Source: Oryzomonas sp.
GTDB lineage: Bacteria; Desulfobacterota; Desulfuromonadia; Geobacterales; Pseudopelobacteraceae
Assembly: GCA_031292255.1 (NCBI GenBank)
Contig: JARLHN010000038.1
Span: forward strand, 49,324-113,323
Reading direction: 5' to 3'
Length of the DNA: 64,000 nt
The position numbers were made by a program, and so were the translations under genes. Position 1 is the first letter of the stretch. Each line of letters opens with the position of its first letter. The notes under the pieces were generated by a model, which did no database searches, was not told the origin of the DNA, and saw only the letters and a program-made list of their open reading frames with translations. Below are positions 1 to 64,000 of this stretch, piece after piece.

Positions 1-680
1 GCCCGTCGGACCCTGACGCCAAAATCGTGATCGGCAAAATATCCATAGAACAATGGATCAAGTCCGCCAATCGCATTCAACACTTTTCTGGAAACCAGGA
101 AAGCATCGCCAGTGAGAAATTTGTCGAATCCCAGTTCATCTCCATGATTATTCAAGATCATTCTGGAAAATCGGAACAATTCCTCCAATCCCGTCAGGTC
201 CCTGTCCGGTATGATATTGTGGGAGGAAAATCCGTTGTCCACAAAATTGGAACACCCGCGAACAATGCCAAATTCGTCGGAGTGCCGTGCAACAGCCAGC
301 AGCGTGGAGATATAGTCAGGCGTCACCAGCACGTCATTTGAAATGAATATGACATATTTCCCGGTGGCGTGGGAAAGTATGGCGTTGAGGCTGCCGCTGT
401 ATTCAAGATTCTTATGGAAACTGAACACCTTCGTGTTCGGATGATAGAGTGCGGCCTCACAAAACAAATCGAGTGTTTGGTCCGGAGAAAAGTCATCGAC
501 CAGAATCAACTCAAAATCACCTTCGACGCTCGAAAACAGGGCCGTCAGAGTGGCGTGGGTAGTGTCGCTATTCCCGTGGGCGGAGATGCCGATGGTCACT
601 TCACCATCCAACCGCACCCTGGAAAAAGCACTCAAGGACATCGATGGAAAAAGGGCATATGATCCTGATTCCGGCTTCAT
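1..680 (-). CDS. Family 2 glycosyltransferase, 3' part cut by the window edge
   Basis: About 226 residues are visible, running off the left edge. The start is an ATG at 680 that overlaps the stop of the upstream TPR/GT41 gene (ATGA), which indicates translational coupling; a second in-frame ATG lies at 641. After about 28 residues the GT-A fold begins with VTIGISAHGNSD, then LILVDDFSPDQT (first acidic motif) and GKYVIFISNDVLVTPDY, where a DxD-like motif would be expected but the sequence reads SND. A later segment, LTGDAFLVSRKVLNAIGGLD, is typical of the acceptor side of GT2 enzymes. It should transfer a sugar from a nucleotide donor; donor and acceptor cannot be read from sequence. Its place behind two other glycosylation-type genes and the pilins suggests modification of a protein or surface glycan. 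Confidence 0.85.
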   Translation of the reverse strand, partial: MKPESGSYALFPSMSLSAFSRVRLDGEVTIGISAHGNSDTTHATLTALFSSVEGDFELILVDDFSPDQTLDLFCEAALYHPNTKVFSFHKNLEYSGSLNAILSHATGKYVIFISNDVLVTPDYISTLLAVARHSDEFGIVRGCSNFVDNGFSSHNIIPDRDLTGLEELFRFSRMILNNHGDELGFDKFLTGDAFLVSRKVLNAIGGLDPLFYGYFADHDFGVRVRR

Positions 681-3600
681 CCGGTATGCTCGCCCGATTG
701 CCCTTCGGAATTCTTTTCCCATGAAAGCCAGATTTGACGATAGATATCCTCAAGCGTTCGGGTAAATCCGGCGCCGTCACACAGTGGCGATGCAGCCATT
801 CTCCGGCGCATCCCCTGCCTGAGTCTCGAAAGCCGGTCAAGGTCCGCGGAAAGTCCCGCGGCAATATCCACGTAATCCGCACCGGTATCCGCGGATAGAT
901 CGTCAAGATCCAGCATCTTGAGAAAACCTTTTGTCTGGCGGCTGACGGGACGATCTCCGGCCAACGTGACCACCGGAACACCCATCCAAAGGGCTTCGCA
1001 ACTGGTGAGTCCGCCGGTATAGGGGAAAGGATCCAATGCGATATCGATATCGTTATATTCGTCCCTCATGATAAACAGTGGCGACTGCCCCCTGAATTCT
1101 ATTCGCCGGCGCGGAATGCCGTGCAGCGCAAAGAGTATGCGAAAATAATCCCGAACCGCTCCGTTATCCAGGGTTTTCCATTTCAGCACCAGCCTCGAAG
1201 CAGGCACGCGCTTCAATATTTCGCACCAGGCCTGAATGACGTCCGGGGTCAATTTGGCAATATTATTGAAACAGCCAAAGGTAATATAACCGTTTTTAAA
1301 TGCGGGAAGCGATTCCACGTCCGGGCAGATGGACGGCGGCGTGTAGCAGAAGCGGTTGTGCGGCATTCTTACCACCGTCTCGCGATACCACAGCTCGCAC
1401 CCGTCCGGGACCGTGTCAAAATCGGAGATTACATAATCCATGGTGGCAAGACCGGTCGTATTGAAATACCCCAGCCATGAAACCTGGACAGGCGCGGCGC
1501 GGCGGGAGAAGACCGGCAGGCGGTTGCCCGCGGAGTGTCCCGACAAATCGACGAGAATATCGATCCGGTCCTGCTGCAGCAGGGTAAAAAAATCATCATC
1601 GGACATTTCTTTGATGTCCCGCCAGTGCTCGGCATATTTGATGATTTCCCTGGAGATCTCGTCTTGTATGTCGTTGTTGCTGTAGCAGAATATCTCAAAT
1701 TTGCTTCTGTCGTGGTTACGGGCAATTGCCTGAAAGAATATCCCGCCCGCATGGTGGTGAAAATCGGCTGAAACGTAGCCGATGCGCAGCCTGCCGCCTT
1801 GCTTGAGCCGGTCGCTGAAATCCAGTCCGGAGAGAGGCTTGCCATGGGTTTTGTCCCAGGCGCAACTCTCCTCATAGATATCCATTTGAGAGCAGGACGA
1901 AATGTAGTTCATTGCAAACAGAATGTTGGATTGAATGCCGGGATTGTCCGGCGCCAGCTCCCGTGCCCGTTTCAGGTGTTCGACAGCTCCTGCCGCGTCG
2001 CCGTGCGAAAGCTTCAGTTCGGATAACAGACATAATGCCGTTGCATCATCCGGCCTCATTCGGGCAGCGGTTTCATACGCGTCAAGGGCTTCAAGATACA
2101 GCCCCTTTTCGCGGGCGGCATTGCCGAGATTTATGTATGCATCGGGATTGTCCGGCGTCAATTCGACTGCTTTACGGCACATTGCGACTGCCCGCGTATA
2201 GCTTTTCATATCTGTCAGCAACCGGCCGAGGTTGTTGTAAGCGTCCCCAAAAGCGGGATTGAGCCGTATCGCTTTCCTGAAGCCGGCGGCGGCCTGTCTC
2301 CAAAACTCTTTGCCAAGTGCGGACCGGCAAATGCCCAGGTTATTGTACGCCTCCGCAAAACCATGATCCTTGAGCACGGCCAGCCTGAAAAATGCCGCGG
2401 CCGTGCCGTACTCCTTTGCCTCCATCCGGTCTATGCCGGAATTATAATATTCTTTCCCGCTGATTGCGTGATGAGACCGCTTCAGGGACAAAACATTCCC
2501 TTTGCCGCACCAGTCATGCCACATCTCCCGGTAGGCATGTTCAAGGCTGCGGGAAAAAAGCGCGCCGTTGCAGAGTGGCGAAACAGACAACCTGTCCCGA
2601 AACGATGCTCTCAACCGGGCCAGGACGCCGGTGTTTCCGGCAAGGCTTCGGATTTTATCAATAAAATCCTCACGGGAATCCGCCGCCAGCAATTCCTTAA
2701 GACCGCAGGATGCAAGCAAAGAAGCGGTTTGTCTGCTGATGGGTGTTCCGCCCGTTATGGTGACGACCGGGACCCCCATCCAGAGCGCTTCACAGGTCGT
2801 GGCGCCGCCATTGAAGGGGAACGTATCGAGGGCAATGTCTATATCGCCATATTCTGCCAACATTTGCGGATGGGGAGACTCTTTCCTGACTTCAATACGT
2901 TCCGTAGCCACGCCATGCTGTTCAAACTGTTCAAAAAGCCGATGCTGCACGCTCCCGGTTCCTAACGCCATAGTTTTAAGGACAATTTTCGATCTTGGCA
3001 CCGCCTTGAGTACCGCGCTCCACAAAGACACGGTTTCCGGCGTGATCTTGTGAATTTTGTTGAATGAACCGAAAGTTATGAACCCGTTTCCGAGTGCCGG
3101 AAGAGAGGTTACGTCCGGCGCATACGCAGGCGGCTCATAACAGAAACGGCCGTCCGGGAGCCGCACGACCTGTTCGGAAAACCAGCGCTCTTCTCCCGGG
3201 GGCACGGTAACGGCATCGGAAATAAGATAATCCATAGCCGTCATACCGGTCGTATTGAAGTAGCCCAACCACGAGACCTGCACCGGGGCCGGCTTGCGGG
3301 CAAAGACCAGCAGTCTGTGCAGCGAGGTGTGCCCCGAGAGGTCAACGAGAATGTCGATGCCGTCCAATCTGATCATCTCGGCGACGAGTTCGTCCGAGAG
3401 CGATTCTATGTTGCGCCAGTGTTCGGCACAAACCATCAGCTTGCGCGTCATCTCATCGAATCTGTTACAATTGTTGTAAAGGAATATTTCAAAAGCATTT
3501 CGATCGTGATGCTCGACAACCGGCTTGAAATGGTAGCTGACCGGATGCATCTTAAAATCGCCGGAAACATACCCGACCCGCAAGCGCCGGCCGGATGCAC

Positions 3601-4285
3601 AGGAATTCAGATAAGGCCTGCGGATGTATTTGCCGGCTGCATGCGACTTTCCCCAACGTTTACTTTCGCGATAGATTGCCTGCTGATCAAATCTCGATAG
3701 GTAATTCATCATAAAAAGAATATTCGTATGGGCGTTTGAAGAGTGCGACGCGAATTCAATGACGCGGGAATAATTGTGCAAGGCGAGTTCTGAATCCCCG
3801 CGTTCGCCATGGATATTCCCCATCGTCATGTAGTTCTCGGGCTGCAGCGGATCGATTTCCAAGGCCCTGGAACAGACGCTCAATGCTTCATCGAGTCGGC
3901 CGGATTTCAACAATGCCAACGACATATTCTTGAAAGCAATAGAATTGCCGGGCTCAAGATTGGTCAGGCGCTGGTAGCAATCCAGCGCCTCTTCATATTT
4001 TTGCATATCGACATAGATATTGCCAAGGTTGTTATAGGCAGCGCTAAAATCCGGATTCAAGTCCAGCGCTTTTCTGACGGAGGCAATCCCCTCCTCGCTC
4101 CTGCCCAGCTTATGGAGCACAACTCCAATGCCATGAAGGGCACGCAAGTTTTCCGGAGATTCTGAGAGAATACGTTCATAGACGGCAAGGGACTGCCCAT
4201 AATCCCCGGCAGCGTGCAGGGCAGAAGCCTCATCGCAGAGGCGATTCAACCCATCCGGTTCATTCTTTTCCCTCTGTGTCATCAA
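677..4285 (-). CDS. Tandemly duplicated TPR / GT41 (O-GlcNAc transferase-like) protein
   Basis: This 1202-residue protein contains two complete copies of the same module. Residues 15-205 are TPR repeats followed by a SPINDLY/OGT catalytic domain from about 235 to 590; a second TPR block (about 605-775) is followed by a second catalytic domain (about 805-1185). Both catalytic domains carry VDLSGH, APVQVSWLGYFNTTG, the FN..K.TP block with the conserved Lys, and CEALWMGVPVV. The catalytic-type His of the YVS.DF..H motif is present in both (DFKMHP and DFHHHA), but the following Pro is replaced by Ala in the second. GT41 enzymes add a sugar from a UDP donor to Ser/Thr of proteins, with TPRs holding the substrate. 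The start overlaps the preceding gene by ATGA. Pilin or another exported protein is a plausible target, but this is inferred only from position. Confidence 0.9.
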   Translation of the reverse strand: MMTQREKNEPDGLNRLCDEASALHAAGDYGQSLAVYERILSESPENLRALHGIGVVLHKLGRSEEGIASVRKALDLNPDFSAAYNNLGNIYVDMQKYEEALDCYQRLTNLEPGNSIAFKNMSLALLKSGRLDEALSVCSRALEIDPLQPENYMTMGNIHGERGDSELALHNYSRVIEFASHSSNAHTNILFMMNYLSRFDQQAIYRESKRWGKSHAAGKYIRRPYLNSCASGRRLRVGYVSGDFKMHPVSYHFKPVVEHHDRNAFEIFLYNNCNRFDEMTRKLMVCAEHWRNIESLSDELVAEMIRLDGIDILVDLSGHTSLHRLLVFARKPAPVQVSWLGYFNTTGMTAMDYLISDAVTVPPGEERWFSEQVVRLPDGRFCYEPPAYAPDVTSLPALGNGFITFGSFNKIHKITPETVSLWSAVLKAVPRSKIVLKTMALGTGSVQHRLFEQFEQHGVATERIEVRKESPHPQMLAEYGDIDIALDTFPFNGGATTCEALWMGVPVVTITGGTPISRQTASLLASCGLKELLAADSREDFIDKIRSLAGNTGVLARLRASFRDRLSVSPLCNGALFSRSLEHAYREMWHDWCGKGNVLSLKRSHHAISGKEYYNSGIDRMEAKEYGTAAAFFRLAVLKDHGFAEAYNNLGICRSALGKEFWRQAAAGFRKAIRLNPAFGDAYNNLGRLLTDMKSYTRAVAMCRKAVELTPDNPDAYINLGNAAREKGLYLEALDAYETAARMRPDDATALCLLSELKLSHGDAAGAVEHLKRARELAPDNPGIQSNILFAMNYISSCSQMDIYEESCAWDKTHGKPLSGLDFSDRLKQGGRLRIGYVSADFHHHAGGIFFQAIARNHDRSKFEIFCYSNNDIQDEISREIIKYAEHWRDIKEMSDDDFFTLLQQDRIDILVDLSGHSAGNRLPVFSRRAAPVQVSWLGYFNTTGLATMDYVISDFDTVPDGCELWYRETVVRMPHNRFCYTPPSICPDVESLPAFKNGYITFGCFNNIAKLTPDVIQAWCEILKRVPASRLVLKWKTLDNGAVRDYFRILFALHGIPRRRIEFRGQSPLFIMRDEYNDIDIALDPFPYTGGLTSCEALWMGVPVVTLAGDRPVSRQTKGFLKMLDLDDLSADTGADYVDIAAGLSADLDRLSRLRQGMRRRMAASPLCDGAGFTRTLEDIYRQIWLSWEKNSEGQSGEHTG

Positions 4286-6207
4286 TGGTCCTCTTTCAGG
4301 CGATCCATCAGTTTTGCCGAATAGGCTTTGTAAGGGCTGGTACCGGCAAAGGCGCCATGGGCGCGAATAAAGAAACCAAGGGCTGATTTCCTGTCATTGG
4401 CAGCCAAAGCCTTTTGCCCGAGGTTATAAATAACCATGGGGTCTTTTGTCAGTTCCCCGAGCTGTGTTTCATAGGTTCTCTTTTTTGCAGAAAGTTCTTC
4501 ACTCCTGCCGGAATCCCCCAACTGGCTCAGCATGGTTTCAAGTTGCCGGATAATGCGCTTCAATGCTTTCTCCGAGGAATTCCGGGTCTTTCTAATCACG
4601 GTTTCATAGAGTTCCAGGGCCTGATCCGGCTTACCCTCGTTGTTCAGTATTTCAGCCATCAGCAGATCGGCGGTTTCATCATACCCAAGCGAATGAAGCG
4701 TCTGACCCACAACATATTGACATTTTGCCGCTGGGATGTCACCCGCATTGTAAAGGGCATACATATAGATGTCCCGCAACCGTCTGGACTGTGGTGATTG
4801 CCTGACGGTATCTCCAAACAGGCTCACATTTTTCTGCCAGACGAGATTCCGGCTGAAGGTTTGCCAACTATACAACAACATGAGCGTTACAAGGATAGCA
4901 GCGGTTGCGCAGGCAACCGAATACCGCTGGGGCGGGCGCCCGTCAAGATACATGATAATTGCGACGATCCAGAATGCTGTTGAAATGTAGATATAACGTT
5001 CGGCATATCCGGTCCAGGCAATAGTTCCAAAAGCAAAGGGAAGAGCCGGAAGGAACATGCAGACGCCGGCAATAAAAAAGGCGGCCGGGAGGTTCAATCT
5101 GGTCAATAGCCGGAGGCAGAACAGCAAGAGCAGAATGCCGGCCAGATCATAAAGGGGATCTATTTCAAGCAGGTAGAAATTAAGCGGCAATGGAAACAGA
5201 AATTTCTTGAAATAGAACCCGCTCGCTCCAAGGAAAACCGAGATGCTGTAATTGACATCCAGCAGCATCAGCTTGACGGTTTGTCCAATTTTCCCGACAT
5301 CGGATATGTATACCATTCTTCTCAGCAGATAATAGGAAGCTGCCGTGGCACATGCAGAGCTGCCGAACAATAGCGCTTTCTTCAAATCAAGACGAAACAG
5401 GTCCTTCCATCCTCTCTCTTCCGTGAGCAAGGCGATGGAGTAACACGCGCAACCCGCAAGGGCGGCCCAGTAATTGCCGAAATAGATCATCTCCATTGCG
5501 ATGACGGCAAACATCATCAGGAAAAACGGCAGGCCCGAGGGCCTGAAGACCGATGTTGTCCTGACTGGTTGCAGGATATCGTTCTTCTTTTCAGGGCCGT
5601 AGTCAATGTCGGCGTTCAAAAGGAAAAATGCGGCCAGAATCATGCCGAATGATGCCTCTTTTGACAGTATCCCCAAGATGATGAACACTACGGCAAGAAC
5701 CAGATAAATTCTCGCCCTGGATTTGCGGTACAGGAGCAGAAACGCTGCCGATGCCAGCACAAAGTTAGCCGCCAGAATATCCGTCCGTCCCGAGATCCAG
5801 TTAACCGATTCGGTGACGATCGGATGCACCGCAAACAGGATGGCGCCGCACAGGGGGAGATAACTTTTGATGCCGTTCTTGTTGCGCACGGCGATGTGCA
5901 GGATATAAAACAGTAACAGGACATTGACAAGGTGCAGGAGAACATTATCTAGATGCATGGAACGCAGATCGAGCGCCCACAAGGTATTATCGAGATAATA
6001 ACTCAGCCCGATCAGGGGACGGTAATAACCACCGTTCACAATATGCGGCAGGAAAATACTCTTGAGGGTCAATGAACCGGCATTAAACATCCCATTCAAC
6101 ATCTCCTGGTCATCGATCAGGCATACTTCCGCATTGAGAGTGGGATAAAATACCGTCAAAACAAGCAGGCAGAGCAGAAGAAGTTGATACGGAAGGCGTA
6201 GACGCAT
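4282..6207 (-). CDS. TMTC-like multispanning membrane protein with C-terminal TPRs
   Basis: Of 641 residues, roughly 1-430 form about ten to twelve membrane spans and 470-640 form TPR repeats. Features shared with the TMTC/DUF1736-type and other GT-C proteins are an acidic pair in the first loop (D32 D33), YYRPL at 61-65, HLDN near 85 and HPIVTESVNWISGRTD at 128-143. GT-C enzymes use polyprenyl-phosphate sugars on the outer face of the membrane; TMTC proteins of animals are O-mannosyltransferases. That makes a role in glycosylating exported proteins likely but unproven. The start at 6207 lies 8 bases beyond the U-tract of the pilin-operon terminator and has no clear Shine-Dalgarno sequence. 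The stop overlaps the start of the TPR/GT41 gene (ATGA). Confidence 0.8.
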   Translation of the reverse strand: MRLRLPYQLLLLCLLVLTVFYPTLNAEVCLIDDQEMLNGMFNAGSLTLKSIFLPHIVNGGYYRPLIGLSYYLDNTLWALDLRSMHLDNVLLHLVNVLLLFYILHIAVRNKNGIKSYLPLCGAILFAVHPIVTESVNWISGRTDILAANFVLASAAFLLLYRKSRARIYLVLAVVFIILGILSKEASFGMILAAFFLLNADIDYGPEKKNDILQPVRTTSVFRPSGLPFFLMMFAVIAMEMIYFGNYWAALAGCACYSIALLTEERGWKDLFRLDLKKALLFGSSACATAASYYLLRRMVYISDVGKIGQTVKLMLLDVNYSISVFLGASGFYFKKFLFPLPLNFYLLEIDPLYDLAGILLLLFCLRLLTRLNLPAAFFIAGVCMFLPALPFAFGTIAWTGYAERYIYISTAFWIVAIIMYLDGRPPQRYSVACATAAILVTLMLLYSWQTFSRNLVWQKNVSLFGDTVRQSPQSRRLRDIYMYALYNAGDIPAAKCQYVVGQTLHSLGYDETADLLMAEILNNEGKPDQALELYETVIRKTRNSSEKALKRIIRQLETMLSQLGDSGRSEELSAKKRTYETQLGELTKDPMVIYNLGQKALAANDRKSALGFFIRAHGAFAGTSPYKAYSAKLMDRLKEDH

Positions 6208-6215
6208 GAGGCACC

Positions 6216-6247
6216 AAAAAAAAAGGGTCGGCTCACGCCAACCCTTT
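6216..6247 (-). terminator. Rho-independent terminator after the pilA-C-like gene
   Basis: Read on the minus strand, a stem AAAGGGT/ACCCTTT (6241-6247 with 6222-6228), extended by an inner GGC/GCC pair around a small loop, runs directly into nine T residues (6216-6224 on the plus strand as A). It lies 18 bases past the pilA-C stop and separates the pilins from the glycosylation-type genes. Confidence 0.9.
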
Positions 6248-6265
6248 GGTCTGCAAAAAAGGGGA

Positions 6266-6580
6266 TTACATCGAAGTCCAAGTCCCGGAAACTAAAATCG
6301 TCGTGGAAGATGCTCCATCAATAGTCGCGCCGGGCTGAACGGTTTTATACCAGAAATTCGGTTGAGAACTATTTGTTGCATACTCATGATCACCGCTTGA
6401 ATGCAGCGAATTTGCTCCATAGGCAGTTCCCCCGGATTCAACCGAAATGGTAACTTTGGTTGAAGGGGCAAAGGTGCCGCCGCCGAGTACGAGAGGAGTT
6501 GAGATTATGCACGCGTATGCCGATACCGCACACATGGTGAGAGCTATCACGAAACAGATTTTAAACAGATTCTTATTCAT
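6266..6580 (-). CDS. PilA-C-like exported partner of the short pilin
   Basis: The likely start is the ATG at 6580, preceded by AAAGGAG; this gives 104 residues (an in-frame upstream Met at 6610 has no such site). Residues 1-23 form a signal peptide (Lys-rich start, hydrophobic core, ending SAYA). The mature part is rich in Ser, Thr and Gly, with the pattern FAPSTKVTISVES...YGANSLHSSGDHEYATNS...FWYKTVQPGATI. In Geobacter the pilin is split into a short helical PilA-N and a separate globular partner, PilA-C, encoded immediately downstream; position, size and pattern all fit that partner. It would be exported and pair with PilA-N in the filament. The gene closes the pilin operon, being followed by a strong terminator. 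The many Ser/Thr residues could be glycan acceptors (inference). Confidence 0.85.
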   Translation of the reverse strand: MNKNLFKICFVIALTMCAVSAYACIISTPLVLGGGTFAPSTKVTISVESGGTAYGANSLHSSGDHEYATNSSQPNFWYKTVQPGATIDGASSTTILVSGTWTSM

Positions 6581-6646
6581 TAAAGGTCTCCTTTCAATTT
6601 TTGAAAGCAAAATAATAGAATATCTCAGCTAATTAAATCCAACCTA

Positions 6647-6859
6647 TTACAAAATGGGATATGCCTGTTGATCTGCAAAAGCAGATTCCATCTGGGTCTT
6701 GAAGTTCCTCAAGTCGCTGAGCGCAGCCGAGTTGAAGCCCTTGATGCGATATGCGGAGAACTGCGGGATGGCTACGGCGGCCAGGATACCGATGATCGCA
6801 ACAACGATCAGCAGCTCGATCAACGTAAAACCTTTTCTGCTACGAAGTTTGTTAAGCAT
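6647..6859 (-). CDS. pilA: Short type IV pilin PilA (PilA-N)
   Basis: The 70-residue prepilin has a ten-residue leader with basic residues ending in Gly, then mature FTLIELLIVVAIIGILAAVA, including the conserved Phe1 and Glu5. The mature protein is 60 residues, the truncated form typical of Geobacter. Aromatic residues fall at mature positions 1, 24, 27, 32, 43, 51 and 57. PilD would cleave and N-methylate it; PilB and PilC would assemble it, although none of these is in the window. The start at 6859 has a good site (GAAAGGAG) 6 bases upstream. A sigma-54 promoter lies about 75 bases upstream, and pilR is two genes away, so PilR-dependent control is expected. The pilA-C-like gene follows in the same operon. 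Confidence 0.95.
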   Translation of the reverse strand: MLNKLRSRKGFTLIELLIVVAIIGILAAVAIPQFSAYRIKGFNSAALSDLRNFKTQMESAFADQQAYPIL

Positions 6860-6934
6860 GTTTTTCTCCTTTCGTTGTGTATGCCTTCCAGAGGCAAAAA
6901 TAAAAAAAGCATTAACTCTATATAATCAAACCAG

Positions 6935-6950
6935 TGCAAATAGCAAACCA
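6935..6950 (-). promoter_or_regulatory. Sigma-54 (-24/-12) promoter of pilA
   Basis: On the minus strand the sequence is TGGTTTGCTATTTGCA. GG and GC have exactly the spacing required for RpoN (consensus TGGCACGN4TTGCA), and the -12 half TTGCA is perfect. Transcription would start near 6924, giving a leader of about 65 bases before pilA. It sits between the second pilin gene and pilA, so pilA can be transcribed independently of the upstream pilin. Confidence 0.8.
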
Positions 6951-7045
6951 AAAATACCATACGTCACAACAGAGCGATTTACTATCATTTTTTGGTGCTC
7001 TAAAAAAGATCATCCAATGACAAAGAACATAATGGTCACCCTGAA

Positions 7046-7060
7046 TGACAATATTTGTCA
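7046..7060. promoter_or_regulatory. Inverted repeat, candidate PilR enhancer site
   Basis: TGACAATATTTGTCA is a perfect 6-bp inverted repeat around a 3-base centre, and another TGACA half site lies at 7018-7022. The repeat is about 100 bp upstream of the -24 element of the pilA promoter, the normal distance for sigma-54 enhancer sites, and it abuts the stop codon of the second pilin. PilR of Pseudomonas recognises TGTC-containing sites; assignment here is inference. Confidence 0.5.
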
Positions 7061-7064
7061 CAAT

Positions 7065-7277
7065 TTAAAATGTGGGGTACATGTGACTATCAACATAAGC
7101 AGACTCCATATTGACCTTGAAATTCCTCAGGTCTGCCATTGCCGCCGCGTTGAAGCCTCGTTTCACGTTATATTGGTAATTTGGTAATATTATGGCGATC
7201 AGGATCCCAATGATTGCGACGACGATCATCAACTCTATAAGGGTAAAACCCCCGATGGCGCACAGTCCTTTTTTCAC
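7065..7277 (-). CDS. Second short type IV pilin, divergent PilA-N paralogue
   Basis: This 70-residue prepilin starts at a GTG (7277) with GGGAGAG about 8 bases upstream. The leader ends in Gly-Gly before FTLIELMIVVAIIGILIAII, so the prepilin peptidase motif, Phe1 and Glu5 are intact. The mature form is 60 residues, the same length as the neighbouring PilA, with matching DLRNFK..MESA and a final YP.. motif. Differences concentrate at mature 17-30, where the neighbour has AAVAIPQFSAYRIK and this one IAIILPNYQYNVKR; it also gains a C-terminal Phe. No PilA-C-like gene follows it directly. It may be a minor pilin, an alternative major pilin or a filament modifier. I saw no clear sigma-54 site in the 61 bases upstream. 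Confidence 0.88.
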   Translation of the reverse strand: MKKGLCAIGGFTLIELMIVVAIIGILIAIILPNYQYNVKRGFNAAAMADLRNFKVNMESAYVDSHMYPTF

Positions 7278-7338
7278 AAGGCTCTCCCAGTTATAATCAA
7301 ATTACCACCCTGGGCAACTTAACACTTATCCAGCCATA

Positions 7339-8703
<1,365 letters not shown>

Positions 8704-8758
8704 GGATATGCCTCGTCTGCTTTAGGGGCTGCTCGATATGTTTAATTTACAGCCGTAT

Positions 8759-8920
8759 GAGGCTCTTGCAAACATCTAAAAAGCTCCTCCCCCCTTGCGG
8801 GGAGGATTAGGATGGGGGTAAAGTTCGCCGCAAAATCTGCATATTGCAGCTTCACCCACCCCCCAGCCCCCTCCCGTCAAGGGAGGGGGAGCCCATTTGA
8901 AAGAGCTTTGCAAGAGCCTC
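8759..8920. repeat. MITE-like element with 14-bp terminal inverted repeats
   Basis: GAGGCTCTTGCAAA at 8759-8772 is repeated in perfect inverted form at 8907-8920. The 162-bp interior contains C-rich/G-rich palindromes (CCCCCTTGCGGGG; CCCCCTCCCGTCAAGGGAGGGGG) and no coding sequence. It fills almost the whole gap between pilR and the ABC permease. I saw no convincing target-site duplication. Confidence 0.7.
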
Positions 8921-8926
8921 ACCCTT

Positions 8927-10084
8927 CTATCCAATCCTGCGCAGGCCGTCGGCAATCCCGATCCTGACCGCCCGCCAGCTGGGGAAAATGCCCGCCACCA
9001 AGCCAACAATCAGGCAGAACGCCACATCCAGATACAGGGTGGAGCGTTCGACCCGGAAGACGGGAAAAAACGCGCCCATGACCTCACCGAACTTTGCAGC
9101 CACCGGAAAGGTCAGGGCAATGCCGATCGCACAGCCGGTCATGGCGATAAACAGCGACTCGCCGAAAACCATGCCGGCAATGTAGTAGCCGCGAAACCCC
9201 ATGGCCTTGAAGATGGCATATTCGCCGATCCGTTCGCGGGCGGTCATGGCCATGGTATTGGCCACTACCGCCATGATGATGATGATTACCATGAACGACA
9301 CGATGCGGATGGCCACCACGATGGCTTCGGTCATGGAGACGAAGCTGAGTTGGAAGGCCTTTTCCGTCTCCGTCAGGGTCTCGGCCAGGGAGTTTTTGAA
9401 ACGCGCATCCACGGCCAGGGATGTCTCCGCCGCCGTTTGCGGGTTTTTCAACCCCAGGATGATGACGCCGATCTGGTCGGCCCGGCGCGGCGACGTCTTC
9501 TTCAGGGTTTCGTTCAGATAATCCCAGTGAAAGAAGAATTGGTTCTCGTCGGTCGATTGTTCCGCGCCGCGATAGATGCCGCGCAGGACGAATTCCCACG
9601 TGCCGGGAAACATGGTGCCCTTGAGCGTAATATTGTCCCCCACCTTCCAGCCGAAGCGCTCGGCCAGCTTACGCCCGGCCACACACCCCTTGCGGTCGGT
9701 CACAAAGGCCCGATTTACTTCGGGGGAAAGCACGAATTCCGGATACAGCTCAAAATAGCTTTTCGGCTCAATGGCAAAATTCGGGAAAAAGTTCTTTTCC
9801 GAGATGTAGACGCCGCCGAACCAGTTGGCATAGGAAACCGACTTGACCCCCTCCACCTGCCTGATCCGCTCCAGATAGGAGATCGGCAGCGAAAAGGTCA
9901 GGGAGATGGCATTGCGCGAGATCAGGCGTGCGGCCGATGAGGCGTTGACCCCGGCATACCATGCGGTGATCACCGTCCGCAGCAGTCCGAAGGCCAGGAT
10001 GGCGATGGTGATCCCCAGGATGGTCAGACCGGTGCGCAGACGGTGGCGCAACGCATTCCTGGAGAGCAGCTTAAGAAGGAACAT
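8927..10084 (-). CDS. ABC transporter permease, MacB/FtsX type
   Basis: In 385 residues there is one membrane span near the N-terminus (about 18-40), a large periplasmic domain (about 45-255) and three C-terminal spans (about 260-370), the layout of MacB/LolC-type permeases (MacB_PCD plus FtsX domains). The typical segment MTARERIGEYAIFKAMGFRG occurs before the third span. These permeases do not move solutes through a channel; they couple ATP hydrolysis to shape changes on the periplasmic side that move lipoproteins, peptides or drugs. It overlaps the ATPase gene by 14 bases, and the adaptor gene precedes that, so this is a three-gene exporter operon. Substrate unknown. Confidence 0.9.
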   Translation of the reverse strand: MFLLKLLSRNALRHRLRTGLTILGITIAILAFGLLRTVITAWYAGVNASSAARLISRNAISLTFSLPISYLERIRQVEGVKSVSYANWFGGVYISEKNFFPNFAIEPKSYFELYPEFVLSPEVNRAFVTDRKGCVAGRKLAERFGWKVGDNITLKGTMFPGTWEFVLRGIYRGAEQSTDENQFFFHWDYLNETLKKTSPRRADQIGVIILGLKNPQTAAETSLAVDARFKNSLAETLTETEKAFQLSFVSMTEAIVVAIRIVSFMVIIIIMAVVANTMAMTARERIGEYAIFKAMGFRGYYIAGMVFGESLFIAMTGCAIGIALTFPVAAKFGEVMGAFFPVFRVERSTLYLDVAFCLIVGLVAGIFPSWRAVRIGIADGLRRIG

Positions 10085-10772
10085 CGCTGAGCACGCCCTT
10101 TTCCAGGTGCCTGACGATATGGGCCTTCTCGGCGGCGCGCGGGTCGTGGGTCACCATGATGATCGTCTTTCCAAAGTCCTTGTTCAGGCGCGCCATGAGA
10201 CCGAGGATATCTCCGGCGGAAACCCGGTCCAGGTCGCCGGTCGGCTCGTCGGCCACCAGAATGGAGGGGTCGCTTACCACGGCGCGGGCAATGGCCACCC
10301 GCTGCTGCTGGCCGCCCGAAAGCTGGGAGGGGTAATGTTCCATGCGGTCGGCCAAGCCGACCACCTCCAGGGCGGCCTCCACGTGTTCCCGGCGTTCGCG
10401 GCGGTTAAGCGGCGTCAGAAGGAGCGGCAGCTCCACATTTTCAAACGCGGTCAGGACCGGGATGAGGTTGTAGAATTGGAAGATGAAGCCCACATGGGCC
10501 GCACGCCAGTCCGCCAACTCCCGCTCCCCCAGGGTAGCGATATCCACGCCGTCGACGACGATGGAGCCGCGATCGGCGGAATCGATGCCGGCAATCAGGT
10601 TGAGCAGGGTGCTCTTGCCCGACCCGGACGGTCCCATCAGCGCCAGGAACTCCCCCTGTTCGATATCGAAGGAGATATCCTCCAGGACCGGCACCACTTG
10701 GCTGCCGCGCAGGTAGGACTTGGCCGCGTTGCGGATGCTGACGACGATCCGCCGTTCCCCGGAACCGGACAT
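10071..10772 (-). CDS. ABC transporter ATP-binding protein, MacB/LolD type
   Basis: The preferred start is the ATG at 10772, just after the stop of the adaptor gene; a longer reading frame from 10811 would overlap that gene by 35 bases. This gives about 233 residues with Walker A GPSGSGKST, Q-loop FQFYNLIPVLTAFENVELP, signature LSGGQQQR, Walker B ILVADEPTGDLD and switch His (VTHD). The phrase FYNLIPVLTA..NVELPL is characteristic of the LolD/MacB/FtsE family. It powers the permease encoded next. Fairly certain family, unknown substrate. Confidence 0.93.
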   Translation of the reverse strand: MSGSGERRIVVSIRNAAKSYLRGSQVVPVLEDISFDIEQGEFLALMGPSGSGKSTLLNLIAGIDSADRGSIVVDGVDIATLGERELADWRAAHVGFIFQFYNLIPVLTAFENVELPLLLTPLNRRERREHVEAALEVVGLADRMEHYPSQLSGGQQQRVAIARAVVSDPSILVADEPTGDLDRVSAGDILGLMARLNKDFGKTIIMVTHDPRAAEKAHIVRHLEKGVLSDVPS

Positions 10773-10776
10773 ATCC

Positions 10777-11991
10777 CTATTTTTCCCCGGCCAGGCTGAC
10801 ACGGGCGCCATCCTTCAGTTCATCCAGCGGCTTGAGCGCAACCCTGTCGCCGGATTTCACTCCGCCGACCTCCACAAGGTCGCCCACGGGTGCGCCGCGC
10901 GTAATCGGCGTAAATACCACATGATCCCCTTTAACGAGATAGACTCCCTCACGGCCGCCTGAGGCGACGATTGCCGACGGCTTGACGGCAATGCGCGGCC
11001 GCTGGTCGGCCTTTTGGGCCTCCCTTTCCAGGAAGGCGACCTTGGCGCTCATTTCCGGAAAAATACGGGAGTCGGTATCCACGAAGCGCACCTTGACCAT
11101 GACTGAAGCCTTGGTGCGGTCGGCCGTCGGAACGATGGTATGCACGACACCGCGGAACCGGGCGTTCGGCAGCGCATCCAGGGTAACCTCGCAGGGCTGC
11201 CCCGCCTTCACCATCCCTAGATTGGACTCGGAGACATCGGCCTCCACCTCCAAAGAACCGAGGTCCGCTATGGTCACCACGGCAGCCTTGGCATTGGCCG
11301 CCGCCCCCAAGGGGGTGATAAGGTCGCCCACATCGGCGTTTTTGGTCAAAACGACGGCATTGAACGGGGCACGGATCAGGCTGTAGCCGTAATTGACGCT
11401 CGCCCCCCGCAGTGCGGCAGCCGCGGAACGTATGCCGGACTGCGCGCCTGCAACGCCGGCAACGGCCTTCTTGTAGCGCGCGTCGGCCGTATCGTATTCG
11501 GACTTGGCAACAATCCCCTCTTTCAACAGCTCCTTTTCGCGCCTGAAGGCTTGATCGGCATCGACCAGTTCCGCCCTTGCCTGGTCAAGGGATGATCCGG
11601 CACTCTGGACTGAAGCCTCGTTTTGACGCACTGTTGCCTCCAGGTCCTTGTTCTCCAGCCGGGCGATGACCTGGCCACTTGTAACCCGGCTCCCCTCCTC
11701 GACCCCGAGCCATTCCAGCCGGCCGGTGGTCTTTGCAGCCACCGACGCCTTGCGCTGGGCAACAACGTACCCGCTCGCGTTCAACAGGGTAAACGACTGT
11801 GTCGGAAATACCTGGGTAACGTTGGCCGTCTCGATGGGGATGGCGTGCCGCTGCACCGCCAGCAGCACCATCCCGGCGCAGAGCGCCACGAAGGCGGCGG
11901 CGATAAAGCGCATGCGTTTAGCCCTGCCCCGCTTGGACGAAGGCTGGCGGGATTTATCGATGGTAAGACGGTCCAGTGAACCTGATGACAT
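10777..11991 (-). CDS. Periplasmic adaptor (membrane fusion protein), MacA/HlyD family
   Basis: The 404-residue protein begins with a basic stretch and one membrane anchor (about 27-46), then a split barrel-sandwich/lipoyl domain (VVAQRKASVAAKTTGRLEWLG near 75; SLIRAPFNAVVLTKNADVGD near 200-220) around a coiled-coil hairpin (about 110-190), and a beta-barrel domain (about 225-310). It would bridge the inner-membrane ABC pair to an outer-membrane channel, as MacA does. No outer-membrane factor gene is adjacent, so a shared TolC-like protein is likely. First gene of the exporter operon. Confidence 0.9.
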   Translation of the reverse strand: MSSGSLDRLTIDKSRQPSSKRGRAKRMRFIAAAFVALCAGMVLLAVQRHAIPIETANVTQVFPTQSFTLLNASGYVVAQRKASVAAKTTGRLEWLGVEEGSRVTSGQVIARLENKDLEATVRQNEASVQSAGSSLDQARAELVDADQAFRREKELLKEGIVAKSEYDTADARYKKAVAGVAGAQSGIRSAAAALRGASVNYGYSLIRAPFNAVVLTKNADVGDLITPLGAAANAKAAVVTIADLGSLEVEADVSESNLGMVKAGQPCEVTLDALPNARFRGVVHTIVPTADRTKASVMVKVRFVDTDSRIFPEMSAKVAFLEREAQKADQRPRIAVKPSAIVASGGREGVYLVKGDHVVFTPITRGAPVGDLVEVGGVKSGDRVALKPLDELKDGARVSLAGEK

Positions 11992-12082
11992 GTAGTGCGT
12001 TCTCCGTTGATCGGGGGGATTCCAACCGGAAACGATGGGATACTAATTCATACCATTATTCCATCACAATGTGAAGTCCGAG

Positions 12083-12251
12083 TAATTCTCGGTAGTGTCC
12101 GGTCAGGCCATTGCAGTACCACTAAAACCCTGCCTTATCCCCTCATCCGGCCTTCGACCACCTTCTCCCAGGGAGAAGAGGTGCCCCGAAGGGGCGGATG
12201 AGGGGGCTTTTTAGGTGATGCAAATATCAAACCGGACATTGCTGAGTAATT
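12083..12251. repeat. MITE-like element with 16-bp TIRs and a TAATT target duplication
   Basis: CTCGGTAGTGTCCGGT (12088-12103) and ACCGGACATTGCTGAG (12231-12246) are inverted repeats matching at 13 of 16 positions, and the element is flanked by TAATT on both sides (12083-12087 and 12247-12251). The 159-bp interior holds a CCCTCATCCG...CGGATGAGGG palindrome and no gene. Together with 170 bases of AT-rich leader in front of enolase it accounts for the 428-bp gap between the exporter and enolase; I could not place an enolase promoter with confidence. Confidence 0.8.
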
Positions 12252-12350
12252 TTTTATTTGAAATCGGTATACGCCGACACCTGTGGATATTCCAGTCTAA
12301 CCACATTTTTTCCCGGGAGGTCTGTATTTATTGGAATTAGTATGCTATAG

Positions 12351-13709
<1,359 letters not shown>

Positions 13710-13740
13710 GGGACTATAACCCAAAGAAAGACCTGAGTCC

Positions 13741-13836
13741 AATTCCCCCTTTTGACAAAGAGGGGGGATTTGCTTCGAGTGATGCAAATCCCCCGCGATT
13801 CCATTTAGGCCCCAGCGGGTCCTTTTTAAAGGGGGA
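13741..13836. repeat. C/G-rich palindromic intergenic repeat
   Basis: Several hairpins are nested: CCCCCTTTTGACAAAGAGGGG (13745-13765) and GGGGGATTTGC/GCAAATCCCCC (13763-13773 with 13784-13794, a perfect 11-bp stem), ending with TTTTTAAAGGGGGAAG that mirrors the left end. The same style of repeat recurs at 59565 and 63432. It may act as a transcript 3' end for enolase, but there is no T-tract. Confidence 0.6.
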
Positions 13837-13901
13837 AGACAACAGTACCTTTATTATGGTTATAGTTCCGAAAAATAGATGCTGATGGATCATGAACCAG
13901 C

Positions 13902-13930
13902 TTGAAATTTTGGCTGAACAATGGTATTTT
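13902..13930 (+). promoter_or_regulatory. Sigma-70-type promoter of the fluoride operon
   Basis: TTGAAA (13902-13907) and TATTTT (13925-13930) are separated by 17 bases. The predicted start of transcription, near 13937, coincides with the first bases of the fluoride riboswitch, which supports the call. Confidence 0.6.
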
Positions 13931-13937
13931 TTTTAAA

Positions 13938-13993
13938 ATCCGACGGCGATGGAGTTCGCCATAACCGCTTGCCGACAAGCTGATGACTCCTGC
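13938..13993 (+). ncRNA. Fluoride riboswitch (crcB motif)
   Basis: The stretch contains the conserved parts of the crcB motif in order: GGCGATGGAGTTCGCC forming the first helix and loop, AACCGC, and the hallmark GCTGATGACTCCTGC that forms the pseudoknotted 3' side. The aptamer binds fluoride through Mg2+ ions. Its 3' strand ACTCCTGC also forms one arm of the terminator at 13986-14021, so ligand binding should block the terminator and switch on the genes downstream, including the crcB channel gene. Confidence 0.95.
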
Positions 13994-14021
13994 TCTTCAA
14001 AACCGAGGGCAGGAGTTTTTT
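13986..14021 (+). terminator. Riboswitch expression-platform terminator
   Basis: ACTCCTGC (13986-13993) pairs with GCAGGAGT (14009-14016) and is followed by TTTTTT. The left arm overlaps the end of the fluoride aptamer, so the two structures exclude each other; this is a transcriptional ON switch by fluoride. Confidence 0.92.
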
Positions 14022-14143
14022 CATTTTTCACGGTGAAACATCAGCAGGTTCGAAATGTCAAATGACGCCCATAAAAGGAGCCTTGCCATGACGTTCCGCA
14101 CCATTGTGCAATGCTTAAGCAAACCATATCTGGAGGAGTCGGT

Positions 14144-14614
14144 ATGCTGTCTATTGATATCCCCGGTTTCGGATCCCTGGAGCTGGAACACCTTGTCTGC
14201 GACTTCACCGGCACCCTCTCCGTCGATGGCAGTTTGCTTCCCGGCGTCGGCGCGCTTCTCGATGAGCTTGCCGCATCGCTTAAAATCCACGTGGTAACGG
14301 CCGATACCTTTGGCCGGGCGCACGAGGAGTTGGCCGGACGCCCCTGCACGTTGACCGTTCTGAGCGGGCAAAACCTGGACGTGCAAAAAGAACGGTTTGT
14401 CATGGCCCTGGATAAGGATCGGGTTGTTGCTGTCGGCAACGGCGCCAATGACCGGTGCATGCTGAGAGTGTCGAAGCTCGCAATCGCCGTGGCCGAAGGT
14501 GAAGGATGCGCTTTGGACGCATTGCTGAACGCCGACATTCTTGTGCGCAGCATCCACGAGGGATTGTCGCTGCTACTCAACCAGAAACGCATCGTCGCGA
14601 CCCTGAAGGTATAG
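14144..14614 (+). CDS. Small HAD-superfamily protein, soluble P-type-ATPase-like
   Basis: The ATG at 14144 has GGAGGAG at good distance and is preferred over the in-frame ATG at 14111. The 156-residue protein carries motif I as CDFTGTL (Asp20, with Thr where most HAD phosphatases have Asp, as in P-type ATPases), motif II VTADTF near 51-56 and motif III/IV VGNGANDRCML at 97-107. There is no membrane segment. Such lone HAD proteins are called soluble P-type ATPases (COG4087-like); their substrate is unknown. It is the first gene behind the fluoride riboswitch, so expression should rise with fluoride. The absence of the second motif-I Asp argues against an ordinary phosphomonoesterase. Confidence 0.85.
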   Translation: MLSIDIPGFGSLELEHLVCDFTGTLSVDGSLLPGVGALLDELAASLKIHVVTADTFGRAHEELAGRPCTLTVLSGQNLDVQKERFVMALDKDRVVAVGNGANDRCMLRVSKLAIAVAEGEGCALDALLNADILVRSIHEGLSLLLNQKRIVATLKV

Positions 14615-14705
14615 GTTCCGGCCGTGAAAGACTTGGGAACCCTTGCAACAATGGTGACACCGACGGAATGCCCGCTATAATTTTCATGCAAGGAGAATAT
14701 TTCAG

Positions 14706-15095
14706 ATGAAGACCGCGTCTACGATTGCCATCTTCTGTGCCGGCGGCGGGCTTACCCGCTACTATCTTTCGGGTTGGATCTACAGCCAGCTTGGCCGGGC
14801 CTTCCCTTACGGCACCTTTGCCGTCAACATCATCGGTGCCTATTTCATCGGCCTGGTCATGGAATTGAGTCTGCGCAGTACCTCCATCTCCGACACGATG
14901 CGCTTGGGGCTTACCGTCGGCTTCATGGGAGGGCTGACGACCTTTTCCACCTTCAGCTATGAGACTTTCAAACTACTTGAGGAGGGGCAATTTATTGTTG
15001 CATTCACCAACGTCCTGGCAAGCGTGGCAGTCTGTCTACTGTTCACCTGGCTGGGAATAATTACTGTTCGAGCGATGATCCAAGGAGGGGTGTGA
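14706..15095 (+). CDS. crcB: Fluoride ion channel CrcB/Fluc
   Basis: This 129-residue protein with four membrane spans has all the family marks: GGLTRY at 14-19, FPYGTFAVNIIG at 33-44 with the pore Asn41, and GGLTTFSTF at 75-83 with the fluoride-coordinating Phe80 and Phe83. Fluc channels are dual-topology dimers that let fluoride leave the cytoplasm. It is the second gene of the riboswitch-controlled operon, has AAGGAGAATATTTCAG before the start, and its stop overlaps the start of the DUF190 gene. Confidence 0.96.
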   Translation: MKTASTIAIFCAGGGLTRYYLSGWIYSQLGRAFPYGTFAVNIIGAYFIGLVMELSLRSTSISDTMRLGLTVGFMGGLTTFSTFSYETFKLLEEGQFIVAFTNVLASVAVCLLFTWLGIITVRAMIQGGV

Positions 15096-15448
15096 TGACA
15101 AAAATGATTGGTGAAAAAGTTCTGATGCGGATATTTATCGGCGAGCAAGACCGTTTCCACCACAGACCGCTTTATGAAGCACTGGTGGAGTTGTTCCAGA
15201 AGGAAGGCTTCGCCGGCGCCACCGTTCTGCGCTGCCTGAGCGGATTCGGCGCCCACAGCGTCTACCACACCCAGAATCTGTTGGATATCTCCGCCGGCCT
15301 TCCCATGATCGTTGAGGTGGTCGACTCCCAGGAAAAGATCGATGCCATCATGCCCCGCATCGACGAGATGATGGCCGGCGGCATGATAACCCTGGAAAAA
15401 GCCACCGTGATTCGCTACACATCAAGTTCCTCTCCGGCACCAGGGTAA
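15095..15448 (+). CDS. DUF190 family protein
   Basis: The ATG at 15095 overlaps the crcB stop (TGATG) and follows GGAGGGG by 5-6 bases; a GTG at 15092 in the same frame is an alternative. The 117-residue protein is soluble and matches the small DUF190 family (GEQDRFHHRPLYEALVELFQKEGFAGATVLRCLSGFG; later PMIVEVVDSQEKIDAIMP). DUF190 folds resemble PII-like/ferredoxin-like regulators and are often found beside crcB, suggesting that the protein modulates the channel or senses a ligand. The exact role is unknown. Confidence 0.9.
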   Translation: MTKMIGEKVLMRIFIGEQDRFHHRPLYEALVELFQKEGFAGATVLRCLSGFGAHSVYHTQNLLDISAGLPMIVEVVDSQEKIDAIMPRIDEMMAGGMITLEKATVIRYTSSSSPAPG

Positions 15449-15567
15449 GACCTTTTTCCGTAAATGGTTGATTGGTTCGGTCGCAAAAAGGGTTATGAGC
15501 TATGCCTATTGATCGGTACCTATTGTAACGCCGGTTTTATAACTTGTGCGGTTAAAAGGAGGAAGGT

Positions 15568-16854
15568 ATGTCACGAATAGAAAAGATTGAGGCCATGGAG
15601 ATTCTTGATTCGCGCGGCAACCCAACCGTGCGGGTTTCCGTCACCACGGAAAGCGGTGTAGTCGGAACCGCTGCCGTCCCTTCCGGCGCGTCCACCGGTG
15701 AGCGTGAGGCTTGCGAACTGCGGGACAATGACCCGAAGCGCTTCAAGGGCAAGGGCGTTCTGAAGGCGTGCGGCAATGTGGGCGGAGAGATTCGGGATGC
15801 ATTGCAGGGAATGGACTGCCGTGATCAGGGGCTTATCGATAAGACAATGTTGGAGCTGGATGGAACCAAGAATAAGGAACAGCTCGGCGCCAACGCGATA
15901 CTCGGTGTTTCGCTGGCGGCGCTCGACGCCGGCGCCCGCTGTTCCGATCTTTCTATTTATCGCTACCTGGGCGGTGCAGGAGCCGATCTCTTGCCGGTGC
16001 CGATGCTGAACATCCTCAACGGCGGCGCACATGCAGACAACAACGTTGACTTCCAGGAGTACATGCTCGTACCGGCCGGTTTGCCTACGTTTGCCGAGGC
16101 AATGCGCTGTGCCGCCGAGGTTTACCAGACCTTGAAGGGGCTCTTGCACAAGAATGGCAGCTCAACGGCGATTGGGGATGAGGGTGGTTTCGCCCCTAAC
16201 CTTGCGGACAACGAGGAACCGCTCAAACTGATCATCGAGGCAGTGGAGAAGGCAGGCTACCGGCCGGGCGAAGATGTCTTCATCGCCATCGATCTGGCGG
16301 CCAGCAACTTTTGCACTGAAGGGAAATACAACCTGGGGTCAATCGGAGAACCACTCTCGTCCAACGACCTTATAGGCTACCTGGAACGTCTTGTTGCCGA
16401 CTATCCGATCATCTGCATCGAAGACGGCCTGGATGAAAACGACTGGGCCGGTTGGCCTGCGCTCCATTCCCGGCTCGGCGGGAAGATCCAGATCACCGCC
16501 GACGATCTAACCGTCACCAATACGGAACTCATCAATCGGGGCATCAGTGAGCACTGTTTCAACTCGGTGCTCATCAAGTTGAACCAGATCGGCAGCGTAA
16601 CCGAGACCTTGGCCGCCATCGAGATGACCCAAAAGGCGGGATTCACCGCAATGGTTTCCCACCGCAGCGGTGAAACCGAAGATACCACCATCGCCGATCT
16701 CTGTGTGGGGAGGTTGACCGGCATGATCAAGACAGGGGCGCCCTGCCGTTCTGAACGGCTGGCCAAATACAACCGCCTGCTGCAGATTGAGAGGGAACTG
16801 GGCAAAGCAGCCCGTTATGCTGGAAAAGGGGCATATTGCAGCATTGGGAGGTAG
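15568..16854 (+). CDS. eno: Second enolase, in the fluoride-controlled operon
   Basis: At 428 residues this is a complete enolase: [58 protein letters not shown] and [11 protein letters not shown] with His365 and Lys388. It differs clearly from the first copy (for example an [15 protein letters not shown]-terminus and [18 protein letters not shown] near the end), so it is a paralogue and not a recent duplicate. Enolase is the main metabolic target of fluoride, and enolase genes are known members of fluoride-riboswitch regulons. The gene follows DUF190 by 119 bases, has AAAAGGAGGAAGG before its start, and I saw no separate promoter or riboswitch in that gap. It may be less fluoride-sensitive or simply raise enzyme dose. 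Confidence 0.95.
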
Positions 16855-16886
16855 ATTTTTTAACCCATGCCGGGAGAAACAACCAT

Positions 16887-17237
16887 ATGAGCACAATCCT
16901 TTTGCTGGTTATGTCGAATGTCTTCATGACCTTTGCCTGGTACGGTCATTTGAAATACGGTCATGACTGGCCTCTCTGGAAAGCGATTCTGGTCTCGTGG
17001 GGGATTGCGCTGCTCGAATACTGTCTGGCGGTGCCGGCGAATCGCCTTGGCTATGGCGAGTTCTCAGGGTTTCAACTCAAGATTATTCAAGAGGTCGTCA
17101 CTCTCGTCGTCTTCATCGTATTCGCGATCACGTTTTTGAAGGAGAAACTCGCCTGGAATCATTTTGTCGCCGTTGTTTTCCTTGCATTCGCAGCTTTTTT
17201 CACTTTTGCGTTCAAAGCACCCGGACACTCTGTCTGA
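16887..17237 (+). CDS. DUF486 small multidrug-transporter-like membrane protein
   Basis: The ATG at 16887 follows CGGGAG and gives 116 residues with four predicted membrane spans, matching DUF486 (DMT-superfamily-like; MSNVFMTFAWYGHLKY and LEYCLAVPANRLGY...FSGFQLKIIQEVVTLVVF). The gene begins 32 bases after the second enolase, so it is the probable last gene of the fluoride operon. DUF486 function is unknown; in this context a role in ion stress is an inference. Confidence 0.85.
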   Translation: MSTILLLVMSNVFMTFAWYGHLKYGHDWPLWKAILVSWGIALLEYCLAVPANRLGYGEFSGFQLKIIQEVVTLVVFIVFAITFLKEKLAWNHFVAVVFLAFAAFFTFAFKAPGHSV

Positions 17238-17280
17238 TTTTTTTGAATATGTGCCCGGTGCCGGATTTTCGTTCCCGGAT

Positions 17281-19818
17281 TCAGGTGCCCCGTGGTTTCA
17301 ACCGCCGCGTCGGCCGGGCGCTCCAGGGATCGTCCGGCCAGGGATGCTTGGGATACCGCCCCTTCAACTCCTTTTTCACCTCGTGGTAGGCACCGTTCCA
17401 GAAGCCCTTCAGATCCCGCGTGACCTGTATCGGCCTCCCTGCGGGCGACAAGAGGTGCAGCAGCACCCCGACCCTTCCCCTGGCGATGGTGGGTGTATCC
17501 ACCAGCCCGAACAGCTCCTGCAGCTTGACCGCCAGTACCGGCCAATCACCGGCAGCGTAATCGAGCCTGATGCGGGAGCCGCTGGGTACGTCCAGGTGTG
17601 TGGGGGCCAGCTCGTCCAAAAGCCGTTGGCTGCGATAGTCCAACAGCCCGAGCAGCAGCGCGGCCACATCCAATGCCCGCAACTGCTGGGCGGTGCGCAC
17701 CCCCTCCAGATGGGGCATCAGCCACTCGTCCAGCGTCTCCAGCAGGGTTCCGTCCGACAGGTCCGGCCACCCCTCCTCCGGCAGAACCCTGCGCAGCAGC
17801 GCCACCCTCCCCTGCATGCGGCGCACCGCCTCGCCCATGTCGAGCAGTTCCAGGCGCGATGCCCGCACCGCCTCCAGAATCACCGGGCATAGTTCCTCGC
17901 TGGTGGGCGTGTAGGTTGATGACGACAGCCGAATCGCGCCGATGCGCTCCTCCTTTACCGCCACTGCCCGCTTTTCCCGCTCGCTCCAGGCGATCTCGCC
18001 CCTTCGGACGATCAGGCCGGCGCATTCCTGGTGAATTAACCCCTGGCCGACCTCCGAGGCCAGGCGGATGATACCTTCCCCCTGGCCGCCGCCGTCCACA
18101 TCCACCGCCACGATGAACTCGGCCTTCCGTGCCACACTCCGTGGCGAAAGCCGGGCACCCCGGCCGCTCGCCAGCAGATAGCACCCCTCCTCGTCTCCAC
18201 GGCGCCGGGCCAGCCGGTCAGGATAGGCGGCCAGCAGCAGCCGCGCTGTCGCCTCATCCTCGTCACCCCCCCCATCACCACCGGTCGATGGCGCCACCAA
18301 GCGCTCCAACTGGCGGGCTACCCGCTCAACCGCTTTCAAGCCGGCCGCATCCGCCCGCTGACCGCCGGAACTGCCGCGGCGCCAAGCGTGCAGGCATTCC
18401 AGGCGCTCAAGAATATCCGATGGCCCGACACGGAGGGGGCGATCATCCCCGGACATGCGGAAGATGTCACGTTCGGAAACAAGCGCCGCCAGGTCGCAGC
18501 CGAGCCGCGGGCAGCCTAGTTCCCTGGCGCGCAGCAAGAGCCGGCTAAGGCGCGGATGGAGCGGCAGACGGATCATTGACCCGCCCAGGGGCGTGATGCG
18601 GCCCTTGGCGTCGAGCGCTCCCACGTCGGCCAACAAGTTCCGGGCCACGGCCAGGGCCGCCGCCGGGGGCGGGTCGAGCCACGCCAAGGTGCCGGGATCG
18701 TCAACGCCCCAGGCGGCTAATTCCAGTACAAGGGGCGACAGGTCGGTATCCAGGATCTCCGGCGGGGTGTGGGACGTCATGGCGCTCAGGGTATGGCGGC
18801 TGAACAGGCGGTAACAGACCCCCGGACCCAGCCGGCCCGCCCTTCCTTTGCGCTGTTCGGCAGAGGAGGCGGATTCGCGCACCGTGACCAACCGGTTCAT
18901 GCCGCTGGCCGGGTCAAAGCGAAGCCGCCTTGATAGGCCGCTGTCGATAACCGCCCGCACTCCCCAGATGGTCAGGCTGGTCTCGGCGATACTGGTAGCC
19001 AGCACCACCTTGCGCTGCCTGCCGGGCTGGATGGCCCGCTGTTGTTCCTCAAAGGGAAGATCGCCGTAAAGCTGATGAACCAAGACCCCCTGATCCACCA
19101 GTCCGCCTCCGGCCAAGAGGGAGGCGCAGGAGCGTATCTCGCCGCTGCCGGGCAGAAAAGCCAAGAGATCCCCCTGCGTCTCACGCAAGACCCGCTGGAT
19201 CGCGGCGGCCATACGGTCGGGAAGCCGCTCATGGGAACGTTCATCCAGATAGACCTCTTCCACCGGAAAGGATCGACCTGCCGAGCTTATCACCGGGGCA
19301 TCCCCCATGAGACGCGACAGCGGCGCCACATCCAGGGTGGCTGACATGACCAGAATCTTCAGCTCCGGCCGCACCTGGCGCTGCACGTCAAGGCAAAAGG
19401 CCAGCGCCAGGTCGGCGTGAATGCTGCGTTCATGGAACTCGTCGAATATCACCATCCCCACTCCTTCCAGCAGCGGGTCGTTCTGGATGCGGCGGGTCAG
19501 GATGCCCTCGGTGACTACCTCGACCCGGGTGATCGGCGATACACGGCTCTCGAAGCGGATCGAATAGCCCACCGTCTGGCCGGCTTCTTCCCCGAGGGTG
19601 AGCGCCATCCATCGGGCTGCCGACGTCGCGGCTATGCGGCGGGGCTCCAGCATGACGATGCGGCCCGCAGAGGGCTGGACAATATCCAGCAACGCCAGGG
19701 GCACGCGGGTGGTCTTGCCGGCGCCGGTCGGGGCGTGCAGAACTGTATTGGGATGATGTCGGATGGTGCGGAGCAGGTCGGGAAGGACCTCGTCGATGGG
19801 AAGAAATGTGGTCGTCAC
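17281..19818 (-). CDS. hrpB: ATP-dependent RNA helicase HrpB
   Basis: The 845-residue DEAH-type helicase has Walker A TGAGKTT at 31-37, DEFH at 126-129, MSATLD at 158-163, the ATSIAETSLTIWGV motif and the QRKGRAGRLGPGVCYRLF motif VI. The long C-terminal half (HA2, OB and the HrpB-specific domain ending with WPVLAVKLQELFGL...GRPIQVTRDLKGFWNGAYHEVKKELKGRYPKHPWPDDP) identifies HrpB specifically. Its cellular role is poorly defined. It overlaps the CDF gene upstream by 4 bases (ATGA). Confidence 0.95.
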   Translation of the reverse strand: MTTTFLPIDEVLPDLLRTIRHHPNTVLHAPTGAGKTTRVPLALLDIVQPSAGRIVMLEPRRIAATSAARWMALTLGEEAGQTVGYSIRFESRVSPITRVEVVTEGILTRRIQNDPLLEGVGMVIFDEFHERSIHADLALAFCLDVQRQVRPELKILVMSATLDVAPLSRLMGDAPVISSAGRSFPVEEVYLDERSHERLPDRMAAAIQRVLRETQGDLLAFLPGSGEIRSCASLLAGGGLVDQGVLVHQLYGDLPFEEQQRAIQPGRQRKVVLATSIAETSLTIWGVRAVIDSGLSRRLRFDPASGMNRLVTVRESASSAEQRKGRAGRLGPGVCYRLFSRHTLSAMTSHTPPEILDTDLSPLVLELAAWGVDDPGTLAWLDPPPAAALAVARNLLADVGALDAKGRITPLGGSMIRLPLHPRLSRLLLRARELGCPRLGCDLAALVSERDIFRMSGDDRPLRVGPSDILERLECLHAWRRGSSGGQRADAAGLKAVERVARQLERLVAPSTGGDGGGDEDEATARLLLAAYPDRLARRRGDEEGCYLLASGRGARLSPRSVARKAEFIVAVDVDGGGQGEGIIRLASEVGQGLIHQECAGLIVRRGEIAWSEREKRAVAVKEERIGAIRLSSSTYTPTSEELCPVILEAVRASRLELLDMGEAVRRMQGRVALLRRVLPEEGWPDLSDGTLLETLDEWLMPHLEGVRTAQQLRALDVAALLLGLLDYRSQRLLDELAPTHLDVPSGSRIRLDYAAGDWPVLAVKLQELFGLVDTPTIARGRVGVLLHLLSPAGRPIQVTRDLKGFWNGAYHEVKKELKGRYPKHPWPDDPWSARPTRRLKPRGT

Positions 19819-20714
19819 AGCCTGTTCAGATCCTCATGTTCCTCGTCATGGGGGTTGATGTGGATCATAACGTCCCCCACATTGGGAAATCCTTTGAAGA
19901 TCAGCTTCTTCACCTGGGTGGCCACGCCGTGGGACTCCTTAACCGTCATGGCGGGGTCCATATCCAGCTTGAGGTCAATGATCATGTACTGTCCGGAACG
20001 ACGGGCTCGGATGCCATGGACGTGCTCCACCCGCGAAACGCTCTCCGCCAGGCGGGTGACCTCGCCGACAAAATCCGGCGGAGCGCTGCCGTCCATCAGG
20101 TCGTGTGCCGATTCCCGGAAGGTCTGTAAACCGACGTGCAGGATGAAGAGCGAGGTCAGCCCTGCCGCCAGGGGGTCCATGATCCCATAGCCGAAATAGG
20201 CGCCTCCCACGCCGATCAGGGTTGAGATCGACGTCACGGCGTCCTTGCGATGATCCTTGGCAACTGCCAGAAGCGCGGGACTTTCCAGGCTGCTGCCGGT
20301 TTTGTGGGAGAAACGGTAGAGCCATTCCTTGATGATAATGGTGACAAAGGCCGCGAAAACGGCGATCAGGCTGGGCGATTTGAAGTCGTGGCCAATGACG
20401 GCATATACCGAGTCAACCATGATCCAGACGCCGGTTACGACAATAACCAGGGAGACCAGAAGGGCCGCCAGGCTTTCAGCCCGGCCATGGCCGTAGGGGT
20501 GTTTCTCGTCGAAGGGCTTGCGGCTCAACTTGAGCGCCACCATGGTGGCAAACAGGGCGATAAAATCGCAGGCGCCCTCGATGCCATCGGCAAACACGGC
20601 GTCAGAACGCCCCCAATAACCGGCGGACAGTTTGAAGACCATCAATACCGCATTGACCCAGAAGCCGATACGGATGACACTTTCGGCCCTATCAAAACGT
20701 TCATCGCGCTGCAT
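19815..20714 (-). CDS. Cation diffusion facilitator family metal efflux protein
   Basis: Six membrane spans in the first about 205 residues precede a C-terminal cytoplasmic domain (HVHGIRARRSGQYMIIDLKLDMDPAMTVKESHGVATQVKK), as in FieF/ZitB. Metal-site residues are recognisable as ADGIEGACD in span 2 (two Asp; the usual ADSLHSLSD is altered to G and EG) and KDHRKDAVTS in span 5 (His and Asp). HPYGHGRAES is the conserved loop after span 2. It likely exports Zn2+, Fe2+ or a similar divalent ion using the proton gradient. It lies between recJ and hrpB in one transcription unit. Confidence 0.92.
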   Translation of the reverse strand: MQRDERFDRAESVIRIGFWVNAVLMVFKLSAGYWGRSDAVFADGIEGACDFIALFATMVALKLSRKPFDEKHPYGHGRAESLAALLVSLVIVVTGVWIMVDSVYAVIGHDFKSPSLIAVFAAFVTIIIKEWLYRFSHKTGSSLESPALLAVAKDHRKDAVTSISTLIGVGGAYFGYGIMDPLAAGLTSLFILHVGLQTFRESAHDLMDGSAPPDFVGEVTRLAESVSRVEHVHGIRARRSGQYMIIDLKLDMDPAMTVKESHGVATQVKKLIFKGFPNVGDVMIHINPHDEEHEDLNRL

Positions 20715-20717
20715 CTG

Positions 20718-22424
20718 TCACTCCGCGGGGCGCAGATCCTTAACCCGCAACTGCAGGGTAGAATTGCCGTTCCATTCGTTCATCTCGGGGAAAAACGCTA
20801 TATCAACCTTACCAGAGACCTGGCGGGACGCAAAGCGAAAGGCGATGGCGTCGAAGTGGCGCCCCCCTCCGGCCAGGCGTAAGCGCAGGTGCCCATCTCC
20901 CACCACCCGCCGCTCCATGACCTGCAAAGCACGCATGAGCAGCACCGGTTCGGGATTGCCGGCGCCGAACGGTTCCAGCCGTTTCAGTTCCCGTGCCAGT
21001 TCCGGGGTAATATCGTCCGGAAGTACCTCGGCATCAATATCCAGATGCGCTACAAGATCATCGTCCGACAGCAATCGGGCCGCTTCGGCCTCAAAGGCGG
21101 CAGCAAAGGCAGTAACGGCGTCTGCCCGCATGCCTATACCGGCTGCGTAACGATGGCCGCCAAAACTTTTCAGGAATGCGGAACATGATTTGACGGCATC
21201 CAACAGGTGAAAGCCGGGTATGCTGCGGCCCGAACCTTTGGCGCCACCTTCATCATCGAGACTGATCAGGATCGTCGGCCGGTGATAACGTTCAACCACG
21301 CGCGAAGCAACGATCCCCACCACCCCCTGATGCCAGCTCGGGGAGGCCAGCACGATGCTGCGGCAGCCGGGATAACCGGCGGACGTCTCGATCATCTGTA
21401 ACGCTTCATCCAGAATGCGACGTTCGATGGCCTGCCGCTCGGTATTGGCGGCATCCAGTACCGCAGCAATCCCCTGGGACTCTGCCTGATCGGCGCTCAA
21501 CAGCAGGTCAACACCCGGAACGGCGCTTTCCATGCGGCCGGCGGCATTCAGGCGCGGGGCGAGACGGAAGCCTACCTGCCCGCAGTTCACGCCGTCCGTC
21601 ACCCCGGCGACCCGCTTAAGCGCCTGAATACCGGGCTTTGTTGAATTGGTGAGCTGTTTAAGGCCGTGAAAGGCGAAGATACGGTTCTGCCCGGTCAGGG
21701 GGACCACATCGGCGATGGTGCCCAAAGCCACCAGGTCGAGCCATTCCCGCAGGTCCGGTTCATTGCCGCCCTGGAAAGCCCCCTCGTTACGTAGCGCCAC
21801 GCGCAGAGCCACCAGCAGGTTGAAGGCCACGCCGACGCCGGCCAGCGACTTGAAGGGATAGGGGCATCCGGGCTGCACGGGATTGATCACTGCAACGGCG
21901 GCCGGGAGCGTATCCTTGGGCAGATGGTGGTCAACAACGATCAAGTCGATCCCCTGCCCGGCACAGAACAATGCCTCGTCAACCGCCGTTATGCCACAGT
22001 CCACCGACACGATCAGCTCGGCACCCAGGTCTATGATACCCTGGATAGCCTCCCGGCCCAATCCGTAACCGTCATCGAAACGGTTGGGAATGAAATAGCG
22101 GCAGGAAAAACCGGTCTGCCGCAGAAAGGAGACCAGGAGGGCTGTGCCGGTGATGCCGTCCACATCGTAATCACCGTAAATGCATATGGTTTCCCGGTTG
22201 CGGCGCGCTGCCAACAGCCGCCCGACCGCCCCTTTCATCCCTAGCAGGAGCTGGGGATCGAGCATGTCCGACAGCGATGGGGCAAGAAACATACTCGCCT
22301 CGCCGGCAGTTTCGATCCCTCTGGCGGCTAGAACGGCTCCCGTGAGCCGGTGCAGGGTAAGGGCCTTGGCCAGGCGTTCGACTGTTAGTGCGTCAACATG
22401 TTTAATGGTCCATTTTTTGTGCAC
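20718..22424 (-). CDS. recJ: Single-stranded-DNA-specific exonuclease RecJ
   Basis: The 568-residue protein has the DHH-phosphoesterase motifs GDYDVDG (84-90), SVDCGI near 140 and VVDHH (164-167), then a DHHA1 domain (GGHRYAAGIGMR with the GGH.xAAG motif) and a C-terminal OB domain (RLEPFGAGNPEPVL). RecJ degrades single-stranded DNA 5' to 3' in recombinational and mismatch repair. First gene of the recJ-CDF-hrpB group; a MITE-like repeat lies just upstream of its start. Confidence 0.96.
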   Translation of the reverse strand: MHKKWTIKHVDALTVERLAKALTLHRLTGAVLAARGIETAGEASMFLAPSLSDMLDPQLLLGMKGAVGRLLAARRNRETICIYGDYDVDGITGTALLVSFLRQTGFSCRYFIPNRFDDGYGLGREAIQGIIDLGAELIVSVDCGITAVDEALFCAGQGIDLIVVDHHLPKDTLPAAVAVINPVQPGCPYPFKSLAGVGVAFNLLVALRVALRNEGAFQGGNEPDLREWLDLVALGTIADVVPLTGQNRIFAFHGLKQLTNSTKPGIQALKRVAGVTDGVNCGQVGFRLAPRLNAAGRMESAVPGVDLLLSADQAESQGIAAVLDAANTERQAIERRILDEALQMIETSAGYPGCRSIVLASPSWHQGVVGIVASRVVERYHRPTILISLDDEGGAKGSGRSIPGFHLLDAVKSCSAFLKSFGGHRYAAGIGMRADAVTAFAAAFEAEAARLLSDDDLVAHLDIDAEVLPDDITPELARELKRLEPFGAGNPEPVLLMRALQVMERRVVGDGHLRLRLAGGGRHFDAIAFRFASRQVSGKVDIAFFPEMNEWNGNSTLQLRVKDLRPAE

Positions 22425-22450
22425 AACGGAACTTCCATTTTCTAGCCGGG

Positions 22451-22560
22451 ATCAGCGTTGTCCCGTTTGGTATTTGAAGTTAGCTTCCCCTCCCGCAAGG
22501 GGAGAGGGGATTATATAGCATGTTTCAGTTAAAACAATTTCCTAACCGGACATTGCTGAG
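22451..22560. repeat. Second, shorter MITE copy of the 12.1-kb family
   Basis: ATCAGCGTTGTCCCGTTTGG at the left end and AACCGGACATTGCTGAG at the right end (22544-22560) form imperfect inverted repeats. The right end, with its neighbouring bases, is identical over 16 bases to that of the element at 12231-12246. The interior has a CCCCTCCCGCAAGGGGAGAGGGG hairpin. I found no target-site duplication. Confidence 0.7.
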
Positions 22561-22567
22561 CCAGGGT

Positions 22568-22598
22568 AAAAAAAATCCCCCGTCTGGCGGGGGATTTT
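22568..22598 (-). terminator. Rho-independent terminator of the TPR gene / sec operon
   Basis: On the minus strand the stem AATCCCCCG/CGGGGGATT (via CCAGA loop) is followed by TTTTTTTT. It lies 33 bases after the stop of the TPR gene. The other side carries a shorter T run, so weak bidirectional activity is possible. Confidence 0.85.
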
Positions 22599-22630
22599 AG
22601 GAACTTGGAATTTGCCTATGTCCCTTATGT

Positions 22631-23206
22631 CTATTTCGTGGCCGGCGGCGTTCCTTTACTGTACTGTTCGATCAAGCCCTTGATCTGGATGCCGGTGGCG
22701 CTGCTCGGGTCAACCTCGATGTATCTCTTCCAGTACTGCACTCCTTTTTCCGGCTTTTTCAAATCCACGGCATAGACTATTCCAATGTTGTACAAGCTCT
22801 GAAGATGTTTGGGATCGATCTTCAATGCCCTTTCAAAATTGGCGATCGCCTTGTCGTACCAACCCACTCTCTGGTACATGACCCCTTGGTCGGTAATCAC
22901 ATTGGTGTTGTTCGGGTCCAGTTCCAGTGCCTTGGCATAGGCGCCAATGGCTTTCTGAGCTTGGTCGGTGTCAAAGTAGTCATTGCCCAGAGATATCCAG
23001 ACCGTTACATTTTTGGGGTCCTGCACCACGATCTTTTCCGCTTCAGCTATGCGTCGGGCATAATCGGTAGGGGTGCCGGAGCCGGCCGGGATAGCGGGCA
23101 TGGCCTGCTGTTCCTTATTGCTGGTACTGATGCTGAACACGAGATAACCGCCCAAAAGACCGACAATCAACGCTACAACAGCGATGAGAATAGTTTCGTT
23201 TTTCAA
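22631..23206 (-). CDS. Membrane-anchored TPR protein
   Basis: The 191-residue protein has one N-terminal membrane span (about 6-26) and then three to four TPR units between about 60 and 175 (VWISLGNDYFDTDQAQKAIGAYAKALELDPNN; VITDQGVMYQRVGWYDKAIANFERALKIDPK; LYNIGIVYAVDLKKPEKGVQYWKRYIEVDP). The TPR domain should face the periplasm, given the short cytoplasmic end. It sits 38 bases after secF and ends at the terminator, so it is probably the last gene of the secretion operon. Such proteins are scaffolds; the partner is unknown. Confidence 0.85.
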   Translation of the reverse strand: MKNETILIAVVALIVGLLGGYLVFSISTSNKEQQAMPAIPAGSGTPTDYARRIAEAEKIVVQDPKNVTVWISLGNDYFDTDQAQKAIGAYAKALELDPNNTNVITDQGVMYQRVGWYDKAIANFERALKIDPKHLQSLYNIGIVYAVDLKKPEKGVQYWKRYIEVDPSSATGIQIKGLIEQYSKGTPPATK

Positions 23207-23244
23207 TGGCTGTTTCTCCTTCGGTATTTCGATCCTTGAGTCGA

Positions 23245-24165
23245 TCAGGCCTTCTCGCCATGCTTAGCCAGAGCGCGGTTTTCGAGCAGGACCACGATTG
23301 GACTGGCAACGAAGACCGATGAATAGGTGCCGACCAGCACACCGATCAGGAGGGCAAACGAGAAGTCGTGGATCACTTCGCCGCCAAACAGGAACAGCGA
23401 TGCTGCGGCAAGAAAAACGGTCAGCGAGGTGACGATGGTTCGGGAAAGCACCTCGTTGATACTATTGTTGAATATGTTCTGCATCGACCCCTTGAGATTC
23501 TTGTGCAGATTCTCGCGGATGCGGTCGAACACGACCACCGTGTCGGTCAGCGAATAACCGGCAATGGTAAGCACGGCTGTGATGAACAGGAGGTTGACCT
23601 CCTTGTTGAACAGGTAAAAGACCGCAAACATTGCCAGACAGTCATGGATAGTCGCCACAATGGCGCCGATGCCGAACTTGAAGTCAAAACGCCAGGCAAT
23701 GTACAAGATGATGCCCAGAAGTGAAATAACTACCGCAACCAGCGTGTCCTTGCGCAGCTTGTCGCCGATGGAGGGACCGATCTCGGTGGTGCCCTCAACG
23801 ACAAAAGGGTTATCGGCAAACTCGCTGGTGAAGGAAGCCTTGACCGCATCGGCGGACTTGCCGACAGTAGCCCCGGCCTTCCTGTCTATCTTGACCAAGA
23901 GCTTGTTGCCATCCTTGATCTCCTGCAGGTCAACCCTGGCGATGCCGTGCTTGTGAAGCGCCGTGCGCGCATCCGCCAGTGCTATCGGTTTGGCAAACTT
24001 GAGTTGCATGGAGGTGCCGCCAGAGAAGTCGATCCCCATGTTGGCCGCCCCGCGGGAGATCTGGATGATGCCGACGATGCCCAGCATGGCGATAATCGAC
24101 GACACAACGAACGAAATATTGCGCTTGCCAATGAAATCTATGTTGGTCTTGCCCAGAAGTTCCAT
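23245..24165 (-). CDS. secF: Protein translocase subunit SecF
   Basis: The 306-residue protein has six membrane spans and the SecF signature MGIDFSGGTSMQLKF near 43-57, a periplasmic domain (about 60-130) and the conserved DTVVVFDRIREN segment in the fourth-fifth span region with EVLSRTIVTSLTVFL following. Together with SecD and YajC it uses the proton-motive force to help SecYEG release exported proteins. It follows secD by 9 bases. Confidence 0.97.
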   Translation of the reverse strand: MELLGKTNIDFIGKRNISFVVSSIIAMLGIVGIIQISRGAANMGIDFSGGTSMQLKFAKPIALADARTALHKHGIARVDLQEIKDGNKLLVKIDRKAGATVGKSADAVKASFTSEFADNPFVVEGTTEIGPSIGDKLRKDTLVAVVISLLGIILYIAWRFDFKFGIGAIVATIHDCLAMFAVFYLFNKEVNLLFITAVLTIAGYSLTDTVVVFDRIRENLHKNLKGSMQNIFNNSINEVLSRTIVTSLTVFLAAASLFLFGGEVIHDFSFALLIGVLVGTYSSVFVASPIVVLLENRALAKHGEKA

Positions 24166-24174
24166 ATGCTCCCC

Positions 24175-25776
24175 CTATATGCTCATTTTCTTGACAGTCC
24201 CCTTGTGCAGGAACAGGTCGAAGGTTACCTTGGTGCCGATCAGCGAGGTAAACAGGTTGATGATGACACCCAGGCTGAGTGAAACGGCAAATCCCTTGAC
24301 CGGGCCGGTGCCGAACTGGAACAGCACCGCCGCCGTAATCAGGGTGGTGATGTGGGAGTCCATGATGGTCAGAAAGGCCTTGTCATAGCCGGCATCGAGG
24401 GCAGCCTTGGGGCTCTTGCCCAATTTGAGCTCCTCGCGGATTCGCTCGAAGATCAGAACGTTGGAGTCAACCGACATACCGATCAACAGCACGATAGCAG
24501 CGATGCCCGGAAGGGTCAGGGTGGCGCCCAAGGCCGCCAGTGCTCCCATAAGGTAGATCACGTTCAGCACCATGCCCATGTTGGCCACTATGCCGGACAA
24601 CCGGTAGTAGAACGTCATGAAGACCACCACCAGGACCACGCCGATCAGGCCGGCCATCAACCCTTTGTTGATGGAGTCCTGTCCCAGGGACGGGCCGACG
24701 GTCACGTTCTGGATGATCTTGACCGGCGCGGGGAGCGCCCCGGCGCGGAGCACGATTGCCAGGTCGGAGGCGGTTTTTTCGGTGAAGTTGCCCGATATCT
24801 GTGCGCTGCCGCCGGAGATGCGTTCCCGGATGACCGGCGCGGAATAGACATTGTTGTCCAGCACGATGGCAAAGCGCTTGCCCACGTTGGCGGCGGTAAC
24901 CTGATCGAACAGCTTGGCGCCCAAGGAGTTGAATTCAATGGCCACGTAGGGCTGGTTGAACTGGGAATCGATGCGCACCTGGGCGTCGGTCAGCAGATCG
25001 CCAGTGATGAGCGATTTTTTCTGCAGCACGAACGGCGTCTCACTGACGGCGCCGGTGGCCGGATCGGCGGATTTCTCTTTCAAAATCTCGGTATCGTCGG
25101 GGATCGTGGCCGCGGACGGCTGGATGTCTTCCCGAACCATCTTGAACTCAAGCCGCGCCGTACGCCCGATCAACTCGATGGCACGCTGCGGGTCCTTGAT
25201 ACCGGGGAGTTGCACGACAATATGATCGATGCCTTCCCGCTGGATGACCGGCTCGGAGACACCAAACTGGTCTATCCTGTTCCTGATGGTTTCCAGCGCC
25301 TGCTGAACCGCCTTGTCCTTGCGGTCCTGGGCATCCTTTTCGTTCATCAGCAGATCCAGGGCGACAAAACCGCCCTCGTCATGCACAGGGCCCTGTTCAT
25401 AGGTGGGATACTTGTCCTTGAGCAGCTTCTGCACCGTATCGGCAGTCCCTTTTTCGTAAAGGACCAACGTCACCCTGTCGGAACCGGTCCGGCCGATTCG
25501 CTTGAAGTGGAGGTTTTTACCGGTCAGAGTATCCTCCAGGTCGGTCGCCACGATGTCCAGAGTACCCTCGACCGCCTTCTGGGTATCGACCTCCAGCACA
25601 AGGTACGTGCCGCCCTGCAGGTCAAGGCCCAGGTGGATCTTGTCCTTGGGAAGCAGTCCGCTCCACCAGGAGGGCAAGTTGGAAACCAGGGTCGGGGTCA
25701 GGTAGAGAAACGACAGCAGGATGAAAATGCCTATAAGGCCAATACGCCAGCCAATTCCCTTCGGCATGAGGCTCAT
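24175..25776 (-). CDS. secD: Protein translocase subunit SecD
   Basis: At 533 residues, with one N-terminal span, the signature LGLDLQGGTYLVLEVD at 49-64, a large periplasmic P1 domain (about 65-350) and five C-terminal spans (GMSVDSNVLIFERIREEL in span 4-5), this is a standard SecD. It lies between yajC and secF in the usual order. Two Met codons (1 and 4) are candidate starts; both fit the family N-terminus. Confidence 0.97.
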   Translation of the reverse strand: MSLMPKGIGWRIGLIGIFILLSFLYLTPTLVSNLPSWWSGLLPKDKIHLGLDLQGGTYLVLEVDTQKAVEGTLDIVATDLEDTLTGKNLHFKRIGRTGSDRVTLVLYEKGTADTVQKLLKDKYPTYEQGPVHDEGGFVALDLLMNEKDAQDRKDKAVQQALETIRNRIDQFGVSEPVIQREGIDHIVVQLPGIKDPQRAIELIGRTARLEFKMVREDIQPSAATIPDDTEILKEKSADPATGAVSETPFVLQKKSLITGDLLTDAQVRIDSQFNQPYVAIEFNSLGAKLFDQVTAANVGKRFAIVLDNNVYSAPVIRERISGGSAQISGNFTEKTASDLAIVLRAGALPAPVKIIQNVTVGPSLGQDSINKGLMAGLIGVVLVVVFMTFYYRLSGIVANMGMVLNVIYLMGALAALGATLTLPGIAAIVLLIGMSVDSNVLIFERIREELKLGKSPKAALDAGYDKAFLTIMDSHITTLITAAVLFQFGTGPVKGFAVSLSLGVIINLFTSLIGTKVTFDLFLHKGTVKKMSI

Positions 25777-25911
25777 TCTCCCTTCGATGTAATGACATTG
25801 AATACCGCGTTGTGCGCGTGCCCTGCAATCGTGTCCTGTCCTGCCAATTCAGCGAACTAACCGTACAGGACACCGGTTCCATGTAACATAAAGAATAAAT
25901 GTTAAACGGTA

Positions 25912-26235
25912 CTAGTCCTTCTTGACGGAAGCTATGTAGCTCTTGCTGATCTTAATGTTGACGCCGGATGCAATCTCCAGGGTCACGATGGTGTCGTCAA
26001 CGGACGTAACCTTGCCGTGCACCCCGCCGGCTGTGATTACGAGATCGCCTTTTTTGAGCGCATCCAACAGCGACTTGTGTTCCTTGGCCTTTTTCTGTTG
26101 CGGGCGGATCAGCAGAAAATAAAAAATGGCAAACATCAAAACCAGCGGAATAACCTGCTGAAAAGCAGCCAATCCACCTGCCTGTCCTGTCCCTCCCCCT
26201 GGGGGGCCTGCCATTGCAAACGCTAATCCTAACAT
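25912..26235 (-). CDS. yajC: Preprotein translocase accessory protein YajC
   Basis: The 107-residue protein has one membrane span (about 28-46) followed by LLIRPQQKKAKEHKSLLDALKKGDLVITAGGVHGKV, the hallmark of YajC. It binds the SecDF complex. The start directly abuts the tgt stop, with AGGAGGATAGCTAG overlapping the end of tgt as the ribosome site; a 135-base gap follows before secD. Confidence 0.96.
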   Translation of the reverse strand: MLGLAFAMAGPPGGGTGQAGGLAAFQQVIPLVLMFAIFYFLLIRPQQKKAKEHKSLLDALKKGDLVITAGGVHGKVTSVDDTIVTLEIASGVNIKISKSYIASVKKD

Positions 26236-28418
<2,183 letters not shown>

Positions 28419-28432
28419 ATCAGAACGACCGT

Positions 28433-29608
28433 TCAGCGAATATCAGAGAGCTGTTTCAGTTCTGTACCGGGATAATAGTAGGAAAGTATCTCGGAGTACG
28501 AAAAACCTTCCAGGGCTCGTTGTTTGGCGCCCCACTGGCAGAGTCCCACACCGTGTCCATTGCCGAGGCCCGAAAAGAGCGCATCGCCGTTTGCCACCCT
28601 GACGGTGAAATTGGTGCTCTTGATGATCCCGTAGCCGACCGCCTTGCGAAACTGGTCGCCGGGTATGGCGACCTCGCCCCGCGGGGTCACGGCGATGACG
28701 TTTTTCAGCCTGCCGCGGCTGTTACGGACCCCGGCCCGGATATCAATCAGGGCCGTTGCCTTGAAACCGGCGGCTTTGAGCCGTTCTTCCACATCTTTCA
28801 GGGACAGTTTCTGGTCCCAGGCGCTTGACGGCGACAGCTGACAGTACTGGCAATCGACACCCTTGAGATAGGGGATGCTCGTTCCCCACACATTCTCCGC
28901 CGCTTCGGTTTTGCCGCCGCAGCTGGAGTGATAGAATGCCTGAATGACGGCACCGTCGTACGTCAGCACCATTCCGGCCGTTTCAGAAACCCCTCGCCGG
29001 GCGCGGTTGTCCTCGATTTCGCAGCCGTTATACACCTGATCGATAACCGACGATTCAAGATGAAATAGCGCATTACGCCGGGTTTCCCGCCGATTGACGG
29101 CATAGGTCCTTGCGATCACCGCCTGGGCCTTGATCGCCTCGATTGGCCAGGTGGAGGATATCTCGCAATTGATCAGTCCGACGAGATAGTCCTCAAGGGG
29201 CAACTCGTTGACGGCCACTAACCCTTTATCGTAAAAACTTATCTCGACAATCCCGCGGTACGGTTTCCCGTTGATGTAGACCGCCGAAGCCGCCGAGAAG
29301 ACCAGTCGGCGGCAGGCGACGCCGCCCACCACCACCTCGTCCCGGCCCGCTTTAACGACAGCGGGGGTTTTCAAGGCAACGGCGGCACCGTTCTCCCGCA
29401 TCGCCAGGAGACCGTCACCGTCCACGGTGATACCAGGGGCATTCTTGACAATTGCGACCCTGATCGTATCAGCCGGAAGCGCAGCATCGCTACTGTGTCC
29501 CGCTGAAACAACAAAGGCAGCCACAACCAAAAACACAACCAGAAATATGCGTATCTCTATAAGCCGCAAAACTTGATGATAAGACCACACAAACAGGCTA
29601 CCTGTCAA
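28433..29608 (-). CDS. SpoIID/LytB-domain protein
   Basis: About 391 residues: a hydrophobic N-terminal segment (about 20-38) acts as signal or anchor, residues 40-110 resemble the amidase-enhancer leader region, and the SpoIID domain follows with GIVEISFYDKGLVAVNELPLEDYLVGLINCEISSTWPIEAIKAQAVIARTYAV, then HSSCGGKTE, and GHGVGLCQWGAKQRALEGFSYSEILSYYYPGT. SpoIID in Bacillus is a lytic transglycosylase acting on denuded glycan strands; in Gram-negative bacteria the family likely remodels peptidoglycan. The start is uncertain: TTG at 29608 gives the longest protein, and other GTG/TTG codons follow. Confidence 0.88.
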   Translation of the reverse strand: MTGSLFVWSYHQVLRLIEIRIFLVVFLVVAAFVVSAGHSSDAALPADTIRVAIVKNAPGITVDGDGLLAMRENGAAVALKTPAVVKAGRDEVVVGGVACRRLVFSAASAVYINGKPYRGIVEISFYDKGLVAVNELPLEDYLVGLINCEISSTWPIEAIKAQAVIARTYAVNRRETRRNALFHLESSVIDQVYNGCEIEDNRARRGVSETAGMVLTYDGAVIQAFYHSSCGGKTEAAENVWGTSIPYLKGVDCQYCQLSPSSAWDQKLSLKDVEERLKAAGFKATALIDIRAGVRNSRGRLKNVIAVTPRGEVAIPGDQFRKAVGYGIIKSTNFTVRVANGDALFSGLGNGHGVGLCQWGAKQRALEGFSYSEILSYYYPGTELKQLSDIR

Positions 29609-29777
29609 TTTGTTTTAACATCCGGCCACTGATGTCTCCAAGGGCGGCGGATTCCAAATTTACCATTGAAATGTGGCTGGAGACTGGGTACACTGCTGCC
29701 GCAATGGCTCTCCTTGATACCAACATAACGCCGTTTACGTCGTCACGGCCCCAAGCCCCTCCCGGCAGGGCACGTCG

Positions 29778-30740
29778 GTGAGCGCCCTGCTCTCGATCAA
29801 AAACCTGAGCACCTGCTTCAGGACCCCCCAAGGGGTTCTTACTGCGGTCAACGACGTCAGCCTGGAGGTTGACAAGGGGAGTACCGTCGCCCTTGTGGGC
29901 GAATCGGGATCGGGCAAGTCGTTGACAGCGTTGTCCATCATGCGGCTCGTTCCTTCTCCCGGCTTCATCCGCTCCGGCGAGATCAATTTCGACGGCACCG
30001 ACCTCGTCCCGCTCCCGGAGGAAGTCATGCGCTCCATCCGGGGCAGCAGGATATCCATGGTGTTTCAGGAGCCCATGACCTCCCTCAATCCGGTCCTGCG
30101 CATTGGTGAGCAGGTTACGGAACCGCTCCGGATGCACCGCGGCATGTCGCGTCGCGAGGCTTCCGACTACGGCGCGGAGTTGCTGCGCAAGGTGGGGATA
30201 CCGTCAGCCGGCGACCGCATGCGTGACTATCCCCACCAATTGAGCGGCGGCATGCGCCAGCGGGTTATGATCGCCATGGCCCTGGCCTGCAGCCCATCGC
30301 TCTTGATAGCCGACGAGCCGACGACCGCGCTGGATGTCACCATCCAGGCCCAGATACTTGAACTGATCGACTCCCTCAGACGGTCCGAGGAGATGGGCAT
30401 CCTGCTGATCACGCACGATCTGGGCATTGTGGCCGAACGCTCGGAACGGACCTGCGTCATGTACGCCGGCCGCATCGTGGAATCGGCCCCGACAACGGAA
30501 CTTCTCGGCGCCCCCCGGCACCCCTATACCGCTGCGCTTTTGGCGTCCCTCCCCCAAAATGCGCAACCGGGAGAACCGCTTACCACCCTCCCGGGGCAGC
30601 CGCCCGGCCTGACGAACCAATTGTCCGGGTGCGGCTTTTGCGAACGCTGTCCCGCTGCCTCCCCTCCATGCCGAACCCGGGTCCCCGAGTTGGAGGAAGT
30701 TTCTTCCGGCCATTACGTACGCTGCTGGAAACACCTATGA
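29778..30740 (+). CDS. Oligopeptide/dipeptide ABC transporter ATP-binding protein, OppD/DppD type
   Basis: The 320-residue protein starts at a GTG and has Walker A GESGSGKS at 41-48, LSGGMRQR at 155-162 and Walker [13 protein letters not shown]. The C-terminal oligopeptide/dipeptide domain ([29 protein letters not shown]) is followed by four cysteines (CGFCERC...C), as in OppD. It would power uptake of peptides or nickel with a partner ATPase encoded next. Permease and binding-protein genes are not adjacent on either side. Family certain, substrate not. Confidence 0.92.
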
Positions 30741-31723
30741 TTTCGAATCCGCCGCTTCTAAACGGAGTAAATCTCCGCAAACGATTCCGTGTCAGTGCCG
30801 GCCCTGCCTCGCAGACAGGGGTGCTCACCTCGGTTGACGGGGTTGACATTGAGATAAGCAAGGGAGAAACCGTCGGCATTGCCGGCGAGTCCGGATGCGG
30901 AAAATCGACCCTGGGCAAGCTCCTGGCCGGCTTATTGCCTCCCGACGGCGGCGAGGTCCATTACCGCGGCGGGGTGATCCACGCACTCCCCCCGGCAGAA
31001 CGGGAACGATTCCGGCAACGGACCCAGATGATCTTCCAGGACCCTTTTTCGTCCTTGAACCCGCGCATGCGCATCGGCGATTCCATTGCCGAACCGCTGG
31101 TCATTGCCGGAAACAACTCGCGGCAGGCGATACGCGCGGCAATGCTCAAGCTTCTGGAGGCGGTCGGCCTGGAGGCGGAGCACGCCGACCGCTTCCCCGA
31201 CGAATTCTCCGGCGGACAGCGCCAGCGTATCGGCATTGCGCGTGCCCTGGCCTCGTCACCCGAGATCATCATCGCCGACGAACCGGTCTCGTCCCTCGAC
31301 ATCTCCATCCAGGCCCAGATCATCAATCTTCTCCAGACCATGAAGACCGAACACCACCTGACCATGGTCATCATATCCCATGATCTTTCGGTCCTGCGGC
31401 ATGTCTGTGACCGGGTGCTGGTCATGTACCTGGGAGTAATCGTCGAGAGCGCGCCGGCTGCCCAACTCTTCCAACACTTTCAACATCCCTACACCGAGGC
31501 GCTGATCGCCGCCATCCCGCGCATCACCGGAGGGCATCGGCACGCAACGGTCCTTCTGTCCGGCGACCTCCCTTCGCCCCTGGCCATTCCCGGCGGTTGC
31601 CGCTTCCATCCCCGCTGCCGCTATGCCGCAGAAATATGCCGCACCACTTCGCCGCCGCTGGAAGAGAAGCGGGACGGCCAGTTTGCGGCCTGTCATCTGA
31701 GCAAGGATATCTTTCCCCGCTGA
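30737..31723 (+). CDS. Oligopeptide/dipeptide ABC transporter ATP-binding protein, OppF/DppF type
   Basis: The ATG at 30737 overlaps the stop of the OppD-type gene (ATGA), so the reading frame extending upstream to 30629 is not the true start. The 328-residue protein has Walker A GESGCGKS at 50-57, FSGGQRQRIGIARAL, Walker B IIIADEPVSSLDISIQAQ and the C-terminal oligopeptide region with CRFHPRCRYAAEIC. It pairs with OppD as the second nucleotide-binding subunit of a peptide transporter. Confidence 0.93.
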   Translation: MISNPPLLNGVNLRKRFRVSAGPASQTGVLTSVDGVDIEISKGETVGIAGESGCGKSTLGKLLAGLLPPDGGEVHYRGGVIHALPPAERERFRQRTQMIFQDPFSSLNPRMRIGDSIAEPLVIAGNNSRQAIRAAMLKLLEAVGLEAEHADRFPDEFSGGQRQRIGIARALASSPEIIIADEPVSSLDISIQAQIINLLQTMKTEHHLTMVIISHDLSVLRHVCDRVLVMYLGVIVESAPAAQLFQHFQHPYTEALIAAIPRITGGHRHATVLLSGDLPSPLAIPGGCRFHPRCRYAAEICRTTSPPLEEKRDGQFAACHLSKDIFPR

Positions 31724-32025
31724 GCGGGCCCATTTTTTTCACAATCCGTCTCGTCGTCCCCGGTGCGGACAAATTCGGCGTATGCGCACTGTTCCCCATG
31801 CGATAACCATGAATCTGCCGCCAATAAAGCATCTTTTGCACCGACAATATGAGCACTGGCGCTGAACCATCGGTAAGTTTCCGCGCTTTCCGCCAAACCC
31901 ACCTTCAGGGGATTGCGTTCGATATAGCGAGCGACTGCCCAGAAGTACTGGCTGTTTTCGACGATGCACGAATGGAAACGTTTTTGCCAGATTCGATCGG
32001 ATTGATTAAATGGGGATGTCCCTAT
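31693..32025 (-). pseudogene. Remnant of a REP-associated (IS200-type) tyrosine transposase
   Basis: On the minus strand an open stretch without a start codon encodes TSPFNQSDRIWQKRFHSC, then SQYFWAVARYIERNPLKVGL, and ends in WFSASAHIVGAKDALL. These match the C-terminal part of REP-associated tyrosine transposases (the WQKRFH..., ARYIERNP and Y.WSSA.AH blocks). The N-terminal HUH domain is missing; an in-frame TAA closes the upstream side at 32026. It is a decayed fragment, likely inactive. Its 3' end reaches into the end of oppF on the opposite strand. The rest of the 486-bp gap up to the ArsR gene is non-coding apart from the palindrome and promoter listed here. Confidence 0.75.
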
Positions 32026-32027
32026 TT
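32008..32027. repeat. REP-like imperfect palindrome at the truncated end of the transposase
   Basis: AAATGGGGA and TCCCTATTT flank a 2-base centre (8 of 9 pairs). It marks the broken 5' side of the transposase fragment; such transposases act on short palindromes, so this may be a remnant of its recognition site. Confidence 0.4.
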
Positions 32028-32131
32028 AGCCACATAATGCTTCTTTTTCACGCTTAGGGCCTATCATGGCCGCAAAAGTATTTCAAGAGGGGCAAAATTC
32101 AAACTGAGACACTGCCTCGCCTCCTTTCTCC

Positions 32132-32160
32132 TTGACACACTAAAAATCTATATATATATT
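32132..32160 (+). promoter_or_regulatory. Sigma-70 promoter of the ArsR-family gene
   Basis: A perfect TTGACA (32132-32137) is followed after 17 bases by TATATT (32155-32160). A further TATAAT at 32172-32177 could serve as an alternative -10. The coding start is 50 bases downstream. Confidence 0.75.
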
Positions 32161-32167
32161 TTTTTAG
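32140..32167. promoter_or_regulatory. AT-rich inverted repeat, probable ArsR-type operator
   Basis: CTAAAAATCTATAT and its mirror (ATATATTTTTTTAG) match at 12 of 14 positions and cover the spacer and -10 of the promoter. ArsR-family repressors bind such imperfect AT-rich palindromes, so autorepression is the natural reading. Confidence 0.6.
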
Positions 32168-32209
32168 TTGGTATAATGGATTCAGGATCTAGTCATACGA
32201 GGCAAACAA

Positions 32210-32482
32210 ATGGAATTCAACGTCGATAGGCAATTTGCAGCCGAGGCGGAGGTTTTAAAGGTACTGGGACACCCGATCAGACTCAAGATCGTGGCCGGCC
32301 TCTGCACTCAGGAATGCAATGTGAAGCATATCTGGGAATGCCTCAACCTGCCGCAAGCCACGGTATCCCAACACCTGGCCCTGTTGAAGCACAAGGGGAT
32401 CATCGAGGGCAAGCGGGAGGGGGTCGAGGTGCACTACAGCGTTATTCATCCCCTGGCCAAAAAGATCATCGCCTCCATTTGA
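32210..32482 (+). CDS. ArsR-family winged-helix regulator
   Basis: The 90-residue protein has a typical ArsR fold: VLKVLGHPIRLKIVAGL (alpha 1-2), a helix-turn-helix at about 38-61 (VKHIWECLNLPQATVSQHLALLKHKGII) and the wing GKREGVEVHYSV. Three cysteines (32, 36, 44) lie at or next to the recognition helix region where some ArsR proteins bind metals, so metal or metalloid sensing is possible but not proven. It has its own promoter and operator. No structural gene follows: the next gene is convergent bioC 11 bases away, so the regulator may act only on itself or on distant targets. Confidence 0.9.
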   Translation: MEFNVDRQFAAEAEVLKVLGHPIRLKIVAGLCTQECNVKHIWECLNLPQATVSQHLALLKHKGIIEGKREGVEVHYSVIHPLAKKIIASI

Positions 32483-32492
32483 AGGTCAGGAT

Positions 32493-33305
32493 TCAGGCCG
32501 GCTTTATTATGAGGTAGATCACCTCATAGGTTGCCGGTATCATCCCATCCGTAAGAAAACGCCGCTGGTAGATCTCGGACATATCGTTCAGAATTCTCCG
32601 CCAGCCGAGCCCCCCCGCTCCGCCCCGCGATGCCGTACCGGCTCCGATACCCTTGATCGACGCGAGAAGCCCCTGCACATCCGGATGAAAATCCATCTCG
32701 ATCTCGCTTGCCACCAGCGCCTGTCCTGCGCCAAGGCGGCCCAACGCCTGCCGAACCGCCTCAACCTTCATGAACCGATGCAAACGTCCGATACGCGGAT
32801 CATCACCCGACGCCCTCCGGGCGAGCGCTTCGCGATAGCTTTCCTGCAATTCCCACAGCGTCGTGCCTCCAAAGAAGGCCATGGCGATCAACCCATCCTT
32901 ATTGACGACCCTCCGGCATTCTTCGAGGCAGCCATCCAGGGAATCCAGCCACTGCAGGGTGGACGCGGAAACGACAAGGTCGAACGAACCCGCTCGAAAA
33001 GGTATCTGCTCCGCATCCCCGTTGAAAAACAGGCAATCATTGCCGCTCTTGGCACTGGCCTGACGAACCATGTTGAACGCCAGATCGAGCCCACAGCAAA
33101 GCGTTTGCGGGTAGCGCCGCTTAAGAGCGATCGACAAAGCCCCGGTGCCGCAACCGATATCCAGGGCAGCGCGGGGCTCCACCCCGACATGCGACTCCAA
33201 TAATTCCATGAGACGCCGCACCACCCGCTGTTGCACAGAGGCGAACCGGTCGTATGCATCAGCATGCCGGTGAAATGTCCTGCCGACCTTGCTCCTGTCA
33301 AACAT
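32493..33305 (-). CDS. bioC: Malonyl-ACP O-methyltransferase BioC
   Basis: The 270-residue class I SAM methyltransferase opens with DRSKVGRTFHRHADAYDRFASVQ, typical of BioC, and has motif I LDIGCGTGALSIAL at 48-61. It methylates malonyl-ACP so that fatty-acid synthase can build the pimeloyl chain of biotin. It follows bioH with an 8-base overlap; the group order bioF-bioH-bioC supports the call. Confidence 0.92.
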   Translation of the reverse strand: MFDRSKVGRTFHRHADAYDRFASVQQRVVRRLMELLESHVGVEPRAALDIGCGTGALSIALKRRYPQTLCCGLDLAFNMVRQASAKSGNDCLFFNGDAEQIPFRAGSFDLVVSASTLQWLDSLDGCLEECRRVVNKDGLIAMAFFGGTTLWELQESYREALARRASGDDPRIGRLHRFMKVEAVRQALGRLGAGQALVASEIEMDFHPDVQGLLASIKGIGAGTASRGGAGGLGWRRILNDMSEIYQRRFLTDGMIPATYEVIYLIIKPA

Positions 33306-34125
33306 ACGTGACGCGCACCTCCCGGCTGAAATCCGCCAGACAGGCGTTAACCTCCTCGCAGTGGGTCAGGAAGGGGGCGTGGCCACAACCTGCATATATT
33401 ACATGGCGGCAGACGGGAATCCTCTCCGCCATATAGGACGATGCCGGAGAGGGACAGATCGGATCACATTCGCCGCTGATCACAAGGGTCGGCCGGTTAA
33501 TGGCTGGAAGCTGTTTACGCACGTCGGTCGCCACGAGCGAGGCCAGTGATTGAATCGCCACATCCGTCTCCGGAACCGGCAACGCTGCCAAGAGGGTGCG
33601 AATCTCGTCCTCCCGGCCTTTCCCGGCCAGTTCTCCGGGGACGAACATGCGGGCAACAAACCCCTCAAGGGCCCGCTTCAGGTTGCGTCGCACCTTGAGT
33701 GCCATGCCGTCGGTCTCGACCCGAGCCAGCCCATGGGAGAAATCCGCACTGATGGTGAACCGCGGCGTTCCGCAGATCAGCGCCAAACCGTCCACCCGCC
33801 CCTCCAGCAGGGGTAAAGCGCTTATCGCCACCAGGCTGCCCAGGGACCAGCCCGCCAGGATGACGCCGTGCAGATCGAGATGGTTAAAAAGCGCAGCAAT
33901 ATCATCGGATAACGTCTCAATGCAACACTCGCCGGAGCCCAACGGGGAGTCTCCGTGGCCGCGCAGGTCCGGGGCTATCACGCGGAATCCGGCAGACAGC
34001 CGATCAAGCTGGAAGCGCCAGATCTCAGAGGACATGCACCAGCCATGAACCAGCACCAGTGCAGGCCCATGCCCCTGTTCCCGGTACCAGAGACGATCAC
34101 CGCAGGAAGCTTCATACCAAGGCAT
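33298..34125 (-). CDS. bioH: Pimeloyl-ACP methyl ester carboxylesterase BioH-like
   Basis: The 275-residue alpha/beta hydrolase has VLVHGWCMSSEIW (oxyanion His-Gly), the nucleophile elbow GWSLGS near residue 91-96, and a late Asp (SGECDPICP) and His (YAGCGHAPFLTHCEE) completing the triad. In this operon its role would be removal of the methyl group from pimeloyl-ACP methyl ester, ending BioC-dependent pimelate synthesis. The start overlaps the bioF stop (TGATG). Confidence 0.85.
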   Translation of the reverse strand: MPWYEASCGDRLWYREQGHGPALVLVHGWCMSSEIWRFQLDRLSAGFRVIAPDLRGHGDSPLGSGECCIETLSDDIAALFNHLDLHGVILAGWSLGSLVAISALPLLEGRVDGLALICGTPRFTISADFSHGLARVETDGMALKVRRNLKRALEGFVARMFVPGELAGKGREDEIRTLLAALPVPETDVAIQSLASLVATDVRKQLPAINRPTLVISGECDPICPSPASSYMAERIPVCRHVIYAGCGHAPFLTHCEEVNACLADFSREVRVTYV

Positions 34126-35300
34126 CAGATAACCCCCATTCGCCTGCCGACCGCGACGATCCGTTCGGCCGCCCAGGCCAGATCGTCATGTCCATGGGTC
34201 GCCATGAGGGTGAAACGAAGCCGGCAGCTACCGGCAGGCACGGTGGGAGGTCGAATTCCCTGGACGTACAGCCCTTCAGCCAGCAGCAGTTCGGAAAACC
34301 TCATGGTGGTGTCGGCCTCCCTGGTCATAAGTGGAACGATCTGGGTGTTGCCATCGGAAAGTGTGAACCCGGCCGAACACATACTGTTTCTGAATTGGTC
34401 ACAATTGCTGCGGAGTTGATTCCGCAGGCAAGCGCCTTCCTCCGACCGAACCAACTCGATCGCCGCCAGCGACGCCGCCAGCACCGCCGGCGGCAGGGAG
34501 GTAGAAAAAATGAAGCTGCGCGCACGATTGAGCAGCAGTTCCCGCAACTCCTGCGAAGTAGCGGCATAGGCGCCGTAGCTCCCCAAAGCCTTGCCGAAGG
34601 TGCCCATCTGGATATCGACGCCGTCCGCGACGCCGAGCATTTCGGCGACCCCCCTCCCCTGTTCCCCGAGGACCCCGCTGCCGTGGGCGTCATCCACCAT
34701 CAGGAGCGCTTTATGGTCGGTTTTGAGCCTGACAATCTCCCTGAGCGGAGCAAGATCGCCGTCCATGCTGAAGACGCCGTCCGTGACGACCAGGGCGCGC
34801 CCCGTACCGCGATGTTTTTCCAGCAACCGGGCCAAGGCATTAGGATCGTTGTGGGGATAGCGAACCAGCCGGGCTCCGGATAAAAGGGCACCGTCAACGA
34901 TGCTGGCATGGTTGAGGCGGTCGGAAAAGATGACATCGCCGCGCCCGGCCAGTGCCGGAATTATGCCGGTATTGGCAGCATAGCCGCTGTTGAAGACAAG
35001 CGCCGCCGGGGTCTGTTTAAAGTGGGCAAGCGCTGTCTCCAGGCGTTCATGCAACTCCATGGTACCGGAAACGAGCCGCGAGGCCCCGCTTGAAACGCCG
35101 AACTGCGTTGCGGCGTTAACCGCCGCCTCAATCAGGGCGGGATGGTCGGCAAGCCCCAGATAGTTGTTGGAGCAAAGCAACAACACCCTTTTTCCGGCCA
35201 TCTCCACCCACGCCGATTGGCGCCCCTGAATGAGGCGCGTTCTGCGGTACATCCCCCGCTCCCGGATCTGCTCCAACTCCTTCTGAATGAAACCTTTCAC
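34125..35300 (-). CDS. bioF: 8-amino-7-oxononanoate synthase BioF
   Basis: The best start is the GTG at 35300, with TTGGAGGG just upstream; a longer frame to 35333 lacks a site. The 391-residue PLP enzyme condenses pimeloyl-ACP with alanine. It has [57 protein letters not shown] and the PLP-Lys in [12 protein letters not shown]. No bioA, bioB or bioD is in the window. Confidence 0.95.
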
Positions 35301-35365
35301 ACACCCTCCAATGGTCAACTCCAACCGCCGCACGGGTTAACAATGATGATAAAAAAACACTGACA

Positions 35366-35468
35366 TAGCAGGCAAGTAAGCGAGGCGTACCGATGGGGTA
35401 CTCCTCGTCCTAAGCGAGCGGCAGTGCGGCAGGCCGCCAGTCTGCGGCAGACTTCCAACAGCCTGCTA
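35366..35468. repeat. Short intergenic element with TAGCAGGC/GCCTGCTA ends
   Basis: TAGCAGGC (35366-35373) and GCCTGCTA (35461-35468) bound a 103-bp non-coding stretch with an inner hairpin (CGAGGCGTACC...GGTACTCCTCG). The right end supplies the TAG stop codon of the guanylyltransferase gene, suggesting that insertion set the end of that gene. Confidence 0.5.
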
Positions 35469-36542
35469 CAGACAGGACGTAAGGCCGCGTGCTGTCAGTT
35501 GTTCAACCACCTTCTTCACGTCCTGGGCACGGTCCCGGTCACACACCAATAGGGCATCGGGGGTTGAAACCACCACCAGCCCCGTTACCCCGACCGTGGC
35601 CACCACCTTGCCATCGGCGTAGATGAGGCAATCCGATGAATCAATCGCCACGTGGCCGGCTGCGTTGATGCACACCGTTCCGGAGGCATCCGGGGCAACC
35701 ACCTCGGATAAGGCGCTCCAGCTCCCCACATCGCTCCATCCCATTTCAACCGGCACCACCTGCACCTTGGAGGAGTTCTCCATGACGGCATAATCTATGG
35801 AAACGCTTGCAATTGAGTCATACATCGCTTCGATCTGCGTTGTCAGGTCGGAGAGTTCCCAGACATCGCCGGTAAATGAGAGGTCTGCCAGGGCTCGTCC
35901 CAAATCGGGCTGGTGGAAGGCTATCTCGCTCAGGATCGTATCGCAACGCCAAATGAACATCCCACTGTTCCAGAAGAAATTTCCCTCTTCCAGGTAACGG
36001 ACCGCCTGTTCCAACGGTGGTTTCTCCACGAATCGGCGCACCGGAAACGGTCCGTCGCCGCGCAGTTCGAGATCGGCCTCGATATAGCCGTAGCCGGTCT
36101 CGGGACGGGACGGCATGATGCCCAGCGTCACCAGATAGCCGTTACGTGCTGCATGGCAAGCCTTAACCAGGGTATTACGCAACCCATCTTCGTCCTTGAT
36201 GAAATGGTCCGCGGGCAGGACGACCATGATCCCGGTCGGGTCGTGGGCAGCGATGATGGCAGCGGCCAGCCCGATGGCCGGAGCGGTGTTCCTGGCAGAC
36301 GGCTCGGCGATAACATCGATAGGAACACCCCGGTAACCGGAGAGCTGGAGTTCGGATTCTTCTGCCTGGACCTGGTTGGTAATTACCAGGATGCGCTTGG
36401 GGTTGAGCGGCAGCACCCGCTCGACCGTCCGCTGGAGCATGGTCCTGTCCCCGGTAATGGAGATGAGCTGTTTGGGGCGCACAACCCGTGACAAGGGCCA
36501 GAAGCGGGTGCCGGAACCGCCGGCAAGGATCACGATATACAC
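35466..36542 (-). CDS. manC: Mannose-1-phosphate guanylyltransferase
   Basis: The 358-residue nucleotidyltransferase has LAGGSGTRFWPLSR at 6-19 (pyrophosphorylase loop), PKQLISITGDRTMLQ, VLPADHFIKDE, the FVEKPPLEQA motif and NSGMFIWR. It makes GDP-mannose from mannose-1-phosphate and GTP. It is the single-domain form: the phosphomannose-isomerase cupin that is fused in type II enzymes is encoded separately at 37123-37482. GDP-mannose would feed the polysaccharide locus. Confidence 0.93.
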   Translation of the reverse strand: MYIVILAGGSGTRFWPLSRVVRPKQLISITGDRTMLQRTVERVLPLNPKRILVITNQVQAEESELQLSGYRGVPIDVIAEPSARNTAPAIGLAAAIIAAHDPTGIMVVLPADHFIKDEDGLRNTLVKACHAARNGYLVTLGIMPSRPETGYGYIEADLELRGDGPFPVRRFVEKPPLEQAVRYLEEGNFFWNSGMFIWRCDTILSEIAFHQPDLGRALADLSFTGDVWELSDLTTQIEAMYDSIASVSIDYAVMENSSKVQVVPVEMGWSDVGSWSALSEVVAPDASGTVCINAAGHVAIDSSDCLIYADGKVVATVGVTGLVVVSTPDALLVCDRDRAQDVKKVVEQLTARGLTSCL

Positions 36543-36590
36543 GGTAACCTCTTCCTTGGGAGGCCAGCAAACGTATTATTGCTAGCCTCC

Positions 36591-37103
36591 TTACTTGTAT
36601 TGAATGCGATCTATAAAGTCAGCCACTTCGCGGGCCAGATTGCTGAGTGTTTGGCTGGTATCGAAGACGTCCCACAGTGTCTGCCGAAAATAGGCGACCT
36701 CCTGGCCCGTAACGCCATCGTGAAGTGTCGCCGTGATGGAGATCCGGAAACGTCCGAGCCGCGTAAAACGGCCCTTCAGCACGAGCGCCGTCCCGGTCGT
36801 CTGGCCATCGCGAGTCACATCCTGATAGATATGCCTGGAAAGGACATACCGCTTTATCTGCTCGGCAAGTTCGTCGGGCATCCGGGCGTATAGCCGTTCG
36901 CGCTCGCTCATGCGCGCTTCCGGGACGCTGGTGTACAACCCGCGGTTCAGCTCGAAGTTGCGGATGACCAACGATTTATAGGTTGCCATCGGCTGTTTGT
37001 TGGTGACGACCTCCTCATCCACAACCGTCGTGGATGAGGCAGCGCAGGCCGACAGCATCAGCATTACAACTAATATAGCAATATATTTTGAACAGTTAGA
37101 CAT
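36591..37103 (-). CDS. Uncharacterised lipoprotein
   Basis: The proposed ATG at 37103 begins MSNCSKYIAILVVMLMLSAC, a signal peptide with lipobox LSAC, giving a 170-residue lipoprotein; the longer frame to 37187 would overlap the cupin gene. The mature part has SLVIRNFELNRGLY, a Leu/Arg-rich middle and TLHDGVTGQEVAYFRQTLWDVF, resembling DUF4410-like envelope proteins that may belong to polysaccharide or outer-membrane assembly. The ribosome site is weak. Function unknown. Confidence 0.7.
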   Translation of the reverse strand: MSNCSKYIAILVVMLMLSACAASSTTVVDEEVVTNKQPMATYKSLVIRNFELNRGLYTSVPEARMSERERLYARMPDELAEQIKRYVLSRHIYQDVTRDGQTTGTALVLKGRFTRLGRFRISITATLHDGVTGQEVAYFRQTLWDVFDTSQTLSNLAREVADFIDRIQYK

Positions 37104-37122
37104 GCATAGCCGCAGCAAAGCT

Positions 37123-37482
37123 TTAGGAAGCATCGGGTTGGGTGCAACGATTGTAATCATCATCGAAACGGACGATATCGTCTTCATTCAGGTATTCGCC
37201 GTTCTGAACCTCGATGATTACCAAGGGAATCTTCCCCGGATTTTCCAGGCGGTGGTTCTTCCCGATCGGGATGAAGGTCGATTCATTGACATTGACAAAA
37301 AATTCTTCATCGCCACGAGTGACCTTGGCAATGCCGGACACGACGATCCAGTGCTCGCTGCGGTGGTGGTGTTTCTGCAGCGACAAACGTTGTCCCGGAT
37401 TGACCTCGATGCGCTTGATCTTGTAGTTGGCACTCTCGTCCAGCACGACGTATGACCCCCAAGGGCGTTCTCCTCGTTCCAT
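37123..37482 (-). CDS. Cupin, C-terminal phosphomannose-isomerase-type domain (stand-alone)
   Basis: The 119-residue protein matches the C-terminal cupin of bifunctional ManC/AlgA enzymes: ERPWGSYVVLDE, KIKRIEVNPGQRLSLQKHHHRSEHWIVVSG (metal-binding His38-40, His44), FIPIGKNHRLENPGKIPLVIIEVQNGEYLNEDDIVRFDDDYNR. It should interconvert fructose-6-P and mannose-6-P, supplying the guanylyltransferase two genes away. Its separation from manC by a lipoprotein gene is unusual. Confidence 0.9.
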   Translation of the reverse strand: MERGERPWGSYVVLDESANYKIKRIEVNPGQRLSLQKHHHRSEHWIVVSGIAKVTRGDEEFFVNVNESTFIPIGKNHRLENPGKIPLVIIEVQNGEYLNEDDIVRFDDDYNRCTQPDAS

Positions 37483-37497
37483 GTCTTCTCCTTGTTC

Positions 37498-38325
37498 TTA
37501 GTGTCTCAATCTCAAATATGTCCGCAACGCATCCTGCCACGGTTGCAGACGATGGCCGCAATCATGCGCCAGCTTCCCGCAATCCAGCGGCGATTGAAGC
37601 GGCCGCCGCGCCGGACGGTTCAGTTGCTCGGTATTCATGGCGTTGACCGTTACCGACATCCCGGCCTCCTGGAAAATTGTACGGGCAAACGCATTCCACG
37701 AGCAGTACCCACCGTTTACGGCATGGTATACGCCATGGCACCCCTTTTCAATGAGCGCCAGAATGGCGTGGGCCAGGTCCACGGTCCAGGTAGGTGAGCC
37801 GATCTGGTCGTCAACCACCGAGAGTTCGTCCCGCTCTGCGCCGAGGCGCAGCATGGTCTCGACGAAGTTCTTGCCGTGCAGGCCGTACAGCCACTGGGTG
37901 CGGACAATCAAGTGATCGGGGTTGAATACTGCATTCATCTCGCCGGCCAGCTTGGATTCGCCGTAGACACTGAGGGGATGGGGGGCATCGTCTTCCAGGT
38001 AGGGCATTCCCTTGCTGCCGTCGAAGACATAATCGGTGCTGATCTGAACCAGACGCGCTCCGAGCGTGCGGGTTGCCATGGCAAGATGCGCCACCCCTTC
38101 TCCGTTGACCTGCATGGCGGTTTCCCGGTTGCTCTCGCAACCGTCCACATCGGTGTACGCGGCGCAATTGATCACCACGGACGGGCGCAATGCCGTGAGA
38201 ACGCGCTCGGTGGACTGAAGCTCGGTGATGTCGATCCCGTCGATATCCACGCCCCGTCCGCGGTCGCCGAGCAGGGCCATTATATCACGGCCCAGCATGC
38301 CATTTGCTCCAATGACCAGGATCAT
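37498..38325 (-). CDS. rfbD: dTDP-4-dehydrorhamnose reductase
   Basis: The ATG at 38325 (with GGAGG 7 bases upstream) overlaps the rfbB stop; the longer frame to 38391 is not needed. The 275-residue SDR enzyme has GANGMLGRD at the N-terminus, INCAAYTDVDGCE, ISTDYVFDG and YGESKLAGE (catalytic Tyr-Lys). It performs the last step of dTDP-L-rhamnose synthesis with NAD(P)H. rfbA is not in the window and rfbC lies 16 kb away. Confidence 0.94.
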   Translation of the reverse strand: MILVIGANGMLGRDIMALLGDRGRGVDIDGIDITELQSTERVLTALRPSVVINCAAYTDVDGCESNRETAMQVNGEGVAHLAMATRTLGARLVQISTDYVFDGSKGMPYLEDDAPHPLSVYGESKLAGEMNAVFNPDHLIVRTQWLYGLHGKNFVETMLRLGAERDELSVVDDQIGSPTWTVDLAHAILALIEKGCHGVYHAVNGGYCSWNAFARTIFQEAGMSVTVNAMNTEQLNRPARRPLQSPLDCGKLAHDCGHRLQPWQDALRTYLRLRH

Positions 38326-39392
38326 GGTTTGCCTCCGTATTGCTGCGTGTAGTATTCGCGATACGCGCCGGAGGTAACCCCGGCAACCCACTCCTGATTG
38401 GCGAGGTACCAGTCGATGGTCTCGGCAATGCCCTGTTCAAAGGTGTAGGCCGGTCCCCAGCCCAGATCGCGCTTCAACCTTGAGGCATCGATGGCATAGC
38501 GGCGGTCGTGGCCGGGGCGATCCTTGACAAACGTTATCAGGTTGCGGTTTTCGCCGACAGGACGGTCGAGCCGTGCATCCAGCAGGTCGCAGACCAGGTG
38601 GACGATATCGATGTTCTTCCACTCGTTGTTGCCGCCGATGTTGTAGACCGAGCCGGGCGCGGCATCTTTCAAGACCGTTTCCACCGCCACGGCGTGATCG
38701 CGAACATGCAGCCAGTCGCGCACGTTGAGGCCGTCACCGTAGACCGGCAACTGTTTTCTGGTGATGATATTGTGGATCATGAGCGGAATCAGTTTTTCAG
38801 GAAAATGGTAGGGGCCGTAGTTGTTGGAGCAGCGCGTGTTGAGGGTCGGCATGCCGTAGGTTTCATGATAGGCCCGTACCAACAGGTCAGCGCCGGCCTT
38901 GCTGGCCGAATAGGGAGAATTGGCGGCAAGGGGTGTCTCTTCGGTAAAAAAGCCGGTTTCGCCGAGACTACCGTACACTTCGTCCGTTGATATCTGGAGA
39001 TAGCGGAAATCCGGCATTGCCCCGGATTGCCAGTGCCGGCGGCTCTCCTCCAGCAGGACCTGCGTCCCCAGCACGTTGGTGCGCACAAAGATCTCCGGTC
39101 CGGTAATAGAGCGGTCCACGTGAGATTCGGCTGCAAAATGGACGACCGCGTCGATTGTCCGTTCCTTCAGTATCGCAGCCACCAGCGGGGCATCGCAGAT
39201 GTCGCCCTTGACAAAGCGGTAGCGGGGATTGCCTTCGACCGCAGCCAGATTCTTCAGGTTGCCGGCATAGGTCAGGCAATCCAGGTTGGTCACATCGCAT
39301 CCGGGATTGGCGGCAATAAAGGAATGGATAAAATTGGAGCCGATGAAACCGGCGCCCCCGGTCACGAGAATGGATGTCGGCTTGAATGGCAT
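38322..39392 (-). CDS. rfbB: dTDP-glucose 4,6-dehydratase
   Basis: The 356-residue extended SDR has TGGAGFIGSNF at 11-21, HFAAESHVDRSI, STDEVYGSLGE, YSASKAGADLLVRAYHETYGMP and NNYGPYHFPEKLIPLMI, all diagnostic of RmlB. It converts dTDP-glucose into the 4-keto-6-deoxy sugar. Coupled to rfbD by a 4-base overlap. Confidence 0.96.
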   Translation of the reverse strand: MPFKPTSILVTGGAGFIGSNFIHSFIAANPGCDVTNLDCLTYAGNLKNLAAVEGNPRYRFVKGDICDAPLVAAILKERTIDAVVHFAAESHVDRSITGPEIFVRTNVLGTQVLLEESRRHWQSGAMPDFRYLQISTDEVYGSLGETGFFTEETPLAANSPYSASKAGADLLVRAYHETYGMPTLNTRCSNNYGPYHFPEKLIPLMIHNIITRKQLPVYGDGLNVRDWLHVRDHAVAVETVLKDAAPGSVYNIGGNNEWKNIDIVHLVCDLLDARLDRPVGENRNLITFVKDRPGHDRRYAIDASRLKRDLGWGPAYTFEQGIAETIDWYLANQEWVAGVTSGAYREYYTQQYGGKP

Positions 39393-39502
39393 CTCGGCGA
39401 TTCCCCCTCAAGGACAAAAAATACAATCAAAGAAATGTATCATAATTGCGTTTGGTCTGCGAATAAAAAAACATTTGCGGGACAAGCGGCAGAGCCCGAC
39501 GC

Positions 39503-39531
39503 TTGCCCGTGTGATGAAGTTGGTATATAAA
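39503..39531 (+). promoter_or_regulatory. Promoter of the small Cys-rich gene
   Basis: TTGCCC (39503-39508) and TATAAA (39526-39531) are 17 bases apart. An inverted repeat CAAGCG...CGCTTG (39483-39488 with 39500-39505) overlaps the -35 and could be an operator. The coding start is 35 bases past the -10. Confidence 0.55.
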
Positions 39532-39565
39532 ATAGAGAAAATACCACAACAGGGAGGAGAAAACC

Positions 39566-39748
39566 ATGACATCAGCAACCTGCCATTGCGGCAAGACCGG
39601 TCACAGCCACATGTGCATGCTCAGAAGCAATGGAAAAACGGAAGAGATCGCACGCATCACCACCGATCCCAAATTCTACTGTTTCACCTGTGCCGCTGAG
39701 GCGAACTGCGCCGAGAATCTCTGTGAACCGGCTCCCATCGAGGCCTAA
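39566..39748 (+). CDS. Small cysteine-rich protein
   Basis: This 60-residue protein stands alone on the plus strand inside a minus-strand polysaccharide locus, with its own promoter and a strong ribosome site (AGGGAGGAG). It has seven cysteines (6, 8, 17, 39, 42, 48, 53) and His7, His13, His15, arranged as CHC...H.H.C and CFTC....C....C. This looks like a small zinc- or metal-binding knuckle protein. There is no signal peptide. I do not recognise a named family; a metal-handling or regulatory role is a guess. Confidence 0.75.
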   Translation: MTSATCHCGKTGHSHMCMLRSNGKTEEIARITTDPKFYCFTCAAEANCAENLCEPAPIEA

Positions 39749-39752
39749 GAAG

Positions 39753-39883
39753 TTGTTGAAAAACAGTCATCAGGCCTTCGTCCTCGAAAGTCCTTTCGTG
39801 CGGCGTAGCGCTGCTACGCCTCCTCAGGGCATTCTGCGGGTGCAACGATCTGACCATTTTGAACAACCTCAATTTTTCAACAA
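39753..39883. repeat. MITE-like element with TTGTTGAAAAA ends
   Basis: TTGTTGAAAAA at 39753-39763 is repeated inverted at 39873-39883, around 109 bp with a CGGCGTAGCGCTGCTACGCC hairpin. It fills most of the gap between the Cys-rich gene and the GT9 gene and holds no open reading frame of note. Confidence 0.65.
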
Positions 39884-39933
39884 GCTGCCAAGAGACGCTT
39901 GAGACTTCGCTCCGCTCTTTCTTGCAGCAGGCG

Positions 39934-41007
39934 TTAGTGTTTCATAAGTGCGGTTACGGCGTTAAAGACCTCATCGACCGTAATGTCGCTCATGCACTGC
40001 ACAAAAAGGGGACAAGGCGGCGTGGTGCCGAAGGTCGTGCAGGGGGAACAGGGTAGCCTCTTGTTGATCACCACATGGCGCTCTCCCCGCGGTGCCCACT
40101 TCCCGGCCCTCCCAGGGCCGAACAGGGACACGGTGGGAACACCAAGCCCCACGGCAATGTGCAGCACCCCGGAATCGCCGCTTAACAACAGGGCGCTCTT
40201 CTGAATAACCGCCGCGGTTTCGGACAACGAGGTCCGGCCCGCCAGGTTCAGCCCCGCTGTACCGGCAACGATCACCTCCCCCTGCCCTTTGTCGTCCCGG
40301 CCCCCCACCACGACAACCGCGACCCCCAGGACAGCCAGCATCTCTGCCACTTTTCCGAATTTATCCGCTCCCCATTGCCGTTCCGGGATACTGGCTCCGG
40401 GGAAGATCGTTACGAAGACCCTCCCTTTGATCTCACCCAGAAGTGTGTCCCCCCGTTTCGTTGCCTCGCTTGGCACAAAGAGAAAGGGACGAGAAACCTC
40501 ACGCGGCTCGATGCACAACGGCTCAAGCAGCCTGAAAAAACTCTCGATCTCATAATCGTCCTGGAAATAAGGCGTTGGATGGGTAAACAGGCGTGCGCGC
40601 TCGTTGGTGCCATAGCCGATCAAAAGCGGTGCGCGGGTCATGCGTGCAACCACGGCCGACAGGCGGTGCCACTGTTCGGTATCGATGACCACGTCGTAGG
40701 TGGTGCGCAAGACGTGGAACAGCTCGGCTAGCCTGTGATAATGAAAAACATGGCGGACATGGGTGGAGAGCCTGAAGATGGCGCTGTTGCGTTTTTCGGC
40801 GAGGATGTCGATAACCGCGTCCGGGTATGCGGCCTTGATGGCATTGATTGCGGGTATCAGGTGTACGGCGTCGCCGATGCCGCCGGGACGGATGAGGAGG
40901 ATGGTGTTGATTGGATCAGGCTTGGCCTTCATGCCCGGCCGGGTCATTAACGACGCTGCCAGCCGCCCGATCACGGCGTCCAGAGATTTCATCACGCCGA
41001 TAGTCAT
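39934..41007 (-). CDS. Family 9 (heptosyltransferase-type) glycosyltransferase
   Basis: The 357-residue GT-B enzyme has ILLIRPGGIGDAVHLIPAI near 32-50, VTIFPGASIPERQWG..KFGKVAEML in the C-terminal domain, SGDSGVLHIAVGLGVPTVSLFGPG and a Cys cluster CSPCTTFGTTPPCP, all typical of ADP-heptose transferases (WaaC/WaaF/RfaQ). It likely adds heptose to lipopolysaccharide core or glycan. Start overlaps the upstream gene by ATGA. Confidence 0.9.
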   Translation of the reverse strand: MTIGVMKSLDAVIGRLAASLMTRPGMKAKPDPINTILLIRPGGIGDAVHLIPAINAIKAAYPDAVIDILAEKRNSAIFRLSTHVRHVFHYHRLAELFHVLRTTYDVVIDTEQWHRLSAVVARMTRAPLLIGYGTNERARLFTHPTPYFQDDYEIESFFRLLEPLCIEPREVSRPFLFVPSEATKRGDTLLGEIKGRVFVTIFPGASIPERQWGADKFGKVAEMLAVLGVAVVVVGGRDDKGQGEVIVAGTAGLNLAGRTSLSETAAVIQKSALLLSGDSGVLHIAVGLGVPTVSLFGPGRAGKWAPRGERHVVINKRLPCSPCTTFGTTPPCPLFVQCMSDITVDEVFNAVTALMKH

Positions 41008-42359
41008 CGGGAAATGCCATTCACCGTTTGTTCGGCCGTGCCAAGCAGCAGACGATCAATGACTTCAACACCTTGCATGAAGGAATGGTCCATGTTGCCC
41101 ACCTCGTATTTCCAGGCGCCGAAGCGGCCGCGGGAGTAGACATCACATGATTCAAGATACGGTTGAATGAGATTGAGCGCCCTGTCGCGCCCCAGAGTCG
41201 GAACCGGATAGGAGTAGGGAATATCGATAAGATGGCGACTGATTATGTCTTTGGCCTGTTCATGTGCGATCATTTTGCTGTTGACCAACCCCTGGACCGT
41301 CGTATCCATGACCGTCAATGAAGATTCAGGCTTATGCGCGGAATAGGTAGTCTCGCACATAAGGGAGAAATGGTGCTGCGTGTCTCCGTGCGGCACATTG
41401 TGGGGAGAATAGTTATGAAAATTTGTCACCCGGTAGAAAGGGCTGTTGTTTTCCGGGAAGTACATCCAGCATTTTGTGTCCTCCCGACGCCCTTCAAACC
41501 CCAATCCTACAATCAGCCCGCCATTATGAACCAGGCCCTCGGTGGCGGAAACAACAGCTTCCGGCATGGGGTTGCACGATGCGACGAATCGGTCCAGAGG
41601 AGCCGTATTGATCAACACATCGTATGACTCGACCCTGCCGTTGGCAAACCTCACCTGCTTCGCCTCCAAATCGACGGCCTGCATTTCATGATACAGATGA
41701 ATCCTGTCTCTGAACGAATCGGCCACGCCTTCGTAGATCGCTCCGGTCCCCCCCTGTTTCGGGAACTTGAAGGTATTGTTCGGTCCCCAGCTCAAGTCAT
41801 CCCGTTGCTCGGCAATATTTCGCTCTATGCGGGCCAGCTCCACCATGCTGACACGCTCGGCGATCCATTCCTTGCTCATCGTTTCCAGCGGCACGCCCCA
41901 GACCTTGCGGTTGTAGGGCTCCATGAAGTGCTTGACGATGCCGCTGCCAAAGACCGTACCCATCCAGGCGCGAAAATTGGCTGCCTGCGCTGGATCCCCC
42001 TGTAGAGAACGCAAGCCTTCGACACATTCCTGCAAGGCATCGTCGGGCAGGTGGCGGACGTTGTTCTGAAAGGGATACGGCACCCAGGTTTGCAGGATGC
42101 GGACCCAACTCTCCCGCTGGTGCTCGTAGTACGAGTCGTCCAATACATCAGCAATGGCCTTGTCGAAATAATCGTAGTGGGAAAAGAGGACATGGCCGCC
42201 AATGTCCCAGGTAAAGCCCGAATCGTCGAGAAAAGAAGCGGAAAGGCCGCCGACATGACCGTTGCGTTCGAAGAGCTGCCAGTCGGTGTGGCCGAGTTTA
42301 TGGAGATGGTAGGCGGCGCCGAGTCCGGTGGGGCCGGTGCCGAGGATGAGGATATTCAT
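41004..42359 (-). CDS. FAD-dependent amine-oxidase/UDP-galactopyranose-mutase-like oxidoreductase
   Basis: The 451-residue protein has the dinucleotide motif GTGPTGLGAAYHL at 7-19, then ERNGHVGGLSASFLDDSGFTWDIGGHVLFSHYDYFD, and a C-terminal GRFGAWKYEVGNMDHSFMQGVEVID segment. It belongs to the FAD-linked NAD(P)-binding family that includes UDP-galactopyranose mutase and protoporphyrinogen oxidase. In a sugar locus it most likely rearranges or oxidises a nucleotide or lipid-linked sugar. It is the second of four genes linked by ATGA overlaps (41007-44886 side). Confidence 0.85.
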   Translation of the reverse strand: MNILILGTGPTGLGAAYHLHKLGHTDWQLFERNGHVGGLSASFLDDSGFTWDIGGHVLFSHYDYFDKAIADVLDDSYYEHQRESWVRILQTWVPYPFQNNVRHLPDDALQECVEGLRSLQGDPAQAANFRAWMGTVFGSGIVKHFMEPYNRKVWGVPLETMSKEWIAERVSMVELARIERNIAEQRDDLSWGPNNTFKFPKQGGTGAIYEGVADSFRDRIHLYHEMQAVDLEAKQVRFANGRVESYDVLINTAPLDRFVASCNPMPEAVVSATEGLVHNGGLIVGLGFEGRREDTKCWMYFPENNSPFYRVTNFHNYSPHNVPHGDTQHHFSLMCETTYSAHKPESSLTVMDTTVQGLVNSKMIAHEQAKDIISRHLIDIPYSYPVPTLGRDRALNLIQPYLESCDVYSRGRFGAWKYEVGNMDHSFMQGVEVIDRLLLGTAEQTVNGISR

Positions 42360-43501
42360 GCTTCACTCACGGATCTGCACAAATCGTAAAGCTTCTGCGC
42401 CGAATATGACCACCTAAACATCTTGGCCCTCTCCAACCCGGCCTTCTTCAAAGTTTCTACGCGTTGGGGGTTGCAGAGGATTTCCTGCATGGCAGCGGCA
42501 ATACTCTCAACCGAATAGGGATCAACCAGCAGGGCAGCATCTCCGGCAATCTCCGGCATGGAAGAACAGTTGGAAGTTATCACCGGTGTTCCGCAAGCCA
42601 TTGCCTCGATTATTGGAACCCCGAAACCTTCATGCAGAGATGGTAGCAGATATGAGATCGCCCCATTGTATAGATACGGAAGATCATCGTCCGAGACATA
42701 TCCAAGGTAGCGTAGCCTGGTTTCAGAAATCCCCATCCCCGCAGCAACTTTTTTCATCTCTTCAAGGTAATCGGCATCCTTACAGACACCCGCAATAGCC
42801 AGTACGACCTTGCTATCAAGACGGGCTAATGCCTGCACAAGACGTGCGAGATTCTTGTGCTTTAGAATACTGCCAACAAACAAAAAATAGTTACCGGATT
42901 GCAGCCCGTAACGATCAAGTGTCGGTTGCGGGTTTTCAATTATTCGGAATCGGATCTCATCGTAACCATTATAAATGACATGAATTTTATCAGGATTAAT
43001 GTCAAATGAAGCGACAATATCCTGCTTTGTGGATTCAGAAACGGCAACCACGGCTACAGAGCGTTCCAGAATATGTGGCATTTTGTGCCGATACAGGCTT
43101 GTTCTGCACCGACTGATTTCATTTTTGCAATCCTGGATGGAACTTGCAAAATACCGGTAGTGAAGGTCGTGAACAGTGACAATCTGTCTTACAGACGGAA
43201 AAAACAAGCCATCCTGAATAGGGAAGAAAACAATATCCGGCCGGTGTTTCGCAACAAGCCTGCGCAAACCAATCTGATCCCACAAGGCTCGAATGATATA
43301 CTCACGATGACGCAAGAGTGACCGGGACCACGTGAGTGTCTTAATAACAGTTGCATTAGATATCTGCGGGATATGTTCCGAAGCAACAACAACGACAGAA
43401 GAATCAAGACTGACAATCTCTTGAGCCATATGTAATGCAAAACGCTCGATTCCTGTCGCCTGGGATGATTGGGCACAGGTCAAGTTAAAAAGCATCTTCA
43501 T
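42356..43501 (-). CDS. Family 4 glycosyltransferase
   Basis: The 381-residue GT-B protein has HILERSVAVVAVSESTKQDIV, DKIHVIYNGYD, YFLFVGSILKHKNLARLVQAL and the donor-binding SLHEGFGVPIIEAMACGTPVITSNCSSMPEIAGDAALLVDP (EX7E motif). It transfers a hexose-type sugar from a nucleotide donor. It overlaps its neighbours by 4 bases on both sides. The gene is more AT-rich than most of the window. Confidence 0.92.
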   Translation of the reverse strand: MKMLFNLTCAQSSQATGIERFALHMAQEIVSLDSSVVVVASEHIPQISNATVIKTLTWSRSLLRHREYIIRALWDQIGLRRLVAKHRPDIVFFPIQDGLFFPSVRQIVTVHDLHYRYFASSIQDCKNEISRCRTSLYRHKMPHILERSVAVVAVSESTKQDIVASFDINPDKIHVIYNGYDEIRFRIIENPQPTLDRYGLQSGNYFLFVGSILKHKNLARLVQALARLDSKVVLAIAGVCKDADYLEEMKKVAAGMGISETRLRYLGYVSDDDLPYLYNGAISYLLPSLHEGFGVPIIEAMACGTPVITSNCSSMPEIAGDAALLVDPYSVESIAAAMQEILCNPQRVETLKKAGLERAKMFRWSYSAQKLYDLCRSVSEA

Positions 43502-44886
43502 GCCAGCATTTTCTTCTGTTTTACCGATTCCGACATATGCACAATCTTACCAAACAGGTTCTGCGCTGATTCATCCCAAGTAACCCACTGCTTTGGTTGA
43601 CAATTTTCCGAAGGCTTTTCTAAATATGATCGAAGGCACTCAACCAAACTATGTACATCGACAGGCGAAAAGAAGTGGGGATAGTTCTCTCCAATCTCAC
43701 GAAACACCGCAATATCGCTTGCGAAGACAGGACGACCAGCCCACATGGCCTCAACTAATGGCAACCCAAACCCTTCGGCAAGTGACGCAAATATAACCCC
43801 TGCACATTTTTCATAACTATATGCAACTCCGGCATCGTTTATATCCTGGAAACAAAAAAGTCGACTGCCATTATATTCATGCCTGTCAATTCGTGACTTC
43901 AAATCAGAACAAAGCAAACTTGTCTTGCCAATTATACAAAGAGAGGCTTCACCTCCCTCTCGCCAAAACCGGTCGAAGGCGTCAAGCACGAAAGCATGAT
44001 TTTTCCGAGGCTCAAGAGTACCTACCATAACGAACGTTTGCTGCCCTGAAAAAGCCTTAATCAGACACGGGTCTACACTTCCAGGATCAGGCTGAGTTGC
44101 GACGAAGTCGGCCCCCAAGTAGATGTAATCAAATAGCAAATCTTTATTGAACCCGCTAGCGGCAAGATACGACTGTATGTTTGCTAACTCTGACTTGGAA
44201 ATAGAAACGACCCCTTCAATATTGTCTAATACAACAAAGAGGTTTCTCTTGAACGACGTTATGTGGACAACATCACATACTTCCGGCATAGTTATCGGTA
44301 TGATGTCATACAACAACAGTATTTTAATAGCATCGTATCGTTTAAACGTAAGATGCGTACACCTGTGCCAAAAGGCATCGGGGTAAAAAATAATATCATC
44401 AGAAGCAATATCAGCTTCTTTAAATTCATCAAAAGCATTATCCAGATAAAATGCGCATAGAAAAAACAAAGGAAGGATTTTTCGGCAGTACTCAATGATG
44501 TGCAGATGAATTCCGTTAACCCACGACACATCTGATGTTTTTGTTTTCACTCCTGTATTCGCACTGGAAACCGGATCAAAAAAGGAAATTGAGCGCAAAG
44601 CATCGACATTCACTTTCTTACCATAGCAGATCTTATCGAGCAAATTTCTCATTGATCCGAAAACTTTACTCAAGAAGCGGGCACACATTTTTCTATCGTT
44701 ATCTACATTGTATTTGTGAAATTTACCATTTAATGCCACAACAGGAATAACTTTGATACCATAAATATTCGAAATTAATGCATGCCTATTGATGATATTT
44801 CTAACTGTTCTCTGAATCCCAGTATTAATACCAGAACATATGGTTTCAGTACAATCAATATAAACAACAAAATTATTGCGTTCCAT
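43498..44886 (-). CDS. Family 4 glycosyltransferase, AT-rich
   Basis: The 462-residue protein begins like mannosyl- or fucosyltransferase-type GT4 enzymes with FVVYIDCTETICSGINTGIQRTVRNI and has VMVGTLEPRKNHAFVLDAFDRFW and FASLAEGFGLPLVEAMWAGRPVFASDIAVFREIG. The N-terminal half is not recognisable in detail. The coding region is strongly AT-rich compared with the rest of the window, pointing to acquisition from another lineage. First of the four ATGA-linked genes; 208 bases of AT-rich non-coding DNA separate it from the ABC ATPase. Confidence 0.88.
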   Translation of the reverse strand: MERNNFVVYIDCTETICSGINTGIQRTVRNIINRHALISNIYGIKVIPVVALNGKFHKYNVDNDRKMCARFLSKVFGSMRNLLDKICYGKKVNVDALRSISFFDPVSSANTGVKTKTSDVSWVNGIHLHIIEYCRKILPLFFLCAFYLDNAFDEFKEADIASDDIIFYPDAFWHRCTHLTFKRYDAIKILLLYDIIPITMPEVCDVVHITSFKRNLFVVLDNIEGVVSISKSELANIQSYLAASGFNKDLLFDYIYLGADFVATQPDPGSVDPCLIKAFSGQQTFVMVGTLEPRKNHAFVLDAFDRFWREGGEASLCIIGKTSLLCSDLKSRIDRHEYNGSRLFCFQDINDAGVAYSYEKCAGVIFASLAEGFGLPLVEAMWAGRPVFASDIAVFREIGENYPHFFSPVDVHSLVECLRSYLEKPSENCQPKQWVTWDESAQNLFGKIVHMSESVKQKKMLA

Positions 44887-45094
44887 GGTTCCCTCTATAT
44901 AACTGAATTAACACGTCAATAACCACGGCAAATAAATATAATTAATTGAGCTTATTTATGATACAGCTCATGCATAAAATAATCGATGCAAGAACACCCA
45001 ACCAATAAGCACAAGAGACGACATGCAAGCAAATATCCAGGCTATGGTCCCATTACCGTATCATTTCAACGCATAATTGCTGGAGCAATAATAC

Positions 45095-45814
45095 TTATAT
45101 TTCTGACGCGACCATCCCATGTTCAAGCGTAATAACATGGTCACAAATACTGTTAAGAGCAATTTTGTCGTGACTTACCACTATAATTGTACCGTTATCA
45201 GATCGGATATCTTCAATTTTTTTAAGACATTTTGACTGAAAACTTTCATCCCCCACAGCTAAAACTTCATCAAACAGAAAGATATCAGCAGGACTGTGAA
45301 CCGCTATGGAAAAGGCCAGACGCAGATACATGCCGGAAGAGTATTTCTTTACAGCGACATTTATGAAATCATTCAACTCCGAAAAGTCTACTATCTCTCC
45401 GATGCGTCTTTTCAGTTCCCGTATGGACAACCCAAGTATGGTACCATTCATATAGATATTTTCAAAACCAGTAAGATCGGGATGCATGCCAGCACCCAGT
45501 TCGATAAGCGGAGCCACTCTGCCATCGACTTTGATAGTACCTTTAGTGGGATAGGTAACATTTGAAATTAATTTAAGGATTGTACTTTTTCCGGAACCAT
45601 TATGACCGCTCAAACCGAGACATTGTCCTTTATATACCGATAAACACACATCTTTAAGCGCCCAAAATTCACCTTCGGCCAACTCATCGCGACATTTTTT
45701 ACCGGTAATAACCGAGACCAGCTCATCCCGTAACGAGTTGTTCAAGACCTGTTGTTTTGAATACTTCTTCCAGACATGGTTGAACTCAATAACCGGTTCA
45801 TATGACATCCGCAA
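45095..45814 (-). CDS. Polysaccharide ABC exporter ATP-binding protein (Wzt/KpsT type)
   Basis: The 239-residue ATPase has Walker A GHNGSGKST at 70-78, KYSSGMYLRLAFSIAV (signature), Walker B IFLFDEVLAVGDESFQ and VVSHD. The insert LIELGAGMHPDLTGFENIYMNG is specific to O-antigen and teichoic-acid exporters. It lacks the C-terminal carbohydrate-binding domain found in Wzt proteins that read a chain-end mark, so it belongs to the short type. It overlaps the permease gene upstream by 17 bases. Confidence 0.94.
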   Translation of the reverse strand: MRMSYEPVIEFNHVWKKYSKQQVLNNSLRDELVSVITGKKCRDELAEGEFWALKDVCLSVYKGQCLGLSGHNGSGKSTILKLISNVTYPTKGTIKVDGRVAPLIELGAGMHPDLTGFENIYMNGTILGLSIRELKRRIGEIVDFSELNDFINVAVKKYSSGMYLRLAFSIAVHSPADIFLFDEVLAVGDESFQSKCLKKIEDIRSDNGTIIVVSHDKIALNSICDHVITLEHGMVASEI

Positions 45815-46571
45815 ATGCCCTCTCTATACGAATGAATATGCGATAAATTATCATGTAGAGGACGATAATGCCAAACAACTCTATGGCCATCTGCCACAGA
45901 ATGATGCCCCTACCTTCAATGGTAACCCGCCGCATATTTTCAACGATGAACACCAGAGGATTAAGAAACAGTAAGGCTTTCCAACGGCTTTCGACCGTAT
46001 CAATAGAGTAGATTACCGGTGTAGCGAAAAACAGGAACTGTAACAAAAAAGCGGAGGCCAGTTTGACATCTCGATAATAAACATTGAGGGCAGCCAGAAA
46101 AATAGAGATAGAGGTTGTGAACGTAACCAACATCACCATGAGAGGAAACAACCAGAGAAAATTCCAAGTTAGTGGCGTCCGATAAACTATCAATAATATA
46201 AAATAAACCAAAAGGCCAATAAGGTAATCAATAAAGTTAATGGCAACCCCGGAGAGGGGAATGATCTCGCGAGGGAAATAAATCTTGGTAACTAAATTGA
46301 AATTGCTTGAAAGACTGGTAACCGCAAAATTGGTTGATCCGGAAAAAAATGTCCACGGCAGGACACCAGCATAAAAGAAAAGAACGTAGGGATAATCTTT
46401 ATGGCTCGTCTGCAAAACAACACCAAAAATAAAGGTAAACAGCAACATAAGGCTGACCGGCTGTAGTATCGCCCAAAGTATGCCAATTGAAGTCTGTTTG
46501 TAACGGATCAGAAATTCCCGCCAGACAAAAACAAGCAAAAGGTCCCTATAAGTATATAGGCGCTTAAGCAC
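45798..46571 (-). CDS. Polysaccharide ABC exporter permease (Wzm/KpsM type)
   Basis: The 257-residue ABC-2-type permease has six spans and the family signature YRDLLLVFVWREFLIRYKQTSIGILWAILQP. Together with the ATPase it exports undecaprenyl-linked polysaccharide across the inner membrane, so the locus makes a glycan by the ABC-transporter-dependent route. AT-rich like the ATPase gene. Confidence 0.94.
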   Translation of the reverse strand: MLKRLYTYRDLLLVFVWREFLIRYKQTSIGILWAILQPVSLMLLFTFIFGVVLQTSHKDYPYVLFFYAGVLPWTFFSGSTNFAVTSLSSNFNLVTKIYFPREIIPLSGVAINFIDYLIGLLVYFILLIVYRTPLTWNFLWLFPLMVMLVTFTTSISIFLAALNVYYRDVKLASAFLLQFLFFATPVIYSIDTVESRWKALLFLNPLVFIVENMRRVTIEGRGIILWQMAIELFGIIVLYMIIYRIFIRIERAFADVI

Positions 46572-46639
46572 GGAAGAACCTGATTCGAAAACAATTCGGG
46601 GTGAATGATTTTATGACGGCCTTTGACTGTTTCATGGCG

Positions 46640-47542
46640 TCAAGTATAATGAAAACCATCTTTTTTGTATAGTGATGACAACACCCCGGCAAAAAAGCCG
46701 ATGCCGAAGCGCCCCATTTCCCGGCATCGCCTGATGGGGAGCAGATATAACGGCGCCTGCCGGGAACAGTTGAGAATGACGATGAGCCAGGTAACCAGCG
46801 GATATTTCGACCGCAAGCCATAGAACGAATGCCCCACGGACCTTGGTTTGCGAAAATTCGGCACCAGCAGCGGGGGATGAAAATAATTCAGATCCGCAAC
46901 GTTTTCCGAGTGCTTGCCGGCCATGAGAAACCTGATGACGAACTCCACGTCCTCCTGGCCGATAAAGTGAGCCATGAATCCCCCCAATTCAGCCAAAACA
47001 TCCCGTCGATAGGCGGTACAACGACTGGTCATGAAATAGGGGTCATGGAAACCGTAGCGTCCCCGGATCAGGGCAAAGCTGGCATGGCCATGGGGTATCA
47101 CCGCATCCAAGCCCGCCTTTTGTTCGAATCGATTGTCAAGGACCTTAAGGAAATCCCGCTGCAATATAGTGGTATCGTCGTCAAGGAAAAGAACGATCTC
47201 TCCACGTGACCGGGATAAACCGAAGTTCCTCGAATACCCCATTTTCCCGAAGTTCATGTCAAGGGGGAGATAGACTATGGGAAGATCGTCTTTAAAATGT
47301 TCCGCTAATTGTCTGCCTCCATCCGTGCCGTTTCGATCTTCTACGAGAACGACTTCAAAACGCTCCCTGCCGTATTGCTGCTGGGCAAGAGAATGAAGAA
47401 TTCCGGAAAGCAAGTCGAGCCGGCCGTAAAAATTGATGATACAGGATATCCGGATACCATCCCGTGCCGGCGGCACGGAACAATCCCCCGACAAATCGAA
47501 GGGAAACAGCTTATAGAGCCACTTAAGCAGAAACCGTCTCAT
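46640..47542 (-). CDS. Family 2 glycosyltransferase
   Basis: The ATG at 47542 overlaps the stop of the UbiA-type gene (ATGA), so I prefer it to the Met at 47560. About 300 residues: ISCIINFYGRLDLLSGILHSLAQQQYGRERFEVVLVEDRN (GT-A opening), GEIVLFLDDDTTILQRDFL (DDD as the metal motif), YFMTSRCTAYRRDVLAELGGF and GQEDVEFVIRFL with the catalytic-type ED. A hydrophobic stretch near the C-terminus may sit at the membrane. Acceptor unknown. Confidence 0.9.
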   Translation of the reverse strand: MRRFLLKWLYKLFPFDLSGDCSVPPARDGIRISCIINFYGRLDLLSGILHSLAQQQYGRERFEVVLVEDRNGTDGGRQLAEHFKDDLPIVYLPLDMNFGKMGYSRNFGLSRSRGEIVLFLDDDTTILQRDFLKVLDNRFEQKAGLDAVIPHGHASFALIRGRYGFHDPYFMTSRCTAYRRDVLAELGGFMAHFIGQEDVEFVIRFLMAGKHSENVADLNYFHPPLLVPNFRKPRSVGHSFYGLRSKYPLVTWLIVILNCSRQAPLYLLPIRRCREMGRFGIGFFAGVLSSLYKKDGFHYT

Positions 47543-48405
47543 GGAGCGTATATTCCCCATCCTACCATCATCGCCCAGGCAAGCCCAACGATAAAGAGGG
47601 GTAAATCCCTGAGCAGCGACTCGGTTGGGTCACCCCCTTTTCCGGACTGAATCCTGAGGATATAGCGCAATAGCCCGAAACAGCAGAGCGGAACCGAGTA
47701 GATGAGTACCGCCGAGTGGCGCGTGATCACATAGAGGGTGTAGGTCACCAGCGCGGCGGCTCCGGTCATGTACATGGTTCCGTTTAAAAAGCCTTCGGGA
47801 TAAGTGGCAAGAGCCTTGCGATGGTTGGCGGCGGTTGCTCCCAGCCGGTTCTTCTCGCTGAGGCGCTTGCCGGTGCTGAGGAAGATCGCCAGCAGAAACA
47901 CGCTCAGAAAAAGCCACTCCGAGATCGTCACCCCGAATGCAGCTCCCCCGGCTTCGAGTCTCAGCAAAAATCCGGCCGAGATGCAAAATATGTCAACCAG
48001 CGCATATTCTTTCAATCTGATCGAATAGGCGCTGGAGACGAGACCGTATAACAGCAAAAACAACAAAAACGATGTGGATACCGTCCAGGCAAGGATGACG
48101 GCGACAAGAGCAAGTGCAAGGGCGAGCGTGCCGGCGGAGGTGGATGATACACGGCCGGACGGCAACGATCGCAATCTTTTATCGGGATGATTGCGATCAT
48201 TTTCAATATCCAGAAGATCATTGAGGATATAGGTAGCGCTCGACGCCAAACAGAAGGATGTGAACGGGATCAGCGCAGCGGGACGCAGAACGGACGTGAA
48301 TAACGTTCCCCCCAGAAAGGGCGGAAAGTAGATCATCAGGTTTTTCAGCCATTGTGCCGGCCGAAGCAGAGAAAGGTAGCAGCGGAGGCGGGTTAATAAA
48401 GGCAT
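47539..48405 (-). CDS. UbiA-family prenyltransferase, DPPR-synthase-like
   Basis: I place the start at the Met at 48405 (LTRLRCYLSLLRPAQWLKNLMIYFPP), giving 288 residues with eight to nine spans; the frame extending to 48555 would add about 50 unlikely residues. The Asp-rich motif NDLLDIENDRNHPDKRLRSLPSG and a second motif near residue 185 match the UbiA superfamily, closest to decaprenyl-phosphate phosphoribosyltransferase. It would attach a ribose-phosphate-type sugar to polyprenyl phosphate, giving a lipid-linked donor for a glycan. The DprE1/DprE2 partners are not obvious here, so this stays inference. Confidence 0.82.
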   Translation of the reverse strand: MPLLTRLRCYLSLLRPAQWLKNLMIYFPPFLGGTLFTSVLRPAALIPFTSFCLASSATYILNDLLDIENDRNHPDKRLRSLPSGRVSSTSAGTLALALALVAVILAWTVSTSFLLFLLLYGLVSSAYSIRLKEYALVDIFCISAGFLLRLEAGGAAFGVTISEWLFLSVFLLAIFLSTGKRLSEKNRLGATAANHRKALATYPEGFLNGTMYMTGAAALVTYTLYVITRHSAVLIYSVPLCCFGLLRYILRIQSGKGGDPTESLLRDLPLFIVGLAWAMMVGWGIYAP

Positions 48406-48457
48406 GACGTGCGACACCGTTTTATGCGCTGACGGGCAAACACCCACCGGACCAAGA

Positions 48458-49300
48458 TCAGGCAAACCCGACTTCCCGGGATTCTTCCAACAACGCTTCA
48501 AGCTCTGCAATCTGGAAATCGCTGAGATCGAGGACTTCAGCCTCTCTGGTCGCACTCAGCACCAATTCGGGTTCGTGTATGAGACCGAGACCGATCCTGT
48601 GGCAGGCCAGGTTGACGAAACGGACGATAGTCAGCATCTTGTTGACCACATCCCAATTTTCGATATGGTGATCCCTCACCACATCACAGAACATGGTCGG
48701 GAAGTTCCAGTGCTGCATCAGGCGGTAGCCCTGTTCGACGTGCATGACCTCGAAGATGTCGGCGATCAGTTCTTCATCGAACATGGAGCTGATCACGCCG
48801 GCATCCACCAGACGCTCGATAGCCTTGAGCAGGTACAGCTTGCCCACATCGTGCAGAAGGGCTGCCAGGTAAGTTTCGTCCGCGACCCCGCGCATGCCGC
48901 AGGCATGGGCAAGCCAACGCGCGCCGAGGGCCGAGCCGTGACTATGGAGCCAAAGCTGCTTCATGTAACGGTCGAGCGCATCATTCCGGGATGTGTGCAC
49001 GGTAGCCTGGGATGCGGCGATGGCAAGATTAATGACCTGCTGCGCCCCCAGGCGGATGACGGCCTCCTTGATGGTGGCGACCTTGGTGCGCCCCATGTAC
49101 ATAGGCGAATTGGCCATTTTCAGCATCTGGGTCGCCAAGGACTGGTCTTCGATCGCCACGTGGGCGACCTCATCCACCGTAAAGTCGTAATCGGAAAGCA
49201 TGCGTTGCAACTTGAGGGCAACAGGATGAAAGATCGGCAGCTCTATAGGTTGTGACGCCAGCAGCTTCCTGACGGTATCCGGTATGGCGGTGGTGGTCAT
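48458..49300 (-). CDS. HDOD-domain signalling protein
   Basis: The ATG at 49300 follows GAAGGAG and gives 280 residues; the frame starting at 49339 has no such site. Residues 20-210 form an HDOD domain (ELPIFHPVALKLQRMLSDYDFTVDEVAHVAIEDQSLATQMLKMANSPMY; ALLHDVGKLYLL), an HD-related fold without clear catalytic HD pair usage. Such proteins bind partners in signalling, motility or stress control. It follows the DUF815 gene by 215 bases, in which I see nothing notable. Confidence 0.9.
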   Translation of the reverse strand: MTTTAIPDTVRKLLASQPIELPIFHPVALKLQRMLSDYDFTVDEVAHVAIEDQSLATQMLKMANSPMYMGRTKVATIKEAVIRLGAQQVINLAIAASQATVHTSRNDALDRYMKQLWLHSHGSALGARWLAHACGMRGVADETYLAALLHDVGKLYLLKAIERLVDAGVISSMFDEELIADIFEVMHVEQGYRLMQHWNFPTMFCDVVRDHHIENWDVVNKMLTIVRFVNLACHRIGLGLIHEPELVLSATREAEVLDLSDFQIAELEALLEESREVGFA

Positions 49301-49515
49301 AAAACAGCATCTCCTTCGCAGAAAGGGGGTTGAGGGCAACCGCTTAGTTAGTTGCCTGAAACCTGTTACGCCGGAATTTCATGCCGGCAGACGATCATGG
49401 CGCTACCGGGATCTGGTGTTCACTCGGTGTGATAACTTTAATAAATACACCACAATATCTCATAAAGCTACTACTTTCCAAGGGTTGATCACGTCGTCAA
49501 CAGCACACGAACCGG

Positions 49516-50400
49516 TCAGGAAGTGGGTTTCATTCGCCTGCCTTTTTTTGACAGCCCCAGACGCCCTTCAAGATCATCCACGAACTGGCGGGCCGAACGT
49601 CCGCTGCGGCGGGCATTATACATCGACCACTTCAACGCCAGGTCGCACAATTCCGGGTCTTTTACCGGAAGCCCCCTGCGGGCCGCATAATAACGGACCA
49701 CGTCAAGGTACTCATCCTGGTCGAGACTGTAAAATCCGAAGGTCAAACCAAAGCGGTCGGACAAAGCCAGCTTTTCCCCCACGGCCTCCTCGGGATGTAT
49801 CTCCAGCTCGCCGGTGTTGTCCTCCATCCGTTCCGGCATGAGATGACGGCGGTTTGAGGTGGCATAGATCAGCACATTGCCGGGGCGCTCCTCGATATCA
49901 CCGTCCAACAGGGTCTTGAGGGCGCGAAAATCACCCTCCCCTTCGTCGAACGAAAGATCGTCGCAGAACAGGATAAAGCGGTACTGCGTGCCCCGCAGCA
50001 GGGAAGTGATGTGGGGGAGCGACATGATGTCCCAGCGTTTGAGCTCGACGATCCGCAATCCCCGTGAGGCGAACGGCTTCAGAAGCCCCTTGACCAACGA
50101 CGATTTGCCGCACCCCCGTTCGCCCCACAGGAGCACATTGTTGGCCGGCAGCCCATTAACGAACTGGGTGGTGTTGCGAATGACCTCTTCCTTGATGTCG
50201 TCAATGCCCACCAACTCGTCCATGTCGTAAAGATGGGGGTTCACCACCGGCGCCAGCCGGCCCTGCTCACCCGTCCGCTCCCAGCGAAACGCCAGAAAAT
50301 GTTCATAATCAGGGGGGGCGGGTGCGGCAGGCATCATCCCTTCAATGAGCCGATCCACCCTTTCCAGCAATGCTTCGAATCTGTCCGCGCTATCTTTCAT
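49516..50400 (-). CDS. DUF815 AAA+ ATPase
   Basis: The 294-residue protein has Walker A GERGCGKSS at 93-101, Walker B ILFCDDLSFDEGEGDF, sensor-type TSNRRHLMPE and the DUF815-specific opening DELVGIDDIKEEVIRNTTQFVNGLPANNVLLWG. It is a P-loop ATPase of unknown process, conserved in proteobacteria. It follows the Cys-tailed 133-residue gene by 9 bases and shares an apparent operon with it. Confidence 0.92.
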   Translation of the reverse strand: MKDSADRFEALLERVDRLIEGMMPAAPAPPDYEHFLAFRWERTGEQGRLAPVVNPHLYDMDELVGIDDIKEEVIRNTTQFVNGLPANNVLLWGERGCGKSSLVKGLLKPFASRGLRIVELKRWDIMSLPHITSLLRGTQYRFILFCDDLSFDEGEGDFRALKTLLDGDIEERPGNVLIYATSNRRHLMPERMEDNTGELEIHPEEAVGEKLALSDRFGLTFGFYSLDQDEYLDVVRYYAARRGLPVKDPELCDLALKWSMYNARRSGRSARQFVDDLEGRLGLSKKGRRMKPTS

Positions 50401-50409
50401 GGCTCTTTT

Positions 50410-50811
50410 TCAGCACCCGCAACCACAGTTGTGGCATACCTTTCTAAACTCGCTGGACGGCGCGATGGTTTCCGGGGCAAAGGCGACCCGCCGCACCGCC
50501 GAGCCGATATCATTCATGATATCGAGATGTTCGCTCTTACCGATGATATGCCCGACACACTGGTTGGCATGACCGTCATCGGGCGAGGAGATCCTGACGC
50601 TGTTCAACAGGTCGGCATAGCTTGTTATCTTGATGGTAGTATCACGGTTATGCACGATGTTGAGCGCAACGCCCAGCCTTTTCATGTCCCGCGACAGATT
50701 CTCGTAAAAATGCCGAAAGACCTCTGCGTCAAAGTCGAAATACCACTCCTTTCGGACGTGTTCCTGGGCCAGGATCGTTATGGTCATCTCTTTCAATCGT
50801 TTGCCAGCCAT
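50410..50811 (-). CDS. Uncharacterised protein with a CxxCGCGC tail
   Basis: The 133-residue protein starts with MAGKRLKEMTITILAQEHVRKEWYFDFDAEVFRHFYENLSRDMKRLG and ends VCHNCGCGC, a four-cysteine tail that could bind a metal or iron-sulfur cluster. Another Cys lies at about 85. The middle contains ITSYADLLNSVRISSPDDGHANQCVGHIIGKSEHLDIMNDIGSAVRR. No signal peptide or membrane span. I do not recognise a family. It sits between the 167-residue gene (28 bases) and DUF815 (9 bases). Confidence 0.75.
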   Translation of the reverse strand: MAGKRLKEMTITILAQEHVRKEWYFDFDAEVFRHFYENLSRDMKRLGVALNIVHNRDTTIKITSYADLLNSVRISSPDDGHANQCVGHIIGKSEHLDIMNDIGSAVRRVAFAPETIAPSSEFRKVCHNCGCGC

Positions 50812-50839
50812 GGTCCGTCTATCCCTTTACAAGTAAATT

Positions 50840-51343
50840 TCAGTCCCGAAGAGGACACTCCGCCTCCCAGGCAAAATAGCCGTCGCCGACTATGGCAAGG
50901 AAGCTTTCGATACGCCGGCGGTAATAGTCGGTCTGCGCAGCTTCATCCTCAAGAAAATCCAGCTCTTCCCTTGAGATCAGGTGTTGGCCGTGCAGAAAGC
51001 GATACAACTCCCGGATACCGTCAAGATGCCGCTCCAGAATGCGCATCTCCGGATCGAGCGTATGGGTGATGAACCACGTCGCCGCAAAGCGCCTGACAAT
51101 GCCCGGTTGCGGCCGAACCACATTCCGGCGGGCGAAATCAACGAGAAAGTCCCGCAGATAGAGATCGGCGCTGAAGGCCATCTCCGATGCCTGCTGCTGC
51201 GTCATGCCGTTTTTGACCAGGTTCAGGTAAAAACGTTTGAGCAACTCCCGGCAGCACTCATCCAGCCGGAGTTCATCGTCGAAAGACACACGCTCAAAAT
51301 CATCGTGTTCAAATACTATTTCGGGCTGCTTCAGTTCACTCAT
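50840..51343 (-). CDS. Uncharacterised helical protein
   Basis: The 167-residue protein is soluble and mostly helical, with CCRELLKRFYLNLVKNGMTQQQASEMAFSADLYLRDFLVDFARRNVV and GIVRRFAATWFITHTLDPEMRILERHLDGIRELYRFL. No catalytic motif is evident. It lies 19 bases after the aminopeptidase gene and 28 before the Cys-tailed gene, suggesting shared transcription with DUF815. No function can be assigned. Confidence 0.72.
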   Translation of the reverse strand: MSELKQPEIVFEHDDFERVSFDDELRLDECCRELLKRFYLNLVKNGMTQQQASEMAFSADLYLRDFLVDFARRNVVRPQPGIVRRFAATWFITHTLDPEMRILERHLDGIRELYRFLHGQHLISREELDFLEDEAAQTDYYRRRIESFLAIVGDGYFAWEAECPLRD

Positions 51344-51362
51344 ATGAACCAGGTAACTCCTG

Positions 51363-52460
51363 TCACGGATTCAGTTCCAGCAAGTCCTTATGGACGAATG
51401 TGCCCTGCTTCTGGATCAGGACGCCATCAAACCGGATCTCGCCGTCGGAAAGGATTCTGACCAGATCCCAGTGTACGGCGGAGCGATTGCCGTTGTCGCA
51501 CTCATCATAGGCCTGGCCCGGGGTGAAGTGGATCGAGCCGAAGATCTTCTCGTCAAAGAGGATATTCCGCATCGGCCGGCGAATGCCCGGATTGATCCCC
51601 AAGGAAAACTCTCCGATGTAGCGGGCTCCCTCATCGGTATCCAGGATCTTGTTGAGCGCCCCGCTCATGCCGGCCTCGGCACAGGCCTCGACGATTCTGC
51701 CGTCCTTGAACTCGAACCGTACGCCGTTGAATTCCTTGCCCTGGTAGATGCTGGGGCAATTATAGGTGATATGCCCCTGGACAGAATCCCTGACCGGTGC
51801 GGTGAACACCTCGCCGTCCGGCATGTTCAAACGTCCGTCGCATTTGATCCCCGGCAGGCCTTCGATGCTGAAGGCCAAATCCGTATCCGGCGCAACGATA
51901 CGGACCTCTTTGGTTTTGTCTATCAGCTTCTTGAGTCTGGCCTGTTTTTTCGACTCTGCGTTCCAGTCGATGCAGCAGGCCGAAAACAGGTAATCCTCGT
52001 ACTCATCCAGGCTCATCCCCGCTTCCTGGGCAGCGGCGTGGGTCGGATAGCGGGTAACAACCCAGCGGGTATGCTTGACCCGATGGTCCACCAGCGGCTT
52101 GGTGAGCTTCTGGTAGGCCACCATGGCTTCCTGGCGGGCATTGGCCATGACCATGGAGTTGTCGCCGGCCCCGATGCCGATATAGACGGTCAACGTCTTG
52201 AAGAAGTCCAGTTTGTGCCGGGGGAAATAGTCCAACTGCTGTTTGTTGGCCAAGTTGTAGAAATTGCGGTCGATCTCGGGAACGGAGAAGACATACTCGA
52301 CATACGCGGCGCCACGTTTAAGGCAAAGGGAGTGGAGTTCCTTGACCAGGGGAAGCGCTTCGAGTCCGGCGGCGTTGATCAGCACCACATCGCCCTTTTT
52401 CACCCGCGTTGAATAATCCACCAATATCTCAGCGAACTGAGTGATTCTAGGATCTTTCAT
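51363..52460 (-). CDS. M29-family aminopeptidase
   Basis: The 365-residue metallopeptidase matches the AmpS/AmpT family: NPGIRRPMRNILFDEKIFGSIHFTPGQAYDECDNGNRSAVHWDLVRI holds the metal ligands (Glu, His, HxD), and QHLMVA-like N-terminal features precede IDWNAESKKQARLKKLI. Family members remove N-terminal residues from peptides using two metal ions. It is the first gene of the group that runs to the HDOD gene. Confidence 0.9.
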   Translation of the reverse strand: MKDPRITQFAEILVDYSTRVKKGDVVLINAAGLEALPLVKELHSLCLKRGAAYVEYVFSVPEIDRNFYNLANKQQLDYFPRHKLDFFKTLTVYIGIGAGDNSMVMANARQEAMVAYQKLTKPLVDHRVKHTRWVVTRYPTHAAAQEAGMSLDEYEDYLFSACCIDWNAESKKQARLKKLIDKTKEVRIVAPDTDLAFSIEGLPGIKCDGRLNMPDGEVFTAPVRDSVQGHITYNCPSIYQGKEFNGVRFEFKDGRIVEACAEAGMSGALNKILDTDEGARYIGEFSLGINPGIRRPMRNILFDEKIFGSIHFTPGQAYDECDNGNRSAVHWDLVRILSDGEIRFDGVLIQKQGTFVHKDLLELNP

Positions 52461-52563
52461 CGCCTACGATTCCTTTGCACCGTCAGATTTTGGTTGCGCT
52501 TGGCCATTGCTCTGGTTATGGTAGCAGCCAAACACACTCATTCGGATTTGCGGAAAAACTATC

Positions 52564-53028
52564 ATGAACAGGCACAAAATTGAAACCAAAATCATGAGCC
52601 CCCTGATGGGGTCGCGCATCCCGCTCCCCAGCTATGCCACCGAAGGTTCGGCGGCCATGGACCTGAGGGCCTGCCTGGACGCCCCCCTGACGGTGCAGCC
52701 GGGTGAAACCGTGCTGATCCCCAGCGGCATTGCCATCAGCATCCATGACCGGAGCATGGTGGCCCTGCTGGTGCCACGCTCCGGGCTGGGTATCAAACAC
52801 GGGGTTGTGCTGGCAAACAGTGTCGGGGTTATCGATTCGGACTATCAGGGGGAAATCGGTATCGGCATACTCAACCGGGGCGCGGCGGCTTACACCGTGG
52901 AGCCCGGTGAGCGCATCTGCCAGATGCTGTTCATGCCGGTAGCGCAGGCGGAATTGAGCATTGTTGCAGAGTTCGGCCAGAACAGTTCACGCGGCGCAGG
53001 AGGTTTTGGCCACACCGGCAGGGATTGA
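52564..53028 (+). CDS. dut: Deoxyuridine 5'-triphosphate nucleotidohydrolase
   Basis: The 154-residue trimeric dUTPase keeps dUTP out of DNA and supplies dUMP. Motif I AMDLRA (31-36), motif II PRSGLGIKHG (71-80), motif III NSVGVIDSDYQGEI (85-98), motif IV RICQMLF and motif V SSRGAGGFGHTG (141-152) are present; the usual Ser of motif V (FGSTG) is His here. Convergent with the M16 gene 13 bases downstream. Confidence 0.94.
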   Translation: MNRHKIETKIMSPLMGSRIPLPSYATEGSAAMDLRACLDAPLTVQPGETVLIPSGIAISIHDRSMVALLVPRSGLGIKHGVVLANSVGVIDSDYQGEIGIGILNRGAAAYTVEPGERICQMLFMPVAQAELSIVAEFGQNSSRGAGGFGHTGRD

Positions 53029-53040
53029 GCGGAAAAGGCA

Positions 53041-54306
53041 TCAGAAGACCAGGCGTTCCTCGTCCAGATCAAGTGCGGCCGTTTTGCCCATCACTTCGAG
53101 ATTCAGCCTGCTGCCGTCAAACAGTTCTTTCGCCAAGGCCAGGATATCATCGGCGCCAACAGCGTCAAAGCCGGCCAGGACCTCCTCAACCGGCTGATAA
53201 CGCTGGAGATATATTTCATTCTTGGCCAGGCGGGTCATCAGACTGTCGGTGCTTTCCAGGGACATGAGGATCTTCCCCTTGAGTTGCTCCCGGGCGGAAT
53301 TGAGCTCGTCCGCCGGAACCGCTTCACGCTTCATCCGCCCCATTTCCCTCAGGGCAATGTCGATGACCTCACGGCAATGTACATGTTCCGTTCCGGCGTA
53401 AACCACCAGCGATCCCGAATCGGCGTGGGAGATGACATAGGAGTAGACCGAATAAGCCAAGCCCATTTTCTCGCGCACCTCTTCAAAGAGACGCGAACTC
53501 ATGCCGCCCCCAAGAATGGTGTTGAGCAGATACAGGGCATAGCGGTCGGGATGATCCTGGGGCAGGGCCCGGGTTCCCATGCAGATCAGGGATTGTTCCA
53601 GGTCGCGCTCGATAAGATTGATACTCCGGCCGGGTGAAGTGACAATCTTTCCGGCATGCCCCGGGGGGGCCCAGCTTGATGAAACCTCCGAAAATGCCGT
53701 TTCCATGAGATTGATCAAATCATTGTGGTTCACGTTGCCGGCAGCCGAGATGATGATATCCTCGGGGCGGTAACGGCTCTGCTTGAATGCGACGATGTCG
53801 TCACGGGAAATCCGGTTGATGGTATCTTCCGAGCCAAGCACCGATAGCCCCAGCGGATGTCCCTTCCAGAAGCTCTGGTGAAAATGGTCGTGAATGCACT
53901 CTTCCGGCGCGTCATCCCGCATCTTGATCTCTTGGAGGATGACCCTCCGTTCGCGCTCGATCTCGTCGACCGGAAAATTCGAATGGAGAAAGATATCGGA
54001 CAGCAGGTCCACCGCCCTGGGGAGGAAAGAGGCCAGCACCTTGGCGTAATAGCAGACATATTCGTGGCCGGTGAATGCGTTGAGGATGCCCCCCATGGAG
54101 TCGATCTCGTGGGATATCTGCCGTGCGGTGCGCCGCTTGGTTCCCTTGAAGAGGAGATGCTCGATGAAATGGGCGATACCGTTATGGTCAGGAGATTCGT
54201 GGCGCGTGCCGTTGGCCACCCAGATGCCGATGGATACGGTGTGCATATGTTCGACACGCTGACTGATGAGCCTGACGCCGTTGGAAAGGATTGTAAAATT
54301 TATCAT
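53041..54306 (-). CDS. M16-family zinc peptidase
   Basis: The 421-residue protein has the inverted zinc motif HFIEH (46-50) with the downstream Glu in VILQEIKMRDDAPEE, and the second-domain segment LGGGMSSRLFEEVREKMGLAYSVYSY. This is the short single-chain form similar to mitochondrial-processing-peptidase beta subunits and bacterial YmxG/PqqL-like proteins. No signal peptide is visible, so it is probably cytoplasmic. Substrate unknown. Confidence 0.93.
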   Translation of the reverse strand: MINFTILSNGVRLISQRVEHMHTVSIGIWVANGTRHESPDHNGIAHFIEHLLFKGTKRRTARQISHEIDSMGGILNAFTGHEYVCYYAKVLASFLPRAVDLLSDIFLHSNFPVDEIERERRVILQEIKMRDDAPEECIHDHFHQSFWKGHPLGLSVLGSEDTINRISRDDIVAFKQSRYRPEDIIISAAGNVNHNDLINLMETAFSEVSSSWAPPGHAGKIVTSPGRSINLIERDLEQSLICMGTRALPQDHPDRYALYLLNTILGGGMSSRLFEEVREKMGLAYSVYSYVISHADSGSLVVYAGTEHVHCREVIDIALREMGRMKREAVPADELNSAREQLKGKILMSLESTDSLMTRLAKNEIYLQRYQPVEEVLAGFDAVGADDILALAKELFDGSRLNLEVMGKTAALDLDEERLVF

Positions 54307-54436
54307 GACGCTATCATACCGTTTTTTTCAAAAAAATCCACCCTGTTAGGGGCATGCTTCCCAAAAAAGTATCTCTTGCGGCATGCTCCGGAAATTTGTT
54401 AGAAAGGTTCATTATCTCATTGCCTCAGGAGCACCC

Positions 54437-54985
54437 ATGAACATCATCAGAACAACCATTCCCGATGTCCTTATCCTCGAACCCAAGGTATTCGGCGACG
54501 AGCGCGGGTTTTTCTTCGAGAGCTTCAACGATCGGGTCTGGCGTCAGTTGACCGGACTCGACGTCACCTTTGTCCAGCACAACCACTCACGTTCTGCCGC
54601 AGGGGTCCTGCGCGGGCTCCACTACCAGATCCAGCATCCCCAGGGAAAACTGGTGCGGGTCATCTCCGGCGAGGTTTTCGATGTGGCAGTGGATATCCGC
54701 CGCAGCTCACCCACGTTCGGCGCATGGTACGGGATCCGCCTTTCCGCGGAAAACAAGCGCCAGATGTGGGTGCCGCCGGGATTTGCCCACGGCTTCTGCG
54801 TCACCTCGGAGTATGCCGAGTTTCTCTATCTGACCACCGACTACTGGGCGCCGGAACACGAACGCTGCATCGTTTGGAACGATCCCGACCTGGCAATCGC
54901 TTGGCCCATTGCCAACGAAGCGCCGACCGTTTCCGCCAAGGACCGCGTCGGCAAACGATTCAAGGAAGCGGATCTGTTTCCATGA
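54437..54985 (+). CDS. rfbC: dTDP-4-dehydrorhamnose 3,5-epimerase
   Basis: The ATG at 54437 follows TCAGGAG and gives 182 residues; the frame that begins at 54383 has no site. The cupin-fold enzyme has ILEPKVFGDERGFFFESF, QHNHSRSAAGVLRGLHYQIQHPQGKLVRV (catalytic His) and YAEFLYLTTDYWAPEHE (Tyr). It supplies the step between rfbB and rfbD, whose genes lie 16 kb upstream on the other strand. Its stop overlaps the start of the MFS gene. Confidence 0.95.
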   Translation: MNIIRTTIPDVLILEPKVFGDERGFFFESFNDRVWRQLTGLDVTFVQHNHSRSAAGVLRGLHYQIQHPQGKLVRVISGEVFDVAVDIRRSSPTFGAWYGIRLSAENKRQMWVPPGFAHGFCVTSEYAEFLYLTTDYWAPEHERCIVWNDPDLAIAWPIANEAPTVSAKDRVGKRFKEADLFP

Positions 54986-56262
54986 TCAGCCCGGCAAGCT
55001 GCCCAGGCACCGCCCAGGAGCAAAAGAATACCCGTTGGCTGTTGCTCGTGTGTCTTTGCCAACTCTTCATCATGCTGGTGTTTATCAACTATTCGGCCGT
55101 ACTCCCCATCCTGCGGCAGGAGTGGGGCATGAGCAATACCCGGGCCGGCATGATCTTCTCGGTCTACCAACTGGGCAACATCGCCTCGGGGGTCATTCTC
55201 TCGACCCTGACCGACCGCATGAACACCAAAGTGATCTTCATCGGCGCTGCGCTCTGGTCCGCCACCGCCAACCTGCTGTTTGCACTTTACGCCCATGACT
55301 TCACCAGCGCCCTGATCCTGCGCGCCCTGACCGGCATCGGCATGGGCGGAACCTACATGCCGGGGCTCAAGCTGGTTGCGGAGCGATTCGCCCCGGCCAA
55401 ACGCGGGCGGGCCATCGGCGTGTACGTCGGATCGCTGATGTTGGGTTCTTCACTCTCCCTGGCCTTCACCGGCTGGATGAGCGGCCTGTACGGCTGGCGG
55501 GTCGCCTTTATCGGCTGTTCCATTGGGGTCTTTGCCGGAGCGCTGCTATCATTCCCGATCTTTCACGGCTACCGTCCCGCCGTCCGGCCACGGAGCGACA
55601 GCGGCTACACTGCGGAGGTGGCCAGGAACCGGCCTGCACGCCTGATGATCCTCGGCTACGGCTCCCACATGTGGGAGATGTACGGCATGCGGAGCTGGTT
55701 GGCGCCGTTTTTCACCTCGGCCTTGATCGGATGGGGCTACGGGCAGGGACGCGCCACCGGCCTCGCCTCGACCATAGCCGCGCTTCTGGTCGGTATCGGC
55801 GCGTTTTCGACCGCCGTTACCGGTACCCTCTCCGACCGTTTCGGCCGCACCGCCACCATCAGCATGGTTATGCTTTCCAGCGCCGTGCTTTCTTTCTCCT
55901 TTGGCTGGCTGATCAACACCAACTTCTTGTTGACCTTGGCCATTGGCCTGCTGTACGGTTACCTCGTAGTGGCTGAATCTCCGGTTTTCTCCACCGGACT
56001 CACGGAACTGGTCGCTCCCGGCTATCTGGGGGCAGCCATGGGACTCCAGTCGTTGGTCGGCTATTCCCTGGCCACGATTTCGCCAACGGTGTTTGGATGG
56101 GCGCTGGATACCTTCAGGGGGTGGCAACCGGTCCCCGGCATCAACGGCGCTTGGGGCTTGGCATTTGCCAGCGTGGGAATCGGCGGCCTGGCCGGCCCGT
56201 TCTTCATGTGGCGGCTCCGCCGCTCTCCCGAAAGCCTGAAAATGGCCAACGGCAGACGCTGA
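54982..56262 (+). CDS. Major facilitator superfamily transporter
   Basis: The true start is the ATG at 54982 (ATGA overlap with rfbC); a longer frame from 54724 is an artefact. The 426-residue protein has twelve spans, DRMNTKVIFIGAALW (A-like motif between spans 2 and 3), LKLVAERFAPAKRGRAIGVYVGS and DRFGRTATISMVMLSSA after span 8. The substrate cannot be read; resemblance is to cyanate/nitrate-type or sugar-phosphate MFS groups. Confidence 0.9.
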   Translation: MISPASCPGTAQEQKNTRWLLLVCLCQLFIMLVFINYSAVLPILRQEWGMSNTRAGMIFSVYQLGNIASGVILSTLTDRMNTKVIFIGAALWSATANLLFALYAHDFTSALILRALTGIGMGGTYMPGLKLVAERFAPAKRGRAIGVYVGSLMLGSSLSLAFTGWMSGLYGWRVAFIGCSIGVFAGALLSFPIFHGYRPAVRPRSDSGYTAEVARNRPARLMILGYGSHMWEMYGMRSWLAPFFTSALIGWGYGQGRATGLASTIAALLVGIGAFSTAVTGTLSDRFGRTATISMVMLSSAVLSFSFGWLINTNFLLTLAIGLLYGYLVVAESPVFSTGLTELVAPGYLGAAMGLQSLVGYSLATISPTVFGWALDTFRGWQPVPGINGAWGLAFASVGIGGLAGPFFMWRLRRSPESLKMANGRR

Positions 56263-56351
56263 CTAACTGGTTTCCGGCCGCAAAGGGTTCTTTTCCGGAT
56301 GAATACTAACTAAACCCTTAATATAAGAATAATAACACGCCCATTACTGCC

Positions 56352-57041
56352 ATGATTATTGATTGGAACACCATCGACACCGTCCTTTTGGACATGGACG
56401 GGACCCTGCTGGATAGACACTTTGACGACCATTTCTGGCTGGAACACGTTCCCAAGCGTTGGGCCGCCCGAAACGGCACGAGTATCGACCATGCCCGAAC
56501 GCTGCTGCATGCCCTGTTCAAATCCCAGGAACAAACCCTCAACTGGACTGATCTGGACTACTGGTCACAACGCCTGGGTCTCGATATCCCTCGGCTCAAG
56601 CGGGAAGTAGAGCACCTGATAGCCGTTCATCCCTTTGTGGTGGAATTCCTGCTGTTTCTGAGGCAGCACCGCAAAAACATCTGGCTGGTGACCAACGCCC
56701 ATTCCAAAACGCTGGACCTGAAGATGAAAACCACCCGTATCGGGTCATACTTCGACGGCATCGTCTCGGCACATCAGGTCGGCCTGCCCAAGGAAGATCA
56801 CCGCTTCTGGGAGGCGCTCCAGAAGTTCGTCAGCTATGATCCCGGCCGAACCCTGCTGGGGGAAGACAGTGAAACCAACCTTGCCACGGCGGAGCAGTAC
56901 GGCATCGGTTACCTGGTGTACATAAGCCGTTTCAGCTCCGCGGTTCAGCCGAAACCTTCACTCGCCTTCGCCTCGATCGAGTACTTCAGTGCCCTGATTC
57001 CCAGTGCCGGTGAAACAACCGTCACCATCTCGAAAGGTTAA
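56352..57041 (+). CDS. HAD-family hydrolase, GMP/IMP nucleotidase-like (YrfG type)
   Basis: The 229-residue protein has motif I LLDMDGTLLD at 12-21, motif II WLVTNAHSKTLDLK and motif III/IV LPKEDHRFW with LLGEDSETNLATAEQYG. The WLEHVPKRWAARNG opening and GEDSETNL block match YrfG. It likely dephosphorylates purine monophosphates. 5 bases separate it from the DUF3047 gene. Confidence 0.87.
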   Translation: MIIDWNTIDTVLLDMDGTLLDRHFDDHFWLEHVPKRWAARNGTSIDHARTLLHALFKSQEQTLNWTDLDYWSQRLGLDIPRLKREVEHLIAVHPFVVEFLLFLRQHRKNIWLVTNAHSKTLDLKMKTTRIGSYFDGIVSAHQVGLPKEDHRFWEALQKFVSYDPGRTLLGEDSETNLATAEQYGIGYLVYISRFSSAVQPKPSLAFASIEYFSALIPSAGETTVTISKG

Positions 57042-57045
57042 CCAC

Positions 57046-57765
57046 ATGATTTCTTACCGGACAATATGCATAACCGTTATCATGGTTTCTTTCCTCGCCA
57101 GTCTACCCGCCCCGGCAGCCGAACCGGAACTGCGTGTCGGCAAGTTCAGCTCGGCAAGTCTCGCGGGATGGAAAGAACAGACCGTTTTCGGTTCAAAGAA
57201 ATCAACGTACTCCTTTGTCCAGGACAACGGAAAAACCGTTCTGCAGGGGAAGAGCAACGATTCGGCTTCTGGATTGCTCTATAAGGTCGATTTCGACCCC
57301 AAGATCTATCCGATCATCAGGTGGTCATGGAAGATTGATCACACGGTCAGGAAGGGTAACGAGAGGATCAAGGACGGACACGACTTTGCCGCCCGCCTGT
57401 ACGTGGTGTTTCCCAGAGGATTATTTTCCCACACCCGGGCTATTGAGTATGTCTGGGGGAATGTCTTGCGCAAGGGAGAGAGCATCCGCAGCCCCTACTC
57501 GAAGAATGCGGCCATGATCGCGGTGGATGGCGGTGATGAACAGGCAGGACATTGGATCGTCCATAGTCGCAATTTTGCCGATGACTACCGCACGGCTTTT
57601 GGCGAAGACCCCCCCAAGGCCGGCGCAATTGCCATCATGACCGACAGCGACAACACTCATGAGTCGTCAACCGGCTACTACGGCGACATAACCTTGCTCC
57701 CGCTTGCCAAGGAGGAAGAGCCGAAGTCGAAGGAGTCGAAACAACAGGATACACTGTCCAAATAA
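57046..57765 (+). CDS. DUF3047 exported protein
   Basis: The ATG at 57046 gives 239 residues with a cleavable signal peptide (about 1-25, ending PAPAA). The mature part matches DUF3047: VDFDPKIYPIIRWSWKIDHTV..., DGHDFAARLYVVFPRG, AIEYVWGNVLRKGESIRSPYSKNAAMIAVDGGDEQAGHWIVHSRNFADDYRTAFGEDPPKAGAIAIMTDSDNTHES. A Lys/Glu/Ser-rich tail follows. It is probably periplasmic; the fold resembles carbohydrate-binding beta-sandwiches, role unknown. Confidence 0.88.
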   Translation: MISYRTICITVIMVSFLASLPAPAAEPELRVGKFSSASLAGWKEQTVFGSKKSTYSFVQDNGKTVLQGKSNDSASGLLYKVDFDPKIYPIIRWSWKIDHTVRKGNERIKDGHDFAARLYVVFPRGLFSHTRAIEYVWGNVLRKGESIRSPYSKNAAMIAVDGGDEQAGHWIVHSRNFADDYRTAFGEDPPKAGAIAIMTDSDNTHESSTGYYGDITLLPLAKEEEPKSKESKQQDTLSK

Positions 57766-57782
57766 CCACGGCCGACAGTAAG

Positions 57783-58124
57783 CTACATCCTGCTCAGCTT
57801 GGTGCGAAACCTCTCAAGACGCGATGCACCCTCTTCGATCAGTCGTATCAGATCCTTGCGGGCACCGCCGGCCACGTCCTTGCCTTTTTCGACAAGTTCA
57901 TCGGTCTTTTCGCCAATGGTCTCAACAAGGTCGTTGATATTGGTGGTAAGGTCCTCCACGGCTTCATCGGCCCGGGTCTTGACACGACCGGCATAGCGCG
58001 AGATATCCCGGCGGGTGCGCCGGCCGGACTGGGGGGCCAAAAGCAACGCGAGCCCGGCCCCCACGATGCCGCCCGCCACTATCAGCAATGCCGCACCTGC
58101 AAACTTTTTATCACACTCTTCCAT
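57783..58124 (-). CDS. YtxH-domain membrane protein
   Basis: The start at 58124 follows GGAGGGTGATC, giving 113 residues: one membrane span (about 10-30) with GIVGAGLALLLAPQSGRRTRRDI, the YtxH mark, then a charged amphipathic coil (RVKTRADEAVEDLTTNINDLVETIGEKTDELVEKGKD). Such proteins are stress-associated and of unknown function. It is convergent with the DUF3047 gene. Confidence 0.9.
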   Translation of the reverse strand: MEECDKKFAGAALLIVAGGIVGAGLALLLAPQSGRRTRRDISRYAGRVKTRADEAVEDLTTNINDLVETIGEKTDELVEKGKDVAGGARKDLIRLIEEGASRLERFRTKLSRM

Positions 58125-58203
58125 GATCACCCTCCTTTGCGCGTATTGGAACTATTGTACCCTATTGTAAGAAAAAATCCACTCTTCGACCGCCCCTGCT
58201 GTC

Positions 58204-58326
58204 ATACCGAGTCGCAATCAAAATGATGAGCAGGCGGCAAGGAGAAGGCGACGCAGGCGTTCCATACTAACGTTGATGAGCCGACGACGAAGCCAACGAA
58301 CTCTGCGTTTGATTGCGGCTCGGTAT
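58204..58326. repeat. MITE-like element with 19-bp terminal inverted repeats
   Basis: ATACCGAGTCGCAATCAAA (58204-58222) and TTTGATTGCGGCTCGGTAT (58308-58326) pair at 18 of 19 positions. The 123-bp element contains no gene; an inner GATGAGCAGG.../...GATGAGCCG pair repeats the motif. It lies in the divergent gap between the YtxH gene and the YpdA-like gene. Confidence 0.75.
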
Positions 58327-58417
58327 CATACAATTTTTTCGAATGCCTTTCATCTTGGCTGGAAGTCATGTTATAAAATCATATACACTCATCTCATTTC
58401 AAGACAAAGGACAATAA

Positions 58418-59521
58418 ATGAGATCATTATACGATGTTCTCATCGTCGGCGGCGGACCTGCGGGGCTTGCCACCGCCTATCTGTGCCACAAGCACGGCCT
58501 TTCCCACTTGGTGCTGGAATCGGGCAAAGCGGTGTTTCAGGGGATCGCCAACACCTATCCCGAAGGCAAGCATGTGTATGCCTCCAAACCCAAGGATGCA
58601 CCCGAACCGTTCCTGGTGGACGAATTGAAACCCCCCGACAAACCGGTCACGGTGGAGAGCTATATCCAATACGTACAGCATTTTGTACAGCATGAGAACC
58701 TCAAGGTGCAGACCGAGGTCGCTTTTGAGGATATCCGGGAGGAGCGGGACGTACTCTCCGTTGTCACCAATACGGGGGTCTTCCGCGGGCGCAAAGTCGT
58801 GCTTGCCTTCGGTAACAGCATCCCACGCGAGCTGTCGGTGTACGGCGACGCCAAGATGGTGGCCAAGAACCTGGAAGATGCAGGTAAATTCGTTGGCATC
58901 AAGACCCTGGTCATCGGCGGCGGCAACACCGCGGCCGACGTGGTCATCGCCATACTCAAGGCCAAGCGTGAAGTGAACGATAACCAGTCGGTCTACTGGG
59001 CCCACAAATCGGAAAAATTCGATGTCAACAAGGAGACGGCCCAGCGTTTGGGTGAGGAGATCCTGCTGGGGGGCAATATCCGCCTGCTGCCCGGCGCCAC
59101 GCCGCGCATCGGCGAGGTGGATGAAGAAGGTGTCGACCGCCTGGTCATCCGCATCAACGAATTCAAGCAGGCAGACGGCATCGGACTGAACCACTCCCTG
59201 AGTTTTCCCATGGAGAATGTGATCGCCTGCATCGGCTCCCAGGGACCGATGCCGATTTTCGACAAGCTCGGCATCCAGATGATCGCCTGTGCGGCCGGGG
59301 TCTGCAAGATCGCCAGGGAGGGGGATCGTCTGGTGCTTTTGACCGCCGAATTCGAATCCACCCGCAAGGGGGTCTATGTCATCGGCGGCGCCATCTCACC
59401 CTCATATATGAAGATCAAGGAGGGCTCCATTGCCGAGGAGAAACATCCCAACCTGATCTACACCGCCATCAACGACGCCTACCACGTCGTGGAGGCCATC
59501 AGGAAAAAGGTGAAAGGCTAA
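58418..59521 (+). CDS. YpdA-like FAD/NAD(P)-dependent oxidoreductase
   Basis: The 367-residue protein has two dinucleotide-binding motifs, GGGPAGLATAYL at 11-22 and VIGGGNTAADVVI near 167-179, arranged as in thioredoxin reductases but without the CxxC pair. This is the layout of YpdA (bacillithiol disulfide reductase) and related FAD enzymes. A role in low-molecular-weight thiol reduction is likely by family; which thiol a Geobacter uses is not shown. Confidence 0.85.
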   Translation: MRSLYDVLIVGGGPAGLATAYLCHKHGLSHLVLESGKAVFQGIANTYPEGKHVYASKPKDAPEPFLVDELKPPDKPVTVESYIQYVQHFVQHENLKVQTEVAFEDIREERDVLSVVTNTGVFRGRKVVLAFGNSIPRELSVYGDAKMVAKNLEDAGKFVGIKTLVIGGGNTAADVVIAILKAKREVNDNQSVYWAHKSEKFDVNKETAQRLGEEILLGGNIRLLPGATPRIGEVDEEGVDRLVIRINEFKQADGIGLNHSLSFPMENVIACIGSQGPMPIFDKLGIQMIACAAGVCKIAREGDRLVLLTAEFESTRKGVYVIGGAISPSYMKIKEGSIAEEKHPNLIYTAINDAYHVVEAIRKKVKG

Positions 59522-59564
59522 TACTATGCGTGCGCCGCTTGTGACGCAATCAACCACCCCCTGC

Positions 59565-59587
59565 CCCCCTCCTTATCAAGGAGGGGG
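59565..59587. repeat. C/G-rich palindromic repeat
   Basis: CCCCCTCCTT and AAGGAGGGGG form a perfect 10-bp stem with a 3-base loop, 44 bases after the YpdA-like gene. It belongs to the same style of intergenic repeat as those at 13741 and 63432 and may stabilise the transcript end. The remaining bases before htpG hold only a further short palindrome. Confidence 0.6.
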
Positions 59588-59766
59588 AAGATCTGGGCGT
59601 TTTCCCCTCTTAGTTTAGGAGGACCCTCTGGGGCCTAAAGGGCCGATGGCGGTAGTCATCCTCAGTTCGCGGCTCGTATTATGAAAACTTCCCCCTTGAA
59701 AAATTCCTCAATGATGATTAGGTTGCTTTTGTATCGATCCCATCCCATAAAGGAGAGCATATACGC

Positions 59767-61704
59767 ATGTCCAAGACCACCAAGCAGTTTCAGACCGAGG
59801 TACAGCAACTTCTCGACCTGGTCATCCATTCCCTCTATTCCAACCGCGATATATTTTTGCGGGAACTGATCTCCAATGCATCCGATGCCATCGATAAGGT
59901 ACGCTTTGAGGCCCATTCCAACGAAACGGTTCTGGAGGGAAACAGCGACTGGAAGATCAAACTCATCCCCAATAAGGATGCAGGCACCCTGATCATCCGT
60001 GACAATGGCATCGGCATGAGCATGGCGGAGGTTGAAGAGAACATCGGCACCATCGCCCGCTCCGGCACCAAGGCATTCATGCAGAACCTCAAGGAGAAGG
60101 CATCCTCCGACAATCCGGAATTGATCGGCCAGTTCGGAGTCGGCTTTTACGCATCATTCATGATTGCCGACAAGGTTACGCTGTTCACGCGCACTGCCGG
60201 CTCCATCGAGGCGGGATGCTGCTGGGAATCCACCGGCGATGGCTCCTATACCATCGAGGAATGTAGCCGGGAACGTCGCGGCACCGAGATCATCCTGCAC
60301 CTGAAGGAAGAATTCAAAGAGTACCTGGACGAGTGGAAGATCCGCTCTATCGTCAAAAAATACTCGGATTACATCCAGTACCCGGTGGTGATGGACGTCA
60401 CCCGTACCGAAGTGCCCAAGGGGGTGGACGGCAAGGAGATCGAAGGGGCCGGCACCATCGAGAAGACGGAAGAGGAAACCCTCAACTCCATGAAGGCCAT
60501 CTGGGCGCGTTCCAAAAGCGATGTGACCGAAGAGGAGTACAACGAGTTCTACAAGCATATCTCCCATGACTTCGACGCACCTTTCCGCACCATTCACTTT
60601 TCGGCAGAGGGCACCAGCGAGTTCAAGGCCCTGGTGTACCTGCCGGCCCGAAAACCGTTCGACATGTTCTTCGCCGACCGCAAAAAGGGTTTGCAACTCT
60701 ACGTCAAACGGGTGTTCATCACCGATAAGTGCGAGGAGTTGATCCCCGACTACCTGCGCTTTGTCAAAGGGGTGGTGGACTCTTCCGACCTGCCGCTCAA
60801 TGTCTCCCGCGAAATCCTGCAGGAGGATGCGCAGATCAGGCGCATCCAGAAGAACCTGGTCGGCAAGGTCCTCTCCACATTGGCCGAGGTAAAGGACAAG
60901 AGCTACGATGAGTATGTGGCGTTCTGGAAGGAATTCGGCCAAGTAATCAAGGAAGGAGTCCATTTCGATTTTGCCAACAAGGAGAAGCTCCAGGACCTGG
61001 TGCTGTTCGAAAGCACCAAGACCGAAAACGGCTCCTATGTGTCGTTGAAAGAGTATGTCGAACGCATGCCCGAGTCACAGAAGGAAATCTACTTCATCAC
61101 CGGCTCCAGCCGCGAGGCCCTGGAACAATCGCCGCATCTGGAGGTTTTCCAGTCAAAGGGTTTCGAGGTATTGTTCATGGCCGACCCGGTTGACGAGTGG
61201 GTGGTTCAATCGCTCACCGAGTACGACGGCAAACAGCTTAAGGCGGTTGACCGCGGTGATATCAGTATTGACAGCGATGAGGAGAAAAAAGAAAATGAGA
61301 AAAAACGCGAAGAGGCCCAGAAAGAGTTCTCCGGCCTGATTTCACTCATGACGGACCGGCTGAAGGACAAGGTCAAGGAGGTACGCTTTTCGAACCGGCT
61401 GACCGACAGCGCCTGTTGCCTGGTGGCCGATGAATATGGCATGAACGCCAACATGGAACGCATCATGAAGTCGCTCAACCAGAGCGTGCCCGAATCCAAA
61501 CGCATCCTGGAGCTGAACCCGGACCACGCCATCCTCAAGGCCATGGCTGACCTCCATGCAAACGAAAAGGATGCCCCAACCATAGGTGATTATGCCGACC
61601 TGCTCTACGACCAGGCCCTCCTGACCGAGGGGTCGCCCATCAAGGACCCGCTTCGTTTCACGAGGCTGGTCAGCGAACTGATGGTCAAAGCTGCCGGGAA
61701 ATAA
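59767..61704 (+). CDS. htpG: Molecular chaperone HtpG (Hsp90)
   Basis: The 645-residue protein carries the Hsp90 GHKL ATP site: [45 protein letters not shown] and [16 protein letters not shown], followed by a middle domain with [18 protein letters not shown] and [17 protein letters not shown], and a C-terminal dimerisation domain. It is an ATP-dependent chaperone for protein folding under stress. A ribosome site AAAGGAGAG precedes the start. Confidence 0.97.
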
Positions 61705-61712
61705 CCGACTCC

Positions 61713-61739
61713 GGCTCCCCCGGCAAGGCCGGGGGAGCC
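61713..61739 (+). terminator. Strong hairpin after htpG
   Basis: GGCTCCCCCGGC and GCCGGGGGAGCC form a 12-bp stem with loop AAG, 8 bases past the htpG stop. There is no T-tract, so it may be a processing or Rho-assisted end and not a classical terminator. Confidence 0.5.
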
Positions 61740-61955
61740 ATGCCTTCACTCCCTCTCCCTCCTGACCTCCCACCATGCAAATTCAAATAGTTCTTCAATT
61801 GTGCACGCATTGTGCCGATATTAATTAGAGCACGTCTGTACCGCGTCACGGATTCAGGTAGAATTCCTGACACGTTCTGCACCTGGACGGCATTAATGCT
61901 TACAATGTTGGTACGTTAATAACCAAGGGTCACTCCAACAAACGGAGCTACATTC

Positions 61956-63392
61956 ATGGTGAGCAACACCTCCGCAGAAGATGGGGCCAAGGAAAGTATT
62001 CCGGGCAAAGAATACAAAAAACTCGGTTACAGCCTGTTCGTTGCCATATCCGGGGACAAACTGGAATGCCGTTGCAGCTACGTGCCGCGCCAGCAAGGTT
62101 CCATGATGACCCGGGCTGAGTTGAATGGCTACCTCGCCGCAACCGGCGTGAAAGAAGGCCTTGACGATGACGCCCTCAACGCCTTCGCGGTCAATGCCGC
62201 TGCCGGGCAATCACTACGCAATGTGGTGATGGCAACCGGCATTCCGGCCGTCAACGGCATCGACGGCCGGCTGTCCTATACGGTGCAACCATCCGTCCCA
62301 ATCCAATCGGATGGCGACGAAACGGGAGACATTGACCTGCACCAGGTCCAGACCTTTATCAACGTTATGCCGGGCGATGAAATCGCACGCATCGTCCCCC
62401 CCGAACCCGGAGCCGCCGGCAGGGGAGTGACCGGCGAAAGCCTTCAACAACTGCCCGGCAAGCCCCTTACTCTCAAGATCGGCAAAAACGTCGCCGCCGA
62501 GGACAACGGGAAGCGGCTTGTTTCCGCCGCTGCCGGCAGGGTTTGCTTGGTCTCCGGGGAGATATCCGTTGAAGAAGAGTACGTTGTGGCCGGAGACGTC
62601 AACTTCAGGGTCGGTTCGATCACTTTCAACGGCGTGGTGGAGGTGCGGGGCGATGTGCTCGATGATTTCGGCGTCAGTGCCGCCAAAGGACTGAGCGTCA
62701 GCGGAAATATCGGGAACTGCGCCATAACGAGCGGTGGAGACATCGCACTCTGCGGTATGGATGGCCAAAGCAAAGGGACCATCGTGTGCGGCGGCGGCAT
62801 CAAGGCACAATTCATCCATGACAGCATCATCGAATGCGCCGGTGATCTCATTGTCGAGGTGGAACTGCATAACTGCATCGTCAAGACCCAGGGCAGGATC
62901 ATTGTCAACAAAGGGGCGATTGCCGGAGGCTCCTATATCGCCTTGGGAGGGATTGAGGCCAAAAAAATCGGATCGCTGGCCTCGGTCAGGACATCTCTGA
63001 CCGTCGGCGTCGATTATCATGACGCAGAAGAACTGGAAAGCCTCATGAATGAACTTGCAAAAAATCACAAGCAGCTCGGACAGACATCATCGCTTAAGGA
63101 GATCGAGGAGTTTCGCCGGAAAAGGGCAACTCTGACGGACCGCATCATGGCCATCCGCTCAAAGGCCGATGGGCGCGCCAACCAGAAGATCAATATCAAA
63201 GGGACGCTCTACGATAACACCTTGCTGGTGATCGGAAACCAGAACGAGGAGGTCAGGGAACCGCTCGACGGACCGCTCAGCGTGTGTGAAAACACGATCG
63301 AAGGAGGGCTTCGCTATCTCTCCCTGACCAGTCTGGATGTTAAGGCCTCCGATATAGAGAAGGCCTTTATCCTCGAATATCAAAGAAGATAG
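61956..63392 (+). CDS. FapA/DUF342 polymer-like protein
   Basis: The 478-residue protein has the DUF342 fold: an N-terminal helical part, then a long right-handed beta-helix-like stretch (GDVNFRVGSITFNGVVEVRGDVLDDFGVSAAKGLSVSGNIGNCAITSGGDIALCG...ECAGDLIVEVELHNCIVKTQGRIIVNKGAIAGGSYIALGGIEAKKIGS) and a C-terminal coiled coil. FapA proteins are linked to polar localisation and surface structures, but the function here is unknown. Confidence 0.87.
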   Translation: MVSNTSAEDGAKESIPGKEYKKLGYSLFVAISGDKLECRCSYVPRQQGSMMTRAELNGYLAATGVKEGLDDDALNAFAVNAAAGQSLRNVVMATGIPAVNGIDGRLSYTVQPSVPIQSDGDETGDIDLHQVQTFINVMPGDEIARIVPPEPGAAGRGVTGESLQQLPGKPLTLKIGKNVAAEDNGKRLVSAAAGRVCLVSGEISVEEEYVVAGDVNFRVGSITFNGVVEVRGDVLDDFGVSAAKGLSVSGNIGNCAITSGGDIALCGMDGQSKGTIVCGGGIKAQFIHDSIIECAGDLIVEVELHNCIVKTQGRIIVNKGAIAGGSYIALGGIEAKKIGSLASVRTSLTVGVDYHDAEELESLMNELAKNHKQLGQTSSLKEIEEFRRKRATLTDRIMAIRSKADGRANQKINIKGTLYDNTLLVIGNQNEEVREPLDGPLSVCENTIEGGLRYLSLTSLDVKASDIEKAFILEYQRR

Positions 63393-63431
63393 TGAAGCGT
63401 CGGTCTTCAGCTAACGGGCAAATCCCCCCTG

Positions 63432-63451
63432 CCCCCCTTTTCAAAGGGGGG
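63432..63451. repeat. C/G-rich palindromic repeat
   Basis: CCCCCCTTT and AAAGGGGGG flank a 2-base centre in the gap between convergent FapA and TPR genes. Same repeat family as at 13741 and 59565. Confidence 0.55.
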
Positions 63452-63479
63452 AACCGTTTGGCGGGGTGCAATGCTAATT

Positions 63480-64000
63480 TCAGTGTATCCGGAGGATGGT
63501 TTCCAGTGCCTTCCGGTAGGCGGCCACGGCCTCCTGCGGCTTCTTCTGCCCTTCGAACACCCGCCCCTTGTACACATACAGGTTATAGTCCAACGGATTG
63601 ATCCGCTCCGCCTCGTCGAACATCTTCAGCGCCTGCTCCAGCTTGTCCTGCCTGCCGTAGGCGAAACCGGCATAGTAGTAACAGGGCGTGTAGGATTCGT
63701 CCGCCTTCAGGGCGCTCTCCAACAAGGCCTGGCCCTCTGTCAGATGATTGTCGTCGAACAATAGCAGCGCCGATTCGCACAGGGCAATGACTTGGTTCGG
63801 CTCTTTCGCGAGAGCCTCCTTGAACTGGGACCCGGCCAGCTCCTTGTCGCCCCGCTGCTGATAGAACCTGCCCAGGCTGATATGGGGGAGGACGAAGTTC
63901 GGATCAGCCTCAATGGCTTTTTTGAACCACATCTCGGCGCTCTCGGCCATGCGCCCCGATCTCAGGGTGTTCTTGCCCATGTTGTAGAACCGAAGCGCGC
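63480..64000 (-). CDS. TPR-repeat protein, 5' part beyond the window
   Basis: About 173 residues are visible and the frame is open through the right edge (an internal Met at 63980 is not the true start). At least four TPR units are present: AEMWFKKAIEADPNFVLPHISLGRFYQQRGDKELAGSQFKEALAKEPNQ; ALLLFDDNHLTEGQALLESALKADES; YYAGFAYGRQDKLEQALKMFDEAERINP; YVYKGRVFEGQKKPQEAVAAYRKAL. It is a protein-interaction scaffold; nothing more can be said. Confidence 0.85.
   Translation of the reverse strand, partial: ALRFYNMGKNTLRSGRMAESAEMWFKKAIEADPNFVLPHISLGRFYQQRGDKELAGSQFKEALAKEPNQVIALCESALLLFDDNHLTEGQALLESALKADESYTPCYYYAGFAYGRQDKLEQALKMFDEAERINPLDYNLYVYKGRVFEGQKKPQEAVAAYRKALETILRIH

Follow-up and report, generated by a model that had tools for sequence, protein, structure and literature searches.

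The stretch of DNA analyzed here, referred to as the window, comprises 64,000 nucleotides of Oryzomonas sp. Its features between the housekeeping enolase gene and hrpB, with positions numbered from the start of the window, are as follows.

12420-13709, + strand: eno1, housekeeping enolase, a flanking gene outside the cassette (TIGR01060, 711.5 bits)
13711-17249: inserted cassette, approximate extent about 3.5 kb (blastn alignment with the empty site of G118, locus L178)
13902-13930, + strand: promoter-like site of the riboswitch transcript (TTGAAA-17-TATTTT, 9/12 consensus; weak alone)
13936-13999, + strand: fluoride riboswitch aptamer (RF01734, 59.3 bits, E 6.7e-14)
13985-14017, + strand: intrinsic terminator of the expression platform (13 pairs and a T tract; -20 kcal/mol, z -4.56)
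14144-14614, + strand: HAD-fold protein with resemblance to P-type ATPase P domains (DFTGT as motif I)
14654-14681, + strand: promoter-like element between the riboswitch terminator and crcB (GTGACA-16-TATAAT, 11/12; predicted by sequence match)
14706-15095, + strand: crcB, Fluc fluoride channel (PF02537, 99.1 bits, cut-off 32.9; TIGR00494, 96.2 bits, cut-off 80.45)
15092-15448, + strand: DUF190, PII-like (PF02641, 125.7 bits)
15568-16854, + strand: eno2, accessory enolase (TIGR01060, 608.5 bits, cut-off 300)
16887-17237, + strand: DUF486 / DMT_6 small protein (PF04342, 150 bits)
17222-17236, + strand: possible terminator of the unit (a 6-pair stem with 3 G-C pairs, and a T tract; weak, several expected by chance in the region)

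The first-pass annotation of this DNA had described a riboswitch with its own promoter and terminator followed by a HAD-like gene, crcB, DUF190, eno2 and DUF486. Both the arrangement on one strand and the gene order were confirmed, the promoter-like site matching the consensus at only 9/12 positions. The HAD-like ORF was listed from 14111; a Shine-Dalgarno sequence instead precedes the ATG at 14144. Its product scored 20.7 bits against Pfam Hydrolase_3, just below the cut-off of 20.9, and matched the P domain of a P-type ATPase (PDB 2voy_I, E 3.4e-4).

The cassette sits between eno1 and hrpB. In blastn comparison with the empty site of the genus mate G118, matches to the window stopped at 13710 and restarted at 17250. 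The eno1 genes of five genus mates were 94-97% identical to that of the window, with the same upstream transporter genes alongside. The eno1-hrpB junction was bare in G118, held a remnant of eno2 in G116 and contained other sequence in three. The fluoride-resistance cassette thus looks mobile. Two enolases, eno1 and eno2, were found in the genome, and they do lie within 4 kb of each other as had been pointed out; their closeness is, however, an effect of the insertion site, because the cassette was inserted at a junction that is bare or otherwise occupied in genus mates.

The riboswitch and a promoter-like element before crcB

The aptamer covered model positions 1-64, the full length of RF01734, scored well above the gathering score of 34, and was the sole Rfam match at gathering score in the 64-kb window. 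No second fluoride riboswitch was found in the genome assembly searched (88% complete). The 3' end of the aptamer is overlapped by the 5' arm of the terminator, which links the expression platform to the aptamer. Fluoride binding and gene switching are predicted from this arrangement.

A sigma-70-like element, TGACA-N16-TATAAT, was located between the riboswitch terminator and crcB and is conserved, with the same spacer and in the same place, in several relatives. It had been overlooked in the first-pass annotation. A scan of 39 stretches on both strands, 596 kb in all, gave 10 occurrences of the pattern TGACA-N16-TATA[AC]T, eight of them directly upstream of crcB. All five genus mates retained the 16-base spacer, with the element at -81 in G118 and at -51 or -52 in the other four. 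Because the element follows the terminator, some expression of crcB, DUF190 and eno2 is probably independent of fluoride. The proposed fluoride cassette, linked to a riboswitch and including an accessory enolase, was supported; control of the whole unit by the riboswitch alone, with no promoter after the terminator, was not supported.

Given the internal promoter, much of the crcB-eno2 expression may be independent of fluoride. At the extreme, the riboswitch would in effect govern the HAD gene alone, and crcB, DUF190, eno2 and DUF486 would be transcribed mainly from the internal promoter at any fluoride level. Such a division would fit the better match of the element to the consensus (11/12 against 9/12 for the riboswitch promoter), its preference for crcB and its retained spacer. 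In all five genus mates, however, crcB is the first gene after the riboswitch and the element lies between both, so that a dominant internal promoter would make the riboswitch pointless. Moreover, the site was absent from 8 of 20 crcB upstream regions and located elsewhere in one (L147), and in G067 eno2 lies directly behind a riboswitch. We regard so limited a role for the riboswitch as rather unlikely.

A strong promoter at 15449-15567, directly before eno2, had been named beforehand as an argument against riboswitch control of this gene. No promoter-like site of at least 9/12 was present there in the window, where a looser scan gave 8/12 as the best site. The looser scan gave sites of 9-10/12 directly upstream of eno2 in three relatives, at differing positions. 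A promoter directly before eno2 was rejected, since the seven upstream regions of eno2 shared no site.

The eno2 lineage and its residues

The eno2 protein is 58% identical to eno1 and was predicted to fold with a pLDDT of 92.7 (AlphaFold2 model). The eno2 clade consists of six intact copies that share 88-94% identity and are linked to fluoride cassettes. This clade is under purifying selection; dN/dS was 0.04-0.128 (15 pairs), similar to the 0.03-0.121 of eno1 (15 pairs). Of seven eno2 loci, one of them a remnant, four (the window, G116, G072 and G067) have eno2 co-directional behind a riboswitch. Riboswitch, crcB and eno2 occur together in the window, G116 and G072, with eno2 placed between riboswitch and crcB in G072; in G067, eno2 is 159 bp behind its own riboswitch. 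At L005 and G021 the riboswitch is less than 7 kb away on the downstream side, and in G086 eno2 is on a contig stretch without a riboswitch, one being present on another contig of the genome. Among 141 genomes of the order, which we take to be Geobacterales, only five carried an intact eno2, and eno2 has decayed in G116; this rarity and decay indicate that the gene is dispensable.

Enolase matches were present in 22 of 80 riboswitch neighborhoods of the phylum, presumably Desulfobacterota, among the matches listed. These neighborhoods (L190-L269, from 76 genomes) represent the better-scoring riboswitches among the matches listed, and many of the stretches stop at contig ends. In 15 of the 22 the enolase is co-directional and downstream of the riboswitch; L204 and L221 contain just enolase fragments, the enolase of L206, L207 and L212 is divergent, and that of L227 and L248 lies upstream of the riboswitch. 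On a 72-row tree, the label of riboswitch neighbor (31 rows against 41 others) required five changes, all five forced by supported branches. Enolase recruitment to riboswitch neighborhoods therefore looks repeated, as judged from a tree whose rows were picked by similarity or riboswitch neighborhood, so that the label counts describe that sample. L282 (X) and the partial L289, L290 and L291 were removed before tree building, and near-identical rows were also thinned from a 118-row tree; the 72-row tree does not include the riboswitch-free clade-A enolases.

These distributions bear on whether eno2 and DUF486 are simply passengers with no role in fluoride resistance. The decay of eno2 in G116 is compatible with this, as is the distribution of DUF486, which in four of five genus mates is not part of a fluoride locus among those fetched and was matched only in the window and L070 among 131 loci compared. 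The open-licence literature searched contained no report of DUF486 with fluoride. Against this, eno2 accompanies riboswitches in several genera with changed gene orders and under purifying selection, and enolases of other lineages recur in riboswitch neighborhoods. It is highly improbable that both genes are passengers.

Enolase is the enzyme of sugar breakdown that fluoride poisons, and the first-pass annotation had raised the question of whether eno2 is fluoride-tolerant. Twelve catalytic and metal residues, which we take to be S39, H159, E168, E211, D246, E295, D320, K345, H373, R374, S375 and K396 in yeast numbering, were placed by motif. All 12 were identical in eno2, in 31/31 riboswitch-linked or riboswitch-neighboring enolases and in 108/108 comparison enolases. 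No altered fluoride, Mg or phosphate residue was thus found among them, the candidate changes being the second-shell C283 and T310. The active site gave tolerance no support, and active-site tolerance was rejected as the main reading; with the catalytic residues unchanged, an extra dose of enzyme is likelier than an altered active site.

Second-shell changes by the Mg sites could still weaken Mg-fluoride-phosphate binding, so that eno2 would work when eno1 fails. C283 and T310 are among the residues present in all six eno2 copies and in none of the nine nearest relatives. Each stands two residues before a metal ligand (E285 and D312), in strands predicted at 281-285 and 308-311. Comparison enolases have S or T at column 283 (107/108) and V at column 310 (107/108). 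Column 283 is also altered, to L or V, in 5/5 members of clade B, another riboswitch-neighbor clade, whose changes showed a nominal enrichment close to catalytic residues (Fisher p 0.024 without correction for the 21 clades). The changes of the eno2 clade, however, were not so enriched (Fisher p 0.24). Of 219 columns, the two clades overlap at four (p 0.0067 without correction for the 210 clade pairs), but three of these four (300, 362 and 386) are common to Desulfofervidaceae enolases too; these enolases, whose searched stretches contained no fluoride riboswitch, themselves reach p 0.053. An L at column 283 also occurs in a plasmid enolase of Acidithiobacillus, for which a search of 11.65 kb gave no riboswitch. 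Convergent second-shell evolution of the eno2 clade and clade B was discarded, as it does not stand out against 16 other enolase clades. A fluoride-tolerant eno2 is in our estimation unlikely. No report of a "fluoride-resistant enolase", or of a "second enolase" together with crcB, was found in the open-licence literature searched.

The subunit interface was considered at positions R8, E20, R414 and E417, presumably in yeast enolase numbering. These are M, R, Q and R in all six eno2 copies (M10, R22, Q406 and R409 in eno2's own numbering), against R, E, R and D in eno1. Comparison enolases have E at E20 in 101/108 and R or K at R414 in 95/108. A mixed eno1/eno2 dimer would place R opposite R twice, and the altered interface might thereby keep eno2 from pairing with fluoride-inhibited eno1. 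A passage of PMC9452966 lists both E20 and R414 as residues of the homodimer. Among 11 two-enolase genomes examined, a charge-reversed copy was paired with a canonical one in five, whereas both copies kept E20 and R414 in six. The reversed pair was also found in 30/30 clade-A-type enolases fetched. G480, G496 and G185, of this type, have one enolase match each and no riboswitch among the matches listed, so the swap is independent of a fluoride link there. Riboswitch-free relatives of eno2, too, are already A20/E414 or E20/E414. As a fluoride adaptation the barrier to mixing looked strong at first (5/11) and was weakened by the same swap in the clade-A-type enolases; we think it quite improbable. 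Less probable still is a fluoride-stress isoenzyme combining these features, in which the interface would block mixing with inhibited eno1, C283 and T310 would lower sensitivity, and a basal crcB promoter would be boosted through the riboswitch.

Proposed mechanism and known systems

The reading favored here, with moderate confidence, is a mobile cassette in the eno1-hrpB gap that is expressed by riboswitch read-through and from a second promoter, eno2 contributing added dose and not tolerance. A horizontally moving fluoride-resistance cassette would have landed in this gap. In the absence of fluoride, the riboswitch transcript would stop at the overlapping terminator. With fluoride present, the aptamer would stay folded and the terminator be blocked, so that transcription would reach the HAD gene, crcB, DUF190, eno2 and DUF486 as one unit. 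The second promoter, directly before crcB, would provide a fluoride-independent level of crcB, DUF190 and eno2. Fluoride would exit through CrcB, and eno2 would supply more enolase whose active site is ordinary, allowing glycolysis or gluconeogenesis to continue while part of the pool is inhibited. Activity of either promoter, co-transcription, the response to fluoride and the dose effect are all predictions of this scheme.

The riboswitch's own promoter, at only 9/12, is a weak point of the mechanism. As eno2 is only 58% identical to eno1 and no recent duplicate, pure dose also leaves the retention of a divergent lineage unexplained.

An ordinary and a cassette enolase stand side by side in one genome here, and the cassette copy is present in some relatives, absent from others and lost in others again, so that this natural pair allows three effects to be tested: dose, tolerance and the mixing of dimers. 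The conserved promoter-like element is, in addition, a caution against assuming that genes downstream of a fluoride riboswitch are silent when fluoride is absent.

A set of genes associated with fluoride riboswitches was reportedly described by Baker et al. in 2012. Enolase beside such riboswitches is already published and common, and the window is a fresh example of a recognized type. According to the available part of one review, enolase is often found in riboswitch operons, exporters, HAD proteins and enolase are riboswitch-associated, and some bacteria counter inhibition by more enzyme (PMC11139923, which cites the 2012 study as its reference 67). That part makes no mention of the eno2 lineage, the interface and second-shell residues, or the internal promoter. 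On more versus different enolase against fluoride, results in S. mutans are inconsistent according to the accessible portion of another review (PMC5508371).

In Enterobacter cloacae FRM, as described in the text available, a riboswitch operon of ppaC, uspA, eno, gpmA, crcB and orf5249 lies on a genomic island, and the enolase transcript rose about 177-fold with fluoride (PMC5533749). The cassette has in common with the operon so described that a single unit combines a fluoride riboswitch, crcB and an additional enolase. It differs in carrying HAD, DUF190 and DUF486 genes where the FRM operon has ppaC, uspA and gpmA, and in the promoter-like element that lies between its riboswitch and crcB; the likeness was judged by gene content. 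Plasmid loci of Methylocella tundrae, Rahnella aquatilis, Pseudomonas orientalis, Sinorhizobium sp. M14 and Methylocystis sp. MJC1 likewise have a riboswitch near an enolase and also carry crcB, a CLC-type channel, DUF190 or a pyrophosphatase. Their enolases fall in clades A and B of the tree, unlike eno2.

Anatomy of the cassette and its insertion site

The features of the region are as follows.
12420-13709, plus strand: eno1, the ordinary housekeeping enolase, upstream of the riboswitch unit
13936-13999: fluoride riboswitch (RF01734), full length, 59.3 bits
13985-14017: strong terminator (-20 kcal/mol, z -4.56), its 5' arm overlapping the 3' end of the aptamer
14144-14614, plus strand: small HAD-fold protein
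14654-14681: promoter-like site
15568-16854, plus strand: eno2, the second (cassette) enolase
16887-17237, plus strand: DUF486 protein

The riboswitch was the only fluoride riboswitch found in its genome, and is followed on one strand by genes for the HAD-fold protein, CrcB, DUF190, eno2 and DUF486. The gene set and order given in the first-pass annotation were upheld, while its HAD start was corrected to the ATG at 14144, which is preceded by a Shine-Dalgarno sequence. No enolase other than eno1 and eno2 was found in the genome; the two are 58% identical. Motif I of P-type ATPases is DKTGT; the HAD protein has the similar DFTGT, lacks the second Asp of phosphatases, and may be a soluble P-domain-like protein. 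DUF486 was present as a single copy elsewhere in the genome in four of five genus mates (G114-G118), and a partial match was seen in a Chloracidobacterium riboswitch locus (L070, 452-574, minus strand) beyond CrcB and three DUF190 matches.

In the five genus mates eno1 is preceded by the same transporter genes. In G118 hrpB directly follows eno1, and the match of the window to this empty site ends at 13710 and restarts at 17250. In G116 the gap between eno1 and hrpB is occupied by a riboswitch, crcB and DUF190, followed by an eno2 that breaks off after its first 167 residues. Searches with 12 proteins of the window gave no match in the gap of G114, G115 and G117 (~5.5 kb). The empty site and the partly filled gap indicate that the cassette was inserted next to eno1, so that the closeness of both enolases is a matter of site. 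The cassette is well-formed and apparently mobile. The G116 remnant (L142, 4374-4880) resembles natural decay of a spare enolase.

The eno2 lineage and cassette expression

Enolase matches were found in 134 of 141 genomes of the order, and intact eno2-type copies in five (the window's own genome G000, G086, G072, G021 and G067; 89-100% identical to eno2). A sixth was found in the named genome collection (L005, whose record has Deltaproteobacteria in its title but carries the label Myxococcota); L004 and L006-L008 appear to duplicate contigs of four G genomes. The six copies group together as a single clade (100/100), whose sister group is the enolases of Candidatus Desulfofervidaceae (95/95), around which Rfam gave a cobalamin riboswitch and no fluoride riboswitch. 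The dN/dS values of eno2 (0.04-0.128, 15 pairs) and eno1 (0.03-0.121) were much alike.

At four of seven loci, remnant included, eno2 is co-directional behind a riboswitch with differing gene orders: straight behind it (159 bp) in G067, after an MFS transporter gene in G072, and after crcB-DUF190 in G000 and G116. In L005 and G021 a riboswitch lies downstream within 7 kb; for G086 the contig stretch that was read showed none, and the genome has one on another contig. Of the sequence evidence, this shuffled gene order with constant riboswitch company speaks most strongly for eno2 belonging to the fluoride response. Fluoride-riboswitch or eno2 loci of relatives (L144, L145, L147, L143, L149, L005) also held PAP2 phosphatases, MFS transporters, a CLC-type channel and dynamin-like GTPases.

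The best promoter-like site of the region, GTGACA-16-TATAAT, lies after the terminator and before crcB and matches 11 of 12 consensus hexamer positions, against only 9 for the riboswitch's own site. No 11-of-12 site turned up in 60 Markov-shuffled 7-kb sequences (one strand). Among 20 crcB upstream regions the element occurred at 10-11 of 12 in eight, 48-52 bp before the crcB start in seven (window, G116, G114, G115, G117, G066, G138) and 81 bp before it in G118. Three regions (G127, G067 C149, G135) had a weaker element (8-9 of 12) in the same position, one (G021 C82) had a 9-of-12 site elsewhere, and eight had none. Across 39 stretches totalling 596 kb, searched on both strands, the pattern TGACA-N16-TATA[AC]T had 10 occurrences: eight before crcB and two (L143, L170) before another gene in fluoride loci. 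Since the searched stretches were mostly picked for riboswitches, the constant position is the telling point. The likeliest design, judged from these sites, is one in which the promoter before crcB would supply a basal level of crcB, DUF190 and eno2, to which fluoride-gated read-through from the riboswitch would add. In the stretches L142, L154-L158 and L161 of relatives the conserved element lies between the fluoride riboswitch terminator and crcB. In L170 (near 7551) and L143 (near 9199, minus strand) the pattern precedes a gene whose protein has MTCVAKGPNHG near its start; it directly follows a fluoride riboswitch in L170, and in L143 it lies within an eno2/HAD locus, where the frame of that gene looks interrupted.

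Catalytic residues and the dimer interface

The proposal that the spare enolase is fluoride-tolerant found no first-shell support. The 12 catalytic/ligand residues checked, named in yeast enolase numbering, were identical in 31/31 riboswitch-linked or -neighbouring enolases and 108/108 comparison enolases. This speaks against a first-shell solution and in favour of a larger amount of enzyme. At conserved columns, changes present in all six eno2 and none of nine nearest relatives were M10, R22, C68, Q187, C283, T310 and M362; C283 and T310, both within predicted strands, each precede a metal ligand by two residues. In a comparison over 21 clades, changes near catalytic residues were not enriched in the eno2 clade (p 0.24), nominally enriched in clade B, another clade with riboswitch-neighbour members (p 0.024, uncorrected), and almost nominally so in the riboswitch-free Desulfofervidaceae (p 0.053), to which the overlap between the eno2 clade and clade B is mostly common too. 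C283 and T310 would be worth keeping as mutagenesis targets, no more; the eno1/eno2 pair is well suited as a test system.

E20 and R414 are named as enolase homodimer residues in a part of PMC9452966. The corresponding eno2 residues are R22 and Q406, with M10/R409 as the neighbouring pair (6/6 eno2). As read from these residues, the eno2 interface is different from that of eno1, and mixed eno1-eno2 dimers look unfavourable. In five of 11 two-enolase genomes examined, the riboswitch-neighbour copy was charge-reversed and the housekeeping copy canonical; the other six lacked this pairing. All 30 clade-A-type enolases fetched had the salt bridge the other way round, with R/K at E20 and E at R414; clade A is another clade with riboswitch-neighbour members. 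Three genomes (G480, G496, G185) have one enolase match each, of this clade-A R/K-E form, and no fluoride riboswitch among the matches listed for the phylum sample; fluoride selection for the interface change is therefore unsupported. The reversed-bridge lineage is widespread in the phylum (e.g. L281, L296, L300-L329).

Enolases beside fluoride riboswitches

Fluoride riboswitch matches (E 0.001 or better) were found in at least 163 of 395 phylum-sample genomes. An enolase match lay within ~8 kb in 22 of the 80 neighbourhoods fetched around better-scoring riboswitches (15 co-directional and downstream by positions); by our estimate chance would place one in ~1% or fewer of random 16-kb stretches. 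For several genomes (e.g. G341, one contig, C1:3034183-3035427) the single enolase match is the riboswitch neighbour itself, so not all such enolases are spares. Enolase fragments were seen beside fluoride riboswitches of two other genomes, in L204 (near 7764-7925) and L221 (near 6691-6924), as if decayed former spares. Ten plasmid enolase loci were fetched and six searched: all five chosen by their neighbouring genes had a fluoride riboswitch, and the Acidithiobacillus locus had none in 11.65 kb. In a 72-row tree, riboswitch-neighbour rows (31) and others (41) required five label changes, all forced by supported branches; in this sample enolase thus entered riboswitch neighbourhoods several times.

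The FRM operon of E. cloacae, in the section of PMC5533749 that describes it, is a published fluoride-riboswitch operon with an enolase, and a passage of PMC11139923 states that enolase is often found in riboswitch operons. An enolase beside a fluoride riboswitch is an already known kind, of which the window cassette is a further member.
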